DNA from: Sulfurimonas indica
Lineage (GTDB): Bacteria > Campylobacterota > Campylobacteria > Campylobacterales > Sulfurimonadaceae
Assembly (NCBI RefSeq): GCF_009192995.1
Contig: NZ_SDID01000008.1
Coordinates: forward strand, 1-64,000
Direction: 5' to 3'
Length of the DNA: 64,000 nt
Shown one piece after another: positions 1-64,000 of the stretch. The notes below the pieces were generated by a model that saw only the letters and a program-made list of their open reading frames with translations, did no database searches and was not told where the DNA came from. A program made the translations under genes and the position numbers. How positions within the stretch are numbered: position 1 is the stretch's first letter; each line of letters starts with the position of its first letter.

Positions 1-36
1 TTCTTCAAGAAAATTGCATTTATGATTTGAACTTAG

Positions 37-144
37 GATGTTATAGAGCTTTGGCTTGAAAACAGAGTGATGATAGAACTGCTTACACCGGAGATGGCAG
101 CTGACTACCTCAGAGCTTTTGCCAAAGAGAAAGAGGGAGTTTAA
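37..144 (+). CDS. C-terminal fragment or tiny ORF, unidentified
   Basis: An open frame runs from an in-frame TAG at 34-36 to the TAA at 142-144, ending in residues like IELLTPEMAADYLRAF then AKEKEGV. A second frame is open from base 3 to base 59, so this could be the 3' end of a longer gene with a frameshift near base 35, or a short ORF starting at GTG 67 or ATG 70. It converges on serS. I do not recognise the family. The left edge of the window prevents a decision. Confidence 0.25.
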   Translation, partial: DVIELWLENRVMIELLTPEMAADYLRAFAKEKEGV

Positions 145-186
145 TATATCCTCCCTTTCATATTTGAGTGTTTTGTACCATTTATG

Positions 187-1440
187 TTATTGTATACCTA
201 GATATGGATGCAGAGCTTTAGGAATACTAATCGTTCCATCTTCATTTTGAAAATTCTCCATAATAGCGACCATCGTACGACCAACTGCCAGGCTTGAACC
301 GTTAAGTGTATGAACAAGCGTGTTTTTTTTGCCATCCTTGTAGCGGATTTTTGCACGACGTGCTTGGAAGTCTCTTGTATTACTTACAGAAGAGATTTCA
401 CGGTATCTGTTTTGTCCTGGGAGCCATACTTCCAAGTCAACTGTTTTTGCAGCTGAGAAGCCTAGATCACCTGTACATAAAGTAACTAAACGGTGAGGAA
501 GTTCAAGAGCTGTGAGTAGATCCGAAGCACATGCTACCATCTCATCAAAGACTCTGTCACTCTCCTCAGGTTTAGTGATACTTACAAGTTCAACTTTATG
601 GAACTGGTGCTGGCGAATCATACCGCGAGTATCACGACCTGCTGCACCTGCCTCTTTTCTAAAGCATGAAGTATAGGCTGTCATCTTATGTGGAAGTTCA
701 TTTTCTGTCAAGATTTCATCTTGGTAGAGGTTTGTAACGGGAACTTCGGCAGTTGGGATTAAAAACATCTCTTGAGATTCTATTTTGTATAAGTCATCTT
801 CAAACTTTGGAAGTTGTCCTGTTCCTTCTAGGGCACGTCTATTTACAAGTGCAGGAACACTTACCTCGTCAAATCCACGTTCACGGTTAAAGTCAAGCAT
901 GAAGTTAATCAGTGCACGCTCTAATCGTGCACCCATACCAAAGGCAACAGAGAATCTTGAAGTCGCAAGTTTTACACCACGTTCAAAATCTATCCAACCG
1001 TTTTGTTCTGCAAGTTCCCAGTGCTCTTTTGGTGTAAAGGTAAACTTAGGAGGAGTGAGCACTTTTTTAATCTCGATATTATCCTCTTCGTCCTCGCCGT
1101 CTGGTACATCATCATCTGGAATATTTGGAATTGCCATTGTAAGTGTTTCTAATTCTTCTTGGCGTAAACGTTGAATCTCTAACGCATCTGCAATACGGAT
1201 TTTGTTTTCATCCACTTTTGCTTTAAGTTCTGAGATGTCTTTACCTTCGCGTTTGTAGATACCAAACTCTTTGCTCATAGCATTTTGTGCAGCTTGCAGT
1301 GTTTCATAAGCCGCTTTTGCCTCTTTGAGCTCCTCAAACTTGATTTTTACTTTTTCTAAGAGTTTTTCATCAACGCCTTTACGCTTTAACTTTACGCTGA
1401 TACCGTCAAAATCTTTTTGTAGTTGTTTTAAATCTATCAT
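187..1440 (-). CDS. serS: seryl-tRNA synthetase
   Basis: Charges tRNA-Ser (and tRNA-Sec where present) with serine in the cytoplasm. The 417-residue product is the usual bacterial length. It has an N-terminal alpha-helical coiled-coil arm (about residues 25-100) that grips the tRNA long arm. The class II core follows, with motif 2 ([19 protein letters not shown] around 260-280) and motif 3 ([18 protein letters not shown] near 380-400). The ATG at 1440 is preceded by an AAGAGGA Shine-Dalgarno. The upstream gene on the same strand ends 16 bp away, so the two are probably cotranscribed. Confidence 0.97.
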
Positions 1441-1456
1441 ACTTTTCCTCTTGTGT

Positions 1457-2368
1457 TTAAACTAATATCTCTTTGGCAATACTAAATTGGTTTGCTGTCA
1501 TTAGGTGAATTTTTGGATGGAGAGCTTTTAGATCATCAAAGAGCTTTTTACTGAGCTCAAAACCTACTTTGTACTCCTCTTCAACCCCTTTTGCGTGAGC
1601 CTCACGCAACTTGTCAAGCCAGCATGGTGGGACATTTATTCCCGGCACATGCGATGATAAGAACTGTGCCGTACGGAGTTTTGTAATAGGAAACACACCT
1701 AAAATCAACTCTGCACTTTTATTTTCAGAGCAACACTCTTTGTTTGCCTGCTCTTTTAACTCTAAAAGTTGTTTTGCATTTTCAATGTCATAGACCGGTT
1801 GTGTGATGATGCCTATGGCACCGTGTTTTATCTTCTTTTGCATCTTTTTTTGCAATGTTTTTTGGTTTTTTGCATAGGAGTTTACAACTGCAAAAGGGTA
1901 GATATGCTTTGGTCTCTCATTAAAAGGTTTTGCTGCATAGTCCATACCTGCGTTAAATGCGGAGATAATGTCTAACAAAAGTGTAGAGTCTGCTTCAAAA
2001 ACACCTTTTGCATTGGGTTGGTCTGAGATGTTTGCCGGGTCTCCTGTGAGTGCAAGGATTGCCCGTACATCGAACTCGTTTGCACCAAGCAGGTCTGATT
2101 GTAGTGCTATTTTGTTTCTATCTCGCATGCTCATTGTCGCAATTACTGGTTTGTTAAAGCGCTCTTGCAGCAGTCTCGCACCAAAAAGAGCATTGAATTT
2201 CAGTTTTGCAAGCGGATTGTCCGTTGTTGAGAAACCATCGACCATCTCATGCAAACCAAGTGCTTCTATCTTGTCAATAACCGGTGTAAACTTTGCGGAA
2301 TGGCCGGGTGTCGTTTCAAGTGTAATATAAGTATCGTTTTTTAATTTATTTATGAGTGCATCAAACAA
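1457..2368 (-). CDS. methylenetetrahydrofolate reductase family protein
   Basis: TIM-barrel flavoprotein family that reduces 5,10-methylene-THF to 5-methyl-THF for methionine synthesis. About 303 residues. Family signatures include an early TLET stretch (Glu near residue 14), MSMRDRN near residue 85 and ILALTGDP near residue 110. The frame stays open to a TTG at 2398. I place the start at the TTG at 2366-2368 because AGGA lies at the right distance (ATAGGACTTT just upstream) and the residues before it encode a promoter overlap. It is divergent from serB and probably leads into serS. Whether it is the main MetF or a paralogue cannot be told here. Confidence 0.82.
1591..1609. repeat. head-to-head pair of the dispersed CTCACGCA word
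   Basis: TTGCGTGAGCCTCACGCAA is a perfect 9-bp inverted repeat with one central base, inside the MTHFR-like gene. It is built from two copies of an 8-mer that occurs 27 times in the window. Copies read CTCACGCA on + start at 1601, 2940, 3928, 8220, 11939, 12008, 13858, 16149, 34810, 43702, 46255, 47764, 49162 and 57917. Copies read TGCGTGAG on + start at 1592, 4118, 6112, 9876, 10064, 19291, 26338, 32523, 42647, 47427, 48611, 52810 and 58818. The base after CTCACGCA is nearly always G or A. Confidence 0.8.
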
Positions 2369-2385
2369 AAAAAGTCCTATTTCGC

Positions 2386-2403
2386 TATAATTTCGCAATT
2401 ATA
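2386..2403. promoter_or_regulatory. overlapping divergent -10 boxes for serB and the MTHFR gene
   Basis: On + there is TATAAT at 2386-2391, 32 bp before the serB ATG, with an AAGAAGG ribosome site between. On - there is TATAAT at 2403-2398, 30 bp before the TTG start of the MTHFR homologue. The two boxes are only 6 bp apart, so the two polymerases would compete for the same DNA. No clear -35 is visible on either strand, as is common in this phylum. Confidence 0.6.
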
Positions 2404-2422
2404 ACAAATAAGAAGGTATTTA

Positions 2423-3046
2423 ATGCTAAAACTTGCAGTATTTGACTTTGATTCTACACTGATGGATGGTGAGACCATAGACTTTTTTGCTGAGGAATTG
2501 GGAATAGGTGATGAGGTAGCCCGTATTACAGAAGAGGCGATGAGCGGGAGACTTGATTTTTTTGAATCTTTGCAGCAAAGAGTAGGACTGCTCAAAGGGC
2601 TTGATTTTAAAGTTGTTAAAAAGATATCTCATAATCTACCATATATGTCAGGTGCACGTGAGACGATAGCAGAGTTGAAAAGTCGTGGTATCAAGGTAGT
2701 CTGTTTTTCAGGTGGATTTAGAACGGCAACATCTTATGCTAAAGATATCTTGGGTTATGATGCAGATTTTTCAAATGTACTGCATGAAAAAGATGGAAAA
2801 TTGACAGGACTTGTGGGAGGAGATATGATGTTTAACTTCTCAAAGGGTGATATGTTGGTACGTCTGCAGTCGGTTTTAGGTGTGCGTGAAGAAGAGACAC
2901 TTGTTTGTGGTGATGGTGCAAATGACCTTTCAATGTTTGCTCACGCAGGTACTCGTGTGGCATTTTGCGCAAGAAAGATATTAGAAAAAGAGGCAAATAT
3001 AATTATCAAAGAAAAAGACCTCTCACTCATTTTAAAGGAGATTTAG
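2423..3046 (+). CDS. serB: phosphoserine phosphatase
   Basis: HAD-superfamily phosphatase for the last step of serine synthesis (phosphoserine to serine). 207 residues, the typical length. HAD motif I is DFDSTLMDGE (Asp 8 and Asp 10). The Ser/Gly motif II is VVCFSGGF near residue 94. The conserved Lys is in FSKGDM, and the acidic motif is VCGDGANDLSMF near 160. The ATG has AAGAAGG upstream. The stop TAG overlaps the GTG of the next gene by one base, which suggests translational coupling. Confidence 0.95.
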   Translation: MLKLAVFDFDSTLMDGETIDFFAEELGIGDEVARITEEAMSGRLDFFESLQQRVGLLKGLDFKVVKKISHNLPYMSGARETIAELKSRGIKVVCFSGGFRTATSYAKDILGYDADFSNVLHEKDGKLTGLVGGDMMFNFSKGDMLVRLQSVLGVREEETLVCGDGANDLSMFAHAGTRVAFCARKILEKEANIIIKEKDLSLILKEI

Positions 3047-3366
3047 TGTTAGAAAATACAGTCTGGAGACAGTATCATAATGAAAATAATTTTAGAGACA
3101 AAATAGCAGAATTTTGTAAGTTGGAGAGTATAGATCTGATTGAAGATGACAAACTGCTTTACTCTGTTCTCAAGTCAAAACTGACAAAAAAAGAGCTCAA
3201 ACTTTTTGCAATGGATTGTGCAAATGTGAGTGATGAAGAGCTAAAAAATGAGTTTTCTTATGATGATGAAGCGTTACAAAAGGCAAAGTTCAAGCTTTAT
3301 AAAAAACTCAAGCAGGATAAAACACGTCTGGATTTCAGAGAGACAAGTGCAACTGAAATCGAATAA
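3046..3366 (+). CDS. hypothetical protein, coupled to serB
   Basis: A 106-residue, highly charged protein. I set the start at GTG 3046-3048, which overlaps the serB stop as TAGTG and has AAGGAG at 3035-3040, giving a product that begins LENTVWRQYHNEN. A longer ATG reading from 2965 would lie inside serB and is rejected. There is no signal peptide or membrane segment. Mostly helical charged sequence (KLTKKELKLFAMD, ALQKAKFKLYKKLK). I do not recognise a domain. Placement after serB is suggestive of cotranscription but not of function. Confidence 0.7.
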   Translation: MLENTVWRQYHNENNFRDKIAEFCKLESIDLIEDDKLLYSVLKSKLTKKELKLFAMDCANVSDEELKNEFSYDDEALQKAKFKLYKKLKQDKTRLDFRETSATEIE

Positions 3367-3442
3367 CTGATTATAAGATTAATCTATAATTTATCAAGAT
3401 ATGAGTAAGATATCATAGCATAAAACTAAGGAAAATTATATT

Positions 3443-3781
3443 ATGAAAAAAATGACTTCACTTTTACTTGCAGCTCTCTTTGCAGGCTCTCTTTTTACAA
3501 CTGCAGCTATGGCTGATGCATCCAAAGGTCAAAGATTTTATCTCAAAAAACTCAAAATCTGCAAAAAAGATGGTCTGAAAAATGGTGCTGTTTTTGCAAT
3601 CAAGCATGATCGTCGCGGTTGGCAATCTTTGAAAGAAGATGGAAAGTTACAACAAGAGTGGATAAAAATCTGTCCACACGGTGAGAAGAAAATCAAAAAG
3701 ATGAGAGAAAAAGATATCAAAAATCTTTATGACTTTGTATGGAAATACGCATCAGACGGAGAGACACCTACTTGTGGTTAA
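3443..3781 (+). CDS. exported small protein, heme-less cytochrome-like
   Basis: 112 residues with a clean Sec signal peptide (MKKMTSLLLAALFAGSLF, cleavage after AMA near residue 24). The mature part, starting SKGQRFYLKKLKICKKDG, resembles small periplasmic cytochrome-c-like proteins, but there is no CxxCH heme motif. Only three Cys remain (KICKK, KICPHG, TCG), which could pair or bind metal. It overlaps the convergent OmpA-like gene by 4 bp, and a strong hairpin just beyond its stop may terminate it. Function unknown; the cytochrome resemblance is an inference from overall pattern only. Confidence 0.7.
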   Translation: MKKMTSLLLAALFAGSLFTTAAMADASKGQRFYLKKLKICKKDGLKNGAVFAIKHDRRGWQSLKEDGKLQQEWIKICPHGEKKIKKMREKDIKNLYDFVWKYASDGETPTCG

Positions 3782-5502
3782 TTCAGTAACACTTTTAGTG
3801 TTACTCTTCTAGACCTTTTTTTATTTTCTATCCCATTTTGCATAACAGTTTTTGAAAAACTGTAAGCACTTCCTCTTAGGATTTTACTCAACCATTTTTG
3901 TTTTCTTGCATCTTGTGTTGTAAATATCTCACGCAGGACTGAAAAAGAGCGTTTCATAGAGAGGTCTTCATTCTTAAGATAACGATTCTCAAAGTTTACA
4001 TTTTTCCATTCACTTGAAGTATGCCCATTGATTTGAAGAGTACTGACAAGGTCCTTATTTGCATATAGAAAACTTCCAAGTTTTTTCGCTATTTGTGATA
4101 GAAATCTCTTTTGTTCTTGCGTGAGCTTATACGCACCGACTTTGAAGTAGAGTGCTTTGTCACTAAACTCTATGGTTAAATCCTCTTGAATTGTGAGTTG
4201 TCCGTTTTTTATCTCTTTTGCAAAGAGTTTGCAAAGTGCATCATAAAAATTTCCGGCTTTTGTAGAGACCTGTGCGATTGTCGCATCATGATTGAGCTTT
4301 AATATCCACATATTTCCCTCTTGGGAATAGTCATCGGTATGAATGCCCGCAACTGCGACTTGGGAGTTGTGAAGAATATCAAGTGCATAAAAGATATCAA
4401 AATTATCTCCACCATAATGCTCTTGTTTGAGCATGGAGAGGTCCGAGTCTAAAAGCATAGCAAGACCGTCAGTATTATACTTGTCTTTGACATAACCGAC
4501 ACCCATCAGCATACCGTTTGAGAACTCTTTTATATCTAAGAGTCCGGAAGGATAGGTTGTACTTATCTCTTTATCTGCAAGGATGTTATTGTAAAGGTCA
4601 AACTTTACAAGTCGGATATGCTCTTTTTGGACTTGATTGTACTGAATAAGAGTAACGACAAAAGAGTTATCACGTAGACGAATGATTTTTTTGGGAATAA
4701 CCAGATTTTCATTATGAGAGTTTTTGATAAACTGGTTGAGCCAGATTCTATTTCCATTCTCTGTCAGACGCATAAAAGTCACTTCTCTTTGTCTTTGCGA
4801 TGCCATCGTACTTACTACTAGTAAAGAGCCATCCTGTGCTTCAACAGCATCTATACCGTTGTCATCAAAACGAGTACCATACTTTTTACTCCAAAGTATA
4901 TGACCATCTTTTGAAAATCGTGTAATGAAGATATCATTATTGCCAAGACCGGTTTGAAACATATTGTCCGTTGTTGCACGTGAGGTAAAGGAAGAGCCAA
5001 CGGCAAGTACACCGCCGTCACTTAAAAGGATAAGACTACTCATTCTGTCATAGTTTTTGGTACCAAAGATTTTACTATAGAGGATGTTGGCATTTGCATC
5101 AAGTTTGGCGACTAAAAGGGAGCCATCCATTGTATATCCACCGATAAAGTAACCATTTGTAGGTGTTTTTACAACTGCTACTGCTTTGTTGAAACGGCTT
5201 AGTTTTGCCGCTTTTTGTAAGATTATCTTTGCCTGATTGTCAACCTTGACAAGACTCATTTGTGCGCCATATTTGTTTGAGACACTTGCTAGATAGTCAA
5301 ATGCATTCGTGTATGCTTTAGATGGATTGGCATTTTGTTTAAACTCATTGGAAAATCCGACGGCAGTGATTGTTCTGTCATGATCTTCGGTTATATCAAA
5401 AAGTGCTGCGTTAAATGGTTTGTGAACGATTACAGAGAAGTCTGTTGTTGTCTTTGCAAAAGAGAGTGTAAAAAGGGTGAAAAAGAGTAGGAGTAGTTTC
5501 AT
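3778..5502 (-). CDS. exported beta-propeller-like protein with C-terminal OmpA domain
   Basis: 574 residues with a signal peptide (LLLLFFTLFTLSFA). Residues about 40-420 contain repeated blocks of the kind GGVLAVGSSF, DGHILWSKKYGT and DGSLLVVSTM, typical of WD40/YVTN-like propeller repeats in exported proteins. About 440-574 is an OmpA/MotB-type peptidoglycan-binding domain (TLQINGHTSSEWKN ... NRYLKNEDLSMKRSFSV ... SRRVTLKVLLN). Inferred to be anchored to peptidoglycan in the periplasm. It follows rpsR on the same strand with a 76-bp gap that holds hairpins. Ligand and role are unknown. Confidence 0.75.
   Translation of the reverse strand: MKLLLLFFTLFTLSFAKTTTDFSVIVHKPFNAALFDITEDHDRTITAVGFSNEFKQNANPSKAYTNAFDYLASVSNKYGAQMSLVKVDNQAKIILQKAAKLSRFNKAVAVVKTPTNGYFIGGYTMDGSLLVAKLDANANILYSKIFGTKNYDRMSSLILLSDGGVLAVGSSFTSRATTDNMFQTGLGNNDIFITRFSKDGHILWSKKYGTRFDDNGIDAVEAQDGSLLVVSTMASQRQREVTFMRLTENGNRIWLNQFIKNSHNENLVIPKKIIRLRDNSFVVTLIQYNQVQKEHIRLVKFDLYNNILADKEISTTYPSGLLDIKEFSNGMLMGVGYVKDKYNTDGLAMLLDSDLSMLKQEHYGGDNFDIFYALDILHNSQVAVAGIHTDDYSQEGNMWILKLNHDATIAQVSTKAGNFYDALCKLFAKEIKNGQLTIQEDLTIEFSDKALYFKVGAYKLTQEQKRFLSQIAKKLGSFLYANKDLVSTLQINGHTSSEWKNVNFENRYLKNEDLSMKRSFSVLREIFTTQDARKQKWLSKILRGSAYSFSKTVMQNGIENKKRSRRVTLKVLLN
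3785..3805 (+). terminator. hairpin just after the exported small protein
   Basis: AGTAACACT TTT AGTGTTACT is a perfect 9-bp stem with a 3-nt loop beginning 4 bp after the stop of the + strand gene. It lies inside the last codons of the convergent OmpA-domain gene (encoding its VTLKVLLN tail), so the hairpin is constrained by both functions. The following sequence is only moderately T-rich (CTTCTAGACCTTTTTTT). Confidence 0.5.
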
Positions 5503-5505
5503 ATT

Positions 5506-5593
5506 ATTGCTTTTTTAAAACATTTAAAGCAATAAATATTCCTAATTTATAAGTGGTGCCAAGGCACCGAAGAAAACCTTATTTTAGGTTTTC
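5506..5593 (-). terminator. hairpin cluster between rpsR and the OmpA-like gene
   Basis: Three inverted repeats follow one another downstream of rpsR. GAAAACCT/AGGTTTTC (5572-5593) overlaps the rpsR stop. GGTGCC/GGCACC lies at 5555-5568. ATTGCTTT/AAAGCAAT (5506-5533) ends 4 bp before the OmpA-like ATG. None has a strong U tract, so they may process or attenuate the transcript rather than end it. No Shine-Dalgarno is visible for the OmpA-like gene; the third hairpin occupies that place. Confidence 0.4.
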
Positions 5594-5842
5594 AAAAGGT
5601 GCTGTTACAACTTTTTTACGAGTTACAACGTATGGTACGAACGCTGCTGCACGAGCACGTTTGATTACAGTAGAGATCATGTCTTGGTGACGTTTACAGT
5701 TACCTGTTAAACGACGTGGCATGATTTTATATCTCTCTGAAAGTGAAAAACGTAGGTTTGCTACATCTTTATAATCCATGAAGTCAACTTTAGCTTCACA
5801 ATATTTACAGTATCTTTTTTTGTATTTTCTTTTTTCTGACAT
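5579..5842 (-). CDS. rpsR: 30S ribosomal protein S18
   Basis: Small-subunit protein that binds 16S rRNA together with S6 at the platform. 87 residues. S18 signatures are visible: [16 protein letters not shown] near the N-terminus (with Cys residues), then [16 protein letters not shown] and [13 protein letters not shown]. It is the last gene of rpsF-ssb-rpsR, 27 bp after ssb, which is the usual bacterial order. Probably under S6:S18 feedback through the rpsF leader. Confidence 0.97.
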
Positions 5843-5869
5843 GTTATTACCTTTTGTATCTATTTTTTT

Positions 5870-6433
5870 CTAAAATGGAATTTCATCTTCATCAATGTCA
5901 ATCACAGGTACATCAGCTGGGCTTGGCATTTGACGGCTTTGCTCCTGTGCTGGTGATGCGTATGACGACTGCTGCTGTTGTTGCGGTGCAGGTTGTCCAT
6001 AGCTTGGCTGTTGCTGTGGTGCTTGATAGCTTTGTGGCTCACCTTGCGTTGGTGCTCCATAGGAGTCTCCGCCATTCATCGGTGCATTGTTATATCCACC
6101 TTGAGAGTCACTGCGTGAGTCAAGCATCTGCATTGTTTCAACGATTACAGAGTGTTTTGATCTTTTTTGTCCATTTTGGTCAACCCATTGTTCAAAGTTT
6201 AATCTTCCCTCTACAAGGATTTTACTTCCCTTGCGCAGGTATTGGTTCGCAACTTCAGCACTTCTTCCAAAGAAAGTGATATCTACAAAACATACTTCCT
6301 CTTTTTTTTCACCATTGCTAGTAAACTTACGGCTTGTTGCGATTGCAGTTTTTGCAATCCCCATACCGCTTTGAGAGTAGCGTAGTTCAATATCGCGTGT
6401 TAAGTTGCCAACTAAAATTATCTTGTTAAACAT
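5870..6433 (-). CDS. ssb: single-stranded DNA-binding protein
   Basis: Coats single-stranded DNA in replication, repair and recombination. 187 residues. The N-terminal OB fold (MFNKIILVGNLTRDIELRY ... CFVDITFFGRSAEVANQYL) occupies about residues 1-105. A Gln/Pro/Gly/Ser-rich disordered linker follows, and the canonical acidic tip DIDEDEIPF recruits partner proteins. It sits between rpsF and rpsR (30 bp and 27 bp gaps), so expression is tied to ribosomal protein synthesis. Confidence 0.97.
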   Translation of the reverse strand: MFNKIILVGNLTRDIELRYSQSGMGIAKTAIATSRKFTSNGEKKEEVCFVDITFFGRSAEVANQYLRKGSKILVEGRLNFEQWVDQNGQKRSKHSVIVETMQMLDSRSDSQGGYNNAPMNGGDSYGAPTQGEPQSYQAPQQQPSYGQPAPQQQQQSSYASPAQEQSRQMPSPADVPVIDIDEDEIPF

Positions 6434-6463
6434 AGGTTTTCCTTCTTTTTATAGCTTACGCTA

Positions 6464-6883
6464 TTACTCAGCTGCTGCTTCTGTAGCTGCTTCTTCTGCT
6501 TTTGGAGCTTCCTCTGCAGGAGTCTCTTCTTTTGCCGGAGTTGCTGCTGCTTTTTTCGCTTTTTCAACTAAACCGTTCCATGCAGTTACCTCACGATTTG
6601 TGCTATACTTGATAGTTACAAAACGAAGTAGGTCTTCATTGATACGGAAACGTCTTTCAATTTCAGCGATTGCAGATGGTTCTACTGAGTAGTAGATTAC
6701 ATGGTAATAACCACGTTCGCTTTTTTCGATTGGGTATGCAAGTTTTCTCATTCCCATTGCGTCTGTAGCTGCGATTTCGCCGCCATTAGAAGTTATTATC
6801 TCTTCAACATTTTTTACAGCTGCTTGAATCTCTTCAGCAGTAAATGTAGGTTTTACGATTACTAGGTTTTCGTAGTTTCTCAT
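6464..6883 (-). CDS. rpsF: 30S ribosomal protein S6
   Basis: Partner of S18 on the 30S platform. 139 residues. The conserved fold covers about residues 1-100 (NYENLVIVKPTF ... MRKLAYPIEKSERGYYHVIYY ... EDLLRFVTIKY). An Ala/Glu/Pro-rich tail of about 30 residues follows, probably disordered. ATG 6883 has AGAGGAG upstream. First gene of rpsF-ssb-rpsR, preceded by a structured leader. Confidence 0.97.
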   Translation of the reverse strand: MRNYENLVIVKPTFTAEEIQAAVKNVEEIITSNGGEIAATDAMGMRKLAYPIEKSERGYYHVIYYSVEPSAIAEIERRFRINEDLLRFVTIKYSTNREVTAWNGLVEKAKKAAATPAKEETPAEEAPKAEEAATEAAAE

Positions 6884-6991
6884 ATAGTATGATCTCCTCT
6901 TGGTATGCCTGTTTGCAGGCTTTTGTTTCCCTTTCGGATCTAAATATAGCTTCTAAATGAAGTTACAAAGAGAAAGGAACGCGCAATTATA
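6884..6991 (-). promoter_or_regulatory. rpsF promoter and probable S6:S18 RNA leader
   Basis: On the minus strand TATAAT (6991-6986) begins a leader of about 95 nt. The leader carries GATCCGAAAGGG, then the hairpin GCCTG-CAAA-CAGGC (6920-6907), then ATACC and the AGAGGAG ribosome site. An exposed CCG beside a GC hairpin closed by ACC matches the known S6:S18-binding motif that mimics 16S rRNA helix 22 upstream of rpsF in many bacteria. Feedback repression by the S6:S18 dimer is inferred from that family knowledge. Confidence 0.6.
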
Positions 6992-7082
6992 CAGAACTAT
7001 TGCTTAAAATAAGCACATAAAATTTATCTGTCAATAATGAATGACAAAATGCAATAAAATTATTTATTTAATATTTTTAAGG

Positions 7083-7088
7083 TATAGT
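7083..7088 (+). promoter_or_regulatory. -10 box for the deacetylase-dprA operon
   Basis: TATAGT, 26 bp before the ATG at 7115, in a strongly AT-rich stretch. The spacer to the divergent rpsF promoter holds no other gene. Confidence 0.4.
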
Positions 7089-7114
7089 TTCAAAAATTTG
7101 ATAAAAGTTTTAAG

Positions 7115-8098
7115 ATGGCAAAACGAAAAAGAAGTAAGAAAAAACATAGTAGTTCTAAACTACTGAGCTATATTGCATGGGCACTTGCACTTATTGCATT
7201 AGCTTTAAGTTCTCTGTTGATTGGATATTATTTTGGTTTTAGCAGTGCAAAAGAGAAGATAGAAGCTAGTGCTGAAAAAGAGCGGGTATTGCGGAAACTG
7301 CCGGAAAAACAAGCAAAAAAGAGTGTTCAAAAGCGTTTAAAAGAGGTACTCAAAAAAGAGTCGAAAATTTATAACTCTGCTTCTCATGAGATAGAGAATG
7401 AAGCTTTGGCAAATCCACCAAAAATACCAATAGAGAAACCAAAACTTTATGTCTCTAAACCAAAGCTTGCAATCATCATTGATGATGTAAGTACAAAGTC
7501 ACAAGTGCGTGCTATCAAAAGTTTGGCTATTCCTTTGACAATGTCTTTTCTGCCACCAAGTCCGGCACGTCCTAACTCTGCAAAGTTAGCTGCTCATGAG
7601 CGTTTTTATATGGTGCACCTTCCGATGGAAGCGATGAATTTTAATAAAGAAGAGCCCTATACTATGCGTGTTAGAGATTCTCAGCAGACAATACTGAAGC
7701 GTGTTCATGACATAAAGGAGCTTTTCCCTAAAGTGGCTTATATCAATAACCACACAGGAAGCAAGTTCACTTCAAATGAAGTGGCGATGAACAGATTGAT
7801 TTTTGCATTTAACAAAAACCATATTCATTTTGTAGATAGTCGAACAACTGCACAGACACAAGCGCCTAGGGTGTTGAAAAATTTTGGACTCAAGTATGTT
7901 GCGCGAGATGTCTTTTTGGATCATCATAATGATAAAGCATATATAAAAAAGCAGATCAAAAAGGCTATCAGTGTAGCAAAAGCACATGGACATGCCATAG
8001 CCATTGGACATCCGCATAAAAATACACTCCAAGCGCTTTATGAATCAAAAAAACTCTTTAGAGATGTGGATTTGGTTTTAATCAACGAGATATATTAG
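7115..8098 (+). CDS. divergent polysaccharide deacetylase family protein (YibQ-like)
   Basis: 327 residues. A basic N-terminus is followed by one membrane helix (about 15-38, YIAWALALIALALSSLLIGYY), then a charged linker and a catalytic-like domain from about residue 115: KPKLAIIIDDVS, LPLTMSFLPPSP-type strand, MVHLPMEAM, YINNHTGSKFTSN, FVDSRTTA and AIAIGHPHKNTL. These match the divergent polysaccharide deacetylase (DUF610/YibQ) family, which is thought to act on cell-wall or surface glycans in the periplasm; substrate unknown. dprA starts 2 bp after its stop. Confidence 0.85.
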   Translation: MAKRKRSKKKHSSSKLLSYIAWALALIALALSSLLIGYYFGFSSAKEKIEASAEKERVLRKLPEKQAKKSVQKRLKEVLKKESKIYNSASHEIENEALANPPKIPIEKPKLYVSKPKLAIIIDDVSTKSQVRAIKSLAIPLTMSFLPPSPARPNSAKLAAHERFYMVHLPMEAMNFNKEEPYTMRVRDSQQTILKRVHDIKELFPKVAYINNHTGSKFTSNEVAMNRLIFAFNKNHIHFVDSRTTAQTQAPRVLKNFGLKYVARDVFLDHHNDKAYIKKQIKKAISVAKAHGHAIAIGHPHKNTLQALYESKKLFRDVDLVLINEIY

Positions 8099-8100
8099 CT

Positions 8101-8889
8101 ATGATAGAGAAGATAGATTTTCAGATAGAGGCTTTAGAGTCTATGAAAAGTTATCCAAATGAACTGTTTTATCTTGGCAATGTAGGCTTGTTAAAGAAGC
8201 AAAAGATCGCTATAGTAGGCTCACGCAAACCAAATCAGTATGCACGTGAGAGAACAACGCAACTTGTGAAGAAGTTAGTCCAAGCCAAAAGATGTATAGT
8301 CAGTGGCGGAGCCATAGGCATCGATGCCATTGCTCATAAAGCAGCAGGTGCAAAAAACACCATAATGGTAGCAGCAACAGGATTAGATAAACGCTATCCC
8401 ACAATCAATAAAAATCTTATCTGTGATATTGAACAAGAGGGACTAATCCTCAGTCAGTTTCAAGCAGGTACACCCTCAAACAGGTATAACTTTGTACTTA
8501 GAAACGAACTGGTCGTTGCTCTTGGAGAGATTTTGATAGTGGCTTATGCAGATGAGAATTCCGGAACGATGCGAAGTGTTGAGTATGCTCTTAAGATGGG
8601 AAAGAAAATCTATGTTCTTCCTCATAGAATTGGAGAGAGTGAAGGAACAAACAGACTTTTGGCAGAAAAAAAAGCAGAGGCTATCTATGATATAGATGCT
8701 TTTGTAACAAAAATCTGTGGCCAAAAAAATATAGAACACAGCAGTGTAAAAAGTGATGATTTTTTAGAGTTTTGCCGAACAAATCCAGCGTATGAGGAAG
8801 TTTTACAACAATTTGCATCACGTCTTTTTGAAGCAGAACTCTCTGGTGAAGTCGAGATAAAAAACGGGCGTGTCAGAGTATTAACATAG
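8101..8889 (+). CDS. dprA: DNA-processing protein DprA (short form)
   Basis: Protects incoming single-stranded DNA and loads RecA during natural transformation. 262 residues, covering mainly the Rossmann-like DprA core: IAIVGSRKPNQYA, CIVSGGAIGIDAIAHKAA, VAATGLDKRYP, NRYNFVLRNELV and EGTNRLL. The N-terminal SAM domain of long forms is absent and the C-terminal region after residue 205 is short. Its last 17 bp overlap the convergent queA. Its presence suggests competence, which bears on the dispersed 8-mer described in this window. Confidence 0.93.
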   Translation: MIEKIDFQIEALESMKSYPNELFYLGNVGLLKKQKIAIVGSRKPNQYARERTTQLVKKLVQAKRCIVSGGAIGIDAIAHKAAGAKNTIMVAATGLDKRYPTINKNLICDIEQEGLILSQFQAGTPSNRYNFVLRNELVVALGEILIVAYADENSGTMRSVEYALKMGKKIYVLPHRIGESEGTNRLLAEKKAEAIYDIDAFVTKICGQKNIEHSSVKSDDFLEFCRTNPAYEEVLQQFASRLFEAELSGEVEIKNGRVRVLT

Positions 8890-9904
8890 CATCGCCATAA
8901 GAGTAGAAGCGATACTTTTCTTTTATGGCCTCTGCATAAAGCTCTTGTGTTTTTTCTAAACCTACAAAAGAAGCAACGAGCATCAGCAGTGTTGATTTTG
9001 GCAGGTGGAAATTTGTCAGCAGATGGTTGACACGGCTTGGTTTGTTGTGCGGATGTAAAAAAAGATTTGCTTCTCCTGAAGTTTTCTGTCCGTGTTTTGC
9101 ATAATATTCTACCGTACGGGTCGATGTTGTTCCCACACATAAAATTGGCGTCTCTGAGTCAAGAAGCTCTTTAGCCTCTTTTGAAATAGCGTAATATTCA
9201 GAGTGCATAGGGTGCTCAGTAATGACCTCTGCTTCAACAGGTTTAAAAGTACCGCTTCCGACATGGAGTGTTACATAGGCGTGTTTATAGTTTTGCGTGA
9301 TTCTTTGGTGCTGCTCATCTGTAAAGTGCAGGGATGCAGTCGGTGCTGCGACGGCACCCTCTTCTTTGGCAAATACACTCTGGTACTCATTGGCATCCTC
9401 TTCATTGTCTTCTCTATTTATGTATGGTGGAAGAGGGATATGACCGATAGTATCGATGATTGGAAGCAGGTTTTCGAAACGTAGAAGTGTATCATCTTGA
9501 TAAAAGTTTACAATACGACTGCCATCTTCACGCAGCTCTTTGACAATTGCCTTTAAATCTGCATCAAAGTAAATCTCGCTTCCTGCCTTTACACGTCCCC
9601 GAATATAAACATTAATATCATGTGCATTTAGGGCTCTATTTATAAGCAGTTCGATTTTTCCGCCGCTTGATTTTTTACCAAAAAGACGAGCTTTAATGAC
9701 TTTGGTGTCATTAAAGATAAGTGCACACTTTTTTGGTAGATACTTTTCAAGTTCATAGAAGTAGGTATGTGTAATTGTATCGCTTGTTCTGTCATAGACT
9801 AGAAGTTTTGCATGGTCACGTGGATGCGCAGGGTGGGTTGCTATGAGTTCATCAGGAAGTGTGAAGTCATAGCTCTGCGTGAGGAGTTCTTTTTGTGTTG
9901 ACAC
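8873..9904 (-). CDS. queA: tRNA preQ1(34) S-adenosylmethionine ribosyltransferase-isomerase
   Basis: Transfers the ribosyl group of SAM to preQ1 in tRNA, forming epoxyqueuosine. 343 residues, the standard length. Visible signatures: YDFTLPDELIATHPAHPRDHAKLLVYDR at the N-terminus, FGKKSSGGKIELL near 75, HIPLPPYI near 155, ASLHFTDE near 190, LHVGSGTFKPVE near 215 and NFHLPKSTLLMLVASF near 300. tatC lies 2 bp upstream, and the order queA-tatC-tatB-hemW is the same as in Campylobacter jejuni. Confidence 0.96.
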   Translation of the reverse strand: MSTQKELLTQSYDFTLPDELIATHPAHPRDHAKLLVYDRTSDTITHTYFYELEKYLPKKCALIFNDTKVIKARLFGKKSSGGKIELLINRALNAHDINVYIRGRVKAGSEIYFDADLKAIVKELREDGSRIVNFYQDDTLLRFENLLPIIDTIGHIPLPPYINREDNEEDANEYQSVFAKEEGAVAAPTASLHFTDEQHQRITQNYKHAYVTLHVGSGTFKPVEAEVITEHPMHSEYYAISKEAKELLDSETPILCVGTTSTRTVEYYAKHGQKTSGEANLFLHPHNKPSRVNHLLTNFHLPKSTLLMLVASFVGLEKTQELYAEAIKEKYRFYSYGDAMLIL

Positions 9905-9906
9905 TT

Positions 9907-10722
9907 TTACTCTTGTTTTGGCTCTTCTAGCTCAGCTGCTTCGTCCTCTACTTCTTCTTCCTCGTCTTCATCCTCATCATCTTCCGGTTTTGCAGGATTG
10001 ACAATCTTAACGATTATGATTGAAAATCCATAAAGAATGATAAGCGGTCCTGCCATAAGAAGCTGCGTGAGAACATCCGGTGGTGTAAGTAGTGCTGCTA
10101 CAACAAAGATAATAACAATAGCATACTTGAAAAATGCTGCCATCTGTTTGTCATCTACAAGCCCAAGCAGTGCTAAAAAGTATGCAAAGATTGGTAACTC
10201 AAAAGCCAGACCAAAACCAAACATAATCTTTGTAAAAAAGCCTACATAATCTTCAATGTTGATAAGCGGTGTAAATTTAAAAGAACCAAAGGTAATGAGA
10301 AAATCAAAACCAAACGGTGTTACGACATAGTAGGCAAAGAGTACACCTACTAAGAACATAAATGTTCCACCGACGATAAAAGGGATAATCATCTTTTTCT
10401 CATGTGCATACAGCCCTGGTGCTATAAAGAGCCAGATTTGTGAGAGAATGATAGGAAGTGCACCGACAATAGCAGCGAAAAATGAGACTTTTAGAGCGAC
10501 AAAGAATGCTCCCCCGACTTGTGAAGTGGTAATCATCCCGTCTGCTGCATGAATAGACTTTTTACCTACTTCAATGAGTGCTGTATTTAAAGGCTCGACC
10601 ATCCAGTTGAGTATTGGTTCATGAAAGAAAAACATAACAAAGAACATAACGATAAGGCTTCCTGCAGATATTGCAAGCCTTTTTCTAAGTTCTACTAAGT
10701 GAGGACGCAGTTCATCAAACAT
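9907..10722 (-). CDS. tatC: Sec-independent protein translocase TatC
   Basis: Core inner-membrane subunit that binds twin-arginine signal peptides of folded export substrates. 271 residues with six predicted helices. The N-terminal LRPHLVELRKRLAIS and internal FVALKVSFFAAIVGALPIILSQIW and FGFGLAFELPIFAYFLALLG segments are diagnostic. The C-terminus carries a strongly acidic tail (EDDEDEDEEEEVEDEAAELE) beyond the usual end. Overlaps tatB by 8 bp. No tatA gene is in the window. Confidence 0.96.
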   Translation of the reverse strand: MFDELRPHLVELRKRLAISAGSLIVMFFVMFFFHEPILNWMVEPLNTALIEVGKKSIHAADGMITTSQVGGAFFVALKVSFFAAIVGALPIILSQIWLFIAPGLYAHEKKMIIPFIVGGTFMFLVGVLFAYYVVTPFGFDFLITFGSFKFTPLINIEDYVGFFTKIMFGFGLAFELPIFAYFLALLGLVDDKQMAAFFKYAIVIIFVVAALLTPPDVLTQLLMAGPLIILYGFSIIIVKIVNPAKPEDDEDEDEEEEVEDEAAELEEPKQE

Positions 10723-11146
10723 CAGTATTGCCTTCTTTATCTTCTAATTTTTGTACTTTTTTCTTTTTCTTTTTTTTGAAGGTAACCTCTTGAGGCTCTT
10801 TTGGGGCTTTTTTTGTTTTTGGAGCTTCTACCTCTTTTTTTGCAGGCTCGTCATCATCGTTTAAAATATTGTCTATCTCTGCTCCAAGTGCTGCCTGAAC
10901 ATTTGTTGCTTTATGCAGACCTTCACTTGCTTTTAAAAGTTCTTCTTTATATGCAAGTGCCTCTTGTTTGATGCCTGTAACATTCATCTCCTCTTCAAGA
11001 GACTCTTTTACGGAACCTATAGTGTTCTTAACACTTCTGAAAAATTTTGCAATCTCTACCATTGTGCTTGGCAGCTTGTCTGGACCTAAAAAAAGAATCG
11101 CAATAACGGCGATAAGAAGTATCTCGGTAAACCCCATACCAAACAT
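10715..11146 (-). CDS. tatB: Sec-independent protein translocase TatB
   Basis: Tat receptor subunit. 143 residues with the N-terminal helix MGFTEILLIAVIAILFLGPDKLP including the conserved Glu and the GPxxLP hinge. An amphipathic helix follows (STMVEIAKFFRSVKNTIGSVK), then a charged tail with Lys-rich runs (FKKKKKKKVQKL). TAAAAT at about 11174 and GAAGG before the ATG give it its own promoter and ribosome site. Downstream it overlaps tatC. Confidence 0.92.
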   Translation of the reverse strand: MFGMGFTEILLIAVIAILFLGPDKLPSTMVEIAKFFRSVKNTIGSVKESLEEEMNVTGIKQEALAYKEELLKASEGLHKATNVQAALGAEIDNILNDDDEPAKKEVEAPKTKKAPKEPQEVTFKKKKKKKVQKLEDKEGNTDV

Positions 11147-11206
11147 AGTTAGCCTTCATATTTATTTTTAATGTTGAATTTTATCCAAAGAATGATTAAA
11201 TAATCT

Positions 11207-12262
11207 TCAAGAACTCAAAAAGAGAGCAAGTTCATCTGCCAAAAGATAGTCTGGATTATAAAAAACCCCCTCTTTATAGAGTAGTTTTTTTTCTTCTTCC
11301 AAAAAAGAGGCCTTGATTTTCTCGTCATCTGTGAGTAACTCTTTATTTACGCCTATACAAGAACGAAAACCTAAGAAGATCTTTTCAAGTCGTATATCTT
11401 CATCTCCCAAACTCTCTACACGCATTTTTAGGGGATTATCGATATAGTTTTCAATATCAGGGTTTGGATAGAAACGATGCTTATCTAGTTTCCCGACAGC
11501 TCCAGCACCTGCACCGATATAATCTTTATATTTCCAGTAGCCTAGATTGTGGCGTGATTTGTATTTTCCGAAGTTACTTATCTCATACTGTTCAAATCCA
11601 TGCTCCCCAATTGTTTGAAAAATCCATTCAGTAATCTCTAGATGCTCCTGGACCATTTGCGGTTTTTTTTCAAAAGCTGTTCCTTCTTCAATTGTTAATG
11701 CATAGGCACTCAAATGATTGATAGGCAGGGAAAAGGCTTTTTGAATGTCGTAGGCAAGAAGCTCTTTTGTATCTCCCTGTGTTGCATATATCAAATCAAG
11801 TGAGATGTTTTTAAATCCAACATCCTTTGCATACGCTATGGCATCTTCTGCCATTTTTGGGGAATGGGCACGATTTAGCAGTTTGAGTTTTTCTTCATGA
11901 AAACTCTGTACTCCAAAACTGATACGATTGACACCAAGCTCACGCATCCCTTTTAGCCACTCTTTTGTCGCAGAGTTTGGGTTTGCTTCACTTGTTATCT
12001 CTGCATCCTCACGCAGATATGGTTTGACAAGTTGAAAAATAGAGGTGTAGAGTTGCGGTGCAATGGTTGAAGGTGTACCACCACCGATAAACAGCGTTTC
12101 AATAGATTTTTCTTTTGCTTCAAAACGTTCAAGTTCAAAAGAGAGCTGTTTTTCTAAGGCTATCATATAGTCACGTTTGAGATGAAACTTGTCCACATAG
12201 GAGTTAAAGGCACAGTAGGAGCATTTTGAGTCACAAAAAGGGATATGAATGTATAAAAGCAT
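11207..12262 (-). CDS. hemW: radical SAM family heme chaperone HemW
   Basis: 351 residues. The radical SAM cluster motif CDSKCSYC sits at residues 10-17 after MLLYIHIPF, followed by FIGGGTPS near 58 and SFGVQSFHEEKLKLLNRAHS near 130. The protein lacks the longer HemN N-terminus, which fits HemW, a heme-binding chaperone, rather than coproporphyrinogen dehydrogenase. The initiator ATG is fixed by the N-terminal position of the Cys motif. TATAAT ends just 6 nt before this ATG, so the transcript is probably leaderless. Confidence 0.92.
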   Translation of the reverse strand: MLLYIHIPFCDSKCSYCAFNSYVDKFHLKRDYMIALEKQLSFELERFEAKEKSIETLFIGGGTPSTIAPQLYTSIFQLVKPYLREDAEITSEANPNSATKEWLKGMRELGVNRISFGVQSFHEEKLKLLNRAHSPKMAEDAIAYAKDVGFKNISLDLIYATQGDTKELLAYDIQKAFSLPINHLSAYALTIEEGTAFEKKPQMVQEHLEITEWIFQTIGEHGFEQYEISNFGKYKSRHNLGYWKYKDYIGAGAGAVGKLDKHRFYPNPDIENYIDNPLKMRVESLGDEDIRLEKIFLGFRSCIGVNKELLTDDEKIKASFLEEEKKLLYKEGVFYNPDYLLADELALFLSS

Positions 12263-12268
12263 AAGAAA

Positions 12269-12274
12269 ATTATA
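12269..12274 (-). promoter_or_regulatory. -10 box abutting the hemW start codon
   Basis: Minus-strand TATAAT is followed by TTTCTT and then the hemW ATG at 12262. A transcript starting at the usual distance would begin at or beside the A of ATG. No Shine-Dalgarno could fit. Confidence 0.6.
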
Positions 12275-12307
12275 GCACTCTAAACTTATATTAATTGCAT
12301 TTTCTGT

Positions 12308-12313
12308 ATAATC
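12308..12313 (+). promoter_or_regulatory. -10 box for rppH-lysC
   Basis: TATAAT in the context CTGTATAATCGC, 25 bp before the ATG at 12339. It probably drives rppH-lysC-hobA-holB-folP, since all gaps in that run are below 6 bp. Confidence 0.6.
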
Positions 12314-12338
12314 GCATCAATTTAAAATAGGTGTTGGT

Positions 12339-12809
12339 ATGAGTAAAAAAGAGCAATATCGTCCTAATGTAGCAATGATCATTCTGTCGGAGAACTATCC
12401 TGAAAAAAAAGAGATATTTATTGCACAACGTAACGACTTGACCGACATCTGGCAATTTCCACAAGGTGGGATTGATGAGGGTGAAGAGGTAAAAGAGGCA
12501 CTTTTCCGAGAGATGGAAGAGGAGATAGGTACTGCAGAAGCAAAGATAATTGCTGAGTATCCGGAGTGGATATCGTATGACTTTCCAGATAAGATAGCAA
12601 AGAAGATGAAGCCTTACAAAGGCCAGAAACAGCGGTATTTTTTAATACAGTTGAGTAAAGATGCAAAGATTGATCTAGATACCAAACATCCGGAATTTAT
12701 AAACTATAAGTTTGTAGATATTGACAAAGTGTTGGGGTATACTGCACATTTTAAAAAACCTGTGTATGAGACGGTGATAAATTATTTTAAAAAAGAGGGA
12801 TTACTGTAG
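12339..12809 (+). CDS. rppH: RNA pyrophosphohydrolase (Nudix)
   Basis: Removes pyrophosphate from the 5' end of mRNA to trigger decay; in this phylum also called NudH/NudA and active on Ap4A. 156 residues. The Nudix box runs GGIDEGEEVKEALFREMEEE followed by IG (about residues 44-65), after the family signature RPNVAMII and WQFPQGG. First gene of an operon; lysC begins on the base after its stop. Confidence 0.93.
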   Translation: MSKKEQYRPNVAMIILSENYPEKKEIFIAQRNDLTDIWQFPQGGIDEGEEVKEALFREMEEEIGTAEAKIIAEYPEWISYDFPDKIAKKMKPYKGQKQRYFLIQLSKDAKIDLDTKHPEFINYKFVDIDKVLGYTAHFKKPVYETVINYFKKEGLL

Positions 12810-14021
12810 ATGTTAATTGTTCAAAAATTTGGTGGGACAAGTGTTGGTGATTTGGAACGCATCCAAAATGTCGCAAATCGTGTAGCTGCAACAAAAAAAG
12901 CAGGCAATGATGTGGTAGTGGTAGTATCAGCCATGAGTGGAGAGACAAATAAACTTGTAGGATATGCAGAACATTTTTCAAAAAATCCTGCACGCGCAGA
13001 GATGGATATGCTACTAAGCTCCGGTGAGCGTGTAACGGCTTCGCTGTTATCTATTGCTCTGCAAGAGATGGGTTTTGAAGCAGAGGCTATGACAGGAAGA
13101 AAAGCAGGTATTGTAACAGATACACACCATACAAAAGCACGTATCGAAGAGATTAACCCAAAAACAATGCAAAATGCTCTTAAAGAGGGGAAAATCATTG
13201 TTGTTGCAGGTTTCCAGGGTGTGAATGTCAAAGGAGATGTAACTACTCTTGGACGAGGGGGAAGTGACTTGTCTGCGGTTGCGATTGCCGGAGCACTGAA
13301 AGCTGATCTGTGTGAGATATATACAGATGTAACGGGGATTTTCACAACGGACCCGCGTATTGAACCAAAAGCAAAAAAACTTGAGCGTATCTCTTATGAT
13401 GAGATGCTTGAACTGGCTTCACTTGGTGCGAAAGTTCTTCAAAACCGTTCTGTAGAACTTGCAAAAAAGCTCAATGTAAATTTAGTAACAAGAAGTAGCT
13501 TCTCAGATGAAGAGGGGACATTAATTACAAAGGAAGAAAATATTATGGAAAAACCACTCGTAAGCGGAATTGCACTTGACCGTAATCAGGCACGTATCTC
13601 TTTGATGGGTGTAAAAGACAGACCAGGCATTGCAAGTGATATCTTTAATGCATTAGCAGGTGCTGAGGTTAATGTTGATATGATAATCCAGAACAAAGCG
13701 CATGACGGTGCTACAAATATTGACTTTACTGTTGCTGTTGGTGATCTGCATGATGCAAAAGCAGTTGTAGATACTTTTGTTCAAAGCGGTGAGATTGAAG
13801 ATGATTCATACAATGAAGATATATGTAAAGTCTCTGTCGTAGGTGTTGGGATGAAATCTCACGCAGGTGTTGCAGCAAAAGCTTTCTCAACAATGGCACA
13901 AGAGAACATCAATATCAATATGATCTCAACATCAGAGATAAAAGTATCGATGGTAATCGATGAGAAATATGCAGAGCTAGCTGTGAGAAGTCTGCATAAT
14001 GCATATGAGTTAGATAAGTAA
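12810..14021 (+). CDS. lysC: aspartate kinase
   Basis: First step of the aspartate pathway (Lys, Thr, Met, DAP). 403 residues. Catalytic kinase domain with IVQKFGGTSVGD at the N-terminus, VVVVSAMSGETNKL, LLSSGERVTASLLS and LGRGGSDLSAVAIA, then two ACT regulatory domains from about residue 265 (GIALDRNQARISLMGV; VSVVGVGMKSHAGV). Feedback inhibition by an amino acid through ACT is expected from the family. Followed 4 bp later by hobA, as in Helicobacter and Campylobacter. Confidence 0.96.
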   Translation: MLIVQKFGGTSVGDLERIQNVANRVAATKKAGNDVVVVVSAMSGETNKLVGYAEHFSKNPARAEMDMLLSSGERVTASLLSIALQEMGFEAEAMTGRKAGIVTDTHHTKARIEEINPKTMQNALKEGKIIVVAGFQGVNVKGDVTTLGRGGSDLSAVAIAGALKADLCEIYTDVTGIFTTDPRIEPKAKKLERISYDEMLELASLGAKVLQNRSVELAKKLNVNLVTRSSFSDEEGTLITKEENIMEKPLVSGIALDRNQARISLMGVKDRPGIASDIFNALAGAEVNVDMIIQNKAHDGATNIDFTVAVGDLHDAKAVVDTFVQSGEIEDDSYNEDICKVSVVGVGMKSHAGVAAKAFSTMAQENININMISTSEIKVSMVIDEKYAELAVRSLHNAYELDK

Positions 14022-14025
14022 GTTT

Positions 14026-14577
14026 ATGCTTCCTGATTTTGCCCAATGGAGTCTTGATGCAATTCGTGCGGAGGGTGGGAGTCTTTCGTGGCTTGAAGAG
14101 TACCGTTTTGAATGGTCCAAAACTACCGCTTTTGCATTAGAACAGATTCTTAACGGTAAAACCGTAATTTTAATTACCGATGAGAAGCGAAAATGGTTGG
14201 AGCACTACATCTTAAGTGCTATCAACTCTATCTCTTTTGATCGTCCACTCATTCCTATCATCAGTATAGAGAGTATCTATCCGCATTACAATAATATCAG
14301 TGGTGGAGAGATGATTGATATGCTTGATGATATGATAGCACTCTCTTACAAAAATGACTACTTTTTTTGGTACATTGGTAAAGGGGATGACAAAAGAAGT
14401 GACATCGCAAAAAGAAAAGATGAGAGTTATTTTTGGATATTTGACGAAGATTTTAACAATGCTTTTACATTGAAATCGTATGATCCTGTCTTGGACATCA
14501 AGCTTTTACAGCTCTATCGTCTTTTTGATGCATCTCTGAGTGCAACGATGTTTGGAGAGGTAGATGCAAGCTCCTAA
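14026..14577 (+). CDS. hobA: DnaA initiator-associating factor HobA
   Basis: Epsilonproteobacterial protein, structurally like DiaA, that binds DnaA and promotes its assembly on oriC. 183 residues. I recognise it from its sequence (MLPDFAQWSLDAIRAEG, WLEEYRFEW, FFWYIGKG) and from its position between lysC and holB, the arrangement known in Helicobacter pylori. It overlaps holB by 14 bp. A good marker that the organism belongs to the Campylobacterota. Confidence 0.92.
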   Translation: MLPDFAQWSLDAIRAEGGSLSWLEEYRFEWSKTTAFALEQILNGKTVILITDEKRKWLEHYILSAINSISFDRPLIPIISIESIYPHYNNISGGEMIDMLDDMIALSYKNDYFFWYIGKGDDKRSDIAKRKDESYFWIFDEDFNNAFTLKSYDPVLDIKLLQLYRLFDASLSATMFGEVDASS

Positions 14578-15184
14578 TCTTCTCAAGGGACATATCCTTA
14601 TCACAAGCGAGATTGAGAGTGAGATAGAGAGATTAGAGCAGGAGTTAAAACCGCTGCGGGTTGTGAAGTTCTTTGAAGAGAACTTTAAAATCGAACATGC
14701 AAAGCTTGTGACTGGGGAGGCATATATCAGTGAGTCACAAACAAAATATATCATTATTGCTGCTATCGAATTCACTGCAGTTGCACAAAATGCACTGCTC
14801 AAACTCTTAGAAGAGCCTCCAAAAAACATTGAATTCATCATTATCTCTCCGACAAAATCAAATCTACTTCCTACCGTACGTTCACGTTTACCTATTTTAA
14901 AACAGTCTGGGGACCATACGCAAGAAGTTTTAGATATTAATCTTGCAAAGTTGGATTATAAAGAGGTCTTTCGTTTTTTAAAAGAGCATAGCAGAGTCTC
15001 TAAAAACGAAGCAAAAGCATTAGTTGAAGCACTTTTTTATAGAGCAACTGTAGTAGATATGTTAATACTCACAGAAAAACAGTTGGAAAATTTTGATATG
15101 GCATATCGTCTACTAGATTTAAATGCAAGAGCGCAAAGTGTTTTTGCAATGCTTTTGATGAGCTTTGCGGGAGAGAGAGGATGA
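14564..15184 (+). CDS. holB: DNA polymerase III delta prime subunit
   Basis: Clamp-loader subunit. 206 residues, far shorter than the roughly 330 of the E. coli protein. There is no Walker A motif, consistent with delta prime being a non-hydrolysing subunit. Visible family features are FTAVAQNALLKLLEEPP followed by NIEFIIISPTKSNLLPTVRSR, the sensor and SRC-like region. Starts inside the end of hobA, and its stop overlaps folP by 4 bp, so these three genes are translationally linked. Confidence 0.88.
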   Translation: MQAPNLLKGHILITSEIESEIERLEQELKPLRVVKFFEENFKIEHAKLVTGEAYISESQTKYIIIAAIEFTAVAQNALLKLLEEPPKNIEFIIISPTKSNLLPTVRSRLPILKQSGDHTQEVLDINLAKLDYKEVFRFLKEHSRVSKNEAKALVEALFYRATVVDMLILTEKQLENFDMAYRLLDLNARAQSVFAMLLMSFAGERG

Positions 15185-16323
15185 TAGTAAAGCAGCTTTC
15201 AAATGAGATCGATATCAAAAGATATCTGAAAAACTTAGGTGTTGATGGCGGCGGTATCCATATTTTGGCATCAAAGGCAAAGATACATCTCATAGAGATA
15301 AAAGATCTGCATGTAGGTGCGGCAAATATCTTGAAACAGGATGCGCTCTCAATAGGGGCAGACTTGGCAGTACCTCGCGGGACAGTAATAGCAAAAGAGC
15401 CAAAAGTTGACTGCCTACTTATAGCAAGTACAAAAGCACTTGAAGTTTTGGCTAGAAAAGAGCTTGCTCAGCCATTTGGACTCAAAGATTTAGCAGGAAG
15501 GCTAAAGGTCATTGCCAAAACAAAGAAGCCGTATCAGACAAAAATCATGGGTGTGATAAATGCCAATGATGACAGTTTTTTCGCCGGGAGTAGATTTCAA
15601 AGCTCTGATGCGATTAGAAGTATTGAGAAGATGATCGAAGAGGGTGCGGATATTATTGATATCGGTGCGGTCTCTTCTCGTCCAAATGCAGCAGAGGTTT
15701 CGGTAGAAGAAGAACTTTCGCGTCTGAAACCTATTGTGGATTTGATACAAGAGCAGAAACTTTATGAAAAAGTAACTTTTAGTATAGACAGCTATGAGCC
15801 TAAAGCTATTTTTTATGCACTAGAGAGAGGTTTTAGCATTGTCAATGACATTACAGGTCTGCAAAATGATGCTGTATGCAGACTTGCTGCAGAGTATCAA
15901 GCTGAAGTTGTCATCATGCATATGCAGGGAAATCCGCAGACAATGCAGAAAAACCCCTCTTATGTCGATGTCATTGATGATATTTATCAGTTTTTTACGA
16001 AGCGTATAGAAAAAGCACAGGGCTTTGGAATTGATAATATTGTTTTGGATGTTGGTATCGGTTTTGGGAAAACCTTAGAGCATAATCTCTTACTGCTTAA
16101 GCACTTAGAGCATTTTTTAACGTTGCAAAAACCACTGCTGGTCGGTGCCTCACGCAAGTCAATGATAGATAAGATTTTTCCTTCAAGCGTAGAAGAGAGA
16201 CTGCCTGGAACATTGACACTTCATCTTGAAGCTATAAGAAACGGAGCATCTGTTTTACGTGTGCATGATGTTTATGAACATGCACAGGCTTTAAAAGTGC
16301 AAGAGGCACTTTTAAAGTTATAG
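15181..16323 (+). CDS. folP: dihydropteroate synthase, long form
   Basis: Joins hydroxymethyl-dihydropterin pyrophosphate to p-aminobenzoate in folate synthesis. 380 residues, about 100 longer than the E. coli enzyme because of an N-terminal extension, which is also present in Helicobacter. The TIM-barrel core starts near residue 120: IMGVINANDDSFFAGSRF, IIDIGAVSSRP, FSIDSYEPK, NDITGLQND, VVIMHMQGNP, LDVGIGFGK and GASRKSMID. Converges on pit with a 6-bp overlap. pabB later in the window supplies the p-aminobenzoate branch. Confidence 0.93.
   Translation: MIVKQLSNEIDIKRYLKNLGVDGGGIHILASKAKIHLIEIKDLHVGAANILKQDALSIGADLAVPRGTVIAKEPKVDCLLIASTKALEVLARKELAQPFGLKDLAGRLKVIAKTKKPYQTKIMGVINANDDSFFAGSRFQSSDAIRSIEKMIEEGADIIDIGAVSSRPNAAEVSVEEELSRLKPIVDLIQEQKLYEKVTFSIDSYEPKAIFYALERGFSIVNDITGLQNDAVCRLAAEYQAEVVIMHMQGNPQTMQKNPSYVDVIDDIYQFFTKRIEKAQGFGIDNIVLDVGIGFGKTLEHNLLLLKHLEHFLTLQKPLLVGASRKSMIDKIFPSSVEERLPGTLTLHLEAIRNGASVLRVHDVYEHAQALKVQEALLKL
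16261..16316. terminator. two strong hairpins encoded in the 3' end of folP
   Basis: GTGCATG/CATGCAC (16261-16285) is followed by TTTAAAAGTGC-AAGAG-GCACTTTTAAA (16290-16316), a perfect 11-bp stem. Both lie inside the last codons of folP and end 2 bp before the overlapping stop of pit. With no spacer between the convergent genes, the coding sequence itself may supply termination in both directions. Confidence 0.45.
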
Positions 16324-17961
16324 CATTATTCCTCTAATTGTAAAGAATAAAAGTGCGGCTAAAACAGCAGCTGCAGGCACTGTAATTACCCATGCTGCAA
16401 CAATTTTTTTAATGGCATCACGTTTTACGTATTGAACTTTTTGTACCCGTTTAATGTGTTTTTTCGCAGATTTTATGACTTTTTCTTCTTTTTCTATCAG
16501 TCTGTAAAGCTCTACGATTCTTTTATAATCTTCTACCTCTTTCTCTTTTTTCCCAATAAGAGATTTCAGTTCAGTTTTGAGTTTATTGAGATTATGTTTC
16601 TCATCTTGAATGAGTTCTTTATCTTCTTCTATAGTTGTTGTAGTTTCAGTGAGATGCAGATACTCACGTAAGAAGCCAACACCAAAAACACCACCGATAG
16701 CGATATGAGTCGAGCTTACAGGAAGACCAAGCTGAGAAGCGATGATAACAGTAATAGAAGCTGCCATAGCAATAGAAAATGCACGTACCTGATCAAGTTC
16801 GGTAATCTCTGAACCAACTGTTTTGATGAGTTTCGGCCCATAGAGTGCCAGACCTATAGCAATACCAAAAGCACCAACACCCATAACCCACAGTGGAATA
16901 CTCGCTTTTGAAGAGATACCGCCATTAACAACAGCATCATTGATAGCCGCTAGTGGACCGATTGCATTTGCAACATCATTGGCACCGTGAGCGAAGCTTA
17001 GAAGTGCTGCAGCAAAGACAAGAGGGATAGTAAAGAGTGTATTGACCGCTTCTTTAGAGTTTTTGATATTTGTCTGTGCAGCAAGTTTGCCTTTGAGGAT
17101 AACATAGACAATAACACCTACGATGGCACCAATAATGAGTGCTGTTAGAAAAGATGGTTTTTTTGTCATTTCAATAGAGATCAAAGGAAGAAAGTTAAGG
17201 ATTTCTACGACTTGAGGCCAGATCTTTTTGAGTCCTTTTAAAACAAGGTAAGTGACAAATGCCCAAGACATGAGAGCAACAAAAACAGGGACATACTGTT
17301 TTGCAGCTTTGATTTTATCATCTTTAAAGATGATGGTCTTTTTGATAGAGAATAAAAAAGCAGCTGCAATGACACCACCTAAAAGTGGTGAAATCACCCA
17401 TGAGGCAGCGATTTTTGCCATAGTTGACCATGAAACGATGCTAAAGCCAGCAGCTGCAATACCAGCCCCCATAACACCACCGACAATCGAATGGGTAGTA
17501 GATACTGGGGCTTTCATAGCTGTTGCAAAATTAAGCCAAAGTGCAGCAGCTAGGAGTGCTGCCATCATTGCCCAGATAAACGGGTCTGCATTGCCACCAA
17601 AAGCGGAGATGTCAATAATGCCTTTTTTAATGGTCTTTACAACTTCACCACCGGCAATCAGTGCTCCACTTGCTTCAAATACAGCTGCAATCACAATGGC
17701 CATTGTCAGTGTCATTGCACGACTACCAACGGCAGGACCAACATTGTTAGCAACATCATTTGCACCAATGTTCATAGCCATATAAGCACCGATAAGTGCT
17801 GCAATCGCTAAAAACATGTTGTTAGAGATACCGCCATTACTTAAAAAAGTGTAGGTAAGAACACCTATCATAAAAAAGAGAGCGAGCCCTAAACGCGCTA
17901 AATCTGTTCCACTCTTCTTGAGAGCTTCTTTTTCAAGTTTGCTTATTGTTTCTATTTCCAT
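16318..17961 (-). CDS. pit: inorganic phosphate transporter, PiT family
   Basis: Cation-coupled phosphate (or sulfate) permease in the inner membrane. 547 residues with about ten helices. Two PiT repeats carry the signatures MNIGANDVANNVGPAVGSRAM (near 62) and SFAHGANDVANAIGPLAAI (near 322). A charged coiled-coil insert (about 435-510, KDELIQDEKHNLNKLKTELK-like) precedes the last helix. ATG 17961 is preceded by a GGAG-type site. Stand-alone gene between folP and a cyclophilin. Confidence 0.93.
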   Translation of the reverse strand: MEIETISKLEKEALKKSGTDLARLGLALFFMIGVLTYTFLSNGGISNNMFLAIAALIGAYMAMNIGANDVANNVGPAVGSRAMTLTMAIVIAAVFEASGALIAGGEVVKTIKKGIIDISAFGGNADPFIWAMMAALLAAALWLNFATAMKAPVSTTHSIVGGVMGAGIAAAGFSIVSWSTMAKIAASWVISPLLGGVIAAAFLFSIKKTIIFKDDKIKAAKQYVPVFVALMSWAFVTYLVLKGLKKIWPQVVEILNFLPLISIEMTKKPSFLTALIIGAIVGVIVYVILKGKLAAQTNIKNSKEAVNTLFTIPLVFAAALLSFAHGANDVANAIGPLAAINDAVVNGGISSKASIPLWVMGVGAFGIAIGLALYGPKLIKTVGSEITELDQVRAFSIAMAASITVIIASQLGLPVSSTHIAIGGVFGVGFLREYLHLTETTTTIEEDKELIQDEKHNLNKLKTELKSLIGKKEKEVEDYKRIVELYRLIEKEEKVIKSAKKHIKRVQKVQYVKRDAIKKIVAAWVITVPAAAVLAALLFFTIRGIML

Positions 17962-18003
17962 GCTTGCTCCGCATTTTTTTTATAAGCAAAGTATAGTCTT
18001 TTT

Positions 18004-18546
18004 TTACTTGATATATGCTTTTATAATCTCTTGACGCTCTAGTGGTCTGTCTCCTCCAGATCTTCCTGTTGTCGCGACATCGCCCAGTTTCATCAAAGTT
18101 TTCATGGAAGCTTGGTCTACTACTTTTCCAAAGATAGTATAGCCGCCATTGAGCCAAGGAGTGGGTGCAGTTGTAATGAAGAATTGGCTGCCATTTGTAT
18201 TTGGTCCATGGTTTGCCATAGCAAGAATACCGGCTTTATCAAAGATAAGGTTTGGTTTGAACTCATCTTTGAACTCTTTGTGCCAGATACTCTCTCCACC
18301 TCGTCCTGTCTCAGTTGGATCTCCACCTTGAATCATAAAGTTATGAATGATTCTGTGAAATGCAATACCATTGTAATAGCCCTCTTTTATATGGGTAACA
18401 AAGTTCTCGACTGCCAAAGGTGCTACATCAGGAAAAAGTTCAAGCTCAATTTTTCCCTGCGTCGTCTCTAAGACTACATGTGGGTTTTCTGTTGCAAGAA
18501 GATTGATATTGAGCACTAAAAGCAGTGCAAACAAGATTTTCTTCAT
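18004..18546 (-). CDS. periplasmic cyclophilin-type peptidyl-prolyl isomerase
   Basis: Catalyses proline cis-trans isomerisation. 180 residues with a signal peptide (MKKILFALLLVLNINLLA) and a single cyclophilin domain: VVLETTQGKIELELFPDVAP, FHRIIHNFMIQGGDPT, ANHGPNTNGSQFFITTAPTP and LNGGYTIFGKV. The catalytic Arg (FHR), Phe, Gln and the QFFI core are all present. Starts 5 bp after msrB and probably shares its transcript. Confidence 0.93.
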   Translation of the reverse strand: MKKILFALLLVLNINLLATENPHVVLETTQGKIELELFPDVAPLAVENFVTHIKEGYYNGIAFHRIIHNFMIQGGDPTETGRGGESIWHKEFKDEFKPNLIFDKAGILAMANHGPNTNGSQFFITTAPTPWLNGGYTIFGKVVDQASMKTLMKLGDVATTGRSGGDRPLERQEIIKAYIK

Positions 18547-18551
18547 TGGTA

Positions 18552-18941
18552 TTACTCCTCTTCTTCAAAATCTAAACATACAGAGTTTATGCAGTAACGC
18601 AGACCCGTTGGTTCAGGTCCGTCCGGAAAGACATGTCCTAAGTGTGCGTCACACGTTGCACAACGCACTTCAATACGAATCATTCCGTGGCTCATATCTT
18701 TTACTTCAGTAACAGCATCCTCAATAGCTTCATAATAACTTGGCCAACCAGTTCCTGAGTCAAACTTTGTACTGGATTCAAAGAGAGGTGTCTTGCAGCA
18801 GATGCACTTGTAAGTGCCTTTATCTTTATTGTCATAATATTTTCCAGAAAATGGTGCTTCTGTACCATGTTGACGGCATACATAAAAAGCTTCAGGGGAG
18901 AGTTGCTCTCTCCATTCCTGTTCAGTCTTGATTACTTTCAT
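18552..18941 (-). CDS. msrB: peptide-methionine (R)-S-oxide reductase
   Basis: Repairs methionine-R-sulfoxide. 129 residues. The zinc-binding CxxC pairs (CICCKTPLF and [12 protein letters not shown]), [11 protein letters not shown], and the catalytic Cys in LRYCINSV are visible. No signal peptide, so cytoplasmic. It lies within a run of minus-strand genes: the start overlaps the upstream NERD/SF1-like gene by 20 bp and a cyclophilin follows. Confidence 0.95.
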
Positions 18942-20427
18942 ATTTTTCCTTTAAGTTTTCTATTTCTTGAGACTCTTCTTCGTAAAGTATATGGAGTGTT
19001 TGGTTTGCAATATTGCATGCATACAAGAGCCGTTGTATATCGTCAAAACAGAGGTCCATCAAAATGGCATGTTTTGCTTCCAACTCTACAATATCATCAT
19101 AAGTTGTAAGGAGTATGGAGTCTAATTTTTGTTCAGTGAGATGTTTAGATGCATCAAGTAGGAGAGTTTCATCTTCGATAAATGAATCTAAATCCTCTTG
19201 GAGCTTTTCTCTACTCTCTTGGCTACAAACAACGACTATATCAGCTGGATCTGCACTTTTGAGTAGTGAAGAGATCAGGTGTAAGGCTTTTGCGTGAGGG
19301 TTCGTTTGATAAAAATGAACCTCTCTCTCTGTTGGCAGGTAACTTTGTGTAAATGTAGATGTTGCCTCTTGAGAGCTGTCATTCACAAGTAATAAGTCGG
19401 ACCTTTTTTGTATATGTTTAAGATATGCAAGAAAGTGAGAAGGCATGATATCTGCATCATCACAGATGATCAAATCTGCAGCATTAAAACTCTTTTGCAT
19501 TAGTTTTTCATCAATATAAAGCGTATCTTCGAGTGATGGCATCTTTAATTTCATAAGATGTCTGTTGACAAGTTCAACAGGGGTTAAAATTTCAAAAGCC
19601 ATCAAATCAATGTCAATAATTGCATGCTCTATTAACTCCAAGAAACGTTTGTGTAAGATCTCTTTAGAGAGGATAGTCGGTTTTATAAGAATGATCTTTT
19701 TTCGTTCTTCTTTAAAGAGTTCTTTTATGGATTTCAGCAGCAGTGTATAACTTTTACCGCTTTTTGGTGCTGCTGTAAGATTTTCTAACCTAGAGATTTT
19801 TCTATCGATAAACTCTCTTTGTTCTTCATTGCAGAGAGATACTGTATCTGCCTTTACAATAGCATATTGAACAAAGAGCGTTCCTAAAATAACATCTTTT
19901 GGAGGAAGGGTGTGATCCTCCGGTGCTGCACTTTGCAGTTTTTTAAATATCTCGGAAGTATCAGAGTCACTAAAGATGATCTTCTCTTTAGGCAGTATCT
20001 CCTGTAATGAATCATTTAAGTGCTCATATTCATCAGAACTTAAATTTTCCATTAAAAGATAGTTGAAAATTTCTACACCGTCATTATGTAAAAGCTCATT
20101 AAACTTCTTTTTGATGATAGCGTGCGTTTTGTCAAAAGCGAGTGTATTTTTCGAGTTTTCTACACTCTTTGCTTTGCTTGCTGTAGCATTTTTTAGATCA
20201 TCATAAGACCACTCTTTTATCTCAAATATATAGATACCACGCAGGTCATCATATATCATCAAAGCAATTGGATAGCTCTCTTTATGGTGAAAAATCTCTT
20301 TGTGAGAGAAGACAACTAAGTTACTGTTTTGAGAAAGTGATTTTATTTTTTTTAATAACAAAGAATCAGGGACAATAAGTGCCTCTTCTTTTGTTTTAAA
20401 AAAGGAAGGTAGGAATGATAGTTTCAT
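18922..20427 (-). CDS. NERD-like domain fused to a degenerate SF1 helicase-like ATPase
   Basis: 501 residues. About residues 35-120 resemble a NERD nuclease-related domain ([16 protein letters not shown] is the E-x-K core). From about residue 198 a UvrD/SF1-like motor follows: a Q-motif-like LCNEEQREF, Walker [10 protein letters not shown], Walker B-like [10 protein letters not shown], a motif III-like LLLVNDSSQ, a motif V-like [16 protein letters not shown] and a motif VI-like [16 protein letters not shown]. The usual TRA arginine finger is replaced by NIANQ and the motif II Gln is missing, so helicase activity is doubtful. No Shine-Dalgarno; the ATG lies 12 nt from the HU terminator stem. 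Confidence 0.65.
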
Positions 20428-20438
20428 AGTAAGAATAA

Positions 20439-20471
20439 AATACCACCATTAAAGGTAGTAACGGTGGTATT
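20439..20471 (-). terminator. terminator after HU
   Basis: On the minus strand AATACCACC and GGTGGTATT form a 9-bp stem around a 15-nt loop, followed by TTATTCTT. It sits just beyond the HU stop and only 12 nt before the start of the next gene, so read-through or RNA processing would decide expression of the NERD/SF1-like gene. Confidence 0.6.
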
Positions 20472-20478
20472 TCAACAA

Positions 20479-20763
20479 TTATTTACCAGCTGCAACGCGG
20501 TCTTTAAGACCTTTTCCAGCTTTAAATTTAGGAACCATTTTATCTTGAGTAGTGTACGTCTTGTCAGTACCAGGTACTTTACCACTTTTACCTTTTTGTA
20601 AAGCAGCAGTGAAGCTACCAAAACCAACTAAAGAAACATCTTCTTTTTTAACTAATGCAGATGTTACTGCGTCTGTGAATGCTTTGATTGCTGCTTCAGC
20701 CTCTACTTTAGTTTTGTAGTTACCGCACTCTTGTACTAATTCAACGAATTGCGCTTTATTCAT
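20479..20763 (-). CDS. hup: HU family DNA-binding protein
   Basis: Nucleoid-associated DNA-bending protein. 94 residues, the standard HU length: MNKAQFVELVQECGNYKT, VSLVGFGSFTAALQKGKSGK and a C-terminal MVPKFKAGKGLKDRV. The DNA-contacting arm has GKVPGTDKTYTTQDK in place of the more common RNPQTG form. AAGGG precedes the ATG. A 14-bp palindrome GAATTAAATAATTC at 20791-20804 in its leader region could be an operator. Confidence 0.95.
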   Translation of the reverse strand: MNKAQFVELVQECGNYKTKVEAEAAIKAFTDAVTSALVKKEDVSLVGFGSFTAALQKGKSGKVPGTDKTYTTQDKMVPKFKAGKGLKDRVAAGK

Positions 20764-20824
20764 AGATTTACCCTTGGATTAAAATTTTCCGAATTAAATA
20801 ATTCAGCTAGAGATACTTTATAGT

Positions 20825-21055
20825 TTATTTGCTTAAATTTTTCTTCTTTTTGGCATATTTGAGTAAAAAATGTGATATTTTTGTTTCTTTTAGTCCATAT
20901 CGTGCCTGTTTAAGGAGTTTTTTGAAGTTGAGTGTTGTAGGCTTAGAGATAATTAAAGCTGATAAATCTTTGAGCTTTTCATACTTTCCGACACTCTGAA
21001 TTGATAAAAATACATCCTCTAAACCATCTCTTTCATTCTTTGTAAGCGCACCCAT
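20825..21055 (-). CDS. small basic hypothetical protein paired with XRE regulator
   Basis: 76 residues, rich in Lys, with no cysteine, signal peptide or membrane segment (ALTKNERDGLEDVFLSIQS; C-terminal LLKYAKKKKNLSK). Its ATG overlaps the stop of the upstream XRE gene as TAATG, so the two are translationally coupled. I do not recognise a family. The pairing with a small HTH protein is reminiscent of two-component regulatory or toxin-antitoxin modules, but no toxin fold can be named. Confidence 0.6.
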   Translation of the reverse strand: MGALTKNERDGLEDVFLSIQSVGKYEKLKDLSALIISKPTTLNFKKLLKQARYGLKETKISHFLLKYAKKKKNLSK

Positions 21056-21297
21056 TATTTTTCCTCTAGTCTGTTGATTTTTCTCACTGCTCTAATGATC
21101 TCATCGTCATCCAACTTCCCCAACATCTTCATAACAACTGCAGCTGCCTGTGGTTTTGCACGGCCGAGTTTCCAGTCCTGATATGTACGCATAGAGACAC
21201 CCAACTCATTAGCCATATCTTTGAGTGATATTTTCTTGCCGTTGTTTTGAGACTCTATCGAGTTATGAAGAATATTAAACAGATCATCAATTTGCAT
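21055..21297 (-). CDS. XRE-family HTH transcriptional regulator
   Basis: 80 residues. The helix-turn-helix is clear: ISLKDMANELGVSMRTYQDWKLGRAKPQAAA (about residues 23-53). A short C-terminal helix follows. The -10 TATAAT (21310-21305) ends 7 nt before the ATG, overlapping an ATACGG motif that recurs as a palindrome at 21434-21449, so autoregulation and a leaderless mRNA are plausible. It is coupled to the 76-residue gene downstream. Confidence 0.75.
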   Translation of the reverse strand: MQIDDLFNILHNSIESQNNGKKISLKDMANELGVSMRTYQDWKLGRAKPQAAAVVMKMLGKLDDDEIIRAVRKINRLEEK

Positions 21298-21464
21298 AAA
21301 AAAGATTATACGGTTTTAATACTTAAATATATATTTTATTTAAGATAAAATAGTTTAAATTGTATTAAAAAGTATAAATATAGAATAATAAACAAATAAT
21401 AATGTGTTAAATATATAATAAAATATATATATTATACGGAAAACCGTATTCCAATAAGAAAAAA
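21298..21464. promoter_or_regulatory. extremely AT-rich spacer with repeated ATTATACGG operator-like sites
   Basis: About 167 bp almost entirely A and T. ATTATACGG occurs at 21305-21313 and again at 21431-21439. The second copy extends to the perfect inverted repeat ATACGGAAAACCGTAT (21434-21449); the first continues as TTTTAAT. The sites flank the spacer and the first covers the XRE -10 box, as expected for an operator. AT-richness could also bind HU or serve as an UP element. Confidence 0.5.
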
Positions 21465-21505
21465 AAGTAAGAAAAAAATAGCCTTCAAAAAAGAAGGCTG
21501 AAAAA
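21464..21505 (-). terminator. intrinsic terminator of the FapA-like operon
   Basis: AGCCTTC-TTTTTT-GAAGGCT on the minus strand is followed by ATTTTTTTC. The 7-bp stem begins 8 bp beyond the stop of the FapA-like gene. A textbook rho-independent terminator; A-rich flanks make it nearly symmetrical. Confidence 0.85.
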
Positions 21506-21506
21506 A

Positions 21507-23171
21507 TTATTCGATTGTCAGAGAAATTGCGGGAGGAAGTAGGGTGATTTTATTCTCTTCGATTTTTAGGTGAAATGGAAGATAGGCTTTGGCATCTGTT
21601 TTATAGTGCAGTTCATGCTCTTTATCAATAGTAAAGACTATGTGATTGAGGCCTCGAAAAGGTTGCTCTACAGAAATAGTTGCGTTCTTGTAGGAGTTCT
21701 TAATACTTTTTTCTTCTGCTTTGAGCGAGGCTATCTCATCTTCTAAAAGTTTGAGATTGTCGTACTTGAAACGTTTTGCCTGCTCTAACTTGTATTTTAA
21801 ATCATCCAACTCTTGTTTGATGTACTCTATTTTTGCTTTGAGCACAGGAATGTCTTGATAGCTGATCTTAAAAAGATTGTCCTCTCCACTTGCCAAACGA
21901 ACAGTAATCGAGTTTGATGCATAAACCTTGAGGTTGTTCTTTGTATGCCCAATCGTTACATCTTGTGCATAAACCTGTCCGCCCAAAGAGGATTCGATAT
22001 TGACTTTTGTTGCATGGATAATACCACCTTCAAGCAGACCTATTTCTGCCTTATGACAACGCAGGGTTCCTTTGTGCCGGTTTATCTTTGCAAATTTTGC
22101 ATACTGTTTGGAGTCTTGGTGTGTCGCGCCTTTGATTTCAAGCTGCATGGCTTCAAGCCTTGAGTTCGCACCGACAAATCCTTCAACATGAATGGACTCT
22201 GAGACAAGCTCTACACCTTCACCGATAGAATCTTTGGTCGTGTCGTGCTGTGCTACGATAATATCAATATTGTTCCCCTCGTCTTCCGTGTCAATAATAT
22301 GCTTATTACGTGATATCTCATGTAGTCGGAGTCTATTATCTACGGAGAGTTTTACTCCATCATAGTGTACATAACCACGATTGATACTGATGTAGCGTTT
22401 TGAATTGTTGTCCTCTTCAATACGTACAGATTTTGGGTCAATCTCTACATGGATATCAGAGTTTTGGGCATAGACAGTATCAATGTTTTTACCATAAGCA
22501 TTAAGACCGTTTCGCCCATACAGCGGTTTTTTGTACTCGATAAGTATCTCATCTTTGTCAACCTCGATGATCATACTGTCATGTTCTTTCTCTTTAAACC
22601 AGAATATAACTTTGCTCTCACGTGAGATAATAGGCTCAATTCCTTCAAAAAGAGGAATCTTTACTTTTTTTGTAAATTTACTGGCATAGAGATATTTCAC
22701 AAAATTTTTGAGTGTTTTTTTCATTTTCTCATCAAAGAGTTGGATGAGGATCTTATTGGAGGCTTTGATTTTATTTATCTCAATGTAAAGAAGTCGTAAC
22801 AACTCTACAGGTTTGTAAAGTTTGTAGGGTATTTTTGATTTAGGAGAGAGAATCAGTTTAGGGTGTGTTGCATACCTGCCATAGTCAATGCTATAGAGCA
22901 ACTCTACTTCCTGCTTCTCTTTTTGCATAGCTGTAATTGTATATATCTGAGCAAACTCGACATGTTCATTGATTATTTTGTCTCTATCAAGGTATTCAAG
23001 AAGGCGCTCTTTTGTATAGTGCTCAAACTCATGGCTTCTGTTGTTCTGAACAAGTGTTTCTACTTTGTTTATTGTAAAATCACACTCTGAAATAGGAAGG
23101 AGATTATCTGTAGCATAGCGACTCAGCGCATCTTTTATATGCTTTGTTTTGATAAGCTCTTTTGTCGGCAT
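21507..23171 (-). CDS. FapA-like (DUF342) protein
   Basis: 554 residues. The middle and C-terminal regions match the DUF342/flagellar assembly protein A family: GLNAYGKNIDTVYAQNSDI, repeated beta-helix-like segments (EGVELVSESIHVEGFVGANS; GGIIHATKVNIESSLGGQVYA; NLKVYASNSITVRLASGEDN) and then a coiled coil (about 450-500, LKAKIEYIKQELDDLKYKLE). No signal peptide. In other bacteria FapA-type proteins act as polar or cytoskeletal factors; the role here is unknown. It ends a three-gene operon with a cyclase-like protein. Confidence 0.82.
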   Translation of the reverse strand: MPTKELIKTKHIKDALSRYATDNLLPISECDFTINKVETLVQNNRSHEFEHYTKERLLEYLDRDKIINEHVEFAQIYTITAMQKEKQEVELLYSIDYGRYATHPKLILSPKSKIPYKLYKPVELLRLLYIEINKIKASNKILIQLFDEKMKKTLKNFVKYLYASKFTKKVKIPLFEGIEPIISRESKVIFWFKEKEHDSMIIEVDKDEILIEYKKPLYGRNGLNAYGKNIDTVYAQNSDIHVEIDPKSVRIEEDNNSKRYISINRGYVHYDGVKLSVDNRLRLHEISRNKHIIDTEDEGNNIDIIVAQHDTTKDSIGEGVELVSESIHVEGFVGANSRLEAMQLEIKGATHQDSKQYAKFAKINRHKGTLRCHKAEIGLLEGGIIHATKVNIESSLGGQVYAQDVTIGHTKNNLKVYASNSITVRLASGEDNLFKISYQDIPVLKAKIEYIKQELDDLKYKLEQAKRFKYDNLKLLEDEIASLKAEEKSIKNSYKNATISVEQPFRGLNHIVFTIDKEHELHYKTDAKAYLPFHLKIEENKITLLPPAISLTIE

Positions 23172-23175
23172 CTGC

Positions 23176-23880
23176 TTAATACTCTAAAAGATCACTGTAG
23201 TCATATTTTGAAAAGTTCAGATAGAGTTTGCCGTTTTGTTTGATGATGCGTACATCTTTGTCATAGACAGCAAGAAATCTTTTTTTGATGATTTTTCGCT
23301 GATAAGGTTCAAGATCAAGTCTTTTGAGGTACTCTTTTAACTCTACAATCTCATCTTCTGTTTTTTTCTCTTTTTTACTTATTTTTGTATCGACCACAGT
23401 GTCCACATCGTGGATAGTCTGTGAGTTTTGCGTAAGCAGTTGTCTGTTCATTAGCTCTAGGATATTTTTTAATTGCTCATCTTTTTTAGAGTAAACCTGT
23501 TCTATCTTATTCATCTCATCACGTAGCATTTGCTCTTTGTCATCAATGAGCTTGTCGATTTTTGCTTCAAGTTGAATGATTTTTTCTTTAAGTTGCTGAT
23601 TCTCTTTTTGATAGAGTGAGAGTACCATGGCAACTGTTGTTTTTGGTTTTTGTGGCATCTGTTTCACCTCTTTGTCTTGCTGTTTTGCTTCTTGTGTCTG
23701 TTCTTTTTTCTCTTTATGAATTGCTTCTCTTTTTTCTTTATCAAGTGAGCTTCTTGTAACAATGATGTAAGTTACTCCATCTTCTATGATATAGTTGAGT
23801 TTTTTTGCACGCAGCTTGGAGTTTATCATCTCTTTGGACATTTTAAAGTGTTTGGAATACTCATCTAAAGTCAGTCTCAT
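23176..23880 (-). CDS. HTH-like and coiled-coil protein, unknown role
   Basis: 234 residues. The N-terminus (MRLTLDEYSKHFKMSKEMIN) looks like a MerR- or excisionase-type DNA-binding helix pair followed by a short beta segment (LNYIIEDGVTYIIVTRSS). A long Lys/Glu/Gln-rich coiled coil occupies about 85-155 (ENQQLKEKIIQLEAKIDKL), and a conserved-looking C-terminal block ends KLYLNFSKYDYSDLLEY. It is 4 bp from the FapA-like gene and 27 bp from the cyclase-like gene. Possibly a scaffold or regulator; no enzymatic motif is seen. Confidence 0.6.
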   Translation of the reverse strand: MRLTLDEYSKHFKMSKEMINSKLRAKKLNYIIEDGVTYIIVTRSSLDKEKREAIHKEKKEQTQEAKQQDKEVKQMPQKPKTTVAMVLSLYQKENQQLKEKIIQLEAKIDKLIDDKEQMLRDEMNKIEQVYSKKDEQLKNILELMNRQLLTQNSQTIHDVDTVVDTKISKKEKKTEDEIVELKEYLKRLDLEPYQRKIIKKRFLAVYDKDVRIIKQNGKLYLNFSKYDYSDLLEY

Positions 23881-23907
23881 CTTGTTTGCTCCTTTATGCT
23901 GCAGCTT

Positions 23908-24558
23908 TTAAAATTTATATTTTGGAGGAGTAATTATACCTGATTTTCTCATCCATACTAAATAGCCTCGTTTTGTTAAGTTATGTTTGTCTTTAAAGAC
24001 ATAGGCTTCAGAGTGTTTAAACTCCCTTCTTTGTAAAAGTTCATTGTAATCTTCTCTTTTTTTGAGAAATTTTTTAAGATGTTCATATGCGATGTCAGAG
24101 ACCATAACCGTTGAGATGGTAAAATCTTTTAACTCTAAATATCTCGCACAGTCGTTAAGACCGTCTCCTATAAAGTTTTTATGTCCTAAAATGTCACGAA
24201 ACTGCTTGACTCCACCGGTATGAACTGCAATGCGAATACCATGAAAGTAAGGGAACATCTTTGCAATCTGGTCTGAGAAGTGGTTGAAACTCAGTCCAAG
24301 AATTACACCGTAGCCTTTGTACTTTGGATTGAGTATGCAGTAAAAACCGTCTCCTGTCGGAATAAAACCCATGATAAAACTCTCTAAAACTATCTCAGAA
24401 TGAGAGAGCATCTTCTCAATAACCTTACGGTAACTGCGTGTTAAAAACGAGATGATTTCAAGCTGCTGTTGTGAATCAAGTTTGGAAAAGTCAATGATGT
24501 CTATTAAAACAATATCGGTAGTGATCTCTCTTTTTGTTGTCATAATCAATTCTAACAT
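23908..24558 (-). CDS. class III nucleotide cyclase-like protein
   Basis: 216 residues, essentially one cyclase homology domain. Motifs in order: LIDIIDFSKL (first metal Asp), GFIPTGDGFYCIL (second metal Asp), IRIAVHTGGV and FIGDGLNDCARYLEL (the transition-state Asn and Arg). The usual purine-specifying Lys before GDG is replaced (FIPTGDG), so substrate choice is uncertain. There is no sensor or membrane domain. Start ATG 24558 or the internal ATG at 24543; neither has a strong ribosome site. First gene of the cyclase/coiled-coil/FapA operon. Confidence 0.75.
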   Translation of the reverse strand: MLELIMTTKREITTDIVLIDIIDFSKLDSQQQLEIISFLTRSYRKVIEKMLSHSEIVLESFIMGFIPTGDGFYCILNPKYKGYGVILGLSFNHFSDQIAKMFPYFHGIRIAVHTGGVKQFRDILGHKNFIGDGLNDCARYLELKDFTISTVMVSDIAYEHLKKFLKKREDYNELLQRREFKHSEAYVFKDKHNLTKRGYLVWMRKSGIITPPKYKF

Positions 24559-24582
24559 AAAGTTGTTTTAAATGAACTATAG

Positions 24583-24590
24583 ATTATAAT
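24583..24590. promoter_or_regulatory. bidirectional -10 ATTATAAT between the cyclase operon and fbaA
   Basis: The self-complementary ATTATAAT provides a TATAAT on each strand, 25 bp from the cyclase-like ATG on - and about 90 bp from fbaA on +. A second candidate for fbaA is TAAAAT near 24655. The stretch between has no gene. Confidence 0.45.
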
Positions 24591-24679
24591 TCCAAAAATA
24601 GACTTCTTGCACAATTTTTATTAGTTTCAAAGAACTAAAAAACGGTAAGATAATGTAAAATAAATTTTTAGGGAATAAA

Positions 24680-25759
24680 ATGAGCAAAGGTATCTTAGAT
24701 ATTGTAAAACCGGGTGTACTTTTTGGTGAAGATGTTTTAAAAGTTTATAATCACGCAAAAGAGAATGGGTATGCACTTCCAGCAGTGAACGTAGTAAATA
24801 CAGAATCATTGAATGGTGTGTTAGAAGCTGCAAAAAAAGCAAATTCGCCTGTTATTGTACAGTTTAGTAACGGCGGAGCACAATTTTATGCAGGTAAAGG
24901 GCTAAGCAATGAGAATGAAAGAGCTGCCATTTTAGGTGCTGTCAGTGGTGCTATTCATACACATATGATGGCAGAAGCTTACGGTGTACCTGTCATTTTA
25001 CATACAGACCATGCTGCAAAAAAACTCCTACCGTGGATAAATGCACTCTTAGAAGCTGGTGAGAACTATTATAAAACTCAAGGAAAACCTCTCTTCTCAT
25101 CACATATGTTAGACCTCTCTGAAGAGCCTTTGGCAGAGAACATTGGTATCTCCAAAGCTTACTTGGAGCGAATGAGTAAAATCGGTATGCATATTGAGAT
25201 AGAACTTGGTGTAACAGGCGGAGAAGAAGATGGTGTTGACAATACAAACATTGATAATGCACTGCTTTATACACAGCCAGAAGAAGTAGCACTTGCATAT
25301 AAAGAGCTCAGTGAGATCTCTCCTAATTTTACAATTGCTGCATCATTTGGAAATGTGCATGGTGTTTATAAGCCGGGGAATGTTCAGCTGACTCCTAAGA
25401 TATTAGATAACTCTCAAAAGTACATTGAAGAGAAGATGTCAACTGAGAAAAAACCTGTAAACTTTGTTTTCCATGGCGGTTCGGGTTCACTTCCTTCAGA
25501 GATCTCAGAAGCTATTTCTTACGGTGTTATTAAAATGAACATCGATACTGATACACAATGGGCAACATGGAATGGCGTGAAAAACTATGTTGAGAAATAT
25601 CATGACTACCTTCAAGCGCAAATCGGGAACCCAGAGGGTGAAGATAAACCAAATAAAAAATACTACGATCCTAGAAAATGGCTGCGTGCAGGTCAAGAGT
25701 CTTTAGTAGAGCGTGTTCTTCAAGCCTACAAAGATCTCAATGCAATGGATAGAAACTAA
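24680..25759 (+). CDS. fbaA: class II fructose-bisphosphate aldolase
   Basis: Reversible cleavage of fructose-1,6-bisphosphate in glycolysis and gluconeogenesis. 359 residues, matching the long class IIA form. Features: YALPAVNVVNTESLNGVLEA, VIVQFSNGG, VILHTDHAAKKLLPW (zinc His and catalytic Asp), LDLSEEPLAENI, ELGVTGGEEDGVDN, ASFGNVHGVYKPGNV, NFVFHGGSGS and MNIDTDTQWATW. Shine-Dalgarno TAGGGAAT precedes the ATG. It converges on a small membrane protein across a 20-bp palindrome. Confidence 0.96.
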   Translation: MSKGILDIVKPGVLFGEDVLKVYNHAKENGYALPAVNVVNTESLNGVLEAAKKANSPVIVQFSNGGAQFYAGKGLSNENERAAILGAVSGAIHTHMMAEAYGVPVILHTDHAAKKLLPWINALLEAGENYYKTQGKPLFSSHMLDLSEEPLAENIGISKAYLERMSKIGMHIEIELGVTGGEEDGVDNTNIDNALLYTQPEEVALAYKELSEISPNFTIAASFGNVHGVYKPGNVQLTPKILDNSQKYIEEKMSTEKKPVNFVFHGGSGSLPSEISEAISYGVIKMNIDTDTQWATWNGVKNYVEKYHDYLQAQIGNPEGEDKPNKKYYDPRKWLRAGQESLVERVLQAYKDLNAMDRN

Positions 25760-25770
25760 GCTTAGTTTCT
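25751..25770. terminator. 20-bp perfect palindrome spanning both convergent stops
   Basis: AGAAACTAAGCTTAGTTTCT covers the last codons and TAA stops of fbaA and of the convergent gene at 25762, so both proteins end Arg-Asn-stop (DRN and ERN). A hairpin of this sequence could end both transcripts. A near-identical arm pair, GAAACTA-GCT-TAGTTTC, occurs over the stop of the sensor kinase at 51149-51165. Confidence 0.55.
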
Positions 25771-26115
25771 CTCTTTAGCTTCTTGATGGATATTCTCAAG
25801 AGAATTGAGGTGAGGGTTTTCTCCGTAGTGTCTAAAGAGAAGCTGTCTTAATTTATTAAGGTTAAATCTCCAAAATCTTTCTTTATCAAAGGCTTCATGA
25901 TTTGTCATTAACTCATGAAGTACTTTTTCATCAGGGGTCTCCTCTAAATCTTTTAAAACTCTGTGCATATGTTCTATAAGATAGTTGTGTGAATCCTCTC
26001 CGGTATCATCATCTTCGAGAGTTCGGTTGATTAAAAAAGGGTACATCTTCCAAATACTAAATATCAGTGCGATGATAAAAGCTATCATCATCCATGTTGA
26101 AGTACTTATCTCCAT
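25762..26115 (-). CDS. small single-span membrane protein, unknown
   Basis: 117 residues with one N-terminal membrane helix (TWMMIAFIIALIFSIWKMYPFLI, about 7-29) and a soluble, acidic then helical domain (EDSHNYLIEHMHRVLKDLEE; FWRFNLNKLRQLLFRHYGE). Probably cytoplasmic-facing helix bundle. I recognise no domain. It is divergent from cmoA and convergent with fbaA. Confidence 0.65.
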   Translation of the reverse strand: MEISTSTWMMIAFIIALIFSIWKMYPFLINRTLEDDDTGEDSHNYLIEHMHRVLKDLEETPDEKVLHELMTNHEAFDKERFWRFNLNKLRQLLFRHYGENPHLNSLENIHQEAKERN

Positions 26116-26166
26116 TAAAAACCTTTTGTCAGTATTGCTAAAATCTTAATTATAGAACAATTTTGA

Positions 26167-26172
26167 TAAAAT
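26167..26172 (+). promoter_or_regulatory. -10 box close to the cmoA start codon
   Basis: TAAAAT in GATAAAATAGCG ends 8 nt before the cmoA ATG, predicting a leader of zero to two bases. No Shine-Dalgarno is present (AGCGTACT). Confidence 0.45.
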
Positions 26173-26180
26173 AGCGTACT

Positions 26181-26897
26181 ATGAATGAAAAGAATGATAA
26201 AGTATTTACAAAACCGATAAAAAAACAGTTTGAATTTGATGAAGAGGTAGCCGCTGTCTTTGATGATATGCTAGAGCGCAGTGTTCCTTTTTATAAAGAG
26301 AGCCAGAAAATCACAAAGTTTTTTGCACTAAAAGCACTGCGTGAGAATGGGGTCTTATATGACCTAGGATGCTCAACTGCATCACTGCTTATTGATATTC
26401 ACAGAGATTTAAACACTCCTGCAACACTCATAGGTCTTGATAACTCAGAAGCAATGTTAGAGCGTGCACAAAGAAAGATAGAAGCCTTTGGTGCTAATGT
26501 GCATGTCGCAAATGCGGATATTTTGGAGTATGATTATAAAAAGGCAGATGTTTTTATTTCAAACTATACACTGCAGTTTATAAGACCGCTCGTGCGAGAA
26601 GAACTTGTTACAAAAATTGCGGATGCACTTACAGAAACAGGAGTTTTTATCTTTAGTGAGAAAATCATTTCACATCACGCTAAATTAAATAAAGATTTGA
26701 TAGAGTGTTATTATGACTTTAAAAAAGATCAAGGCTACTCGGAGTATGAGATAATGCAAAAACGGGAAGCCTTGGAGAATGTTTTAGTTCCTTACAGTGA
26801 AGAGGAAAATATCATTATGGTGAAAAATGCTGGTTTTTCACATTGTGAAGTGATTTTTCGATGGGCAAATTTTGCTACATTTATAGCGATAAAGTAG
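26181..26897 (+). CDS. cmoA: carboxy-S-adenosyl-L-methionine synthase
   Basis: Makes carboxy-SAM from SAM and prephenate for uridine-5-oxyacetate modification of tRNA wobble U34. 238 residues with a Rossmann methyltransferase fold: [35 protein letters not shown] (SAM motif I), [30 protein letters not shown] and a C-terminal [15 protein letters not shown]. All are CmoA-like. cmoB is not in the window. Probably translated from a leaderless mRNA. Confidence 0.93.
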
Positions 26898-26905
26898 AAA
26901 TAAAT

Positions 26906-28246
26906 ATGAGATTTTTTATACCACTACTAATAATTTTACTCTCTTGTTTTAGCGGATGTATGCAAGAAGAGCCTGCTCCAAAAATTCTAACAGATACTCC
27001 TGTTGCTAAAAATATAGAAACGAATAATTCTCTATCAGAAGATACAAAGCCTGCAAAAGCAAAAGAGCATACACTTACAGTTCAGAGTGTCGAAGGTGCC
27101 CGTGTGAGAATTTTGAATATAAAACCGAAATATCATGATGGTATGCAACTAAAAAGTGGTAAGTACCTTATAGAGGTTACAAAAAGAGGATATAAAAAGT
27201 ATAAGAAATGGATTAACCTTGAAGATGATTTGGTTTTACATATCTCCTTATCGAAAAACAAAAATCCTTACGATACTCAATACTTCAAGTATGTAACAAA
27301 GATAGAGTGGGAAAGCCATCATGATCTCTTTACTTTGGAGTATGACAGTAAAAACAAGCTTATATGGGCATTACAAAGTGCATATGTCGATTATGTAAAG
27401 CAGAAATATCCAAAGAGAATTCTCAAAAATACACTCTATGCAAAAGGCACACCTTGGCCGAAAATCTATGAAACAAAGATAGATACCTTAATATATACAG
27501 GGTACTTCAGATACAGAGGAAGGAACTTTCTTTTTAAAAATAAAAACAGTATAACACTTTACAAGGCAGGGAAAAAAGAGCAAAAAGCAAAGCGTGTGGC
27601 ACATTTAAGTAAACTGGAAGTCAATTCAATGGTGCAATATTGGAGACTTCCAAAAGAAAAAGAGCTACTGCGTGCAAACCCTTTTGCAAAATATCAGAAG
27701 TACTTTCAGGTAAGCTACAGTCGTTATAAAAATGTTACTTTCAATCTGCCAATTTTGTGTACAAAACTTAAAAAAGGCTCGTACTACTCAAACTGTAGCG
27801 TTGTCTATACCTACAATGAAAAAACAGGATTGTATGATGGGAAGAGAATTAATCAGGCTAAGCATATTGATGCAAAGGATGGACTCTACTTTGCACTCAA
27901 CCATGCAAAAAATTTCGCACTTGTGACACCGGTGAGAGCTATTAGTACAAGGTATGACAAGATTATTTTTGACACTAGAATCAATGGCGAACAAAAACTT
28001 GCTGCTTTGACAACACTGTTGATTCAAGAGAGTCTGCAGAAGAAGAAACAGAAAGTGAAAAACATTGCAAATATGATGGCATCAAAAGCAATGCATATGA
28101 TTTTTGGAGATCCTAAAGTAAGTGGCAGAAAGCTTTATGCTTCATCAAATGATTTTAGCAGAGTTTTAAAAAGAAAGAGAAAAACGGTTGCAAAAGCCAT
28201 CTTTCGTGTGAAAAATCAAAAGCTTTATCTCTCTGCCCTGAAATAA
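26906..28246 (+). CDS. lipoprotein with PEGA domain, unknown
   Basis: 446 residues counting from the ATG at 26906; an in-frame extension back to 26861 lies inside cmoA and would bury the signal. The lipoprotein signal is RFFIPLLIILLSCFSGC with lipobox FSGC. After a linker a PEGA domain follows (SVEGARVRILNIKPKY; LKSGKYLIEVTKRGYKKY), about residues 60-120. The rest (to 446) is a Lys/Tyr-rich domain with scattered Cys (LCTKLKKGSYYSNCSVVY) that I do not recognise. Likely surface- or periplasm-exposed. Confidence 0.72.
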   Translation: MRFFIPLLIILLSCFSGCMQEEPAPKILTDTPVAKNIETNNSLSEDTKPAKAKEHTLTVQSVEGARVRILNIKPKYHDGMQLKSGKYLIEVTKRGYKKYKKWINLEDDLVLHISLSKNKNPYDTQYFKYVTKIEWESHHDLFTLEYDSKNKLIWALQSAYVDYVKQKYPKRILKNTLYAKGTPWPKIYETKIDTLIYTGYFRYRGRNFLFKNKNSITLYKAGKKEQKAKRVAHLSKLEVNSMVQYWRLPKEKELLRANPFAKYQKYFQVSYSRYKNVTFNLPILCTKLKKGSYYSNCSVVYTYNEKTGLYDGKRINQAKHIDAKDGLYFALNHAKNFALVTPVRAISTRYDKIIFDTRINGEQKLAALTTLLIQESLQKKKQKVKNIANMMASKAMHMIFGDPKVSGRKLYASSNDFSRVLKRKRKTVAKAIFRVKNQKLYLSALK

Positions 28247-28257
28247 GAGGAGATAAA

Positions 28258-28485
28258 TTACCAAACATTGGAAGTAGGCTCAGGCTCTTTTTTCTTAATG
28301 GCTTCCTTCATCTCTTTGTAGGTAATGATATCATCTTCACCACACTCTTTATGATAGTATCCTTGCAGGTCATAGTACTCTTTACAATCACTGTAGTATT
28401 TCATAGATATACCGTGTTTGTTCACACAGGCAGAGAAAAAGAGTGTCGTTAATAAGAGTGTTAATAGTAGGATGCTTTTTTTCAT
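28258..28485 (-). CDS. small lipoprotein
   Basis: 75 residues with a lipoprotein signal (SILLLTLLLTTLFFSAC, lipobox FSAC). The mature part is short, with three further Cys (YYSDCKEYYDL; YYHKECGEDD) and acidic and Tyr-rich stretches. Function unknown. It sits between the PEGA lipoprotein (convergent) and nth, 25 bp after the nth stop. Confidence 0.7.
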   Translation of the reverse strand: MKKSILLLTLLLTTLFFSACVNKHGISMKYYSDCKEYYDLQGYYHKECGEDDIITYKEMKEAIKKKEPEPTSNVW

Positions 28486-28510
28486 ATCACTTATAAAGCA
28501 AGGTTTATAC

Positions 28511-29152
28511 CTAAACTTTAAAACTCTCTTTTGTTTTGCAGAGGTCTGTTAAAAAACACTCATCGCATTTTGGATTTTTGGCTCTGCAGATATAGCGTCC
28601 AAAGAGTACCATTCCCTGATGTAGAGCATGCAAGTCATTTTTAAATTTTTTAACCAAAGTTGCTTCTGTGGCTTTGGCAGTTTTGTCATCACTAAGACCT
28701 AAACGGTGTGAGACACGAAAAACATGAGTATCGACTGCCATAAGATTGGCTCCTGTATATTCAATCATCACGACATTTGCTGTTTTTTGTCCGACACCTG
28801 CAAGTGTTTGGAGGTCTTTTTCATTCATCGGAATCTCTCCGCCATAGACTTCGACAACACGTTGCGCCATCTTAATGATATTCTTTGCTTTGTTATTAAA
28901 AAAAGAACAAGTGTTAATGAGTGCTTTGACATCTTCAATATCGGCCTCTGCCAATGCTTCTGGAGTGGGGTATTTTTCAAAAAGTGCAGGTGTTATCAGG
29001 TTTACCCGTTTATCTGTACACTGTGCAGAGAGGGCGACAGCAATAACAAGCTCATAGGCATTTTTATATTCCAGCTCTGTTACAGCGTCACTGTATCTTT
29101 CGACAAATCTTTTATGTATTTCTGTTATCTCTTTTTTTGTTGCTTTTTTCAT
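28511..29152 (-). CDS. nth: endonuclease III
   Basis: DNA glycosylase/AP lyase that removes oxidised pyrimidines. 213 residues from the ATG at 29152; a longer reading from TTG 29188 is less likely. Helix-hairpin-helix LAGVGQKTANVVMIEYTG with the catalytic Lys, VDTHVFRVSHRLGL with the catalytic Asp, and the 4Fe-4S cluster C-x6-C-x2-C-x5-C (ICRAKNPKCDECFLTDLC) are all intact. Divergent from the hybrid kinase. Confidence 0.95.
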   Translation of the reverse strand: MKKATKKEITEIHKRFVERYSDAVTELEYKNAYELVIAVALSAQCTDKRVNLITPALFEKYPTPEALAEADIEDVKALINTCSFFNNKAKNIIKMAQRVVEVYGGEIPMNEKDLQTLAGVGQKTANVVMIEYTGANLMAVDTHVFRVSHRLGLSDDKTAKATEATLVKKFKNDLHALHQGMVLFGRYICRAKNPKCDECFLTDLCKTKESFKV

Positions 29153-29179
29153 AAAATGGATTTTAGCACTTTTTTGTGT

Positions 29180-29185
29180 TATAAT
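29180..29185 (+). promoter_or_regulatory. -10 box for the hybrid kinase
   Basis: TATAAT in TGTGTTATAATCAAAA, 33 bp before the ATG at 29219; GGGGAT serves as the ribosome site. Confidence 0.5.
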
Positions 29186-29218
29186 CAAAATTACGACATT
29201 TTTTTTGGGGATAAACTT

Positions 29219-31168
29219 ATGGGTATTTTTTCAATCTTTTTTGGCTTAAAAGAGAAGAGCTGTGAGCCGGTCATTGTAGAAGATGATGTGTCAGAATATT
29301 TAGATAACAACTTTTTTCGACATATCGTTGATACAAATGAGAGTATGACACTCTGCTTTTTAGGAGGCGAAGGATGGATATGGGCCAACAAACACTTTTT
29401 AGAAGCGATGTCCTACCACGATATCAATGACTTTAAAAGAGAAAATGAGAGTATCAGAGATATCTTTTTAAATGAGAGTGAAGAGATATTTACAGAGTCA
29501 GATAAAAGCTGGCTTGACTATATCAAAAAATACAAGAGTGATGGATACCGTGTCAGTATAACTTCAAAAGAGACAAATGAAGTACTTGTCATCGATGCAT
29601 TTTGTAGTATCTACCCGCACAATAAAAATCTTTATATTTTAGAGCTGAAAGATATGACAGCACTGCATAAGGCACAGCTAAAAATAAAAGAGGTCGAGAA
29701 GCTTAAAACGAAATTTTTGGCAAATATCGGACATGAGTTTAGAACACCGATGAATGGTATTTTAGGCTTTGTAGAACTTTTAAAAGAGACAAACTTAGAT
29801 CAAAAACAGCTTGAATATATCAATATGATCTCCAAATCATCAAAAAGCCTAATGTCCAATATTGAAATACTTTTAGATCTCTCTCAGCTTCAAGGTGGCC
29901 GTCTCACTTTACAAAATGAAGAGTTCAATATTCTACCAGAGATGGAAGAACTTATATACAATTTTTATAAAATGGGAGAGGAAAAAGGGGTTAAAGTTCT
30001 CTCTTTTATTGACCCGAAACTTCCTAAAGTACTCACAGGTGATATGAAGAAAATCTTACAGATTATGAGTGCCATTACACAAAATGCTGTCAAGTTCACA
30101 CCACGTGGAGCTAAAGTAATCATAGAAGTGAAACTGCTCAAACGTGCACAAAATGGAGACTGCAGTATAGGCTTTGGTGTTAAAGATAACGGCAAGGGTA
30201 TCTCAGAAAAACAGATAGCATTTATGTATGAGCCGTTTACTGCAGGAAATCATGCAGACCAGAGAATGGGAGTAGGGCTTAGCCTCTCCTACGGACTTGC
30301 AAAACTTATGGGCTCAGAGCTTCGTATCAACAGTGAAAAAGAGAGCGGTACCTATGTAAACTTTGTGCTTAATTTTAAACGTTCTGAGGGGCAGAATTTT
30401 AAAATGATGCCAAAAAGAAAAGTAAAAGTGCTGCTACTTGATAAAAGTAGGGTGGATGAGGCAAACTTTTTGACAATTTATCTGCGTGCATTTGCTATTG
30501 ATGTTATCAAGTCAAACTTATTAGATGAATCGCTCTATGATGATATAGATGCACTCTATATAGTGGCAAATCAGAACGATTCATCCTGGATGCTGGAGCT
30601 TGGGACATATTCGAAAAAGGCGCCTATCATACTTCTTTTAGATGAAGGTGAGAGATTACAGACAAAACTGACACACATTGTTGATGAGACGGTTCATAAA
30701 CCGCTTTTACCAAGCAGTATGGCAAAACACCTTTATGCGATTCATAAATTTGAAACAGTTTCAGAAGAAGTGCCAGAGTTGAATCTAAAACAGAAAATCA
30801 AAGCATTGGTTGTCGAAGACAACTTGATTAACCAGCGCCTCATTCAGTTGTTATTGCAGGAGTATGATATTATGGTTGCAACAGCGGCAAATGGCTTGGA
30901 AGCAGTTGATATGACAAAGAAAAATAAGTTTGATATTATCTTTATGGATATTGATATGCCTGAGATGAATGGTATTGTTGCAACAAAACAGATAAAGGAT
31001 CAACTCTCAAGAAAAACGAAACTTCCAATTGTTGCACTTACAGCAATGGCGATGGAGGGTGACCGTGAGATGTTACTGAGTGAAGGTTTGGATGATTATC
31101 TCTCCAAACCATTAACGCGTGAAAAGTTAGAGTCTATCTTAGATAAATATCTGAAAGTTCCTGTATAA
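29219..31168 (+). CDS. cytosolic hybrid sensor histidine kinase
   Basis: 649 residues from the ATG at 29219 (GGGGAT upstream); the frame is open further upstream only across nth. Domains: a PAS-like sensor (about 35-150), HisKA with NIGHEFRTPMNGILGF (His 172), HATPase_c with QNAVKFTPRG, VKDNGKGI and GVGLSLSYGLAKLMG, a degenerate receiver-like segment (about 400-505, KVKVLLLDKSRVDEANFLT, no phospho-Asp), and an intact C-terminal receiver (VVEDNLINQRL; FMDIDMPEMNG, Asp 577; TAMAM; LSKPLT). No membrane helix. No partner regulator adjoins it. Confidence 0.9.
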   Translation: MGIFSIFFGLKEKSCEPVIVEDDVSEYLDNNFFRHIVDTNESMTLCFLGGEGWIWANKHFLEAMSYHDINDFKRENESIRDIFLNESEEIFTESDKSWLDYIKKYKSDGYRVSITSKETNEVLVIDAFCSIYPHNKNLYILELKDMTALHKAQLKIKEVEKLKTKFLANIGHEFRTPMNGILGFVELLKETNLDQKQLEYINMISKSSKSLMSNIEILLDLSQLQGGRLTLQNEEFNILPEMEELIYNFYKMGEEKGVKVLSFIDPKLPKVLTGDMKKILQIMSAITQNAVKFTPRGAKVIIEVKLLKRAQNGDCSIGFGVKDNGKGISEKQIAFMYEPFTAGNHADQRMGVGLSLSYGLAKLMGSELRINSEKESGTYVNFVLNFKRSEGQNFKMMPKRKVKVLLLDKSRVDEANFLTIYLRAFAIDVIKSNLLDESLYDDIDALYIVANQNDSSWMLELGTYSKKAPIILLLDEGERLQTKLTHIVDETVHKPLLPSSMAKHLYAIHKFETVSEEVPELNLKQKIKALVVEDNLINQRLIQLLLQEYDIMVATAANGLEAVDMTKKNKFDIIFMDIDMPEMNGIVATKQIKDQLSRKTKLPIVALTAMAMEGDREMLLSEGLDDYLSKPLTREKLESILDKYLKVPV

Positions 31169-31237
31169 ATGAGAGTTGTTTAATAACCGTTAATATAAAC
31201 TTATTAAACTTTTCATAACTAATTACAAGGAACTAGA

Positions 31238-32068
31238 ATGAATAAAGTTACGATTTTACTTGCAGCACTACTCTTAACTGGTGTAGTGGCATCAGCAAAA
31301 ACTTTAGTAAGTGTTAACGGAAAACCAATCACTCAAGAGGAAGTTGACCAAGAGTTAATGCAGGCTACACAGGGTAGATTTAATCAGGTGCCGGCTGATC
31401 GTCAGGCAGCATTCAGACAGCAGGTTCTTCAACAGCTTATAGGTAAAGAGCTTATTTATGATGATGCCAAAAAATCCGGTATCACGAAATCTGCAGAGTA
31501 TAAAGCAGAGTACAAAAAACTTGAACAGAGAATGAAAAAAGAGCTTGCTATCCAAGTTTGGCAAAAAAAGCTGCTTGATGGTATTAAAATCTCAAACAAA
31601 GAACTAAAAGATTATTACAATAAAAATATTGATGAGTTTAGAGAAAAAGAGTCTGTTCATGCACGTCATATTTTAGTAAAAACAGAAGATGAAGCGAAAA
31701 AAATCATTGCACAGTTGAAATCTTTAAGCGGTAATAAACTCAAAGAGAAGTTTATAGAACTTGCGAAGAAAGAGTCAACTGGACCAAGTGGCCCAAATGG
31801 TGGAGATTTAGGTTATTTTTCAAAAGGGCAAATGGTACCTGCATTTAATGATAAAGTATTTTCTATGAAAAAAGGTACAGTTACAAAAGAACCTGTAAAG
31901 ACTCAGTTCGGGTATCATGTAATCTATTTAGAAGATAAAAAACCATCAATGACAAGAAGTTTCAATGAAGTAAAAGCATTTATTGAACAACGTCTGAAAA
32001 TGGAAAAGTTTAAAGAAGTTATGAAGAAAAAAATGGATGAACTTCAAAAAAAAGCTACTATCAAGTAA
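31238..32068 (+). CDS. SurA/PpiC-type periplasmic peptidyl-prolyl isomerase (PEB4-like)
   Basis: 276 residues. Signal peptide VTILLAALLLTGVVASA, N-terminal chaperone segment starting KTLVSVNGKPITQEEVDQEL, parvulin domain about 140-235 (VHARHILVKTEDEA; GPSGPNGGDLGYFSKGQMVPAF; KTQFGYHVIYLEDK) and a C-terminal helix. It matches the Campylobacter PEB4/CBF2 family that helps outer-membrane protein folding. AAGGAA precedes the ATG. Confidence 0.92.
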   Translation: MNKVTILLAALLLTGVVASAKTLVSVNGKPITQEEVDQELMQATQGRFNQVPADRQAAFRQQVLQQLIGKELIYDDAKKSGITKSAEYKAEYKKLEQRMKKELAIQVWQKKLLDGIKISNKELKDYYNKNIDEFREKESVHARHILVKTEDEAKKIIAQLKSLSGNKLKEKFIELAKKESTGPSGPNGGDLGYFSKGQMVPAFNDKVFSMKKGTVTKEPVKTQFGYHVIYLEDKKPSMTRSFNEVKAFIEQRLKMEKFKEVMKKKMDELQKKATIK

Positions 32069-32074
32069 GCAGCC

Positions 32075-32938
32075 ATGCAAACTTCTCCTCTGTCTAAAAT
32101 CTTTTTAGATGGAAGAGAGTTCCTTGTCAAACGAGATGATTTGATCGACCCTTATTTGGCAGGAAACAAATACAGAAAACTCTATACACTTTTACAAACT
32201 CCAAAAGAAAAATATACTACAGTCATCTCTTACGGTGGAACACAATCCAATGCCATGCTTGCAATCGCTGCTTTATGTAAACACAAAGAGTGGCAGTTTA
32301 TCTATTATACAAAAGAGCTTTCACACAGACAAAAAGAAAATCCGCTTGGAAACTATGCTGAGGCACTTCGTCTTGGAATGCAGCACAAAGAGATAAGCAG
32401 TGAACTCTATAGAGATTTTATTGTTTCACTGCGCTTGAACTTAGATGAGAAGAGTTTTGTAATAGACCAAGGCGGTGCAGTGCAAGAAGCAAAAGCAGGT
32501 CTTGATGTTTTAGCTACTGAGTTGCGTGAGCAATTACAGAAACTCCCTCATATAAAAGCAGTGGCTACTCCATCAGGAACAGGAACAACTGCTCTTTTTT
32601 TAGCTAAAGCATTGCCTGAGTATAGAATTTATACTACACCTTGTGTTGGAGATATCGTGTATCTGAAAGAACAGATGCTGGCACTTTCTGAAATACCAGA
32701 TAATCTAATGATTTTAAAGCCAAAAAAGAAGTATCATTTTGCAAAACCCTATAAAGAATTTTATGAAATATATAAAAAACTGCTAGCAGCAGGAGTTGCA
32801 TTTGATCTGCTCTATGCACCTGCTATGTGGCTGAGCCTTTTGGAACATACTGATGAAGCAATTCTCTATATTCATAGTGGTGGCGTGAGTGGGAACAGCT
32901 CTATGTTAGAACGCTATAGAAAATTTGACAAAGAGTGA
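32075..32938 (+). CDS. PLP-dependent deaminase/D-cysteine desulfhydrase family protein
   Basis: 287 residues of the ACC deaminase/D-cysteine desulfhydrase fold. The N-terminal KIFLDGREFLVKRDDLIDP is followed by LAGNKYRKL (PLP-binding Lys), SYGGTQSNAMLAIAALC, GNYAEALRLG, ATPSGTGTTALFLAK (phosphate-binding loop) and YIHSGGVSGNSSMLERY. Substrate unknown; D-cysteine or a related D-amino acid is most likely from the family. It follows the isomerase by 6 bp. The clpB -35 box lies inside its last codons. Confidence 0.85.
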   Translation: MQTSPLSKIFLDGREFLVKRDDLIDPYLAGNKYRKLYTLLQTPKEKYTTVISYGGTQSNAMLAIAALCKHKEWQFIYYTKELSHRQKENPLGNYAEALRLGMQHKEISSELYRDFIVSLRLNLDEKSFVIDQGGAVQEAKAGLDVLATELREQLQKLPHIKAVATPSGTGTTALFLAKALPEYRIYTTPCVGDIVYLKEQMLALSEIPDNLMILKPKKKYHFAKPYKEFYEIYKKLLAAGVAFDLLYAPAMWLSLLEHTDEAILYIHSGGVSGNSSMLERYRKFDKE

Positions 32939-32953
32939 CTCAAGGAGTATAAT
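32924..32953 (+). promoter_or_regulatory. consensus clpB promoter overlapping a HAIR-like site
   Basis: TTGACA (32925-32930), 17 bp, TATAAT (32948-32953): a perfect sigma-70 promoter, unusual for a phylum with weak -35 boxes. TTTGACA-N7-ACTCAAG (32924-32944) matches 11 of 14 positions of the HspR-binding HAIR consensus CTTGAGT-N7-ACTCAAG; the ACTCAAG half is exact. HspR repression of clpB is known in other bacteria and HspR acts in Helicobacter and Campylobacter. No hspR gene is in the window. Confidence 0.65.
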
Positions 32954-32960
32954 AGTTAGG

Positions 32961-33022
32961 CTTCTTACAAAACTTCTAAGAAGTCTAGTGACTTTTGCAA
33001 CTAAAGTAGCAAAGCAAAAAGT
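32961..33022 (+). other. structured 5' leader of clpB
   Basis: The expected transcript has about 110 nt before the clpB ATG. It contains CTTCTTA-N9-TAAGAAG (32961-32983, 7-bp stem) and ACTTTTGC with GCAAAAAGT (32991-33022, one extra base). The role is unknown; a processing site or temperature-sensitive fold would both be consistent. Confidence 0.35.
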
Positions 33023-33068
33023 GAAAAAATTCTATACTTATGCCAGAAAAAAATAAAAGGATTTACAA

Positions 33069-35648
33069 ATGAGCAATAATATTTTTGAAAAACTAACACA
33101 TAATATGACAGAAGCAATTGAAAGTGCGGTATCTTTAGCACTTCATAATAAAAATCAAGAAGTTACACCAATACACTTTTTATGGGCACTTTTAACAAAC
33201 TCTGAGTCAGTTTTGAATCAGATGTTTAACAAAATGGGTGTTGATAAAGTGGCAATGGAGCTTGACATCAAATCCCAAGCTGAGAAGCTGCCAAAATCTT
33301 CATCTGTGACAAAAGAGAATATTAAACTCTCTCACGAATTTGTAAGAACATTACAAAATGGTGAAGGTCTAATGGCTAAAAATGGTGATGCATATTTAGC
33401 AGTTGACACATATATCTTAGCGAACTTACAAACAGTGCCATTTTCAGAGATTTTACCGAAGTATGTTGATGTAATGGAACTTGCAAAAGAGCTTGAAGCT
33501 GCTCGTGGCGGAGCAAAGATTGATTCCCAAACAGCAGATGAAACGCTTGAAGCGCTCTCAAAATATGGTATTGACCTTACAAAAGAGGCAGCAGAAGGAA
33601 AGCTTCCACCAGTAATCGGGCGTGATGAAGAGATTGCTCGTACGATGCAGATTTTAATTCGTAAAACAAAAAACAACCCGATGTTACTTGGTGAACCAGG
33701 GGTTGGTAAAACTGCACTCGTTGAAGGTCTTGCACAGAGAATTCATAATGGAGATGTGCCAACATCACTCCAGAACAAACGTCTGGTTGCACTTGATATG
33801 TCTGCACTTATTGCGGGTGCAAAGTATCGAGGAGAGTTTGAGGACAGACTCAAAGCAGTAATTGACGAAGTAAAAGAGAATGGGAATATCATTCTTTTTA
33901 TCGATGAAATTCATACAATCGTAGGGGCTGGAGCAAGTGAGGGTTCAATGGATGCAGCAAACATCCTAAAACCGGCACTTGCCCGTGGTGAGTTGCATAC
34001 TATTGGAGCAACGACACTCAAAGAGTATAGAAAATACTTTGAAAAAGATGCGGCACTGCAACGTCGTTTCTTACCAATCAGTGTTGATGAGCCGACAGTA
34101 AATCAGTCTCTGCAAATCCTTCGTGGAATTAAAGAGAGACTCGAAGCGCACCATAATGTTAACATTACAGACTCTGCGCTTGTTGCAGCTGCAAAACTGT
34201 CTGACAGATATATTGCAGACAGATTCCTACCGGATAAAGCGATTGACCTTATCGATGAGGCAGCAGCTGAGCTCAAGATGCAGATAGAGTCTGAGCCAAA
34301 TGAGCTCAGTGCTGCAAAACGTAAATTATCTGAGCTCATGGTTGAAAAAGAGGCGCTTAAGATGGAGAAAACTCCTTCAAATGAGAAGCGTCTTGAAGAG
34401 ATAGAAAAAGAACTCGCTGACATTGAAGAGAAAGTAAGAACTTTAGAGTCTCAGTTCCAGACTGAAAAAGAGGTCTTTGAGAAAATCTCTTCAATAAAAG
34501 GTGAAGTAGAACAAAAACGTCGTGAAGCAGAGCTTGCAAAAGCGCAGTCTGATTTTAACCGTGCTGCAGAGATTGAGTATGGTGAGATTCCAAAGCTCCT
34601 TGAAGAAGAGAAATCACTTAATGAGCAGTGGGCAAGAATGCAAGAGGCTGGAACACTGCTTAAAAACTCAGTGGATGAAGAGTCTATTGCATCTATTGTA
34701 AGTCGTTGGACAGGAATTCCTGTAAACAAAATGCTTCAAAGTGAGAAAGATAAAATCTTACATGTTGAAGATGAGTTAAATAAAACTGTTGTAGGTCAAG
34801 AGCGAGCTACTCACGCAGTATCACGTGCTATTAAACGTAACAAAGCGGGTCTTAGTGATAAAAACAGACCGATTGGTAGCTTCTTATTCTTAGGACCAAC
34901 GGGTGTTGGTAAAACACAAACAGCTAAGACACTTGCGAAGTTCCTGTTTGACTCTGAAGATGCAATGATTCGTATTGACATGAGTGAGTATATGGAGAAA
35001 CATGCAGTATCCCGTTTAGTGGGTGCAGCTCCAGGATATATAGGATATGAAGAGGGTGGACAGCTTACTGAAGCGGTAAGACGTAAACCATATTCTGTAA
35101 TTTTATTTGATGAGGTGGAAAAAGCGCATCCAGATGTATTTAACATCCTCTTGCAAGTACTGGATGATGGACGCTTGACTGATAATAAAGGTGTGACAGT
35201 AGATTTTACGAACACTATTATTATCTTAACGTCTAACATTGCAAGTGATAAGATTATTAACAACCCTCAAGGTGAGGAACTTGACAATATGGTTATGGCT
35301 GAATTGAAACAGGCATTTAAACCAGAGTTCTTGAATAGACTTGATGATGTTGTAATCTTTAATGCACTTGGTGCTGAACAAATTAAAGGAATCGTTGAGA
35401 TATTCTTTAATGATATTAAAAATAAAGTTAAAGAGCGTGATATTGAACTCTCTCTTTCTGAAGAGGCAAAAGCGTATATCGCAGAAGCTGGATTTGATCC
35501 TGTTTATGGGGCTCGTCCACTAAAACGTGCACTTTATGAAATCGTGGAGGATCGTTTAGCAGACTTGATCCTTGAGGGCACTGTAAAAGAGGGTTCTAAA
35601 GTAGAGTTTACAGTGGAAAATGGAGAGGTAGCAGTTAAAGTCTCTTAA
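33069..35648 (+). CDS. clpB: ATP-dependent chaperone ClpB
   Basis: Hsp100 disaggregase that works with DnaK. 859 residues, full length. Clp N domain (about 1-150), first AAA+ ring with [15 protein letters not shown] and [15 protein letters not shown], a coiled-coil middle domain (about 410-520), second AAA+ with [15 protein letters not shown] and [15 protein letters not shown], and the C-terminal D2-small domain ([21 protein letters not shown]). Isoform start for short ClpB was not sought. AAAGG precedes the ATG. Probably heat-inducible through the overlapping HAIR-like site. Ends 4 bp into the convergent GGDEF-EAL gene. Confidence 0.97.
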
Positions 35649-37633
35649 GACTCTAGATACTCTTCTATTTGTAGAGGCTTTCCTAAGTGGAAGCCTTGTC
35701 CATAATCTACGCCAATCTCTTTTATCACCTCTAAAATCTCCTCTGAAGAGACAAACTCTGCAATAGTAAGTACATTTAATCGTTTTGCAAGAGAGACAAT
35801 CGTCTCCACCATAAGTCTTGAGTTATAATCTCTATCAATATTTGAGATAAGAGAAGCATCAATTTTGATGAAATCAACAGGAAGCTTTAAGATATGTGAA
35901 AAGTTGGAATACCCTGCTCCAAAATCATCAAGTGCAATTTTGACTCCATAAGAACGAACTTTCATACAAAAATCATATGCCACAGCATAATCCTGAAAAT
36001 CTTCAGTCTCGAGAAGTTCAACAGTTAAGAGTTCATTGTATGCAAAGAGATTGAGTGTTTGAAAAAAGTTTTGCATTGTTCGTTCATTTTGAATATCAGT
36101 AAGTGATAGGTTAAGGGAGCAGTGAATCTTATACTTCTCAATTGTTGCAAGTGTATTTTTAAGAACACTTTTGGTAATCTTGTAATAGATACGATTGGCT
36201 TTTGCAACCTCTAAAAAATGCAAGGGAGGAATGAATTTGCCATCTTCATCTTTAAGACGAACCAAAGATTCATATTTGACACCTAAAGAGTCATCTGTAA
36301 GAGGAATGATCGGCTGGTAAAAAGAGATGATAGCATCTCTTTCAAATGCTGATTTTAGTTTTTTATGGCACTCGATATCATTTTTGTATTTTTTCTCAAG
36401 TGTTTTATCCTCATGGAATATTGCAAATTGAATATTTTTCTTTTTAGCATCTTTAAGCGCCATATCCGCATAGGCAAGCATCTTGTTTTTTCCTGTAAAG
36501 GTGATACCACAACTCATCATAAATTGGAAAGTTTTATTTTTATAGGTGAATTTTGTATTTTTATAGTTTTTCAAAATAGTATTTATTATGTCTGTAAATA
36601 TCTGATTGTTCTGCTGTGTTGCATTGATACAGACAATGACAAATTCATCGCCTCCGATATGATACAGGAGAACCGGCATATCTTGGATCTCTTTTTGAAG
36701 AAATTCAGCAGTTAGTTTCAGAGCTGTATTCCCGGCCTCTTCTCCATAGACATCATTAAAGGACTGGAATTTGTCAATGTTAAGCAGAGCCATTCTTGTA
36801 AAATTATAGAGGGATGTGTCTTCTCGAAGTTTATTTCTGTTTGAAAGCCCACTAATAGGGTGTGTATATATTTTGTTATGGAGTTCAGCTGTTTTTTTAC
36901 TGATCTCTTTTTCCAGGTTTTCGTTATAGTGTAAAAGTTCTTTTTGTGCAATACGTAGTTGTTCTTCAGCAGTATGGGCGCGTTTTAATTGTGACTTTAA
37001 GTCATAACGGAGTTTATTAAACTTGTAAATAGAGAAAATAATGAGTAAAAAAGCTGTAAAAAATGAGAAAAGAAGAGTTATTGAACTTTTTTCATTGTTT
37101 TTTTCCAGGGTGTTTATTTTATTGTATAAAAGAGTATTTGCAAGATTCGTTAGTATTTCTGTGTCATGGGAGAATTTTGTTGTGACATCATTAAAACCGA
37201 TGATAGCATCATAGATATCTTCCTTATCATTGGCTTTAATAGCTTCAATAACTGAGCGTTCAACTATTTTATAGGCAAAAACTCTTTTCTCAACAGTTTT
37301 GAGTAATTTGTTAAATTCTAAAGGAAGATCACTATGTGTTTTTGTAAACTCTTTTAATTGTGTAATACTTTTGTCTATATCTTTAAAGTAGTAAGATATC
37401 TTATTGTCAGAAAGTTTCTCTTTTAAGAGCAGATATTGTAATAAAATAGCTTGATTGTTTTTAAGGTCATAATTAAGTTTGTTTGTTATATCTGTCAGTT
37501 GTATATGCTCTTTATTTAAATAATCAAGAACTTTGTTATTGTCCTGAATATTCGTATAACTAATACTAAGTGAAAATATCAGCAGTGTAAAACTGATAAA
37601 AAGAGCAGTATAGACCTTATGTTGAAATTTCAT
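35645..37633 (-). CDS. membrane GGDEF-EAL cyclic-di-GMP protein
   Basis: 662 residues. Two membrane helices (about 8-27 and 184-204) bracket a helical periplasmic sensor. A coiled-coil linker leads to a GGDEF domain with Asp 287 (LNIDKFQSF) and an intact [10 protein letters not shown] (327-331). The EAL domain has YESLVR in place of EAL but keeps the catalytic Glu, [22 protein letters not shown] and GQGFHLGKP, so both cyclase and phosphodiesterase activities remain possible. Next gene downstream in transcription is clpB on the other strand. Confidence 0.9.
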
Positions 37634-37641
37634 AATTTTTC

Positions 37642-39084
37642 CTAAAATCTAGCTTCTAAACTCAGTGATAAGATACTTTGCGTAGCATCTTTTTTGGCAG
37701 GTTCACCAAAATGCCATCCACTTCCGGTATAGTTTTCATGAATATAAAGGTAGGAGAGTTTTGCATTAAGATATCTATGGAATTTCCATGTTGTATAGAG
37801 TTCACCTACATATCCTCTTACGGCCAGTTTGTTAAAAGTATCTTCAGCTCCCTGTGTGGCACTAAACCAATATTTACTTCCATAGTTGAACTCTGCACCG
37901 AAGTTGAAATCTCTGTTGCTGTCATACTTCATTCCTGTAAAGAGTGAGTAACCATTTTTTTGCAGCATTGTACCACTTGCATAATCTGCTTCTGTAAATC
38001 CAGTATATCCTCCGGTTGTAAGACCTGTGGACCCATTATATGTAACTATTTTGTAATCATCTTCAGTACTGTTTGGATGTGGATTTGAAAGTGCTGCGTG
38101 TAAAAAAAGAGTTGCCGGTGATTGTAAAAACTTTTCTATATCCATGCCGAGTCCAAATGTTGCCATTAGCCCAAGATTGTGTGCATTGGAAGAGTCTATA
38201 TCCGCTCCAAGATAAGGGTGTGCTTTGAAATTTGCAAGCACATTGACACCATATGAGAGCAGAGCATTTCCAAAAAAATGCAGTTTTGTATCACTATAAA
38301 GACCGATAATGTCTGCATTGTCAATGTTTTCTCGGTTACATTGATAGGGGTAAAATTGTGGTCTTAGTGTATATGGTTTGGCTAAAACAAGACGTATGTA
38401 GCTCTGCGTGGCAAATTTTTGTGTTGCAATCATTCCGTAGGTATTCATATTAAAAACCAAGGCAGGAAAGAGAGAGTTTCTTTTTTTATTTTGTGCATAC
38501 TGCATTGGTGTTCCGGCAGTAGTTGGTAAGATACCAAAAGAGAATGTAAACTCCGGTGTGGCTTTATAGTCAATGTATGCACGATCCGTATCAAAAGCAC
38601 TACCTGCTATTCCTGTTTTAATATCATGGGAGAGAATACATAACCTTTGATTTGATTGAGAAGAGTTCATGTAGAGTAGTCTTCCGTGAAACTTCACATT
38701 ATCAAAATTCGCACTCATATTTAAACGAAAACGAATAGATGTTGCAATATTGTAGTGTTTGGAGAACTCATCACGTCTTTGTATACCTGTTGGAGCTCCT
38801 GTGGAGTCATGAACTTCTGTATTCTCTCCTTCTATTTTACCTGTCGTATAATCAAATTTATCAAAACGTAAAAGAAGCTCAGGTGCAAAGTTTACTTTAT
38901 CTAAAATGGTTTTTGTCTCAACTGTACTGAGAATTTCACTGTTCTCTAGAGTGTCTTGTGTATTGAGTGTTGTCTGTTCTTTGAGAGTTTTGACTTCTTG
39001 TTCAAGTTGTTGAATCCTTTGATAAAGTTCTTCATTGGAAGCGTACAAAAGTAAAGGGAGTGTCAGTAAAAGTGTTTTTTTCAT
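37642..39084 (-). CDS. DUF3373-type outer-membrane beta-barrel protein
   Basis: 480 residues: signal peptide (MKKTLLLTLPLLLYA), a short coiled coil (EELYQRIQQLEQEVKTLKEQ) and a long aromatic-rich beta-barrel with alternating strands (SIRFRLNMSANFDNVKFHGR; FTFSFGILPTTAG; RYLNAKLSYLYIHENY) ending in Phe (LSLEARF), the typical C-terminal signature for Bam insertion. Resembles Campylobacterota porin-like/DUF3373 proteins, usually of unknown cargo. Cotranscribed with the 88-residue gene upstream (3 bp gap). Confidence 0.75.
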   Translation of the reverse strand: MKKTLLLTLPLLLYASNEELYQRIQQLEQEVKTLKEQTTLNTQDTLENSEILSTVETKTILDKVNFAPELLLRFDKFDYTTGKIEGENTEVHDSTGAPTGIQRRDEFSKHYNIATSIRFRLNMSANFDNVKFHGRLLYMNSSQSNQRLCILSHDIKTGIAGSAFDTDRAYIDYKATPEFTFSFGILPTTAGTPMQYAQNKKRNSLFPALVFNMNTYGMIATQKFATQSYIRLVLAKPYTLRPQFYPYQCNRENIDNADIIGLYSDTKLHFFGNALLSYGVNVLANFKAHPYLGADIDSSNAHNLGLMATFGLGMDIEKFLQSPATLFLHAALSNPHPNSTEDDYKIVTYNGSTGLTTGGYTGFTEADYASGTMLQKNGYSLFTGMKYDSNRDFNFGAEFNYGSKYWFSATQGAEDTFNKLAVRGYVGELYTTWKFHRYLNAKLSYLYIHENYTGSGWHFGEPAKKDATQSILSLSLEARF

Positions 39085-39087
39085 TGT

Positions 39088-39354
39088 TTATAGTCCTGGT
39101 ACTATGGGTTGGTCTGAATCGGCTGCATGCTCAATAAGATAAGCTTGTAATTTTGTTCTTGTCTCTTGAGACAAGGTATCAAGCTTATATCTTTTGAGAT
39201 GACGAGGTGAAGAAAAAACGTGTTTCCATTGAATAGTTGCTTTTTGTCCACCATATAAATTGAACTTTTTTGCAGTTTCTGCAATATCTTCTGCAAAGAG
39301 AGAAGTAGATATAACAGTGAGTCCAATTAGAGTAGATAGTAAATAAAAATGCAT
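39088..39354 (-). CDS. small exported protein, conserved-looking, heme-less
   Basis: 88 residues with a signal peptide (YLLSTLIGLTVISTSLFA) and a mature domain of about 65 residues (ETAKKFNLYGGQKATIQWKH; LKRYKLDTLSQETRTKLQAY; AADSDQPIVPGL). The layout resembles the end of a small cytochrome c, but no CxxCH is present. It precedes the DUF3373 protein by 3 bp. The function is unknown; an electron-transfer relative that has lost heme is only a guess. Confidence 0.6.
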   Translation of the reverse strand: MHFYLLSTLIGLTVISTSLFAEDIAETAKKFNLYGGQKATIQWKHVFSSPRHLKRYKLDTLSQETRTKLQAYLIEHAADSDQPIVPGL

Positions 39355-39401
39355 TTGTGCTCTTTGCTTTTATTATATTATTTAATATTATAGCATATTT
39401 A

Positions 39402-39439
39402 ATAGCGTAGGAAGAAAGAAATAGCGTAGGAAGAAAGAA
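39402..39439. repeat. 19-bp perfect tandem repeat upstream of rpmH
   Basis: ATAGCGTAGGAAGAAAGAA is repeated head to tail twice with no mismatch, between the divergent 88-residue gene and rpmH. It lies about 70 bp before the rpmH ATG, so it may be in the promoter or leader. Two units are too few for a CRISPR and the unit shows no dyad symmetry. Confidence 0.9.
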
Positions 39440-39508
39440 AAACCTTAACCGCTCTTTAAGCAAAGTTGGGATAGACTTCCGGACTTAAATCAGATAAGGA
39501 TATGTCAA

Positions 39509-39643
39509 ATGAAAAGAACATACCAACCACATAATACACCTAGAAAAAGAACTCACGGTTTCAGAGCTAGAATGGCTACTGCTAATGGTCGTAACGTACT
39601 TAACCGTCGTCGTGCTAAAGGTCGTAAAAAATTGTCAGTATAG
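39509..39643 (+). CDS. rpmH: 50S ribosomal protein L34
   Basis: 44-residue, very basic ribosomal protein ([18 protein letters not shown] then [20 protein letters not shown] and RKKLSV). ATAAGGATATGTCAA gives AAGGA 8 nt before the ATG. It heads rpmH-rnpA-yidD-yidC-jag-mnmE, the usual bacterial cluster. It is too short for simple ORF cut-offs but unmistakable. Confidence 0.98.
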
Positions 39644-39972
39644 GCGGATTTGATATAGTAAAGACTCATAAAGAGTTTAGCTATATCTATAACAAAGGAA
39701 AAAACCAGCACTCAGGTAGTGTTGTCCTTTTTTACCTTCCTCAAGATGGAATTCACAAAGTAGGTTTTACCGCAACGAAAAAAATAGGTAATGCCGTTAA
39801 GCGTAATCGTGCAAAACGCAGGATGCGTGCAATGTTTCGTGAATTTTCAAAATCTCTCAAAGATGGCTCTTATATTTTTGTAGCAAAAGCAGGACTCTTT
39901 GAGAGTTCTCATGAAAAACTTCACAATGATTTTAAAAAAATTCTCTCACGTGCTAAAACAATTACTGCTTAA
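39631..39972 (+). CDS. rnpA: ribonuclease P protein component, non-standard start
   Basis: Protein subunit of RNase P, which matures tRNA 5' ends. About 113 residues with the signature [19 protein letters not shown] and FVAKAGLFE. The frame is open only from the TAA at 39625-39627, and no ATG, GTG, TTG or CTG occurs before the conserved [15 protein letters not shown] place the start at ATT 39631, which has AAAGG 9 nt upstream inside rpmH; ATA codons at 39640 and 39655 are alternatives. A -1 slip on AAAAAA at the end of rpmH would also enter this frame. Confidence 0.85.
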
Positions 39973-40276
39973 GCTTTTATGGTTATATCAGAAGTTTTTT
40001 ACACTCATTGGCTTTGGGTCGTGTCGATATTACCCAACTTGTAGTGAATATGCACGATTAAATTTTGAAAATAACTCAATTTCAAGTGCTTTTTACCACT
40101 CTTTTATTAGAATACTACGTTGCAATCAACTTTTTGATGGGGGAATAGATTATCCAATCCTAGATAAACTCTGTCATAGACCCGCAAAACTTGATGTTGA
40201 TTCTATAAAATATTGGTTGGTTCCAAATAAAAAAAACCGTTATTACATTATAAAAAATTTTTCATATAAAGGGTAG
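39911..40276 (+). CDS. yidD: membrane protein insertion efficiency factor YidD
   Basis: Small membrane-associated protein that assists YidC. About 121 residues from the ATG at 39911, overlapping rnpA by 62 bp; TTG 39899 and ATG 39926 are other possible starts. The core is [29 protein letters not shown] and RILRCNQLFDGGIDY, with the family Cys residues present. The C-terminus is extended (KYWLVPNKKNRYYIIKNFSY). yidC follows 3 bp later. Confidence 0.9.
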   Translation: MKNFTMILKKFSHVLKQLLLKLLWLYQKFFTLIGFGSCRYYPTCSEYARLNFENNSISSAFYHSFIRILRCNQLFDGGIDYPILDKLCHRPAKLDVDSIKYWLVPNKKNRYYIIKNFSYKG

Positions 40277-40279
40277 TTT

Positions 40280-41881
40280 GTGTTAGACAAAATGTCACCA
40301 AATCAAAGATTGATAGTCGCTGTACTGTTATCTGTTATTTTTTTCGTAGGTTATACTGCAATTTTTCCACCGGCTGAGCCAAATGTGCCAAATGAGACTG
40401 CTGCAAAACAAGAAGCAGTACAAGATAATACAAAAGATATTAGTAAAAAAGTTGAAGAAGTTTCCGGTCATGCCATTGCTGCTGAGGAGAAGGCTTCTAG
40501 CAGCAGTTCATCAAACATAGTAACTGTTACAAACGAGAAGTTTATTTTAAAAATAGATACTTTAGGTCGTATAGCTTCCAAAGAGCTCTTAGAAGATAAA
40601 TTTAGAAATGATGAAGACCTACACGCGCAAGTTATTCCAGCACAAGGAACAAAACCATTATATATTCGTTTTTCAGATGATGCAATCAATGATGAAGCGA
40701 TTCGCACACCATATAGTGCAAGTGTCAGTGAAGTAACGCTTAAAGATGAGCCAGTAACAGTAACACTGACACAAAAGCTTTCTGCCGTTACAGTGACAAA
40801 AGTTCTTACTTTTTATGCTGATGGGCATTATGATGTCAAAATTTCACTCTCTAAAGATGTTCGTCACTATGTTTACTTAGGCGATCGTCCACAGGTGTCT
40901 AAAAAACTTATGGCCGTTGCGGGAGCACTTATCTATACAGGTGATGATGTGGCGCATATCATTGAAGATGGTGATGCAGAAGGGCGTCAGATTTTTTCTG
41001 ATGTAAAACTTGCTTCGTCATTTGATCAATATACAGCGATCATCTTTTATGGATTTAAAAAAGATACAAACGTAATTGTTGAGCGTGGACGTAATGATAA
41101 TCCGATTGTATATTTTGATGCTGCACAAAATGAATCACTGCATGGCTACATCGGGCCAAAAGAGCATAAGATCTTACATGCAATTGACCCTGTCCTTACA
41201 AATGCAATAGAGTATGGATGGTTTACTTTCGCTGCAAAACCACTCTTTGCACTTCTTTCATGGCTACACGGTATCTTTGGAAACTGGGGTTGGGCTATCA
41301 TCGCACTCACTGCTATTATCCGTGCGGTACTTTATCCTTTGACATACAAAGGTATGGTGTCAATGCAGAAGATGAAAGAACTTGCTCCTAAGCTCAAAGA
41401 GCTTAAAGAGAAGTATGGAAAAGATCCGCAAAAACTCAATGCTATGACGATGGAGATGTACAAAAAACACGGGGCAAATCCACTTGGTGGTTGTCTGCCG
41501 ATGTTACTGCAGATTCCTGTTTTCTTCGCGCTTTACCGTACACTTTTAAATGCAGTTGAACTCCAAGGAGCTCCATGGATTTTATGGATCAATGACCTTT
41601 CACGTATGGATCCGTACTATGTGCTTCCAATTTTAATGGGTGCATCGATGTTCTTACAACAAAAGATGACACCGAACAACTTTACAGATCCAATGCAAGA
41701 GAAAGTATTTAAATACCTTCCTATTATTTTTACATTTTTCTTTGTAACATTCCCGTCAGGATTGGTACTCTACTGGTTTGTGAACAACCTTTTCTCAATC
41801 GCACAGCAGTATATTGTAAATCAGCAGTTTAGAAATGCAAAAGATGCAAAGGCTGCTTTAGAGAAGAAAAGCGAGAACTAG
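40280..41881 (+). CDS. yidC: membrane protein insertase YidC
   Basis: Inserts and folds inner-membrane proteins with or without SecYEG. 533 residues from GTG 40280. An N-terminal helix (LIVAVLLSVIFFVGYTAIF) and a large periplasmic beta domain (about 85-320) precede the conserved membrane core (LFALLSWLHGIFGNWGWAII, RAVLYPLTYKGMVSMQKM with the hydrophilic-groove Arg, GGCLPMLLQIPVFFALYRTL, FPSGLVLYWFVNNLFSIAQQ). Confidence 0.97.
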   Translation: MLDKMSPNQRLIVAVLLSVIFFVGYTAIFPPAEPNVPNETAAKQEAVQDNTKDISKKVEEVSGHAIAAEEKASSSSSSNIVTVTNEKFILKIDTLGRIASKELLEDKFRNDEDLHAQVIPAQGTKPLYIRFSDDAINDEAIRTPYSASVSEVTLKDEPVTVTLTQKLSAVTVTKVLTFYADGHYDVKISLSKDVRHYVYLGDRPQVSKKLMAVAGALIYTGDDVAHIIEDGDAEGRQIFSDVKLASSFDQYTAIIFYGFKKDTNVIVERGRNDNPIVYFDAAQNESLHGYIGPKEHKILHAIDPVLTNAIEYGWFTFAAKPLFALLSWLHGIFGNWGWAIIALTAIIRAVLYPLTYKGMVSMQKMKELAPKLKELKEKYGKDPQKLNAMTMEMYKKHGANPLGGCLPMLLQIPVFFALYRTLLNAVELQGAPWILWINDLSRMDPYYVLPILMGASMFLQQKMTPNNFTDPMQEKVFKYLPIIFTFFFVTFPSGLVLYWFVNNLFSIAQQYIVNQQFRNAKDAKAALEKKSEN

Positions 41882-41883
41882 TT

Positions 41884-42738
41884 ATGATCAAGATAGAAGC
41901 TGTAACACTTGAAGAAGCGTACAAAGATGCAGCGGCTACTCTAAAATGCTCTGTTACAGAGATGGCTGTTGAGGTAGTTCAGGCTCCAAGCAGCGGTTTT
42001 TTAGGTCTGTTTAAAAAGCCGGCTATTATTGTTGCAACGATAGATAAATCAAAGGTTGCAACAAAAAAACAAGAGAGTGTAAAAAAAGAGCAAACAACTA
42101 CAGAAGCAGAGACAGTAGAGCAGACTTTTTTAAATGATACTATTTTGCCTGCATCTTTTGTCAGTGATCAGGATGAAGAGCTGCAAGAAGATTTGGCAAG
42201 CGGACTGGATTATACTGCTGATTATGATGATGCATACGATGAAGATTCGTTAACTGCAGAAGAGAAGAACATTGATATTTATGCTGTAGCTAAAGAGGTA
42301 CAAAAAGAGATTAATGAACTTTTTACGCATATATGTTTTGAGATTGACCCTATTGAAGTGAGTGTCTATGATGAGCAAACGCTACTTATAGAGTTTAAAG
42401 GTGAAGATGCAGCACTACTTATCGGAAAAGAGGGGTATAGATATAAAGCACTCTCTTATATGCTTTTTAACTGGATAAATGCAAAGTATGATCTACAGCT
42501 ACGTTTAGAGATAGCAGAGTTTCTGCAAAATCAAGAAGAGTCAGTAGGTCGTTACTTGGAAGGTGTTTGTGAAAGTATAGACAGAGATGGACGTGCACAG
42601 ACAAAAATTCTTGATGGAGTACTGGTACAAATCGCACTCAAAGAGCTGCGTGAGCGTTATCCCCAAAAGTATGTCGTTATCCGCTCAACGCGTGACGGAC
42701 TCAAATATATCCTGGTAAATGATTACCACACAAATTAA
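41884..42738 (+). CDS. jag: Jag/KhpB RNA-binding protein
   Basis: 284 residues. Jag_N domain (1-50, IEAVTLEEAYKDAAATLKCS; SSGFLGLFKKPA), an acidic linker (about 60-140), a KH domain with LLIGKEGYRYKALSYML, and an R3H-like end (LKELRERYPQKYVVIRSTRD). Known relatives bind mRNA and affect cell envelope functions. Fixed position between yidC (2 bp) and mnmE (2 bp). Confidence 0.9.
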   Translation: MIKIEAVTLEEAYKDAAATLKCSVTEMAVEVVQAPSSGFLGLFKKPAIIVATIDKSKVATKKQESVKKEQTTTEAETVEQTFLNDTILPASFVSDQDEELQEDLASGLDYTADYDDAYDEDSLTAEEKNIDIYAVAKEVQKEINELFTHICFEIDPIEVSVYDEQTLLIEFKGEDAALLIGKEGYRYKALSYMLFNWINAKYDLQLRLEIAEFLQNQEESVGRYLEGVCESIDRDGRAQTKILDGVLVQIALKELRERYPQKYVVIRSTRDGLKYILVNDYHTN

Positions 42739-42740
42739 TT

Positions 42741-44081
42741 ATGAAAAATGATACAATAGTAGCCATTGCCACTGCAAACGGCATTGGCTCTATCGCAATA
42801 ATCCGATTAAGTGGTGATGATGCACTCTTAATAGCAAAAAAACTCTCCAAAAAAGAAAATTTCAAAAACAGATATGCAACCCTGACAAATATTTATGATA
42901 GTGGTGGCACGCTTATTGATGAGTCTATCGTTATCTATTTTCAAGGACCACACTCTTTTACGGCTGAAGATGTTGTAGAGATTCAGTGTCATGGCGGTTA
43001 CATTGTTGCACAATCTGTTTTAAAAGCCTGTTTGGAAGCAGGGGCGAGACTTGCAAATGCCGGAGAGTTTTCCAAACGTGCCTTTTTTAACGGCCGTATA
43101 GACTTGAGTGAGGCAGAAGCCATCGCACAGCTCATAGAGGCAAAGAGTGAAGATGCTGCAAAGATTTTAGCTTCACAGATGAAAGGCTCACTCAAAGAGT
43201 TTATAGAAGAGGTACGTGATGAAATCATCCATATCTTGGCATATTCTGAAGTAACTATTGATTATGCAGAAGAGGATTTGCCAGAGGATTTGGTTGAACA
43301 AATACGTGCAAAACTTGACGGGCTCTATAAACTGCTTAAAAAGACACTTATCGCTTCAGAATCACGAGCAGGGCTTATGCAAGGATTTCGTGTTGCGATT
43401 GTTGGCAAGCCAAATGTTGGTAAAAGTTCGCTTTTAAATGCCCTCTTAAACTATAACCGAGCGATAGTGAGTGATATAGCAGGAACTACCCGTGATACGA
43501 TAGAAGAACAGGTGAAAATCGGTACACACTTGATTCGAATCGTAGATACTGCAGGAATTCGTGAGGCAGAAGATGCCATAGAGAAGATCGGGATTGAGAG
43601 AAGTTTAGAGGCAATTAAGCAGAGCGATATCGTAATAGCTCTTTTTGACGGTTCACGTGAGGCAGATGAAGAGGACAGAGAGATACTTGCACTTCTAAAG
43701 GCTCACGCAGAAGATAAAGCCAAGATTATTATTAAAAACAAAGTTGACCTGCCACAGAAATTTACTATGGAAGGTCTGCCTTTTGATATGGAACTTAACT
43801 CAAAAGAAGATGTAAGTGGGCTTATAACTGCACTTCAAGAAATAATGGATGCAAATAATCTCAGTGATGAGATTATGCTTATCTCTGAGCGTCAAATTAC
43901 AGCAGTGAAAGAGACAATGCAAAATATTGAAGAGTCTTACGAGCCATTAGAGATGCAAGAGTTAGAGATCTTCTCTTTTCACTTGAATGAAGCTGTAAAA
44001 GCGATGGCAAGTATTACCCGACCTTTTGAGAATGATGAGATGCTGGATAAGATGTTTGGCTCTTTTTGCTTGGGAAAATAG
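42741..44081 (+). CDS. mnmE: tRNA modification GTPase MnmE
   Basis: With MnmG installs the cmnm5 group at U34 of several tRNAs. 446 residues. N-terminal folate-binding domain (AIATANGIGSIAIIRLSG; FTAEDVVEIQCHGG), a helical domain with an inserted G domain (GKPNVGKSSLLNALL, AGTTRDTIEEQ, DTAGIR, NKVDL), and the C-terminal FCLGK in place of the usual FCIGK, keeping the catalytic Cys. Followed by ruvX. Confidence 0.97.
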   Translation: MKNDTIVAIATANGIGSIAIIRLSGDDALLIAKKLSKKENFKNRYATLTNIYDSGGTLIDESIVIYFQGPHSFTAEDVVEIQCHGGYIVAQSVLKACLEAGARLANAGEFSKRAFFNGRIDLSEAEAIAQLIEAKSEDAAKILASQMKGSLKEFIEEVRDEIIHILAYSEVTIDYAEEDLPEDLVEQIRAKLDGLYKLLKKTLIASESRAGLMQGFRVAIVGKPNVGKSSLLNALLNYNRAIVSDIAGTTRDTIEEQVKIGTHLIRIVDTAGIREAEDAIEKIGIERSLEAIKQSDIVIALFDGSREADEEDREILALLKAHAEDKAKIIIKNKVDLPQKFTMEGLPFDMELNSKEDVSGLITALQEIMDANNLSDEIMLISERQITAVKETMQNIEESYEPLEMQELEIFSFHLNEAVKAMASITRPFENDEMLDKMFGSFCLGK

Positions 44082-44082
44082 T

Positions 44083-44472
44083 TTGAAATATATTGCTATT
44101 GATTTGGGACTCAAACGTATCGGCTTGGCATACTCTGCGCATAAAGATATAGTTACTCCACTTCCTGCAGTTTTGCGTAAAAACCGTGATCAAGCCTCAC
44201 GTGAGGTTAAAAAAGTTTTAGAAGAGTGGGAAGCAGATACCGTTGTTGTCGGACTTCCTCTTGGTGGTAGTAGCGAAGATGAGATGCGTCGCAGAATCAC
44301 ACACTTTATGAATCTTGTAGATTTTAGCGGTGAGATAGTTTTTCAGGATGAAGCAGGGAGTTCTAAAGAGGCTGAAAACCTGATGAAAGGGGAGATAAAA
44401 CAGATTCGTGACGGACGAATTGACTCCCTCTCTGCTATGATAATCTTGCAGCGTTATCTGGCACGCAAATAG
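44083..44472 (+). CDS. ruvX: Holliday junction resolvase-like RuvX/YqgF
   Basis: 129 residues from TTG 44083, chosen because LKYIAIDLGLKRIGLAY is the expected N-terminus and GGGA lies upstream, 1 bp after mnmE. A longer reading inside mnmE would add non-conserved residues. RNase H fold: IAIDLGLKRIGLAYS, VVVGLPLGGSSEDEM, FQDEAGSSKEAE and DSLSAMIILQRYL (final Asp). The family processes pre-16S rRNA 5' ends. Confidence 0.9.
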   Translation: MKYIAIDLGLKRIGLAYSAHKDIVTPLPAVLRKNRDQASREVKKVLEEWEADTVVVGLPLGGSSEDEMRRRITHFMNLVDFSGEIVFQDEAGSSKEAENLMKGEIKQIRDGRIDSLSAMIILQRYLARK

Positions 44473-44473
44473 A

Positions 44474-45211
44474 CTATTTTCCTAAAATATAAAGGTTATT
44501 ACTCTTATCTACTGCCTGCGTAAAACGCTCTTTTAGCTCTCTGTCAAATGTTAATATAAAAATATTGGTATTTTTGAGCTTGAGTTTTTGCATCTCTTGC
44601 AGCAGCATATCATCTGCTACATCTTTTCCATGCCCGCATTTTATAAAATTAAATGAGTGGAGTGTTTTTCCATAATCATAAAGATTTGCTTCCCACTCTG
44701 CACGTTTTAAGTAAAGTGAATCAGGATTTGCTCCAAGGTAGATATGGGAATCTTCTATCTCATAAGGCTCTATAACATCACTGAAAATCGAAGCGATGGA
44801 AGAGAAGTTCTCAATATCCCAAAAAAGATAGCTCTGTTTTGCTTTTGAAGGTTTCTTTTTATTGATAAGCTGCAATCTTTTTGTAATATTAAAGCTGCTG
44901 TGAGCTGTATCATTAATAAGTAGTATGGAAGCTTTTAATTTTTTGGCATCGTTTGTATTAAAACCTAAAATTTCTCCAAGTTCTATATAAAAATCAAGAT
45001 GTAATAACTCCTCTTGGGCTGCACCTTTTGTATATTTTTTAAGGCGTGCGAGCTTTGCTTTTGAAAAAAGCAGGTGTACTCCCATCTTTTCATGATTGGC
45101 ATAAGCCTGCTTGATACGGAAGAATATATCTTTTGCATCTTTTGTATCAGGTATGGCAATGGAGCCTCGATATTTGTACTCTATAGTAATTTTTTGTTTG
45201 TGGTGTGCCAT
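44474..45211 (-). CDS. NYN/PIN-like nuclease domain protein
   Basis: 245 residues. The C-terminal half (about 128-245) has NYN/PIN-type acidic positions: YLFWDIENFSS, CGHGKDVADDMLLQEMQ and NIFILTFDREL. The N-terminal half is a basic helical region (about 25-120, FSKAKLARLKKYTKGAAQE) that I cannot assign and may bind nucleic acid. Start overlaps nothing but lies directly after the upstream stop (zero gap), so it forms a tight pair with the 217-residue gene. RNA is the likely substrate by family. Confidence 0.7.
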   Translation of the reverse strand: MAHHKQKITIEYKYRGSIAIPDTKDAKDIFFRIKQAYANHEKMGVHLLFSKAKLARLKKYTKGAAQEELLHLDFYIELGEILGFNTNDAKKLKASILLINDTAHSSFNITKRLQLINKKKPSKAKQSYLFWDIENFSSIASIFSDVIEPYEIEDSHIYLGANPDSLYLKRAEWEANLYDYGKTLHSFNFIKCGHGKDVADDMLLQEMQKLKLKNTNIFILTFDRELKERFTQAVDKSNNLYILGK

Positions 45212-45865
45212 CTATATTACTGCAAAAAACTCTGCAGCTTCTTCTTCATCGTCGCTGAGCTTCTCTTTTGCATAGAGTGGGTCCTCTTGCATGATTTTTT
45301 TGATCTTCTCCTGACAATAGTTAAAGAGTGTCTCTTTTGCTTCTTTGTCATCTGCTAAAAATCCAAGTCCGCTAAATTGATATGAGGGCTCTTCTTGCTC
45401 GATACATAGCAGTGTGCCCTCACATTTCTCTTCTAAAACTTCAACAAGTTCACGGTAAGTGATGTTGAATTCCGTCGCATTCCAGCCAATATCTTCGAGT
45501 TCAGTGTTTGAAAATTCACTTACACCGTCTCCAGTCGTGTCATCATAAGAAGCACGAGGGGTATTTATTTTTATAAGTGCCTGCCAGTTTGAAAAAGCCT
45601 TAATTAAAACTCTCTCATCATCTTCAACTATTTGATATTTATCTCCAAGTATTTCTGTAAGTGATGGTGCTTTGCTCGGCATGAGAGCATTTGTTTGAGC
45701 TGGTGTGTGTTTCCCTTGGTAGATCAGTATCTCTTTGTTTGTGAATGGCGGAGTGACAATCTCTCCTTTAATGTTGATACCAAACTCTTTTTGGGTATTG
45801 ATAGCACTTAGTAACTCTTTTTTATTGACGATAATTATCTCATTAAACAGGTTAAACTTTTTCAT
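45212..45865 (-). CDS. unknown protein paired with NYN-domain gene
   Basis: 217 residues, acidic, with three Cys (EEKCEGTLLC near residue 150 and FNYCQ). No signal peptide or membrane span, no recognised motif. The sequence mixes beta-rich parts (EIIIVNKKELLSAINTQKEF; VLIKAFSNWQALIKIN) with an acidic C-terminus (DDEEEAAEFFAVI). Its stop abuts the ATG of the NYN-domain gene, so the pair may act together. Not assigned. Confidence 0.55.
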   Translation of the reverse strand: MKKFNLFNEIIIVNKKELLSAINTQKEFGINIKGEIVTPPFTNKEILIYQGKHTPAQTNALMPSKAPSLTEILGDKYQIVEDDERVLIKAFSNWQALIKINTPRASYDDTTGDGVSEFSNTELEDIGWNATEFNITYRELVEVLEEKCEGTLLCIEQEEPSYQFSGLGFLADDKEAKETLFNYCQEKIKKIMQEDPLYAKEKLSDDEEEAAEFFAVI

Positions 45866-45970
45866 AATTGCCTCTAAATTTTTTTCATATTATACATGTT
45901 TGCAGATTAAGCAAAAAGTTTTTTGCTTTGTTATAAGCTATCTCTAATAAAAGTTTTACAATATTTTGAG

Positions 45971-47279
<1,309 letters not shown>

Positions 47280-47344
47280 TAAAGTTCTTTATGCCTAAAA
47301 TCTAATAGTTTTTAAATTATCTTCTTAAACTCTTTAAAATCCGT

Positions 47345-47350
47345 TATAAT
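47345..47350 (+). promoter_or_regulatory. -10 box abutting the bioD start codon
   Basis: TATAAT is followed by CATCTT and then the bioD ATG at 47357, the same 6-nt spacing seen for hemW. No Shine-Dalgarno can be placed, so a leaderless transcript is expected. Confidence 0.55.
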
Positions 47351-47356
47351 CATCTT

Positions 47357-48004
47357 ATGAAAAAACGAATCTTTATTACTGCAACAAACACAGATATTGG
47401 CAAGACCTATACAACAAAACTGCTCTTGCGTGAGTATGCTTCTCGAGGTTTAAAAGTTGGTGTGATTAAACCTGTTGAGACGGGTGTTATTGATGGTGTT
47501 TATCCTGATGGGGATGCTCTTTTAGCGCTTGTTCATGAGTTGAATCCTGCGATGAAAGATTTGTCTGTTTGTGATATAGTTCCCATCTCTTACGGGCTTC
47601 CTGCTGCACCTTTTATCGCCTCTGGTGGAGAAAAATTTGATACAGAGAAAGTTTTAAAAGCTATAGAAAAACTAGAAACTTACTGTGATGTCTTACTTAT
47701 TGAGGGTGCTGGTGGGCTTTATGTACCACTTGATGAAGAGTTGATGATTTTGGATTTGATAAAGCTCACGCAGGCTTCAACCTTACTTATAACGCACTGC
47801 TCACTTGGTTGTATTAACGATACACTGCTTTCAAAAAAAGCACTTGAAGATGCAGGGATAGCTCACGCTGTTGTTTTTAACCCTAAAGAGAGTGAGGGGA
47901 GTTTTGAAGAAGTAAGCGCACCCTATTTTCAAGCAAAAGATTTCTCCATCCTAAAAACATCTTCGGACATTGACACACTCTGCGATGTCTTGTATAATTT
48001 GTAA
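47357..48004 (+). CDS. bioD: dethiobiotin synthetase
   Basis: Closes the ureido ring in biotin synthesis from DAPA, CO2 and ATP. 215 residues. RIFITATNTDIGKTYTTKLL contains the P-loop (TNTDIGKT), VGVIKPVETG, VLLIEGAGGLYVPL and LLITHCSLGCINDTLLS are family motifs. The P-loop so near the N-terminus fixes the ATG. No other bio genes adjoin it; pyrB follows after 20 bp. Confidence 0.93.
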   Translation: MKKRIFITATNTDIGKTYTTKLLLREYASRGLKVGVIKPVETGVIDGVYPDGDALLALVHELNPAMKDLSVCDIVPISYGLPAAPFIASGGEKFDTEKVLKAIEKLETYCDVLLIEGAGGLYVPLDEELMILDLIKLTQASTLLITHCSLGCINDTLLSKKALEDAGIAHAVVFNPKESEGSFEEVSAPYFQAKDFSILKTSSDIDTLCDVLYNL

Positions 48005-48024
48005 ATTAAAAAAAGAGAGTAAGT

Positions 48025-48894
48025 ATGCAGCATTTAATACGAACAGATGATTTTACAAAAGCTGAGATTGAAGCACTTTTGGCTGATGCAAAAAGCTTTA
48101 GTGACGGACGATTTGAGAGAATCTTACAAGACAAACTTATTATTACTCTCTTTTTTGAAAACTCTACACGGACTAAAAGCTCTTTTGAGATCGCAGCAAA
48201 ACGTCTTGGTGCTGAGATAGTCCATCTTGATGTGGCAAAAAGCTCTACAAAAAAGGGTGAAACCTTAGTTGATACTGCAATGAACCTTGATGCTATGGGA
48301 CCTCATGCAATCATTGTACGTCATCAAAATGCAGGTGTTCCAAAGATACTCTCCAATCATACAAAAGCAGCAATTTTAAATGCCGGTGATGGTGCACATG
48401 CCCATCCATCACAGGCACTTCTTGATTTGTATACTTTACAAGAGCATTTTGGAGATGTCAGTGGGAAAAAGATAGCCATTATTGGAGATATCAAAAACTC
48501 GCGTGTGGCAAACTCAAATATTGAACTTCTTACTCGTTTTGGAATGGAAGTTATTTTAGTCGCGCCTCCGCACTTCTTACCAAAAACAGACCTGCGTTCT
48601 ACACATTATCTGCGTGAGATTATCGATGAGGTTGATGCTATTATGAGTCTGCGAACACAGACAGAACGTCATTCATCGCAGAGTTATGCAAGTCTCAAAG
48701 ATTATGCAAGTGACTTTTGTATTACCGAAGAGTTGATAGGTGATAGAGATATCATCCTCTTACATCCCGGACCGGTCCATAGAAATATTGACATTACCGA
48801 TGCTATGCTTGAAGATGAACGTTGTAAAGTGCTACAGCAGGTCAGTAACGGTGTTAATATCCGAATGGCAATTCTTAAGAAGTTAATCGTTTAG
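48025..48894 (+). CDS. pyrB: aspartate carbamoyltransferase, catalytic chain
   Basis: Committed step of pyrimidine synthesis: carbamoyl phosphate plus aspartate. 289 residues. [20 protein letters not shown] (phosphate loop), [57 protein letters not shown] and [12 protein letters not shown] are all conserved. No pyrI regulatory chain is next to it. pabB starts 6 bp after its stop. Confidence 0.96.
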
Positions 48895-48900
48895 GCATTG

Positions 48901-49839
48901 ATGGGTTTTAACAAAGCAAATGCTCTTGCAAAAGAGGGAAGACCTTTTTTAATTATCAGTGACTTTAAAGCGGACAATGTCGAAGTAATACCACTAAGTG
49001 AGCTTGAAGCACATGATATTGAGTATTGTATCTGCGAAGATTACAGTTATAAAGAGCATGAACACTTTTTACAAAAATCTCCTCTTGATTTTTCTGAGTA
49101 TAAAAAAAAATTTGATGCTGTAATTGAGAAAATAAAAGCGGGCGAGACCTACATTTTAAACCTCACGCAGGCAACACCTATTGAGACAGAGCTCTCTCTT
49201 GATGAGATATACAGCCTTGCAAATGCACACTATAAACTGCGTTATAAAGATCAATTTGTCTGTTTTTCTCCAGAAAAATTCATCCAGATAAAAGAGAATA
49301 AGATTCATACTTTTCCGATGAAAGGTACTATTGATGCAGCAACTCCAAATGCAAAAGAGAAGATTTTGGCAAATCAAAAAGAGATGGCAGAGCATGTAAT
49401 GATAGTTGACCTGTTGCGTAATGACCTCTCTATAGTTGCAACAAATGTAGAGGTTGAAGAGTTTCGCTATATCAAAAAGATTAATGCAGGTGCAAAAGAG
49501 CTGCTGCAGGTAAGTTCACATATCAGTGGCATTTTAGATAGTTCTTGGCGAGAGCATTTAGGAGATATCTTACAAGTAATGCTGCCTGCAGGTAGCATCA
49601 GCGGTGCTCCAAAAAGATCTACTTTGGATATAATAGAGAGAGTAGAAGCGTATGAGAGAGGATTTTTCAGTGGAATTTTTGGTGTTTTTGATGGTCAGAG
49701 TTTTGACAGCGGTGTTATGATTCGTTTTATTGAAAAGTCTTCGGATGGATATCTTTACAAAAGTGGTGGAGGTATCACGCTTGACAGTAATGTCCGTATG
49801 GAATATGAAGAGTTGCAAGATAAGATATATCTACCTTAA
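48901..49839 (+). CDS. pabB: aminodeoxychorismate synthase component I
   Basis: Chorismate-utilising enzyme making 4-amino-4-deoxychorismate for folate. 312 residues from ATG 48901, short compared with the 450 of the E. coli enzyme because the N-terminal part is reduced. Core motifs are FDAVIEKIKAGETYILNLTQ, EKFIQIKENKIHTFPMKGTI, DLLRNDLS, LPAGSISGAPKRSTLDIIE, GFFSGIFGVFDGQ and IRFIEKSSDG. The glutamine amidotransferase partner is not in the window. It links to folP. Confidence 0.87.
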   Translation: MGFNKANALAKEGRPFLIISDFKADNVEVIPLSELEAHDIEYCICEDYSYKEHEHFLQKSPLDFSEYKKKFDAVIEKIKAGETYILNLTQATPIETELSLDEIYSLANAHYKLRYKDQFVCFSPEKFIQIKENKIHTFPMKGTIDAATPNAKEKILANQKEMAEHVMIVDLLRNDLSIVATNVEVEEFRYIKKINAGAKELLQVSSHISGILDSSWREHLGDILQVMLPAGSISGAPKRSTLDIIERVEAYERGFFSGIFGVFDGQSFDSGVMIRFIEKSSDGYLYKSGGGITLDSNVRMEYEELQDKIYLP

Positions 49840-49853
49840 ATGAGAAGAGAGAG

Positions 49854-51161
49854 ATGTTGATAAAAGATTTTTTTACAAGTAGCTGGAGTTTTAATGAACA
49901 AGAGAGGGAGCTGCGCAGTAAATTTCAGATGATGAATATAGCTATTGTCCTCTCATCAACAGCTGTTGTTTATGGGACTGTGCTTAATCTTTATAAAGAG
50001 TTTTTTTCTCTGGCAATATTTGAATTTTTGCTTTTTCTTGCAAATATTGTTTTATGGTATATGTTACGACGATCAAAAAAATTTTATGATTTTGTCTCTA
50101 TTGCTGTTACTGCACAATTTACCTTTTTGCTTATTTTGCTTATTTATATAAGTTCACCAGAGGAGATGAAGCATACTTGGTACTTTACTTATCCAATTAT
50201 TATATTATATTTTAAAAATGAGAAATATGCGATTCCTTGGTTTGTATTTTTAATTTCCATGCTTTTAATAGCGCCGTTTCAACCTTTTTTTGAAACACAA
50301 TACAGTTTTTTTCAACTTTTTTATATCTCCTTTGTTCTGAGTATTGTAAGTATTATTGTATATTTTTACAAAGTAAAGATGGATGAAGCAACACAGATTA
50401 TTTCTACTCAAGAGAAAATACTCTCAAAAAAAGTTGTTGAATTGACACAAAAAGATAAGATGCTTACTGTGCAGTCTAAGCAAGCTGTTATGGGTGAGAT
50501 GATAAGTATGATAGCACATCAGTGGCGACAACCACTCTCTACTGTTACATTAAGCATTTCAAACCTTCAAGTAAAAAAACTTTTAGGAGAAGAGATAGAA
50601 GAGGAAGAGTTTGATCAAGCTTTGGAAAATATCAGCAATACCGTTGTTTACCTCTCTCAAACTATAGATGATTTTCAAACTTACTTTCGTCCAGATAAAG
50701 AGTTTAGTTCTGTTGATATTAATGAGTTGATAGAAAAAGCAATAGGATTTGTAGAACCAAGGCTCAAAAAAACGGCTATTGAAATAAAGTTTTTTCCACA
50801 GCAGCGTCTTGTGGTTAATACATATGCAAATGAAATTATTCAAGTATTGCTAAATATTATAAATAATGCTGTTGATGAACTGATTTCACGAAATATAAAA
50901 TATCCTAAAGTAGTAATAAATGTTTTTAACAGAGATAAAGAGGTTGTTATTAGTATCGCAGATAATGCAGGAGGAATCGCTCCTGAGTATATTGATTCAA
51001 TTTTCGAACCATACTTTAGTACGAAAGGAAAAAATGGAACAGGCTTGGGACTTTATATGTCTCAGATGATTATGCAAAAACAGTTTCAGACGGCAATAGA
51101 AGTTAAAAGCACAAATTATGGTTCTATTTTTACAATAGTAGTTCCAAAGAAACTAGCTTAG
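49854..51161 (+). CDS. membrane sensor histidine kinase, HWRQPL type
   Basis: 435 residues. About six membrane helices occupy 25-180 (NIAIVLSSTAVVYGTVL; FLLFLANIVLWYMLRR; FTFLLILLIYISS; FVLSIVSIIVYFY). A coiled coil then leads to the H-box MIAHQWRQPLSTVTLSI (His about 222) and HATPase_c: INNAVDELISRNI, IADNAGGIAPEYI, YFSTKGKNGTGLGLYMSQMI. This non-canonical HWRQPL H-box is frequent in Campylobacterota. No response regulator adjoins it; signal unknown. Confidence 0.9.
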   Translation: MLIKDFFTSSWSFNEQERELRSKFQMMNIAIVLSSTAVVYGTVLNLYKEFFSLAIFEFLLFLANIVLWYMLRRSKKFYDFVSIAVTAQFTFLLILLIYISSPEEMKHTWYFTYPIIILYFKNEKYAIPWFVFLISMLLIAPFQPFFETQYSFFQLFYISFVLSIVSIIVYFYKVKMDEATQIISTQEKILSKKVVELTQKDKMLTVQSKQAVMGEMISMIAHQWRQPLSTVTLSISNLQVKKLLGEEIEEEEFDQALENISNTVVYLSQTIDDFQTYFRPDKEFSSVDINELIEKAIGFVEPRLKKTAIEIKFFPQQRLVVNTYANEIIQVLLNIINNAVDELISRNIKYPKVVINVFNRDKEVVISIADNAGGIAPEYIDSIFEPYFSTKGKNGTGLGLYMSQMIMQKQFQTAIEVKSTNYGSIFTIVVPKKLA

Positions 51162-51165
51162 TTTC
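51149..51165. terminator. hairpin over the kinase stop
   Basis: GAAACTA-GCT-TAGTTTC covers the TAG stop (51159-51161). Its arms are those of the 20-bp palindrome at 25751-25770 less one base. No U tract follows, so termination is not assured. Confidence 0.4.
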
Positions 51166-51178
51166 AGATTTATTGGGT

Positions 51179-51184
51179 TATAAT
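51179..51184 (+). promoter_or_regulatory. -10 box for tal-pilT
   Basis: TATAAT in GGTTATAATAGAG, 29 bp before the tal ATG; TGAGGATGAG supplies the ribosome site. Confidence 0.5.
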
Positions 51185-51213
51185 AGAGTCAAATTAATTG
51201 AGGATGAGTAAGA

Positions 51214-52194
51214 ATGTATATTGAAGATTTGAAGTTTTCACTGTGGGCTGATTTTATTGAGAGAGAGTATCTTGACAATGAATTTAAAGCATTGATAACA
51301 AAAAAAATAATCAATGGAGCAACTTCAAATCCGGCTATATTTAAAAATGCTATTTTAAATTCAGATGCATATATCTCTCAGCTTGAATCACTCGAAGATA
51401 TGAGTGCAAAAGAGAAGTATGAAGCAGTAGCTATCTATGACATAAAAAAAGCAGCAGATATTTTAAGACCACTTTATGATGCAGATGATGATGGATATGT
51501 AAGTATCGAGGTTGATCCTTTTTACTGTGATGATGCAGAAGCTACGATAGCTGAAGGTAAAAGACTTTTTTCTACAATAAATAGACCAAATGTTATGATA
51601 AAAGTACCTGCAACCGAGGCAGGATATGAGGCGATGGAAGCCTTGAGTGCAGAGGGAATACCTGTAAATGCTACACTTATCTTTAAGAAATCACAAGCAG
51701 TTGCATGTGCAGAGGCTTTTAAAAGAGGGACTGATAAGTATGGAAAAAAAGTAGATACGGTCATTAGTATCTTTGTCTCACGTGTTGATCGTGCTTTAGA
51801 CAAGATGCTCTCTGAACATAACATCGAAGTGGCTTTGACAGGGATTTATAACTCTTCCGTTATATATGAAGCGATTGAAGAGATGAAAGTCTCTGGCTGT
51901 CGTGCACTCTTTGCGAGTACAGGAGTCAAAGATGACTCTCTTCCTGCACACTATTATGTAGAAAAACTTTTAGCATACAACAGTGTAAATACAGCTCCAA
52001 TAGATACTATTAAAGCATTTGATGCAGATGGCAAAAAAGAAAAAGCACTCCCAATCAATCAAGATCTTGTAACAACACATTTTGCAAAACTCAAATCTAT
52101 TGGTATTAATCTTGATGATATTTTGCAAAAGCAGATAGATGATGGTCTACTCGCATTTAAAGAAGCATTTCAAGAGATATTGGAGGCGTTATGA
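51214..52194 (+). CDS. tal: transaldolase
   Basis: Transfers dihydroxyacetone units in the non-oxidative pentose phosphate pathway. 326 residues of the TIM-barrel TalB-like/Tal2 group: GATSNPAIFKNAIL, YVSIEVDPF, NVMIKVPATEAGYEAMEAL (Schiff-base Lys), GIPVNATLIFKKSQ and RALFASTGVKDDSLP. Its stop overlaps pilT by 4 bp, so the two are translationally coupled, though no metabolic link is obvious. Confidence 0.93.
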   Translation: MYIEDLKFSLWADFIEREYLDNEFKALITKKIINGATSNPAIFKNAILNSDAYISQLESLEDMSAKEKYEAVAIYDIKKAADILRPLYDADDDGYVSIEVDPFYCDDAEATIAEGKRLFSTINRPNVMIKVPATEAGYEAMEALSAEGIPVNATLIFKKSQAVACAEAFKRGTDKYGKKVDTVISIFVSRVDRALDKMLSEHNIEVALTGIYNSSVIYEAIEEMKVSGCRALFASTGVKDDSLPAHYYVEKLLAYNSVNTAPIDTIKAFDADGKKEKALPINQDLVTTHFAKLKSIGINLDDILQKQIDDGLLAFKEAFQEILEAL

Positions 52195-53384
52195 ATGTAG
52201 ATGTAGATGTTAGTAAATTAACTTTTGAGCAGCTTAAAAGGGTAAGAATCCATCTTAAAAAGATGATTGAAGTAGGTGGTTCTGACCTTCATATCAAAGC
52301 CAATTCTGTTATACGGGCACGTATAAACGGAAAAATTGTACAATTTTCAGGTGGGATTTTTGCAAAAGAGGATGCACTGACTTTTGCAAAAGAGCTATTA
52401 AAAGGTCGTTTTGCTGAGTTTGTTGAGAAAAAAGAACTTGACTTGGTCTATCCTTTTGATGAAAACAACCGTTTTCGTGTCAATATCTTTTTTCAGATGG
52501 ATGGCGTCTCAGCAGTATTTCGTGTTATTCCTATAAAAATCCCATCACTTGAAGAGCTTCACCTTCCAGAGATTGTAAAAAGTTTTGCCTATAAAGAGAG
52601 AGGGCTTGTACTGGTAACGGGTGTTACGGGATCTGGTAAATCAACGACTTTAGCAGCCTTGATTAATGAGATAAATATAAATCGTAAGAAACACATCATT
52701 ACAATTGAGGACCCGATTGAATTTGTTCATAAAGATAGAGGGTGTATTATAAATCAGCGCTCAGTGGGGCAAGATACGCTCTCTTTTGGTACGGCACTGC
52801 GTGCGGCACTGCGTGAGGATCCGGATATTATTTTAGTTGGAGAGATGCGTGACCGCGAGACGATTAACTTGGCTCTTCATGCGGCAGATACCGGACACTT
52901 GGTATTCTCAACGCTGCATACAGTTGATGCAAAAGAGACAATTAACCGTATTATTGCGCAGTTTCCAACAGAGGAGCAAAACCGTGTAAGACTTTCAGTT
53001 GCAGGAGTACTTCAAGGTGTCATCTCACAAAGGCTTGTTCCTACTATTGATGGTGGACGTCGTGCTGCACTCGAGATTCTTGTTCGAACACCTACAATCG
53101 AGAAGCTTATTATGGAGAATCGAGACTACGAGATTCGTGATGCGATTGAAGCAGGGAAAGAGCATTATAAATCACAGAGTTTTGACCAGGCGATTTTTGA
53201 CCTTTATAATGAAAAAATCATCTCAAAAGAACAAGCACTTGACAATGCAACAAGTGCGTCTGACCTGGAGCTTAAGATCTCTGGTCTTACATCTGGAAAA
53301 ATTACAAGTAATCCAAATGAAAAGGTCGAAGCACCAAAAGCAGTAGATATTTCACAAGATGACGATATCTTCGATTTAAAGTAA
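52191..53384 (+). CDS. pilT: PilT-type retraction ATPase
   Basis: Hexameric AAA+ motor that powers type IV pilus retraction and twitching or DNA uptake. 397 residues. N-terminal PAS-like domain (GGSDLHIKANSVIRARINGK), Walker A GVTGSGKSTTLAALI, Asp box ITIEDPIEF, Walker B DPDIILVGEMRDRETI, His box GHLVFSTLHTVDAKETINRI and a C-terminal end GAIRSTS-like helix replaced by an acidic tail (DISQDDDIFDLK). No other pil gene adjoins it. A competence role beside dprA is possible. Confidence 0.9.
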   Translation: MNVDVDVSKLTFEQLKRVRIHLKKMIEVGGSDLHIKANSVIRARINGKIVQFSGGIFAKEDALTFAKELLKGRFAEFVEKKELDLVYPFDENNRFRVNIFFQMDGVSAVFRVIPIKIPSLEELHLPEIVKSFAYKERGLVLVTGVTGSGKSTTLAALINEININRKKHIITIEDPIEFVHKDRGCIINQRSVGQDTLSFGTALRAALREDPDIILVGEMRDRETINLALHAADTGHLVFSTLHTVDAKETINRIIAQFPTEEQNRVRLSVAGVLQGVISQRLVPTIDGGRRAALEILVRTPTIEKLIMENRDYEIRDAIEAGKEHYKSQSFDQAIFDLYNEKIISKEQALDNATSASDLELKISGLTSGKITSNPNEKVEAPKAVDISQDDDIFDLK

Positions 53385-53405
53385 AGTTTAAATCAAAAAT
53401 AGATA

Positions 53406-53411
53406 TAATTG
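53406..53411 (+). promoter_or_regulatory. -10 box for rplY-pth-lptG
   Basis: TATAAT in GATATAATTGCGCC, 27 bp before the rplY ATG; AAGGAC is the ribosome site. Confidence 0.55.
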
Positions 53412-53438
53412 CGCCCATTTTAAAATTAAGGACTTCAT

Positions 53439-53975
53439 ATGTTAGAAGGTATAGTTAGAGAGAGTACTGGCAAACAAGCTACAAAAGCTTTACGCCGCGA
53501 TGGTTATCTAATTGCAAATATTTACGGAAAAGGGCTTGAAAATATCAATGCTGCATTCAAAGAGAATGAATATATCCGTACTGTGCGCAACAAAGATACA
53601 TTAGCATTCCCAGTAAAAGTTGGGGGCAAAGAAATGAATGTTGTGGTTCAATCATATGAGTCTCATCCAGTAACTGGTAAACTTTTACACGTTGATTTAA
53701 TGGTAGCACAACCAGGTGTTCTTACACATTTTATGGTCCCTGTAGAAGCAGTTGGTGAAGCAATCGGTCTTAAAAACAAAGGTCTTGTAAACATTGCAAA
53801 AAGACGTTTACGTGTGAAAGCAAAAATCGAAGATCTTCCAAAAGCAATCGTTATCGATGTAACTGAGATGGATTTAGGTGATTCTAAACTTATCCGTGAC
53901 ATCGAAGCACCAGCTGGTGTTACATTCACAGATGCTGATCGTGTATCAGTACTAAGTATCATTAAAGCTAAGTAA
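53439..53975 (+). CDS. rplY: 50S ribosomal protein L25/general stress protein Ctc
   Basis: Binds 5S rRNA. 178 residues, the two-domain CTC form: N-terminal L25 ([20 protein letters not shown]) and C-terminal beta domain ([40 protein letters not shown] region). First gene of the rplY-pth-lptG-lysA block known from Campylobacter jejuni. pth begins 2 bp later. Confidence 0.95.
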
Positions 53976-53977
53976 TT

Positions 53978-54553
53978 ATGCTCATAGTCGGACTGGGTAA
54001 TCCAGGATCTGATTATGAAAAAACACGTCATAATATAGGCTTTATGGTTATTGATGAGCTTTGTGCTCGTCATAACGCTTCAAAGCTCTCTTCTTCATCA
54101 TTTCAAGGTGAACTCTATAAATTTCAAAACAGTTCTGTTTCTTTAGAAAATCATTTTTTATTAAAACCGCTGACCTATATGAATCTCTCAGGTGATTCTG
54201 TTGTAAAGGTAAAAAACTTTTACAAACTTGAAGATGTTGTTGTAATACATGATGATTTAGACCTCCCTTTTGGAGCACTTCGCTTTAAAAAAGGTGGTGG
54301 ACATGGCGGTCATAATGGACTGAAATCTATAGACAGTAAAATAGGTCGAGAGTATATCCGTGTTCGAATGGGCATAGGAAAACCAACACACAAAGGGGAA
54401 GTGGCTTCTTATGTTTTAAGCGAGTTTTGTGATGAGAATAAAAAATGCTTAGATAAGTTTATAAAGAGTGCTGCTGATGCGGTGGATTTTTTACTAGAGC
54501 ACTCTTTGGATGAAACGCGTTGTAAATATTCTAAAAAAGGGATGGAGTGTTAG
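53978..54553 (+). CDS. pth: peptidyl-tRNA hydrolase
   Basis: Recycles peptidyl-tRNA released during translation. 191 residues. LIVGLGNPGSDYEKTRHNIG (catalytic His), FLLKPLTYMNLSGDSV (Asn), VVIHDDLDLPFGALRFKKGG (catalytic Asp), GGHNGLKSIDSKIG and YIRVRMGIGKP are diagnostic. Its end overlaps lptG by 7 bp. Confidence 0.97.
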   Translation: MLIVGLGNPGSDYEKTRHNIGFMVIDELCARHNASKLSSSSFQGELYKFQNSSVSLENHFLLKPLTYMNLSGDSVVKVKNFYKLEDVVVIHDDLDLPFGALRFKKGGGHGGHNGLKSIDSKIGREYIRVRMGIGKPTHKGEVASYVLSEFCDENKKCLDKFIKSAADAVDFLLEHSLDETRCKYSKKGMEC

Positions 54554-55617
54554 CATTTAGATATATAGCGATGCACTATTTGAAGTATTTTTTTATAATA
54601 CTTGGTGCATTGGTCCTTTTTGTTGTTGGTTTTGACTATATGGAGCATGCTTCAGAACTTTCAAAATCAGCGAATTTACTCCTAATATACCTTGTATATC
54701 AGGCTTTTTATGCCATCGATCTGCTTCTACCGCTCTCTTTGGTCTTTGCTATGATATCGACAAAAATCTTTCTTATTCGTTCCAATGCACTTGTCTCATT
54801 TTTCTCACTAGGGTACTCACGTGTAGACATTCTCAAGCCTTTTGTTCTTATTGCAACGACTATTATTGTACTTTTTATATCACTTCATACATGGTCAAGT
54901 TTTGCACGTGCTCAGGAGTTCTCGCGTAATATTCGAAAGCATGCGCAGTATCTTAATCCAACAAGGGACCTCTTTTTTACATACAAAGGAAAATATGTCT
55001 ATTTTTCCAAGCTTTTACCACTGCAAGAGAGAGCTGAGGGGGTACGTGTTTTTAGTGTGAAAAACAACTCTTTAAAAGAGGTTGTAACTGCAAAATCTGC
55101 GGAATACAGAGATGATTTTTGGCATATTAAAAAGGGTGATTTAATTACAAAGCCAGATGACCTTTCTTTGGCATCTCCCGGTATTTCTGTGCGTGAAGCA
55201 GATGATTTGAAGATTTTAGAGGGCTTTCGACCACGTATGCTTGATCAGGTTTATGAAGGGAAAGTGAACTTTACAATTATCGATGGTTTAGAGGCGATAT
55301 CACTTTTGGAGAGTCAGGGGATTGATACACGAACGATACGGGGAGCCTTATATAAAATCTTTATCTATCCGTTTTTTGTACCTTGTCTGATTGTCATTAT
55401 CTTCTTCTTTGTTCCTATGAGTGTACGTTTCTTAAATGTATCACTTTTTAGCTTTGGTGCAATATTGGTAACACTGCTTGTTTGGGGAATCATTATGATG
55501 TTAATCGAGCTCTCAAATAATAAAACCATCCCGAGTGAAGTCGGAATTATTGGTCCTGTAATCATTCTTCTTTTAATTGCCCTGCGACAGTGGAGAAAGT
55601 ATAGACTTGCAACTTAG
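54547..55617 (+). CDS. lptG: LptF/LptG-type lipopolysaccharide export permease
   Basis: 356 residues from GTG 54547. Six membrane helices: two after the N-terminus (YFFIILGALVLFVVGFDYM; LLLIYLVYQAFYAIDLLLPL), another near 97-117, a periplasmic beta-jellyroll (about 125-265), then three at the C-terminus (FFVPCLIVIIFFFVPM). RYIAMHYLKYFFIILG is the family start. LptF versus LptG cannot be settled; the partner gene is elsewhere. Position matches Cj0313 in Campylobacter. Confidence 0.85.
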   Translation: MLAFRYIAMHYLKYFFIILGALVLFVVGFDYMEHASELSKSANLLLIYLVYQAFYAIDLLLPLSLVFAMISTKIFLIRSNALVSFFSLGYSRVDILKPFVLIATTIIVLFISLHTWSSFARAQEFSRNIRKHAQYLNPTRDLFFTYKGKYVYFSKLLPLQERAEGVRVFSVKNNSLKEVVTAKSAEYRDDFWHIKKGDLITKPDDLSLASPGISVREADDLKILEGFRPRMLDQVYEGKVNFTIIDGLEAISLLESQGIDTRTIRGALYKIFIYPFFVPCLIVIIFFFVPMSVRFLNVSLFSFGAILVTLLVWGIIMMLIELSNNKTIPSEVGIIGPVIILLLIALRQWRKYRLAT

Positions 55618-55639
55618 CCACTTATAAGCACTATTAGGG

Positions 55640-55645
55640 TAAAAT
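55640..55645 (+). promoter_or_regulatory. -10 box for lysA
   Basis: TAAAAT in GGGTAAAATCATC, 25 bp before the ATG. The 53-bp gap is the largest in this stretch, and the genes that follow (lysA to dxs) are separated by 22 bp or less. Confidence 0.4.
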
Positions 55646-55670
55646 CATCTAAAAAATATTTGGAATTTTT

Positions 55671-56882
55671 ATGATTGATTTTAAAGAATTGGCAAAAGAG
55701 TATGGTACACCTCTTTATGTTTATGATTTTGACTATATGGCTACGCAGTATGAAGAGCTCAAGAGTGCTTTTCGCGGTAGAAAATCCATTATTGCGTACG
55801 CTGTAAAAGCAAACTCAAACCTAAGTGTCATTAAACACTTTGCAAAGCTTGGAAGCGGAGCTGATTGTGTAAGTATCGGTGAAGTCCGTCGTGCTTTTTT
55901 AGCAGGTATTCCAGCTTACAAAATCATTTTCTCAGGTGTTGGTAAGAGTGATGATGAGATTCGTGAAGCGATAGAACGCGATATTCTCTATATCAATGTG
56001 GAGAGCGAAGCAGAACTTGGTCGTGTTGAGCTTATCGCAAAAGAGTTAGGTAAAGCTGCACGTATCAGTATACGAGTAAACCCAAATATTGATCCAAAAA
56101 CGCACCCATATATCTCAACAGGACTGCATGACAATAAGTTTGGAGTAGATCTCTCCACTGCAAAGAGAATGTACATCAGAGCGAACAACTCTGAAAATTT
56201 AGACCCTGTCGGTATCCATTTTCATATCGGCTCACAACTTACAGAACTTGAACCTATCCGTGAGGCTGCTGTTATCGTTGCTGACTTGGTTCGCTCACTT
56301 GAAGCGATTGATATTGAGTTGAAATTCTTTGATGTTGGTGGTGGTCTTGGTATCAAGTATGATGATGAGACAACGATTCAGCCATACGATTATGCACAGG
56401 CGATTTTAAGTACACTTACTGGTCTTGATATGACGATTCTTTGTGAACCGGGGCGTTTTCTAACAGCAAATGCAGGCTATTTTGTAACAAAAGTGCTGTA
56501 TGAAAAACAAAATGGTGAGAAAAGATTTGTAGTCGTTGATGGTGCGATGAATGACTTGCTGCGTCCATCACTTTACAATGCCTATCATGAGATAGAGGTC
56601 CTTACAGAGAGTAAAGCTGAGAAGCGCGCAGTTGATATCGTCGGACCGGTATGTGAAAGCGGTGACTTTTTTGCAAAGGATTATCCTTTGCCACCACTAG
56701 AGCATAATGACCTGCTTGTTATTAAGAGTGCAGGAGCTTATGGCTTTGGTATGGGAAGTAACTATAATACGCGTGGAAGAAGTGCTGAAGTTGCTGTTGA
56801 AAACGGTAAAGCAAGACTCATTCGCAAACGTGAAAGTTTTGAAGATTTGATTGCATTAGAGCAAGAATTTTTAGAGGATTAA
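55671..56882 (+). CDS. lysA: diaminopimelate decarboxylase
   Basis: Last step of lysine synthesis, meso-DAP to L-lysine. 403 residues, fold III PLP enzyme: TPLYVYDFDYMATQYEELKS, IIAYAVKANSNLSVIKHF (PLP Lys), GADCVSIGEVRRA, VGIHFHIGSQL, DVGGGLGIKY, ILCEPGRFL and VVGPVCESGDFFAKD-type C-terminal Cys. Together with lysC the window holds both ends of the lysine pathway. Confidence 0.96.
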   Translation: MIDFKELAKEYGTPLYVYDFDYMATQYEELKSAFRGRKSIIAYAVKANSNLSVIKHFAKLGSGADCVSIGEVRRAFLAGIPAYKIIFSGVGKSDDEIREAIERDILYINVESEAELGRVELIAKELGKAARISIRVNPNIDPKTHPYISTGLHDNKFGVDLSTAKRMYIRANNSENLDPVGIHFHIGSQLTELEPIREAAVIVADLVRSLEAIDIELKFFDVGGGLGIKYDDETTIQPYDYAQAILSTLTGLDMTILCEPGRFLTANAGYFVTKVLYEKQNGEKRFVVVDGAMNDLLRPSLYNAYHEIEVLTESKAEKRAVDIVGPVCESGDFFAKDYPLPPLEHNDLLVIKSAGAYGFGMGSNYNTRGRSAEVAVENGKARLIRKRESFEDLIALEQEFLED

Positions 56883-56883
56883 G

Positions 56884-57675
56884 ATGTACTTCATAGATGT
56901 TCAGGGTACGCTTATCAGTGATGCAGATAAATCTCCTATCAGAGGTTCACGAGAGTTTATAGAGTATTTAAACAGTGAGAATCTCCCATATATGGTGATT
57001 ACGAACAATACAAAAAAAGCATCATCTGATTTTTATAACTACCTGACATCTATCGGTTTTGAATTCTCTTTTGAGAAATATTTAGATCCTTTAATGCTTT
57101 TAGAGTCTCGTGTAAGTAAAGATGCTGTAGCAGCCTATGGAGCAGAGGAGTTTTTAAATACTTTGCAAAATATGGGTTATACGCTTGATTATAAAACTCC
57201 AAAAACTGTTTTGATTGCCATCAAAGAAGATTTTAGTGCAGATGAATATGCACAGATGATTGACTTTTTACTCTCGGGTGCAAAACTTGTTGGTATGCAT
57301 GAAACATCCATCTATGCAAAAAACAACAAACGCTATCCTGGTGTGGGAGCTATTCTAAAAATGTTACAGTTTGCAACAAGTACGTCGTATGAGGTTGTTG
57401 GCAAACCAAGCAGTGCTTTTTATGATGAGGCTTTGCAAAGATTGCAAGCTCAAGATAAAAGTGCAAGTTTTGATCAGGTGACAATTATCAGTGATGATGT
57501 AAAAGGGGACCTTGGTGGTGCAAAAGAGCTTGGAATGCATACAGTTTTTGTGACAAGCGGAAAGTACAAATCAGCCCAGGAGATAGTACCATTTTTAGAA
57601 GAGCATCTAAAGCCGAACAGCATCAAAAAGGATATGCAAGAGGTGTTAGAGAGTGTAAAGGGAGAGGGATTATGA
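56884..57675 (+). CDS. HAD-IIA (NagD-like) hydrolase with altered motif I
   Basis: 263 residues. NagD-type HAD: MYFIDVQGTLISDADKSPI at the N-terminus, VITNNTKKAS (motif II), VVGKPSSAFYDEAL (motif III) and ISDDVKGDLGGAKELGM (motif IV). The first motif reads DVQGT, so the nucleophile Asp 5 is kept but the general acid/base Asp at +2 is Gln. Activity may be reduced or altered. Overlaps pheA by 4 bp; the position equals Cj0315 in Campylobacter. Confidence 0.85.
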   Translation: MYFIDVQGTLISDADKSPIRGSREFIEYLNSENLPYMVITNNTKKASSDFYNYLTSIGFEFSFEKYLDPLMLLESRVSKDAVAAYGAEEFLNTLQNMGYTLDYKTPKTVLIAIKEDFSADEYAQMIDFLLSGAKLVGMHETSIYAKNNKRYPGVGAILKMLQFATSTSYEVVGKPSSAFYDEALQRLQAQDKSASFDQVTIISDDVKGDLGGAKELGMHTVFVTSGKYKSAQEIVPFLEEHLKPNSIKKDMQEVLESVKGEGL

Positions 57676-58754
57676 AAACATTAGATGAGTGCAGGGTTGC
57701 GATTGACAGTATAGATAATGAGATATTGACCCTTCTGAACAAACGAATGAAAGTAGTTGAGAGAGTTGGAGAGATTAAGCAAAACACAGGTGGTGCAATC
57801 TACCGTCCTGAACGTGAAAAAGCAATTATTGAGAGACTCTCCAAATTCAATGAAGAACAAGATGGACTTTTAAATAAAAGTGCCATTGAAGCTATCTTTT
57901 TAGAGATATTTGCAGTCTCACGCAATCTTGAACTCCCTGAAAAAATCGCCTATCTCGGACCGGAAGGCACCTTTACGCACCAAGCTGCAGAAAGCCGTTT
58001 TGGTGCTATGAGTAACTACCTTTCACTCAACTCCATTGAGTCTGTCTTTAAAGAGCTTGAAGCAAAGCGTGCGAAGTTTGGTGTTGTGCCGATTGAGAAC
58101 TCACGTGACGGTGTTGTCGGTGAGACACTTGACCTGCTTTCAAAGAGCTCTGTAAAGATTGTAGCAGAACTTTATATGCCGATTCATATTTCTTTTGCAA
58201 CGAAGGCTGATTCACTGAAAAAGATAAAAAAAATATACTCAAAAGACAAAGGTTTTGGCGAGTGCCGTGAATTTTTAAATGAGTATGATTTAAGCAATGT
58301 TGAACATATTCCTGTAGAATCAACTGCAAAGGCAGCAATTCTTGCAAGTGAAGATGAAGAATCGGCTGCAATCTGTTCGCACATTGCAGCAAAACTTTAT
58401 GGAGTACCTGTAATGTTTGAGAACATTGAAGATGTTCATGACAATGCAACACGCTTTGTAATACTCAGTGATTTTAAAAACGCTATAAGCGGTGATGATA
58501 AGACAAGTATCTTGGCGAAATTAAAAGATGCAAATGAAGCTGGTTCTTTGGTACATTTCTTAAGTGATTTTGATGAAGCTAAGATCAATCTCTCTAAAAT
58601 CGAGTCCCGTCCATCAAAAGAGAGTGGTGGTTTTGGATACTGGTTCTACATCGACTTTTATGGACACATTGATGAAGAGCGTGTACAAAAGGTTATTGAA
58701 AAACACAAAGATGAAGTAACGTGGCTTGGAAGTTATGTAAAGGGTGAAGATTGA
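57672..58754 (+). CDS. pheA: bifunctional chorismate mutase/prephenate dehydratase
   Basis: Chorismate to phenylpyruvate for phenylalanine synthesis. 360 residues. AroQ chorismate mutase (1-90, [32 protein letters not shown]), prephenate dehydratase (about 95-270, [48 protein letters not shown]) and an ACT domain with the ESRPSKE allosteric motif. Overlaps hisC by 4 bp. Confidence 0.96.
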
Positions 58755-59845
58755 AATTTAATAAAAAACTAGAAAATATCTCTACTTATGAGGCGGGAAA
58801 ACCAATAGAATTGGTTGTGCGTGAGTTTGGTATTGAGCCAAAAGATATTGTGAAGTTGGCATCGAATGAGAATCCTTACGGATGTTCTATCAATGTGCAG
58901 CATGCAGTAAATGAAATTTTGCCACATATGGCAATGTATCCTGATGATTCAATGATGAAACTCAAAAATGGACTGATAAAGCGATTTGACATTGCAGAGG
59001 AAAATGTGATTATCGGAAGTGGAAGTGACCAGATAATTGAGTTTTTGATGCATGCAAAAGCAGATGAAAACTCTAAAATTCTCATAAACTCTGTAACATT
59101 TGCAATGTATGAGATCTATGCAAAACATGTAGGTGCAGAGATTATCAGAACAAGTTCACAAGAACATGATTTGGATGAATTCTATCAACTCTATAAAGAA
59201 CAAAATCCAGATATTATTTTTCTCTGTACACCAAACAATCCAACAGGTGATGCTATTGATACAAAAGAAATAATGAAGTTTATTGCACGTATTGACAGTG
59301 AAACCTTAGTCGTTGTTGATGGTGCGTATATGGAGTATGCACAGTTTAAAGATGCAAGTAAAAAAGTAACCCCAAAAGAGTTAATCGAGAGGTTTGAAAA
59401 TGTAATTTATCTTGGTACATTTTCAAAAGCATATGGACTTGGTGGTATGCGTGTTGGATATGGAATCTCACATGCAGATATCATCAAAGAACTTTACAAA
59501 TTAAGACCACCTTTTAATATCACAACACTTTCACTTGAAGCTGCTTCTGTAGCACTTGAAGATGCAGAATTTGTGAATGAATGTATCGCTTTGAATTTTG
59601 AGGAGATGAAACGCTACGAAGAGTTTGCAAAAGAGAAAAAAATCGATATAATAGAGAGTTATACAAACTTTGTTACTTTATGCTTTGACGGCAACAGAAA
59701 TTCAACAGAGATTTCCGATGCATTACTGCGACGTGGAATGATTGTAAGAAACTTGAGTGGGTACGGGATGAACGCTATTCGTGTAACAGTTGGAACAAAA
59801 GAACAAAACGATCGTTTTTTTGAACTAATATCTGAGCTATTATAA
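58751..59845 (+). CDS. hisC: histidinol-phosphate aminotransferase
   Basis: PLP enzyme of histidine synthesis, often also serving Phe/Tyr synthesis. 364 residues from TTG 58751. [80 protein letters not shown] (PLP Lys), [13 protein letters not shown] and [13 protein letters not shown]. Sits directly after pheA, so a role in aromatic amino-acid synthesis is likely too. Confidence 0.96.
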
Positions 59846-59867
59846 AAATTTTTAAGATGAGAGATTA

Positions 59868-61577
59868 ATGGATTTTAAGGCGCTTTTTTCGCAGTTGTCA
59901 GTTTTGTATGCAAAGCTGAATAAAGAACAAAAAATGATTATCGCAGCAGCGGTTGTAGGGATTGTTGCATTTTTAATTTTTCTTGTTGTCTATACTGCAA
60001 ACAAAAGTGCAAAAGAGTCCTATGTCGTTCTTTTTGAAACACTCAGTGACAGTGATGCAGCAAAAGTTATCACACAGCTTGATAAAGATGGTATCAAGTA
60101 TGAGATAGAAGCAAATAATGTCATAAAAGTACCTCGTGATGTTGTTTACAAAGAGAGAATTGCCATTGCCGCACAGGGAATTCCAAAAAACAGTGGTGTT
60201 GGGTTTGAACTTTTTGACAAGCAGGAGTTTGGAGCAACGAACTTTGACCAGCAAATCAAACATCTCCGTGCACTTGAAGGTGAACTTTCTCGAACGATTA
60301 CAGCACTCTCTCCGGTTGAGAGAGCAACTGTGAGTCTTGCACTTCCAAAAGAGACACTTTTTGTCTCCAAACAGGTGGACCCGACAGCTTCAGTGATGGT
60401 CGAGCTTGTTGAAGGACGTGCGCTTTCATCAAAACAGATCCGAGGTATTAAAAACCTTGTAGCTGCTGCAGTACCGCGTTTGAAACCTTCAAATGTAATG
60501 CTAGTAAGTAGTGACGGTGTTACTCTTGGAGATGATGAAGAGGGTGCACAGATGAGTGAACTCTCACTTGTGCAACAGCGCTATAAACTTAAAGAAGAGA
60601 GAAAGCTCCAAAATAAAATCGTAGATGTGATCGCTCCTTTTGTTGGTGGTGATGATAAAGTTGTCGCACAGGTTAGCGTTGAGTTTGATTTTTCCCAAAA
60701 GAGTTCAACTTCTGAAGTGTATAATCCTGAAAATGTTGTACGAAGTGAACAGGTGAGTGAAGAGAAACGTGAAGGCGTAGCACCTGAACAGGTTGGTGGT
60801 GTTCCGGGAACTGTAAGCAATATCGGTCCGGTAAAAGGGCTTAAATCTCAAAAAACAGTTGAGAAGTATACAAAAAACACAGGAACAACCAACTATGAAG
60901 TTGGTAAGACTGTCAGTACGACAAAGAGTCAGTTCGCACGTATCAAAAGAATTACTGCCGCTGTTGTCGTCGATGGAAAGTATAAGCACAAGCTCGATAA
61001 AGATGGTAATCCTACGGATGAGTTGGAGTATGTAGCTTTAGATGCAGCGGATCTGAATGCATTAACATCACTTGCTAGTCGTTCTATTGGTATTGACAAT
61101 GCAAGAGGTGATCAGATAAGTGTACAGAATTTACAGTTTGAAAGAGCTGTAAGCAATGGTCCTGATGGTGTAAGCCAAGCTCTGACATTTACACAGACAT
61201 ATATTGTACCATTTGCAGACTTGTTTAAGTATATTTTTGTACTTATTCTTTTACTTATTCTGTACAAAAAAGTTATTGCGCCGTTTGCAGGAAAAATGCT
61301 TGAAGTCTCACGTGAGGATGAGGAGCTCGAAGCTCCTAAACTTGAACTCGAAGATGATGAGGGCGAAGATTTGGTAGAAAAAGTACAGCAGATGCGTAAA
61401 AAAGTTGAAGAGCAGCTTGGAATGACTAGTAACTTCAATGAAGATGAACTCAAATATGAGGTAATACTAGAAAAAGTACGTACAATGGCAGATGATGCCC
61501 CTGAGGAAGTTGCATCACTCCTTCAAGCTCTGCTTTCTGAAGAGGCCGAGATGCCAAAACAACAAGAGAAAGGGTAA
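59868..61577 (+). CDS. fliF: flagellar MS-ring protein FliF
   Basis: Forms the MS ring and nucleates flagellar export. 569 residues. First membrane helix about 23-45 (MIIAAAVVGIVAFLIFLVVY), ring-building motifs (YKERIAIAAQGIPKNSGVGF, RALEGELSRTI, ARVSLALPKE-type ATVSLALPKE, FVSKQVDPTASVMVEL) and a second helix about 445-465 (FADLFKYIFVLILLLILYKK). The C-terminal FliG-binding tail is present. First of fliF-fliG-fliH, as in other Campylobacterota. Confidence 0.97.
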   Translation: MDFKALFSQLSVLYAKLNKEQKMIIAAAVVGIVAFLIFLVVYTANKSAKESYVVLFETLSDSDAAKVITQLDKDGIKYEIEANNVIKVPRDVVYKERIAIAAQGIPKNSGVGFELFDKQEFGATNFDQQIKHLRALEGELSRTITALSPVERATVSLALPKETLFVSKQVDPTASVMVELVEGRALSSKQIRGIKNLVAAAVPRLKPSNVMLVSSDGVTLGDDEEGAQMSELSLVQQRYKLKEERKLQNKIVDVIAPFVGGDDKVVAQVSVEFDFSQKSSTSEVYNPENVVRSEQVSEEKREGVAPEQVGGVPGTVSNIGPVKGLKSQKTVEKYTKNTGTTNYEVGKTVSTTKSQFARIKRITAAVVVDGKYKHKLDKDGNPTDELEYVALDAADLNALTSLASRSIGIDNARGDQISVQNLQFERAVSNGPDGVSQALTFTQTYIVPFADLFKYIFVLILLLILYKKVIAPFAGKMLEVSREDEELEAPKLELEDDEGEDLVEKVQQMRKKVEEQLGMTSNFNEDELKYEVILEKVRTMADDAPEEVASLLQALLSEEAEMPKQQEKG

Positions 61578-61580
61578 AAT

Positions 61581-62609
61581 ATGTCAAATATGACACAACA
61601 GCAACAAGCCGTTTTTGATGAAATGAGTATGGCTGAAAAGATTGCTATTTTACTACTGCAACTTGGTGAAGATGCAACGGCTGAAATATTTTCTAATATG
61701 AATGTTGAGGCGATAACTGAAATATCAAAATATATTGCAACAAACACGACAATAGACAGAGCGATCGCAACAGCAGTTCTTGAAGAGTTCCATGCCATTT
61801 TCCAGTCAGGTCAGTATCTTACTTCGGGTGGTATGGAGTACGCAAGAGAACTTCTTTATAGAACACTTGGACCGGAAGAGGCAAAAAAAGTTCTTGACAA
61901 GCTCTCCAAAAGTATGCAAAATACACAGAATTTTGCCTATCTCTCAAAAATCAAACCACAGCAGCTATCAGACTTTATTATCAATGAACATCCACAGACA
62001 ATTGCCCTGATTTTAGCACATATGGATCCAACGGAAGCAGCAGATACATTGCAGTTCTTTCCAGATGACCTACGTAGTGAAGTCGCAATGCGTATGGCAA
62101 AACTAGGAGATATCTCACCTTCAGTTATCAAGCGAGTATCTGCTGTGTTAGAGTCTAAACTTGAATCACTTGCATCTTACAAAGTAGAGGTGGGTGGAAC
62201 ACGCGCTGTGGCAGACATCTTTAATCGTCTTGGTGCAAAAAGTGCTAAAGCAACACTTTCTACTATTGAACAGGTTGATGAGGAGTTGGCTACACGCATT
62301 AAAGAGATGATGTTTACTTTCGAAGATATGGTAACATTAGATAAAATGGCAATTACAGAAGTACTTAAAGCTGTAGACAAGGCAGAGCTGATGCTTGCAC
62401 TGAAATCTTCACCAGAAGAGCTTAAAGAGAAGTTCTTTTCGGCAATGAGTGAGAGAGCCCGTGAAGCATTCGAAGAAGAAATGCAGTTCCTTGGTGCCGT
62501 TAAGATGAAAGATGTTGAAGCGGCACAAAGAAAAATTGTCGAGGTTGTAAATCAGTTGGCTGAAGCCGGAACAATTCAGATGGGCTCATCTGAAGAGATG
62601 GTAGAGTAG
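61581..62609 (+). CDS. fliG: flagellar motor switch protein FliG
   Basis: C-ring protein that couples torque to switching. 342 residues: AEKIAILLLQLGEDATAEIF at the N-terminal FliF-binding domain, EHPQTIALILAHMDP with the middle EHPQT motif, and a C-terminal domain with FEDMVTLDKMAITEVLKAVD followed by KAELMLALKSSPEELKEKFF. Starts 3 bp after fliF. Confidence 0.97.
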   Translation: MSNMTQQQQAVFDEMSMAEKIAILLLQLGEDATAEIFSNMNVEAITEISKYIATNTTIDRAIATAVLEEFHAIFQSGQYLTSGGMEYARELLYRTLGPEEAKKVLDKLSKSMQNTQNFAYLSKIKPQQLSDFIINEHPQTIALILAHMDPTEAADTLQFFPDDLRSEVAMRMAKLGDISPSVIKRVSAVLESKLESLASYKVEVGGTRAVADIFNRLGAKSAKATLSTIEQVDEELATRIKEMMFTFEDMVTLDKMAITEVLKAVDKAELMLALKSSPEELKEKFFSAMSERAREAFEEEMQFLGAVKMKDVEAAQRKIVEVVNQLAEAGTIQMGSSEEMVE

Positions 62610-62613
62610 GGTA

Positions 62614-63399
62614 ATGGCAACAGTAATATCAAGTGATAGTATTGAAAAACATCATGTAGATAAGTACAATTTTAAAGTTATAGCTTTTGGTGGAAGTTCT
62701 TCAAACAATGAAGAGGCACAAGAGCATAAGAGTAGTCTTGAAGAGACACCTCTACAACAGGCAAAAGAGATAGATTCAAGCGCCTTAGATACAAAATCCA
62801 AAGAGTCACTCATAGAGTCTTTGATGAAAAAAACAGATGAGATGAGTTCAAACTTCATTAAACTGCAGATGAAGCTTGAAGCAAAAGAAGAGGAGTTCAA
62901 AGAGGGACTCCAAAAGGCAAAAGAGGAGGCTTTTGCTGAGGGTATGAAAGCCGGCAAGGCACAGGCTCTTGAAGAGATAGATAAAGAGATCAATGAAAAA
63001 CTCTCCCTTTTTACAAGTTCGATTGCAAAGTTAGAGTCAAGTGCAGCAGAGTTTGAGCACTCTTTAGAGAGCTTAAAAAATGAGCTTGTAAATGCCGCAC
63101 TTGATATTGCACAAGAAGTTATTAAGATAGAATTAGATACTAATTCATCAAAAGTTGCAAAGGTTTTGGCAGATGAGTTGATAAATGACCTCCAGGGTGC
63201 ATCGAAAGTGACACTCAAAGTAAATCCAAATAACCATACAGCAATCAGTGAACATTTAGGTCAATTAGACCATATAACAGTTTTAGCAGACAGTGCAGTA
63301 AATGAAGGTGGTGTTATCGTGATAAGTGATGCCGGAAATATAGATGCACAGATATCAAAAAGATTTGAGAGAGTAAAGAAAGCAGCCTTAAGTGAGTAA
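62614..63399 (+). CDS. fliH: flagellar assembly protein FliH
   Basis: Regulates the FliI export ATPase. 261 residues. The N-terminus is variable and Ser/Glu-rich, then a long coiled coil (about 70-140, LIESLMKKTDEMSSNFIKLQ; LQKAKEEAFAEGMKAGKAQA containing the AxxxGxxxG-type pattern), and a C-terminal globular domain (LNVNPNNH-like VTLKVNPNNHTAISEHL). Starts 4 bp after fliG; dxs begins 1 bp after its stop. Confidence 0.9.
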   Translation: MATVISSDSIEKHHVDKYNFKVIAFGGSSSNNEEAQEHKSSLEETPLQQAKEIDSSALDTKSKESLIESLMKKTDEMSSNFIKLQMKLEAKEEEFKEGLQKAKEEAFAEGMKAGKAQALEEIDKEINEKLSLFTSSIAKLESSAAEFEHSLESLKNELVNAALDIAQEVIKIELDTNSSKVAKVLADELINDLQGASKVTLKVNPNNHTAISEHLGQLDHITVLADSAVNEGGVIVISDAGNIDAQISKRFERVKKAALSE

Positions 63400-63400
63400 A

Positions 63401-64000
63401 ATGGATTTGCAAAATAAAAGCATTGCAGAGTTAGAGACACTCTGCAGTGATATACGAAAAAGAATTTTAGAAGTAGTAAGTAAGAATGGTGGGCATTTAA
63501 GTTCAACACTTGGTGCAACAGAGCTGATTGTCGCTATGCATAAAGTTTTTGACTCAAGTAAAGATCCTTTTATCTTTGATGTGAGTCATCAATCGTATGC
63601 GCACAAACTCTTAACTGGTAGATGGGAAGCATTTGATACTTTACGCCAATTTGGTGGAATTTGTGGTTATACCAAGCCGAGTGAGAGTGCAGATGACTAC
63701 TTTGTTGCAGGACACAGTTCAACCTCCATCTCTTTGGGAGTAGGTGTTGCAAAAGCCATTGCACTCAAAGGAGAACAGGATGAGCGTATTCCGGTTGTGA
63801 TGATCGGGGATGGTTCTATGACTGCCGGGATGGTATATGAAGCACTCAACGAGCTAGGTGATAGAAAATATCCGATGGTTATCATCTTAAATGATAATGA
63901 GATGAGTATTGCAAAGCCAATAGGTGCCATCAGCCGTATGCTCTCATCTGCCATGGCTTCACCATTTTATCAGCGTTTTAAAAAGACAACAGAGAATTTT
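63401..64000 (+). CDS. dxs: 1-deoxy-D-xylulose-5-phosphate synthase, N-terminal part
   Basis: First enzyme of the MEP isoprenoid pathway, TPP-dependent. The first 200 residues are present and the gene runs off the window. Starts at ATG 63401. Visible motifs: GGHLSSTLGATELIVAMHKV, FDVSHQSYAHKLLTGR, GYTKPSESADDYFVAGHSST, SISLGVGVAKA, VVMIGDGSMTAGMVYEALN (TPP-binding GDG) and LNDNEMSIAKPIGAISRML. The fliH-dxs junction is conserved in this phylum. Confidence 0.95.
   Translation, partial: MDLQNKSIAELETLCSDIRKRILEVVSKNGGHLSSTLGATELIVAMHKVFDSSKDPFIFDVSHQSYAHKLLTGRWEAFDTLRQFGGICGYTKPSESADDYFVAGHSSTSISLGVGVAKAIALKGEQDERIPVVMIGDGSMTAGMVYEALNELGDRKYPMVIILNDNEMSIAKPIGAISRMLSSAMASPFYQRFKKTTENF

Follow-up and report, generated by a model that had tools for sequence, protein, structure and literature searches.

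A conserved family of nucleotidyl cyclases with an unusual base pocket has been overlooked in the Sulfurimonadaceae, and this is the most valuable result of the present analysis. Its member in Sulfurimonas indica, here called CYC, lies in a window of 64,000 nucleotides (the whole stretch of DNA analysed) from a genome assembly of 2.09 Mb, next to genes for a helix-turn-helix (HTH) and coiled-coil protein, HTC, and for a FapA-family protein, FAP (Table 1). The locus is better described as a core of HTC with two partners, each lost independently and repeatedly, than as a three-gene system. The reading that we favour, at a probability of about 0.4, is of an HTC-centred operon in which CYC may provide, via HTC, a local cyclic-nucleotide signal bearing on flagellar or polar functions, with an activity and contacts that we infer.

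The family escapes standard searches. Across 200 Sulfurimonadaceae genomes, the Pfam cyclase entry PF00211 is matched at 138 places in 90 genomes; none of these overlaps any of the 95 CYC places checked, and in 50 of the 94 genomes with CYC, PF00211 is not matched anywhere. A census of Campylobacterota signalling by PF00211 and PF01295 recorded only CHASE2-type adenylate cyclases (PMC9239204).

Table 1. Features of the CYC-HTC-FAP locus, in positions of the window
Feature	Positions	Strand	Description
CYC	23908..24558	-	ORF; predicted divergent class III nucleotidyl cyclase, stand-alone; likely start 24543
HTC	23176..23880	-	ORF; N-terminal Xis/BldC-like winged HTH, long coiled coil, small C-terminal domain
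FAP	21507..23171	-	ORF; short FapA-family protein, 554 aa
Terminator-like hairpin with T tail	21480..21499	-	directly after FAP stop
Promoter region with conserved extended -10	24544..24660	-	upstream of CYC
Small XRE-like HTH gene	21055..21297	-	downstream; conserved neighbour, 59/80 loci

The three genes lie on the minus strand with gaps of 27 bp (CYC-HTC) and 4 bp (HTC-FAP) in ORF coordinates and end in one terminator, just as the initial annotation had described them. The argument for the terminator is its position right after the last stop and not the scan, since the latter gave four hairpin sites against 2.6 expected. The second ATG of CYC is its likely start because the first five codons of the ORF differ in close relatives. 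Upstream, the extended -10 sequence is TTATGTTAGAAT in the window and TTATGCTAAAAT in many relatives; a -10-like hexamer precedes CYC in 64 of 77 loci, where shuffled sequences would give 27, and the same element stands before HTC in loci without CYC. An upstream inverted repeat, GTTC-N-GAAC, was dropped, being present in only 20 of 80 loci. Beyond the terminator come the small XRE-like HTH gene, for which, given that position, we do not claim membership of the operon, and then HU, an order kept across the family.

Co-occurrence was assessed in the 200 family genomes and in 80 named loci. HTC is present in 180 of the genomes, CYC in 94 and FAP in 75, with CYC and FAP found together in only 32, so that a three-member system is not supported in the form originally proposed. 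The linkage part of that proposal fares better: CYC adjoins HTC in 86 of 86 genomes with listed coordinates of both, and FAP adjoins HTC in 63 of 64, but between the two partners there is no positive association. Within Sulfurimonas, 20 genomes have both, 20 CYC only, 39 FAP only and 19 neither (odds ratio 0.49, p 0.10, in the negative direction, uncorrected for relatedness, tree-based independent pairs of the two genes giving no statistical power). The genus of the Sulfuricurvum genomes has CYC in 36 of the 37 genomes carrying any of the three genes, and FAP is absent there. HTC lies directly downstream of CYC in 79 of the 80 named loci, bearing out the expected conservation of the operon in relatives; in the one locus that departs from this (L133), CYC is broken and lies close to the end of a contig. 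Of the 80 loci, 28 have FAP, which is shortened in one of them and truncated by the end of the contig in two. On the HTC tree, the CYC state changes at least six times on supported branches and 11 times on the best tree. Two genomes (G344 and G408) hold CYC relics without an open frame and so represent losses. Together, the relics and the 6-11 state changes indicate that CYC has been lost repeatedly, while intact copies are under purifying selection (dN/dS about 0.01-0.10 in close pairs). Since each partner adjoins HTC and CYC and FAP show no positive association, HTC is best seen as the core and the others as its separate partners.

The strongest competitor to the favoured reading, which we nevertheless think somewhat unlikely, is that CYC, though an active cyclase, is functionally unconnected with HTC and FAP, promoter and gene order having simply been inherited vertically. 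The whole neighbourhood, comprising nth, a methyltransferase gene, HU, a helicase-like gene and msrB, is conserved as well, so that gene order alone is weak evidence of a tie. CYC and FAP have been lost separately, and CYC-like genes occur in two loci of other families (L012 and L013) in whose genomes HTC was not found. Against this, CYC within the family is never apart from HTC in the 86 scorable genomes even though the upstream gene differs, being fba in Sulfurimonas and a pyruvate kinase-like gene in a Sulfuricurvum locus (L087), and the genes of the CYC-HTC area lie within tens of bases of each other in most loci. One of the two outside relatives (L013:1135-2133, 332 aa) is fused to a C-terminal coiled coil and adjoins a UDP-GlcNAc 2-epimerase-like gene.

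The predicted fold of CYC places it among the class III nucleotidyl cyclases, as a divergent member. The AlphaFold2 model, built with 75 orthologs, has a pLDDT of 90 and a pTM of 0.88, and in a Foldseek search of the PDB its top matches are all class III cyclases (best E 2e-8), with AnPycC (8jsz) among the matches. Searched alone against Pfam, NCBIfam and PADLOC, CYC gave chance-level matches only. A profile of 13 orthologs matched adenylyl cyclase 9 in the PDB at E 0.14 but this match was gone with the profile of 75, so that the class III assignment is carried by the fold search and not by sequence profiles alone. An hhalign comparison with the canonical cyclase encoded in the same genome extended over the N-terminal part only, at a probability of 1.9%. 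A distant relative of CYC (L014) passes the PF00211 cut-off and matches the CYC profile at an hhalign E of 8e-10.

The catalytic residues, as mapped from alignments, are constant. The metal-binding Asp residues D20 and D70 and the transition-state pair N135 and R139, all recognised in the initial annotation along with the cyclase assignment itself, are invariant in 75 of 75 orthologs; so is K191, at the position of the C-terminal phosphate Lys, which had been missed. No substitution at these positions, of the kind that would have spoken against an enzyme, is thus seen in relatives. The register of N135 and R139 is backed by the alignment of L014 to the rhodopsin-guanylyl cyclase 5oyh. The canonical base-selecting positions hold Lys-Asp in enzymes acting on ATP, or Glu and a variable residue in those acting on GTP (PMC4215837); CYC has neither the adenylyl nor the guanylyl cyclase residues. 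At the first position, Lys in adenylyl cyclases, stands I66 in the window and Ile or Val throughout the 75 orthologs, in agreement with the earlier remark that the Lys is absent. At the second, an Asp to Asn change that went unremarked, N128 is invariant in the same set; on alignment of L014 to the rhodopsin-guanylyl cyclases 5oyh and 6sir, the base-selecting Cys/Asp column is likewise Asn, equivalent to N128 in CYC. No sensor domain is fused to CYC, as had been noted. Such a pattern would be expected of an active enzyme whose base pocket is altered, and the base itself cannot be read from it.

These data also bear on the idea that CYC has degenerated and lost catalysis, its cyclase fold now serving as a nucleotide-binding regulatory subunit of HTC. 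The disappearance of both base-selecting residues would fit it, as would the failure of Pfam's cyclase model to recognise the protein, but the five metal-binding and catalytic residues are all invariant, which a mere scaffold would not require, and we regard the idea as distinctly unlikely.

Comparison with known systems places CYC apart from each. With the class III cyclases of PF00211 it shares the fold, the two metal Asp residues, the transition-state Asn/Arg and a C-terminal Lys at the phosphate-binding place; it differs in having Ile/Val-Asn for Lys-Asp, in falling below Pfam detection and in having no fused sensor. The DUF2652 nucleotide-cyclase-like proteins are also short, cytosolic and class III-like and were likewise found by remote homology (PMC4886424), but CYC gave no match to DUF2652, and the mycobacterial members keep the Lys and lose the Asn whereas CYC has lost the Lys and kept the Asn (PMC4886424). 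Pycsar PycC resembles CYC in that its class III fold likewise lacks the purine-selecting pair. The specificity set of EaPycC, the only PycC whose residues were mapped here, comprises a Phe two residues ahead of the first metal Asp and an Arg four ahead of the second (PMC11224242); CYC has L18 and I/V66 at these places. No PycTM or PycTIR effector gene adjoins CYC, either in the window or in the two relatives whose loci were followed one gene at a time, the three window proteins have no PADLOC Pycsar match, and CYC, unlike Pycsar, has no mobile or defence context.

A product other than cAMP or cGMP, or a new mode of base recognition, with signalling via the DNA-binding coiled-coil protein to flagellar or polar assembly, would be the most novel outcome, and we consider it a long shot; were it true, it would amount to a cyclic mononucleotide pathway not described before. 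That CYC is the pyrimidine cyclase of a Pycsar-like or other anti-phage system is very improbable, for although its purine-selecting pair is lost and the distant relative L014 directly follows a ThsB-type TIR gene, no PADLOC cyclase model matches CYC, phage and plasmid collections contain no match for it, its locus is fixed and of housekeeping character, and the EaPycC specificity residues are replaced by Leu and Ile/Val. The L014 locus (G043:C6, 890-2640) deserves mention in its own right: its TIR gene (PF08937, E 1e-15) is immediately followed by the gene for a cyclase-like protein of 384 aa with an unknown C-terminal domain, a candidate defence pair. Viral, phage and plasmid searches with CYC or the L014 protein gave no matches.

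The initial description of HTC as an HTH and coiled-coil protein agrees with its AlphaFold2 model (pLDDT 85), in which a winged HTH is followed by a helix of 72 residues and then by a small C-terminal domain. Foldseek relates the HTH to BldC/Xis at a probability of 0.99-1.0 but with E about 0.2. HTC appears to be a distant relative of DUF3972, which matches 25 of 59 orthologs at E up to 0.1 (best 5e-5), singly scored members falling under the curated cut-off. Proteins of the RacA/KfrA type have an HTH followed by a coiled coil, and HTC may be likened to them by architecture, as a lead only. A paralog of HTC is encoded in the same genome (G000:C12, L135, 5935-6570), between yajQ-like and trkA-like genes, and in a Campylobacter-like genome (L137) a relative of this paralog precedes a lipoprotein gene which, from its position, looks like one of the Cj0371 family.

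FAP was correctly assigned to the FapA family: the FapA_N domain scores 28.6 bits in the window protein, against a Pfam cut-off of 27, and matches 23 of 23 orthologs. A second FapA in the same genome, of 638 aa and encoded between murJ-like and ruvA-like genes, matches FAP at 3e-29. FAP thus resembles the FapA flagellar assembly protein in its FapA_N domain and shares a family with this paralog, but is shorter, occupies a separate locus and is tied to HTC; the β-solenoid entry PF03961 is absent among FAP families at E 0.1, while alignment to full-length FapA paralogs spans the region. In three loci (L107:7328-8050, L156:2367-2984 and L168:2304-3047), full-length FAP directly after HTC is replaced by FapA-like short frames of 205-247 aa that hold the C-terminal part only, without FapA_N. 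In another (L074:7467-9395), a 642-aa membrane protein, glycoside hydrolase/synthase-like, lies in the interval from HTC to the small HTH gene, the place of FAP in other loci; the gap there in L077 is similar in size.

The FAP partner may connect the locus to flagella. For Vibrio, FapA has been reported to be a flagellar factor recruited to the cell pole (PMC6877527 and references therein), and in flagellar operons FapA genes adjoin a gene for an HTH membrane protein (PMC11607428). Of our four association tests, one is that of CYC with FAP above and three concern flhA, which is present in 173 of the 200 genomes and absent from 27; all p values are uncorrected for relatedness. FAP is found in 75 of the 173 genomes with flhA and in none of the 27 without (p 2e-6), CYC in 87 and seven, respectively (p 0.02), and HTC in 157 and 23 (p 0.3). 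HTC itself is therefore not a flagellar gene. The seven CYC-bearing genomes without flhA are all drafts of 57-94% completeness, so that flhA may simply be unassembled in them. The confinement of FAP, and less clearly of CYC, to genomes with flhA is no more than suggestive of a flagellar tie, since genomes without flhA belong largely to a few genera and the pattern may represent few events. It is also all that speaks here for the polar or cytoskeletal complex suggested in the initial annotation.

In the favoured reading, the operon would be centred on HTC at a fixed chromosomal place in the Sulfurimonadaceae. CYC, divergent yet catalytically competent, would make a 3',5'-cyclic mononucleotide whose base is not assignable from sequence. 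Having no sensor domain of its own, it would most likely be held or switched by HTC, encoded directly after it, presumably by physical contact. Where present, FAP would be a second, separate partner linking HTC to flagellar or polar functions; its localisation and an effect of the locus on motility would be part of the same picture. Among the points that count against it are that no receptor for a cyclic nucleotide was identified in the operon, that the operon promoter looks sigma70-like, not sigma54, and that HTC is kept in most genomes without flhA.

A cyclase family present in about half of Sulfurimonadaceae genomes (94/200) has thus gone uncounted by standard searches. If CYC is active, cyclic-nucleotide signalling in the Campylobacterota has been undercounted, and some of the many CRP-like proteins of the phylum may have a source of ligand. 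The altered base pocket would then offer a direct test of base choice in class III enzymes.
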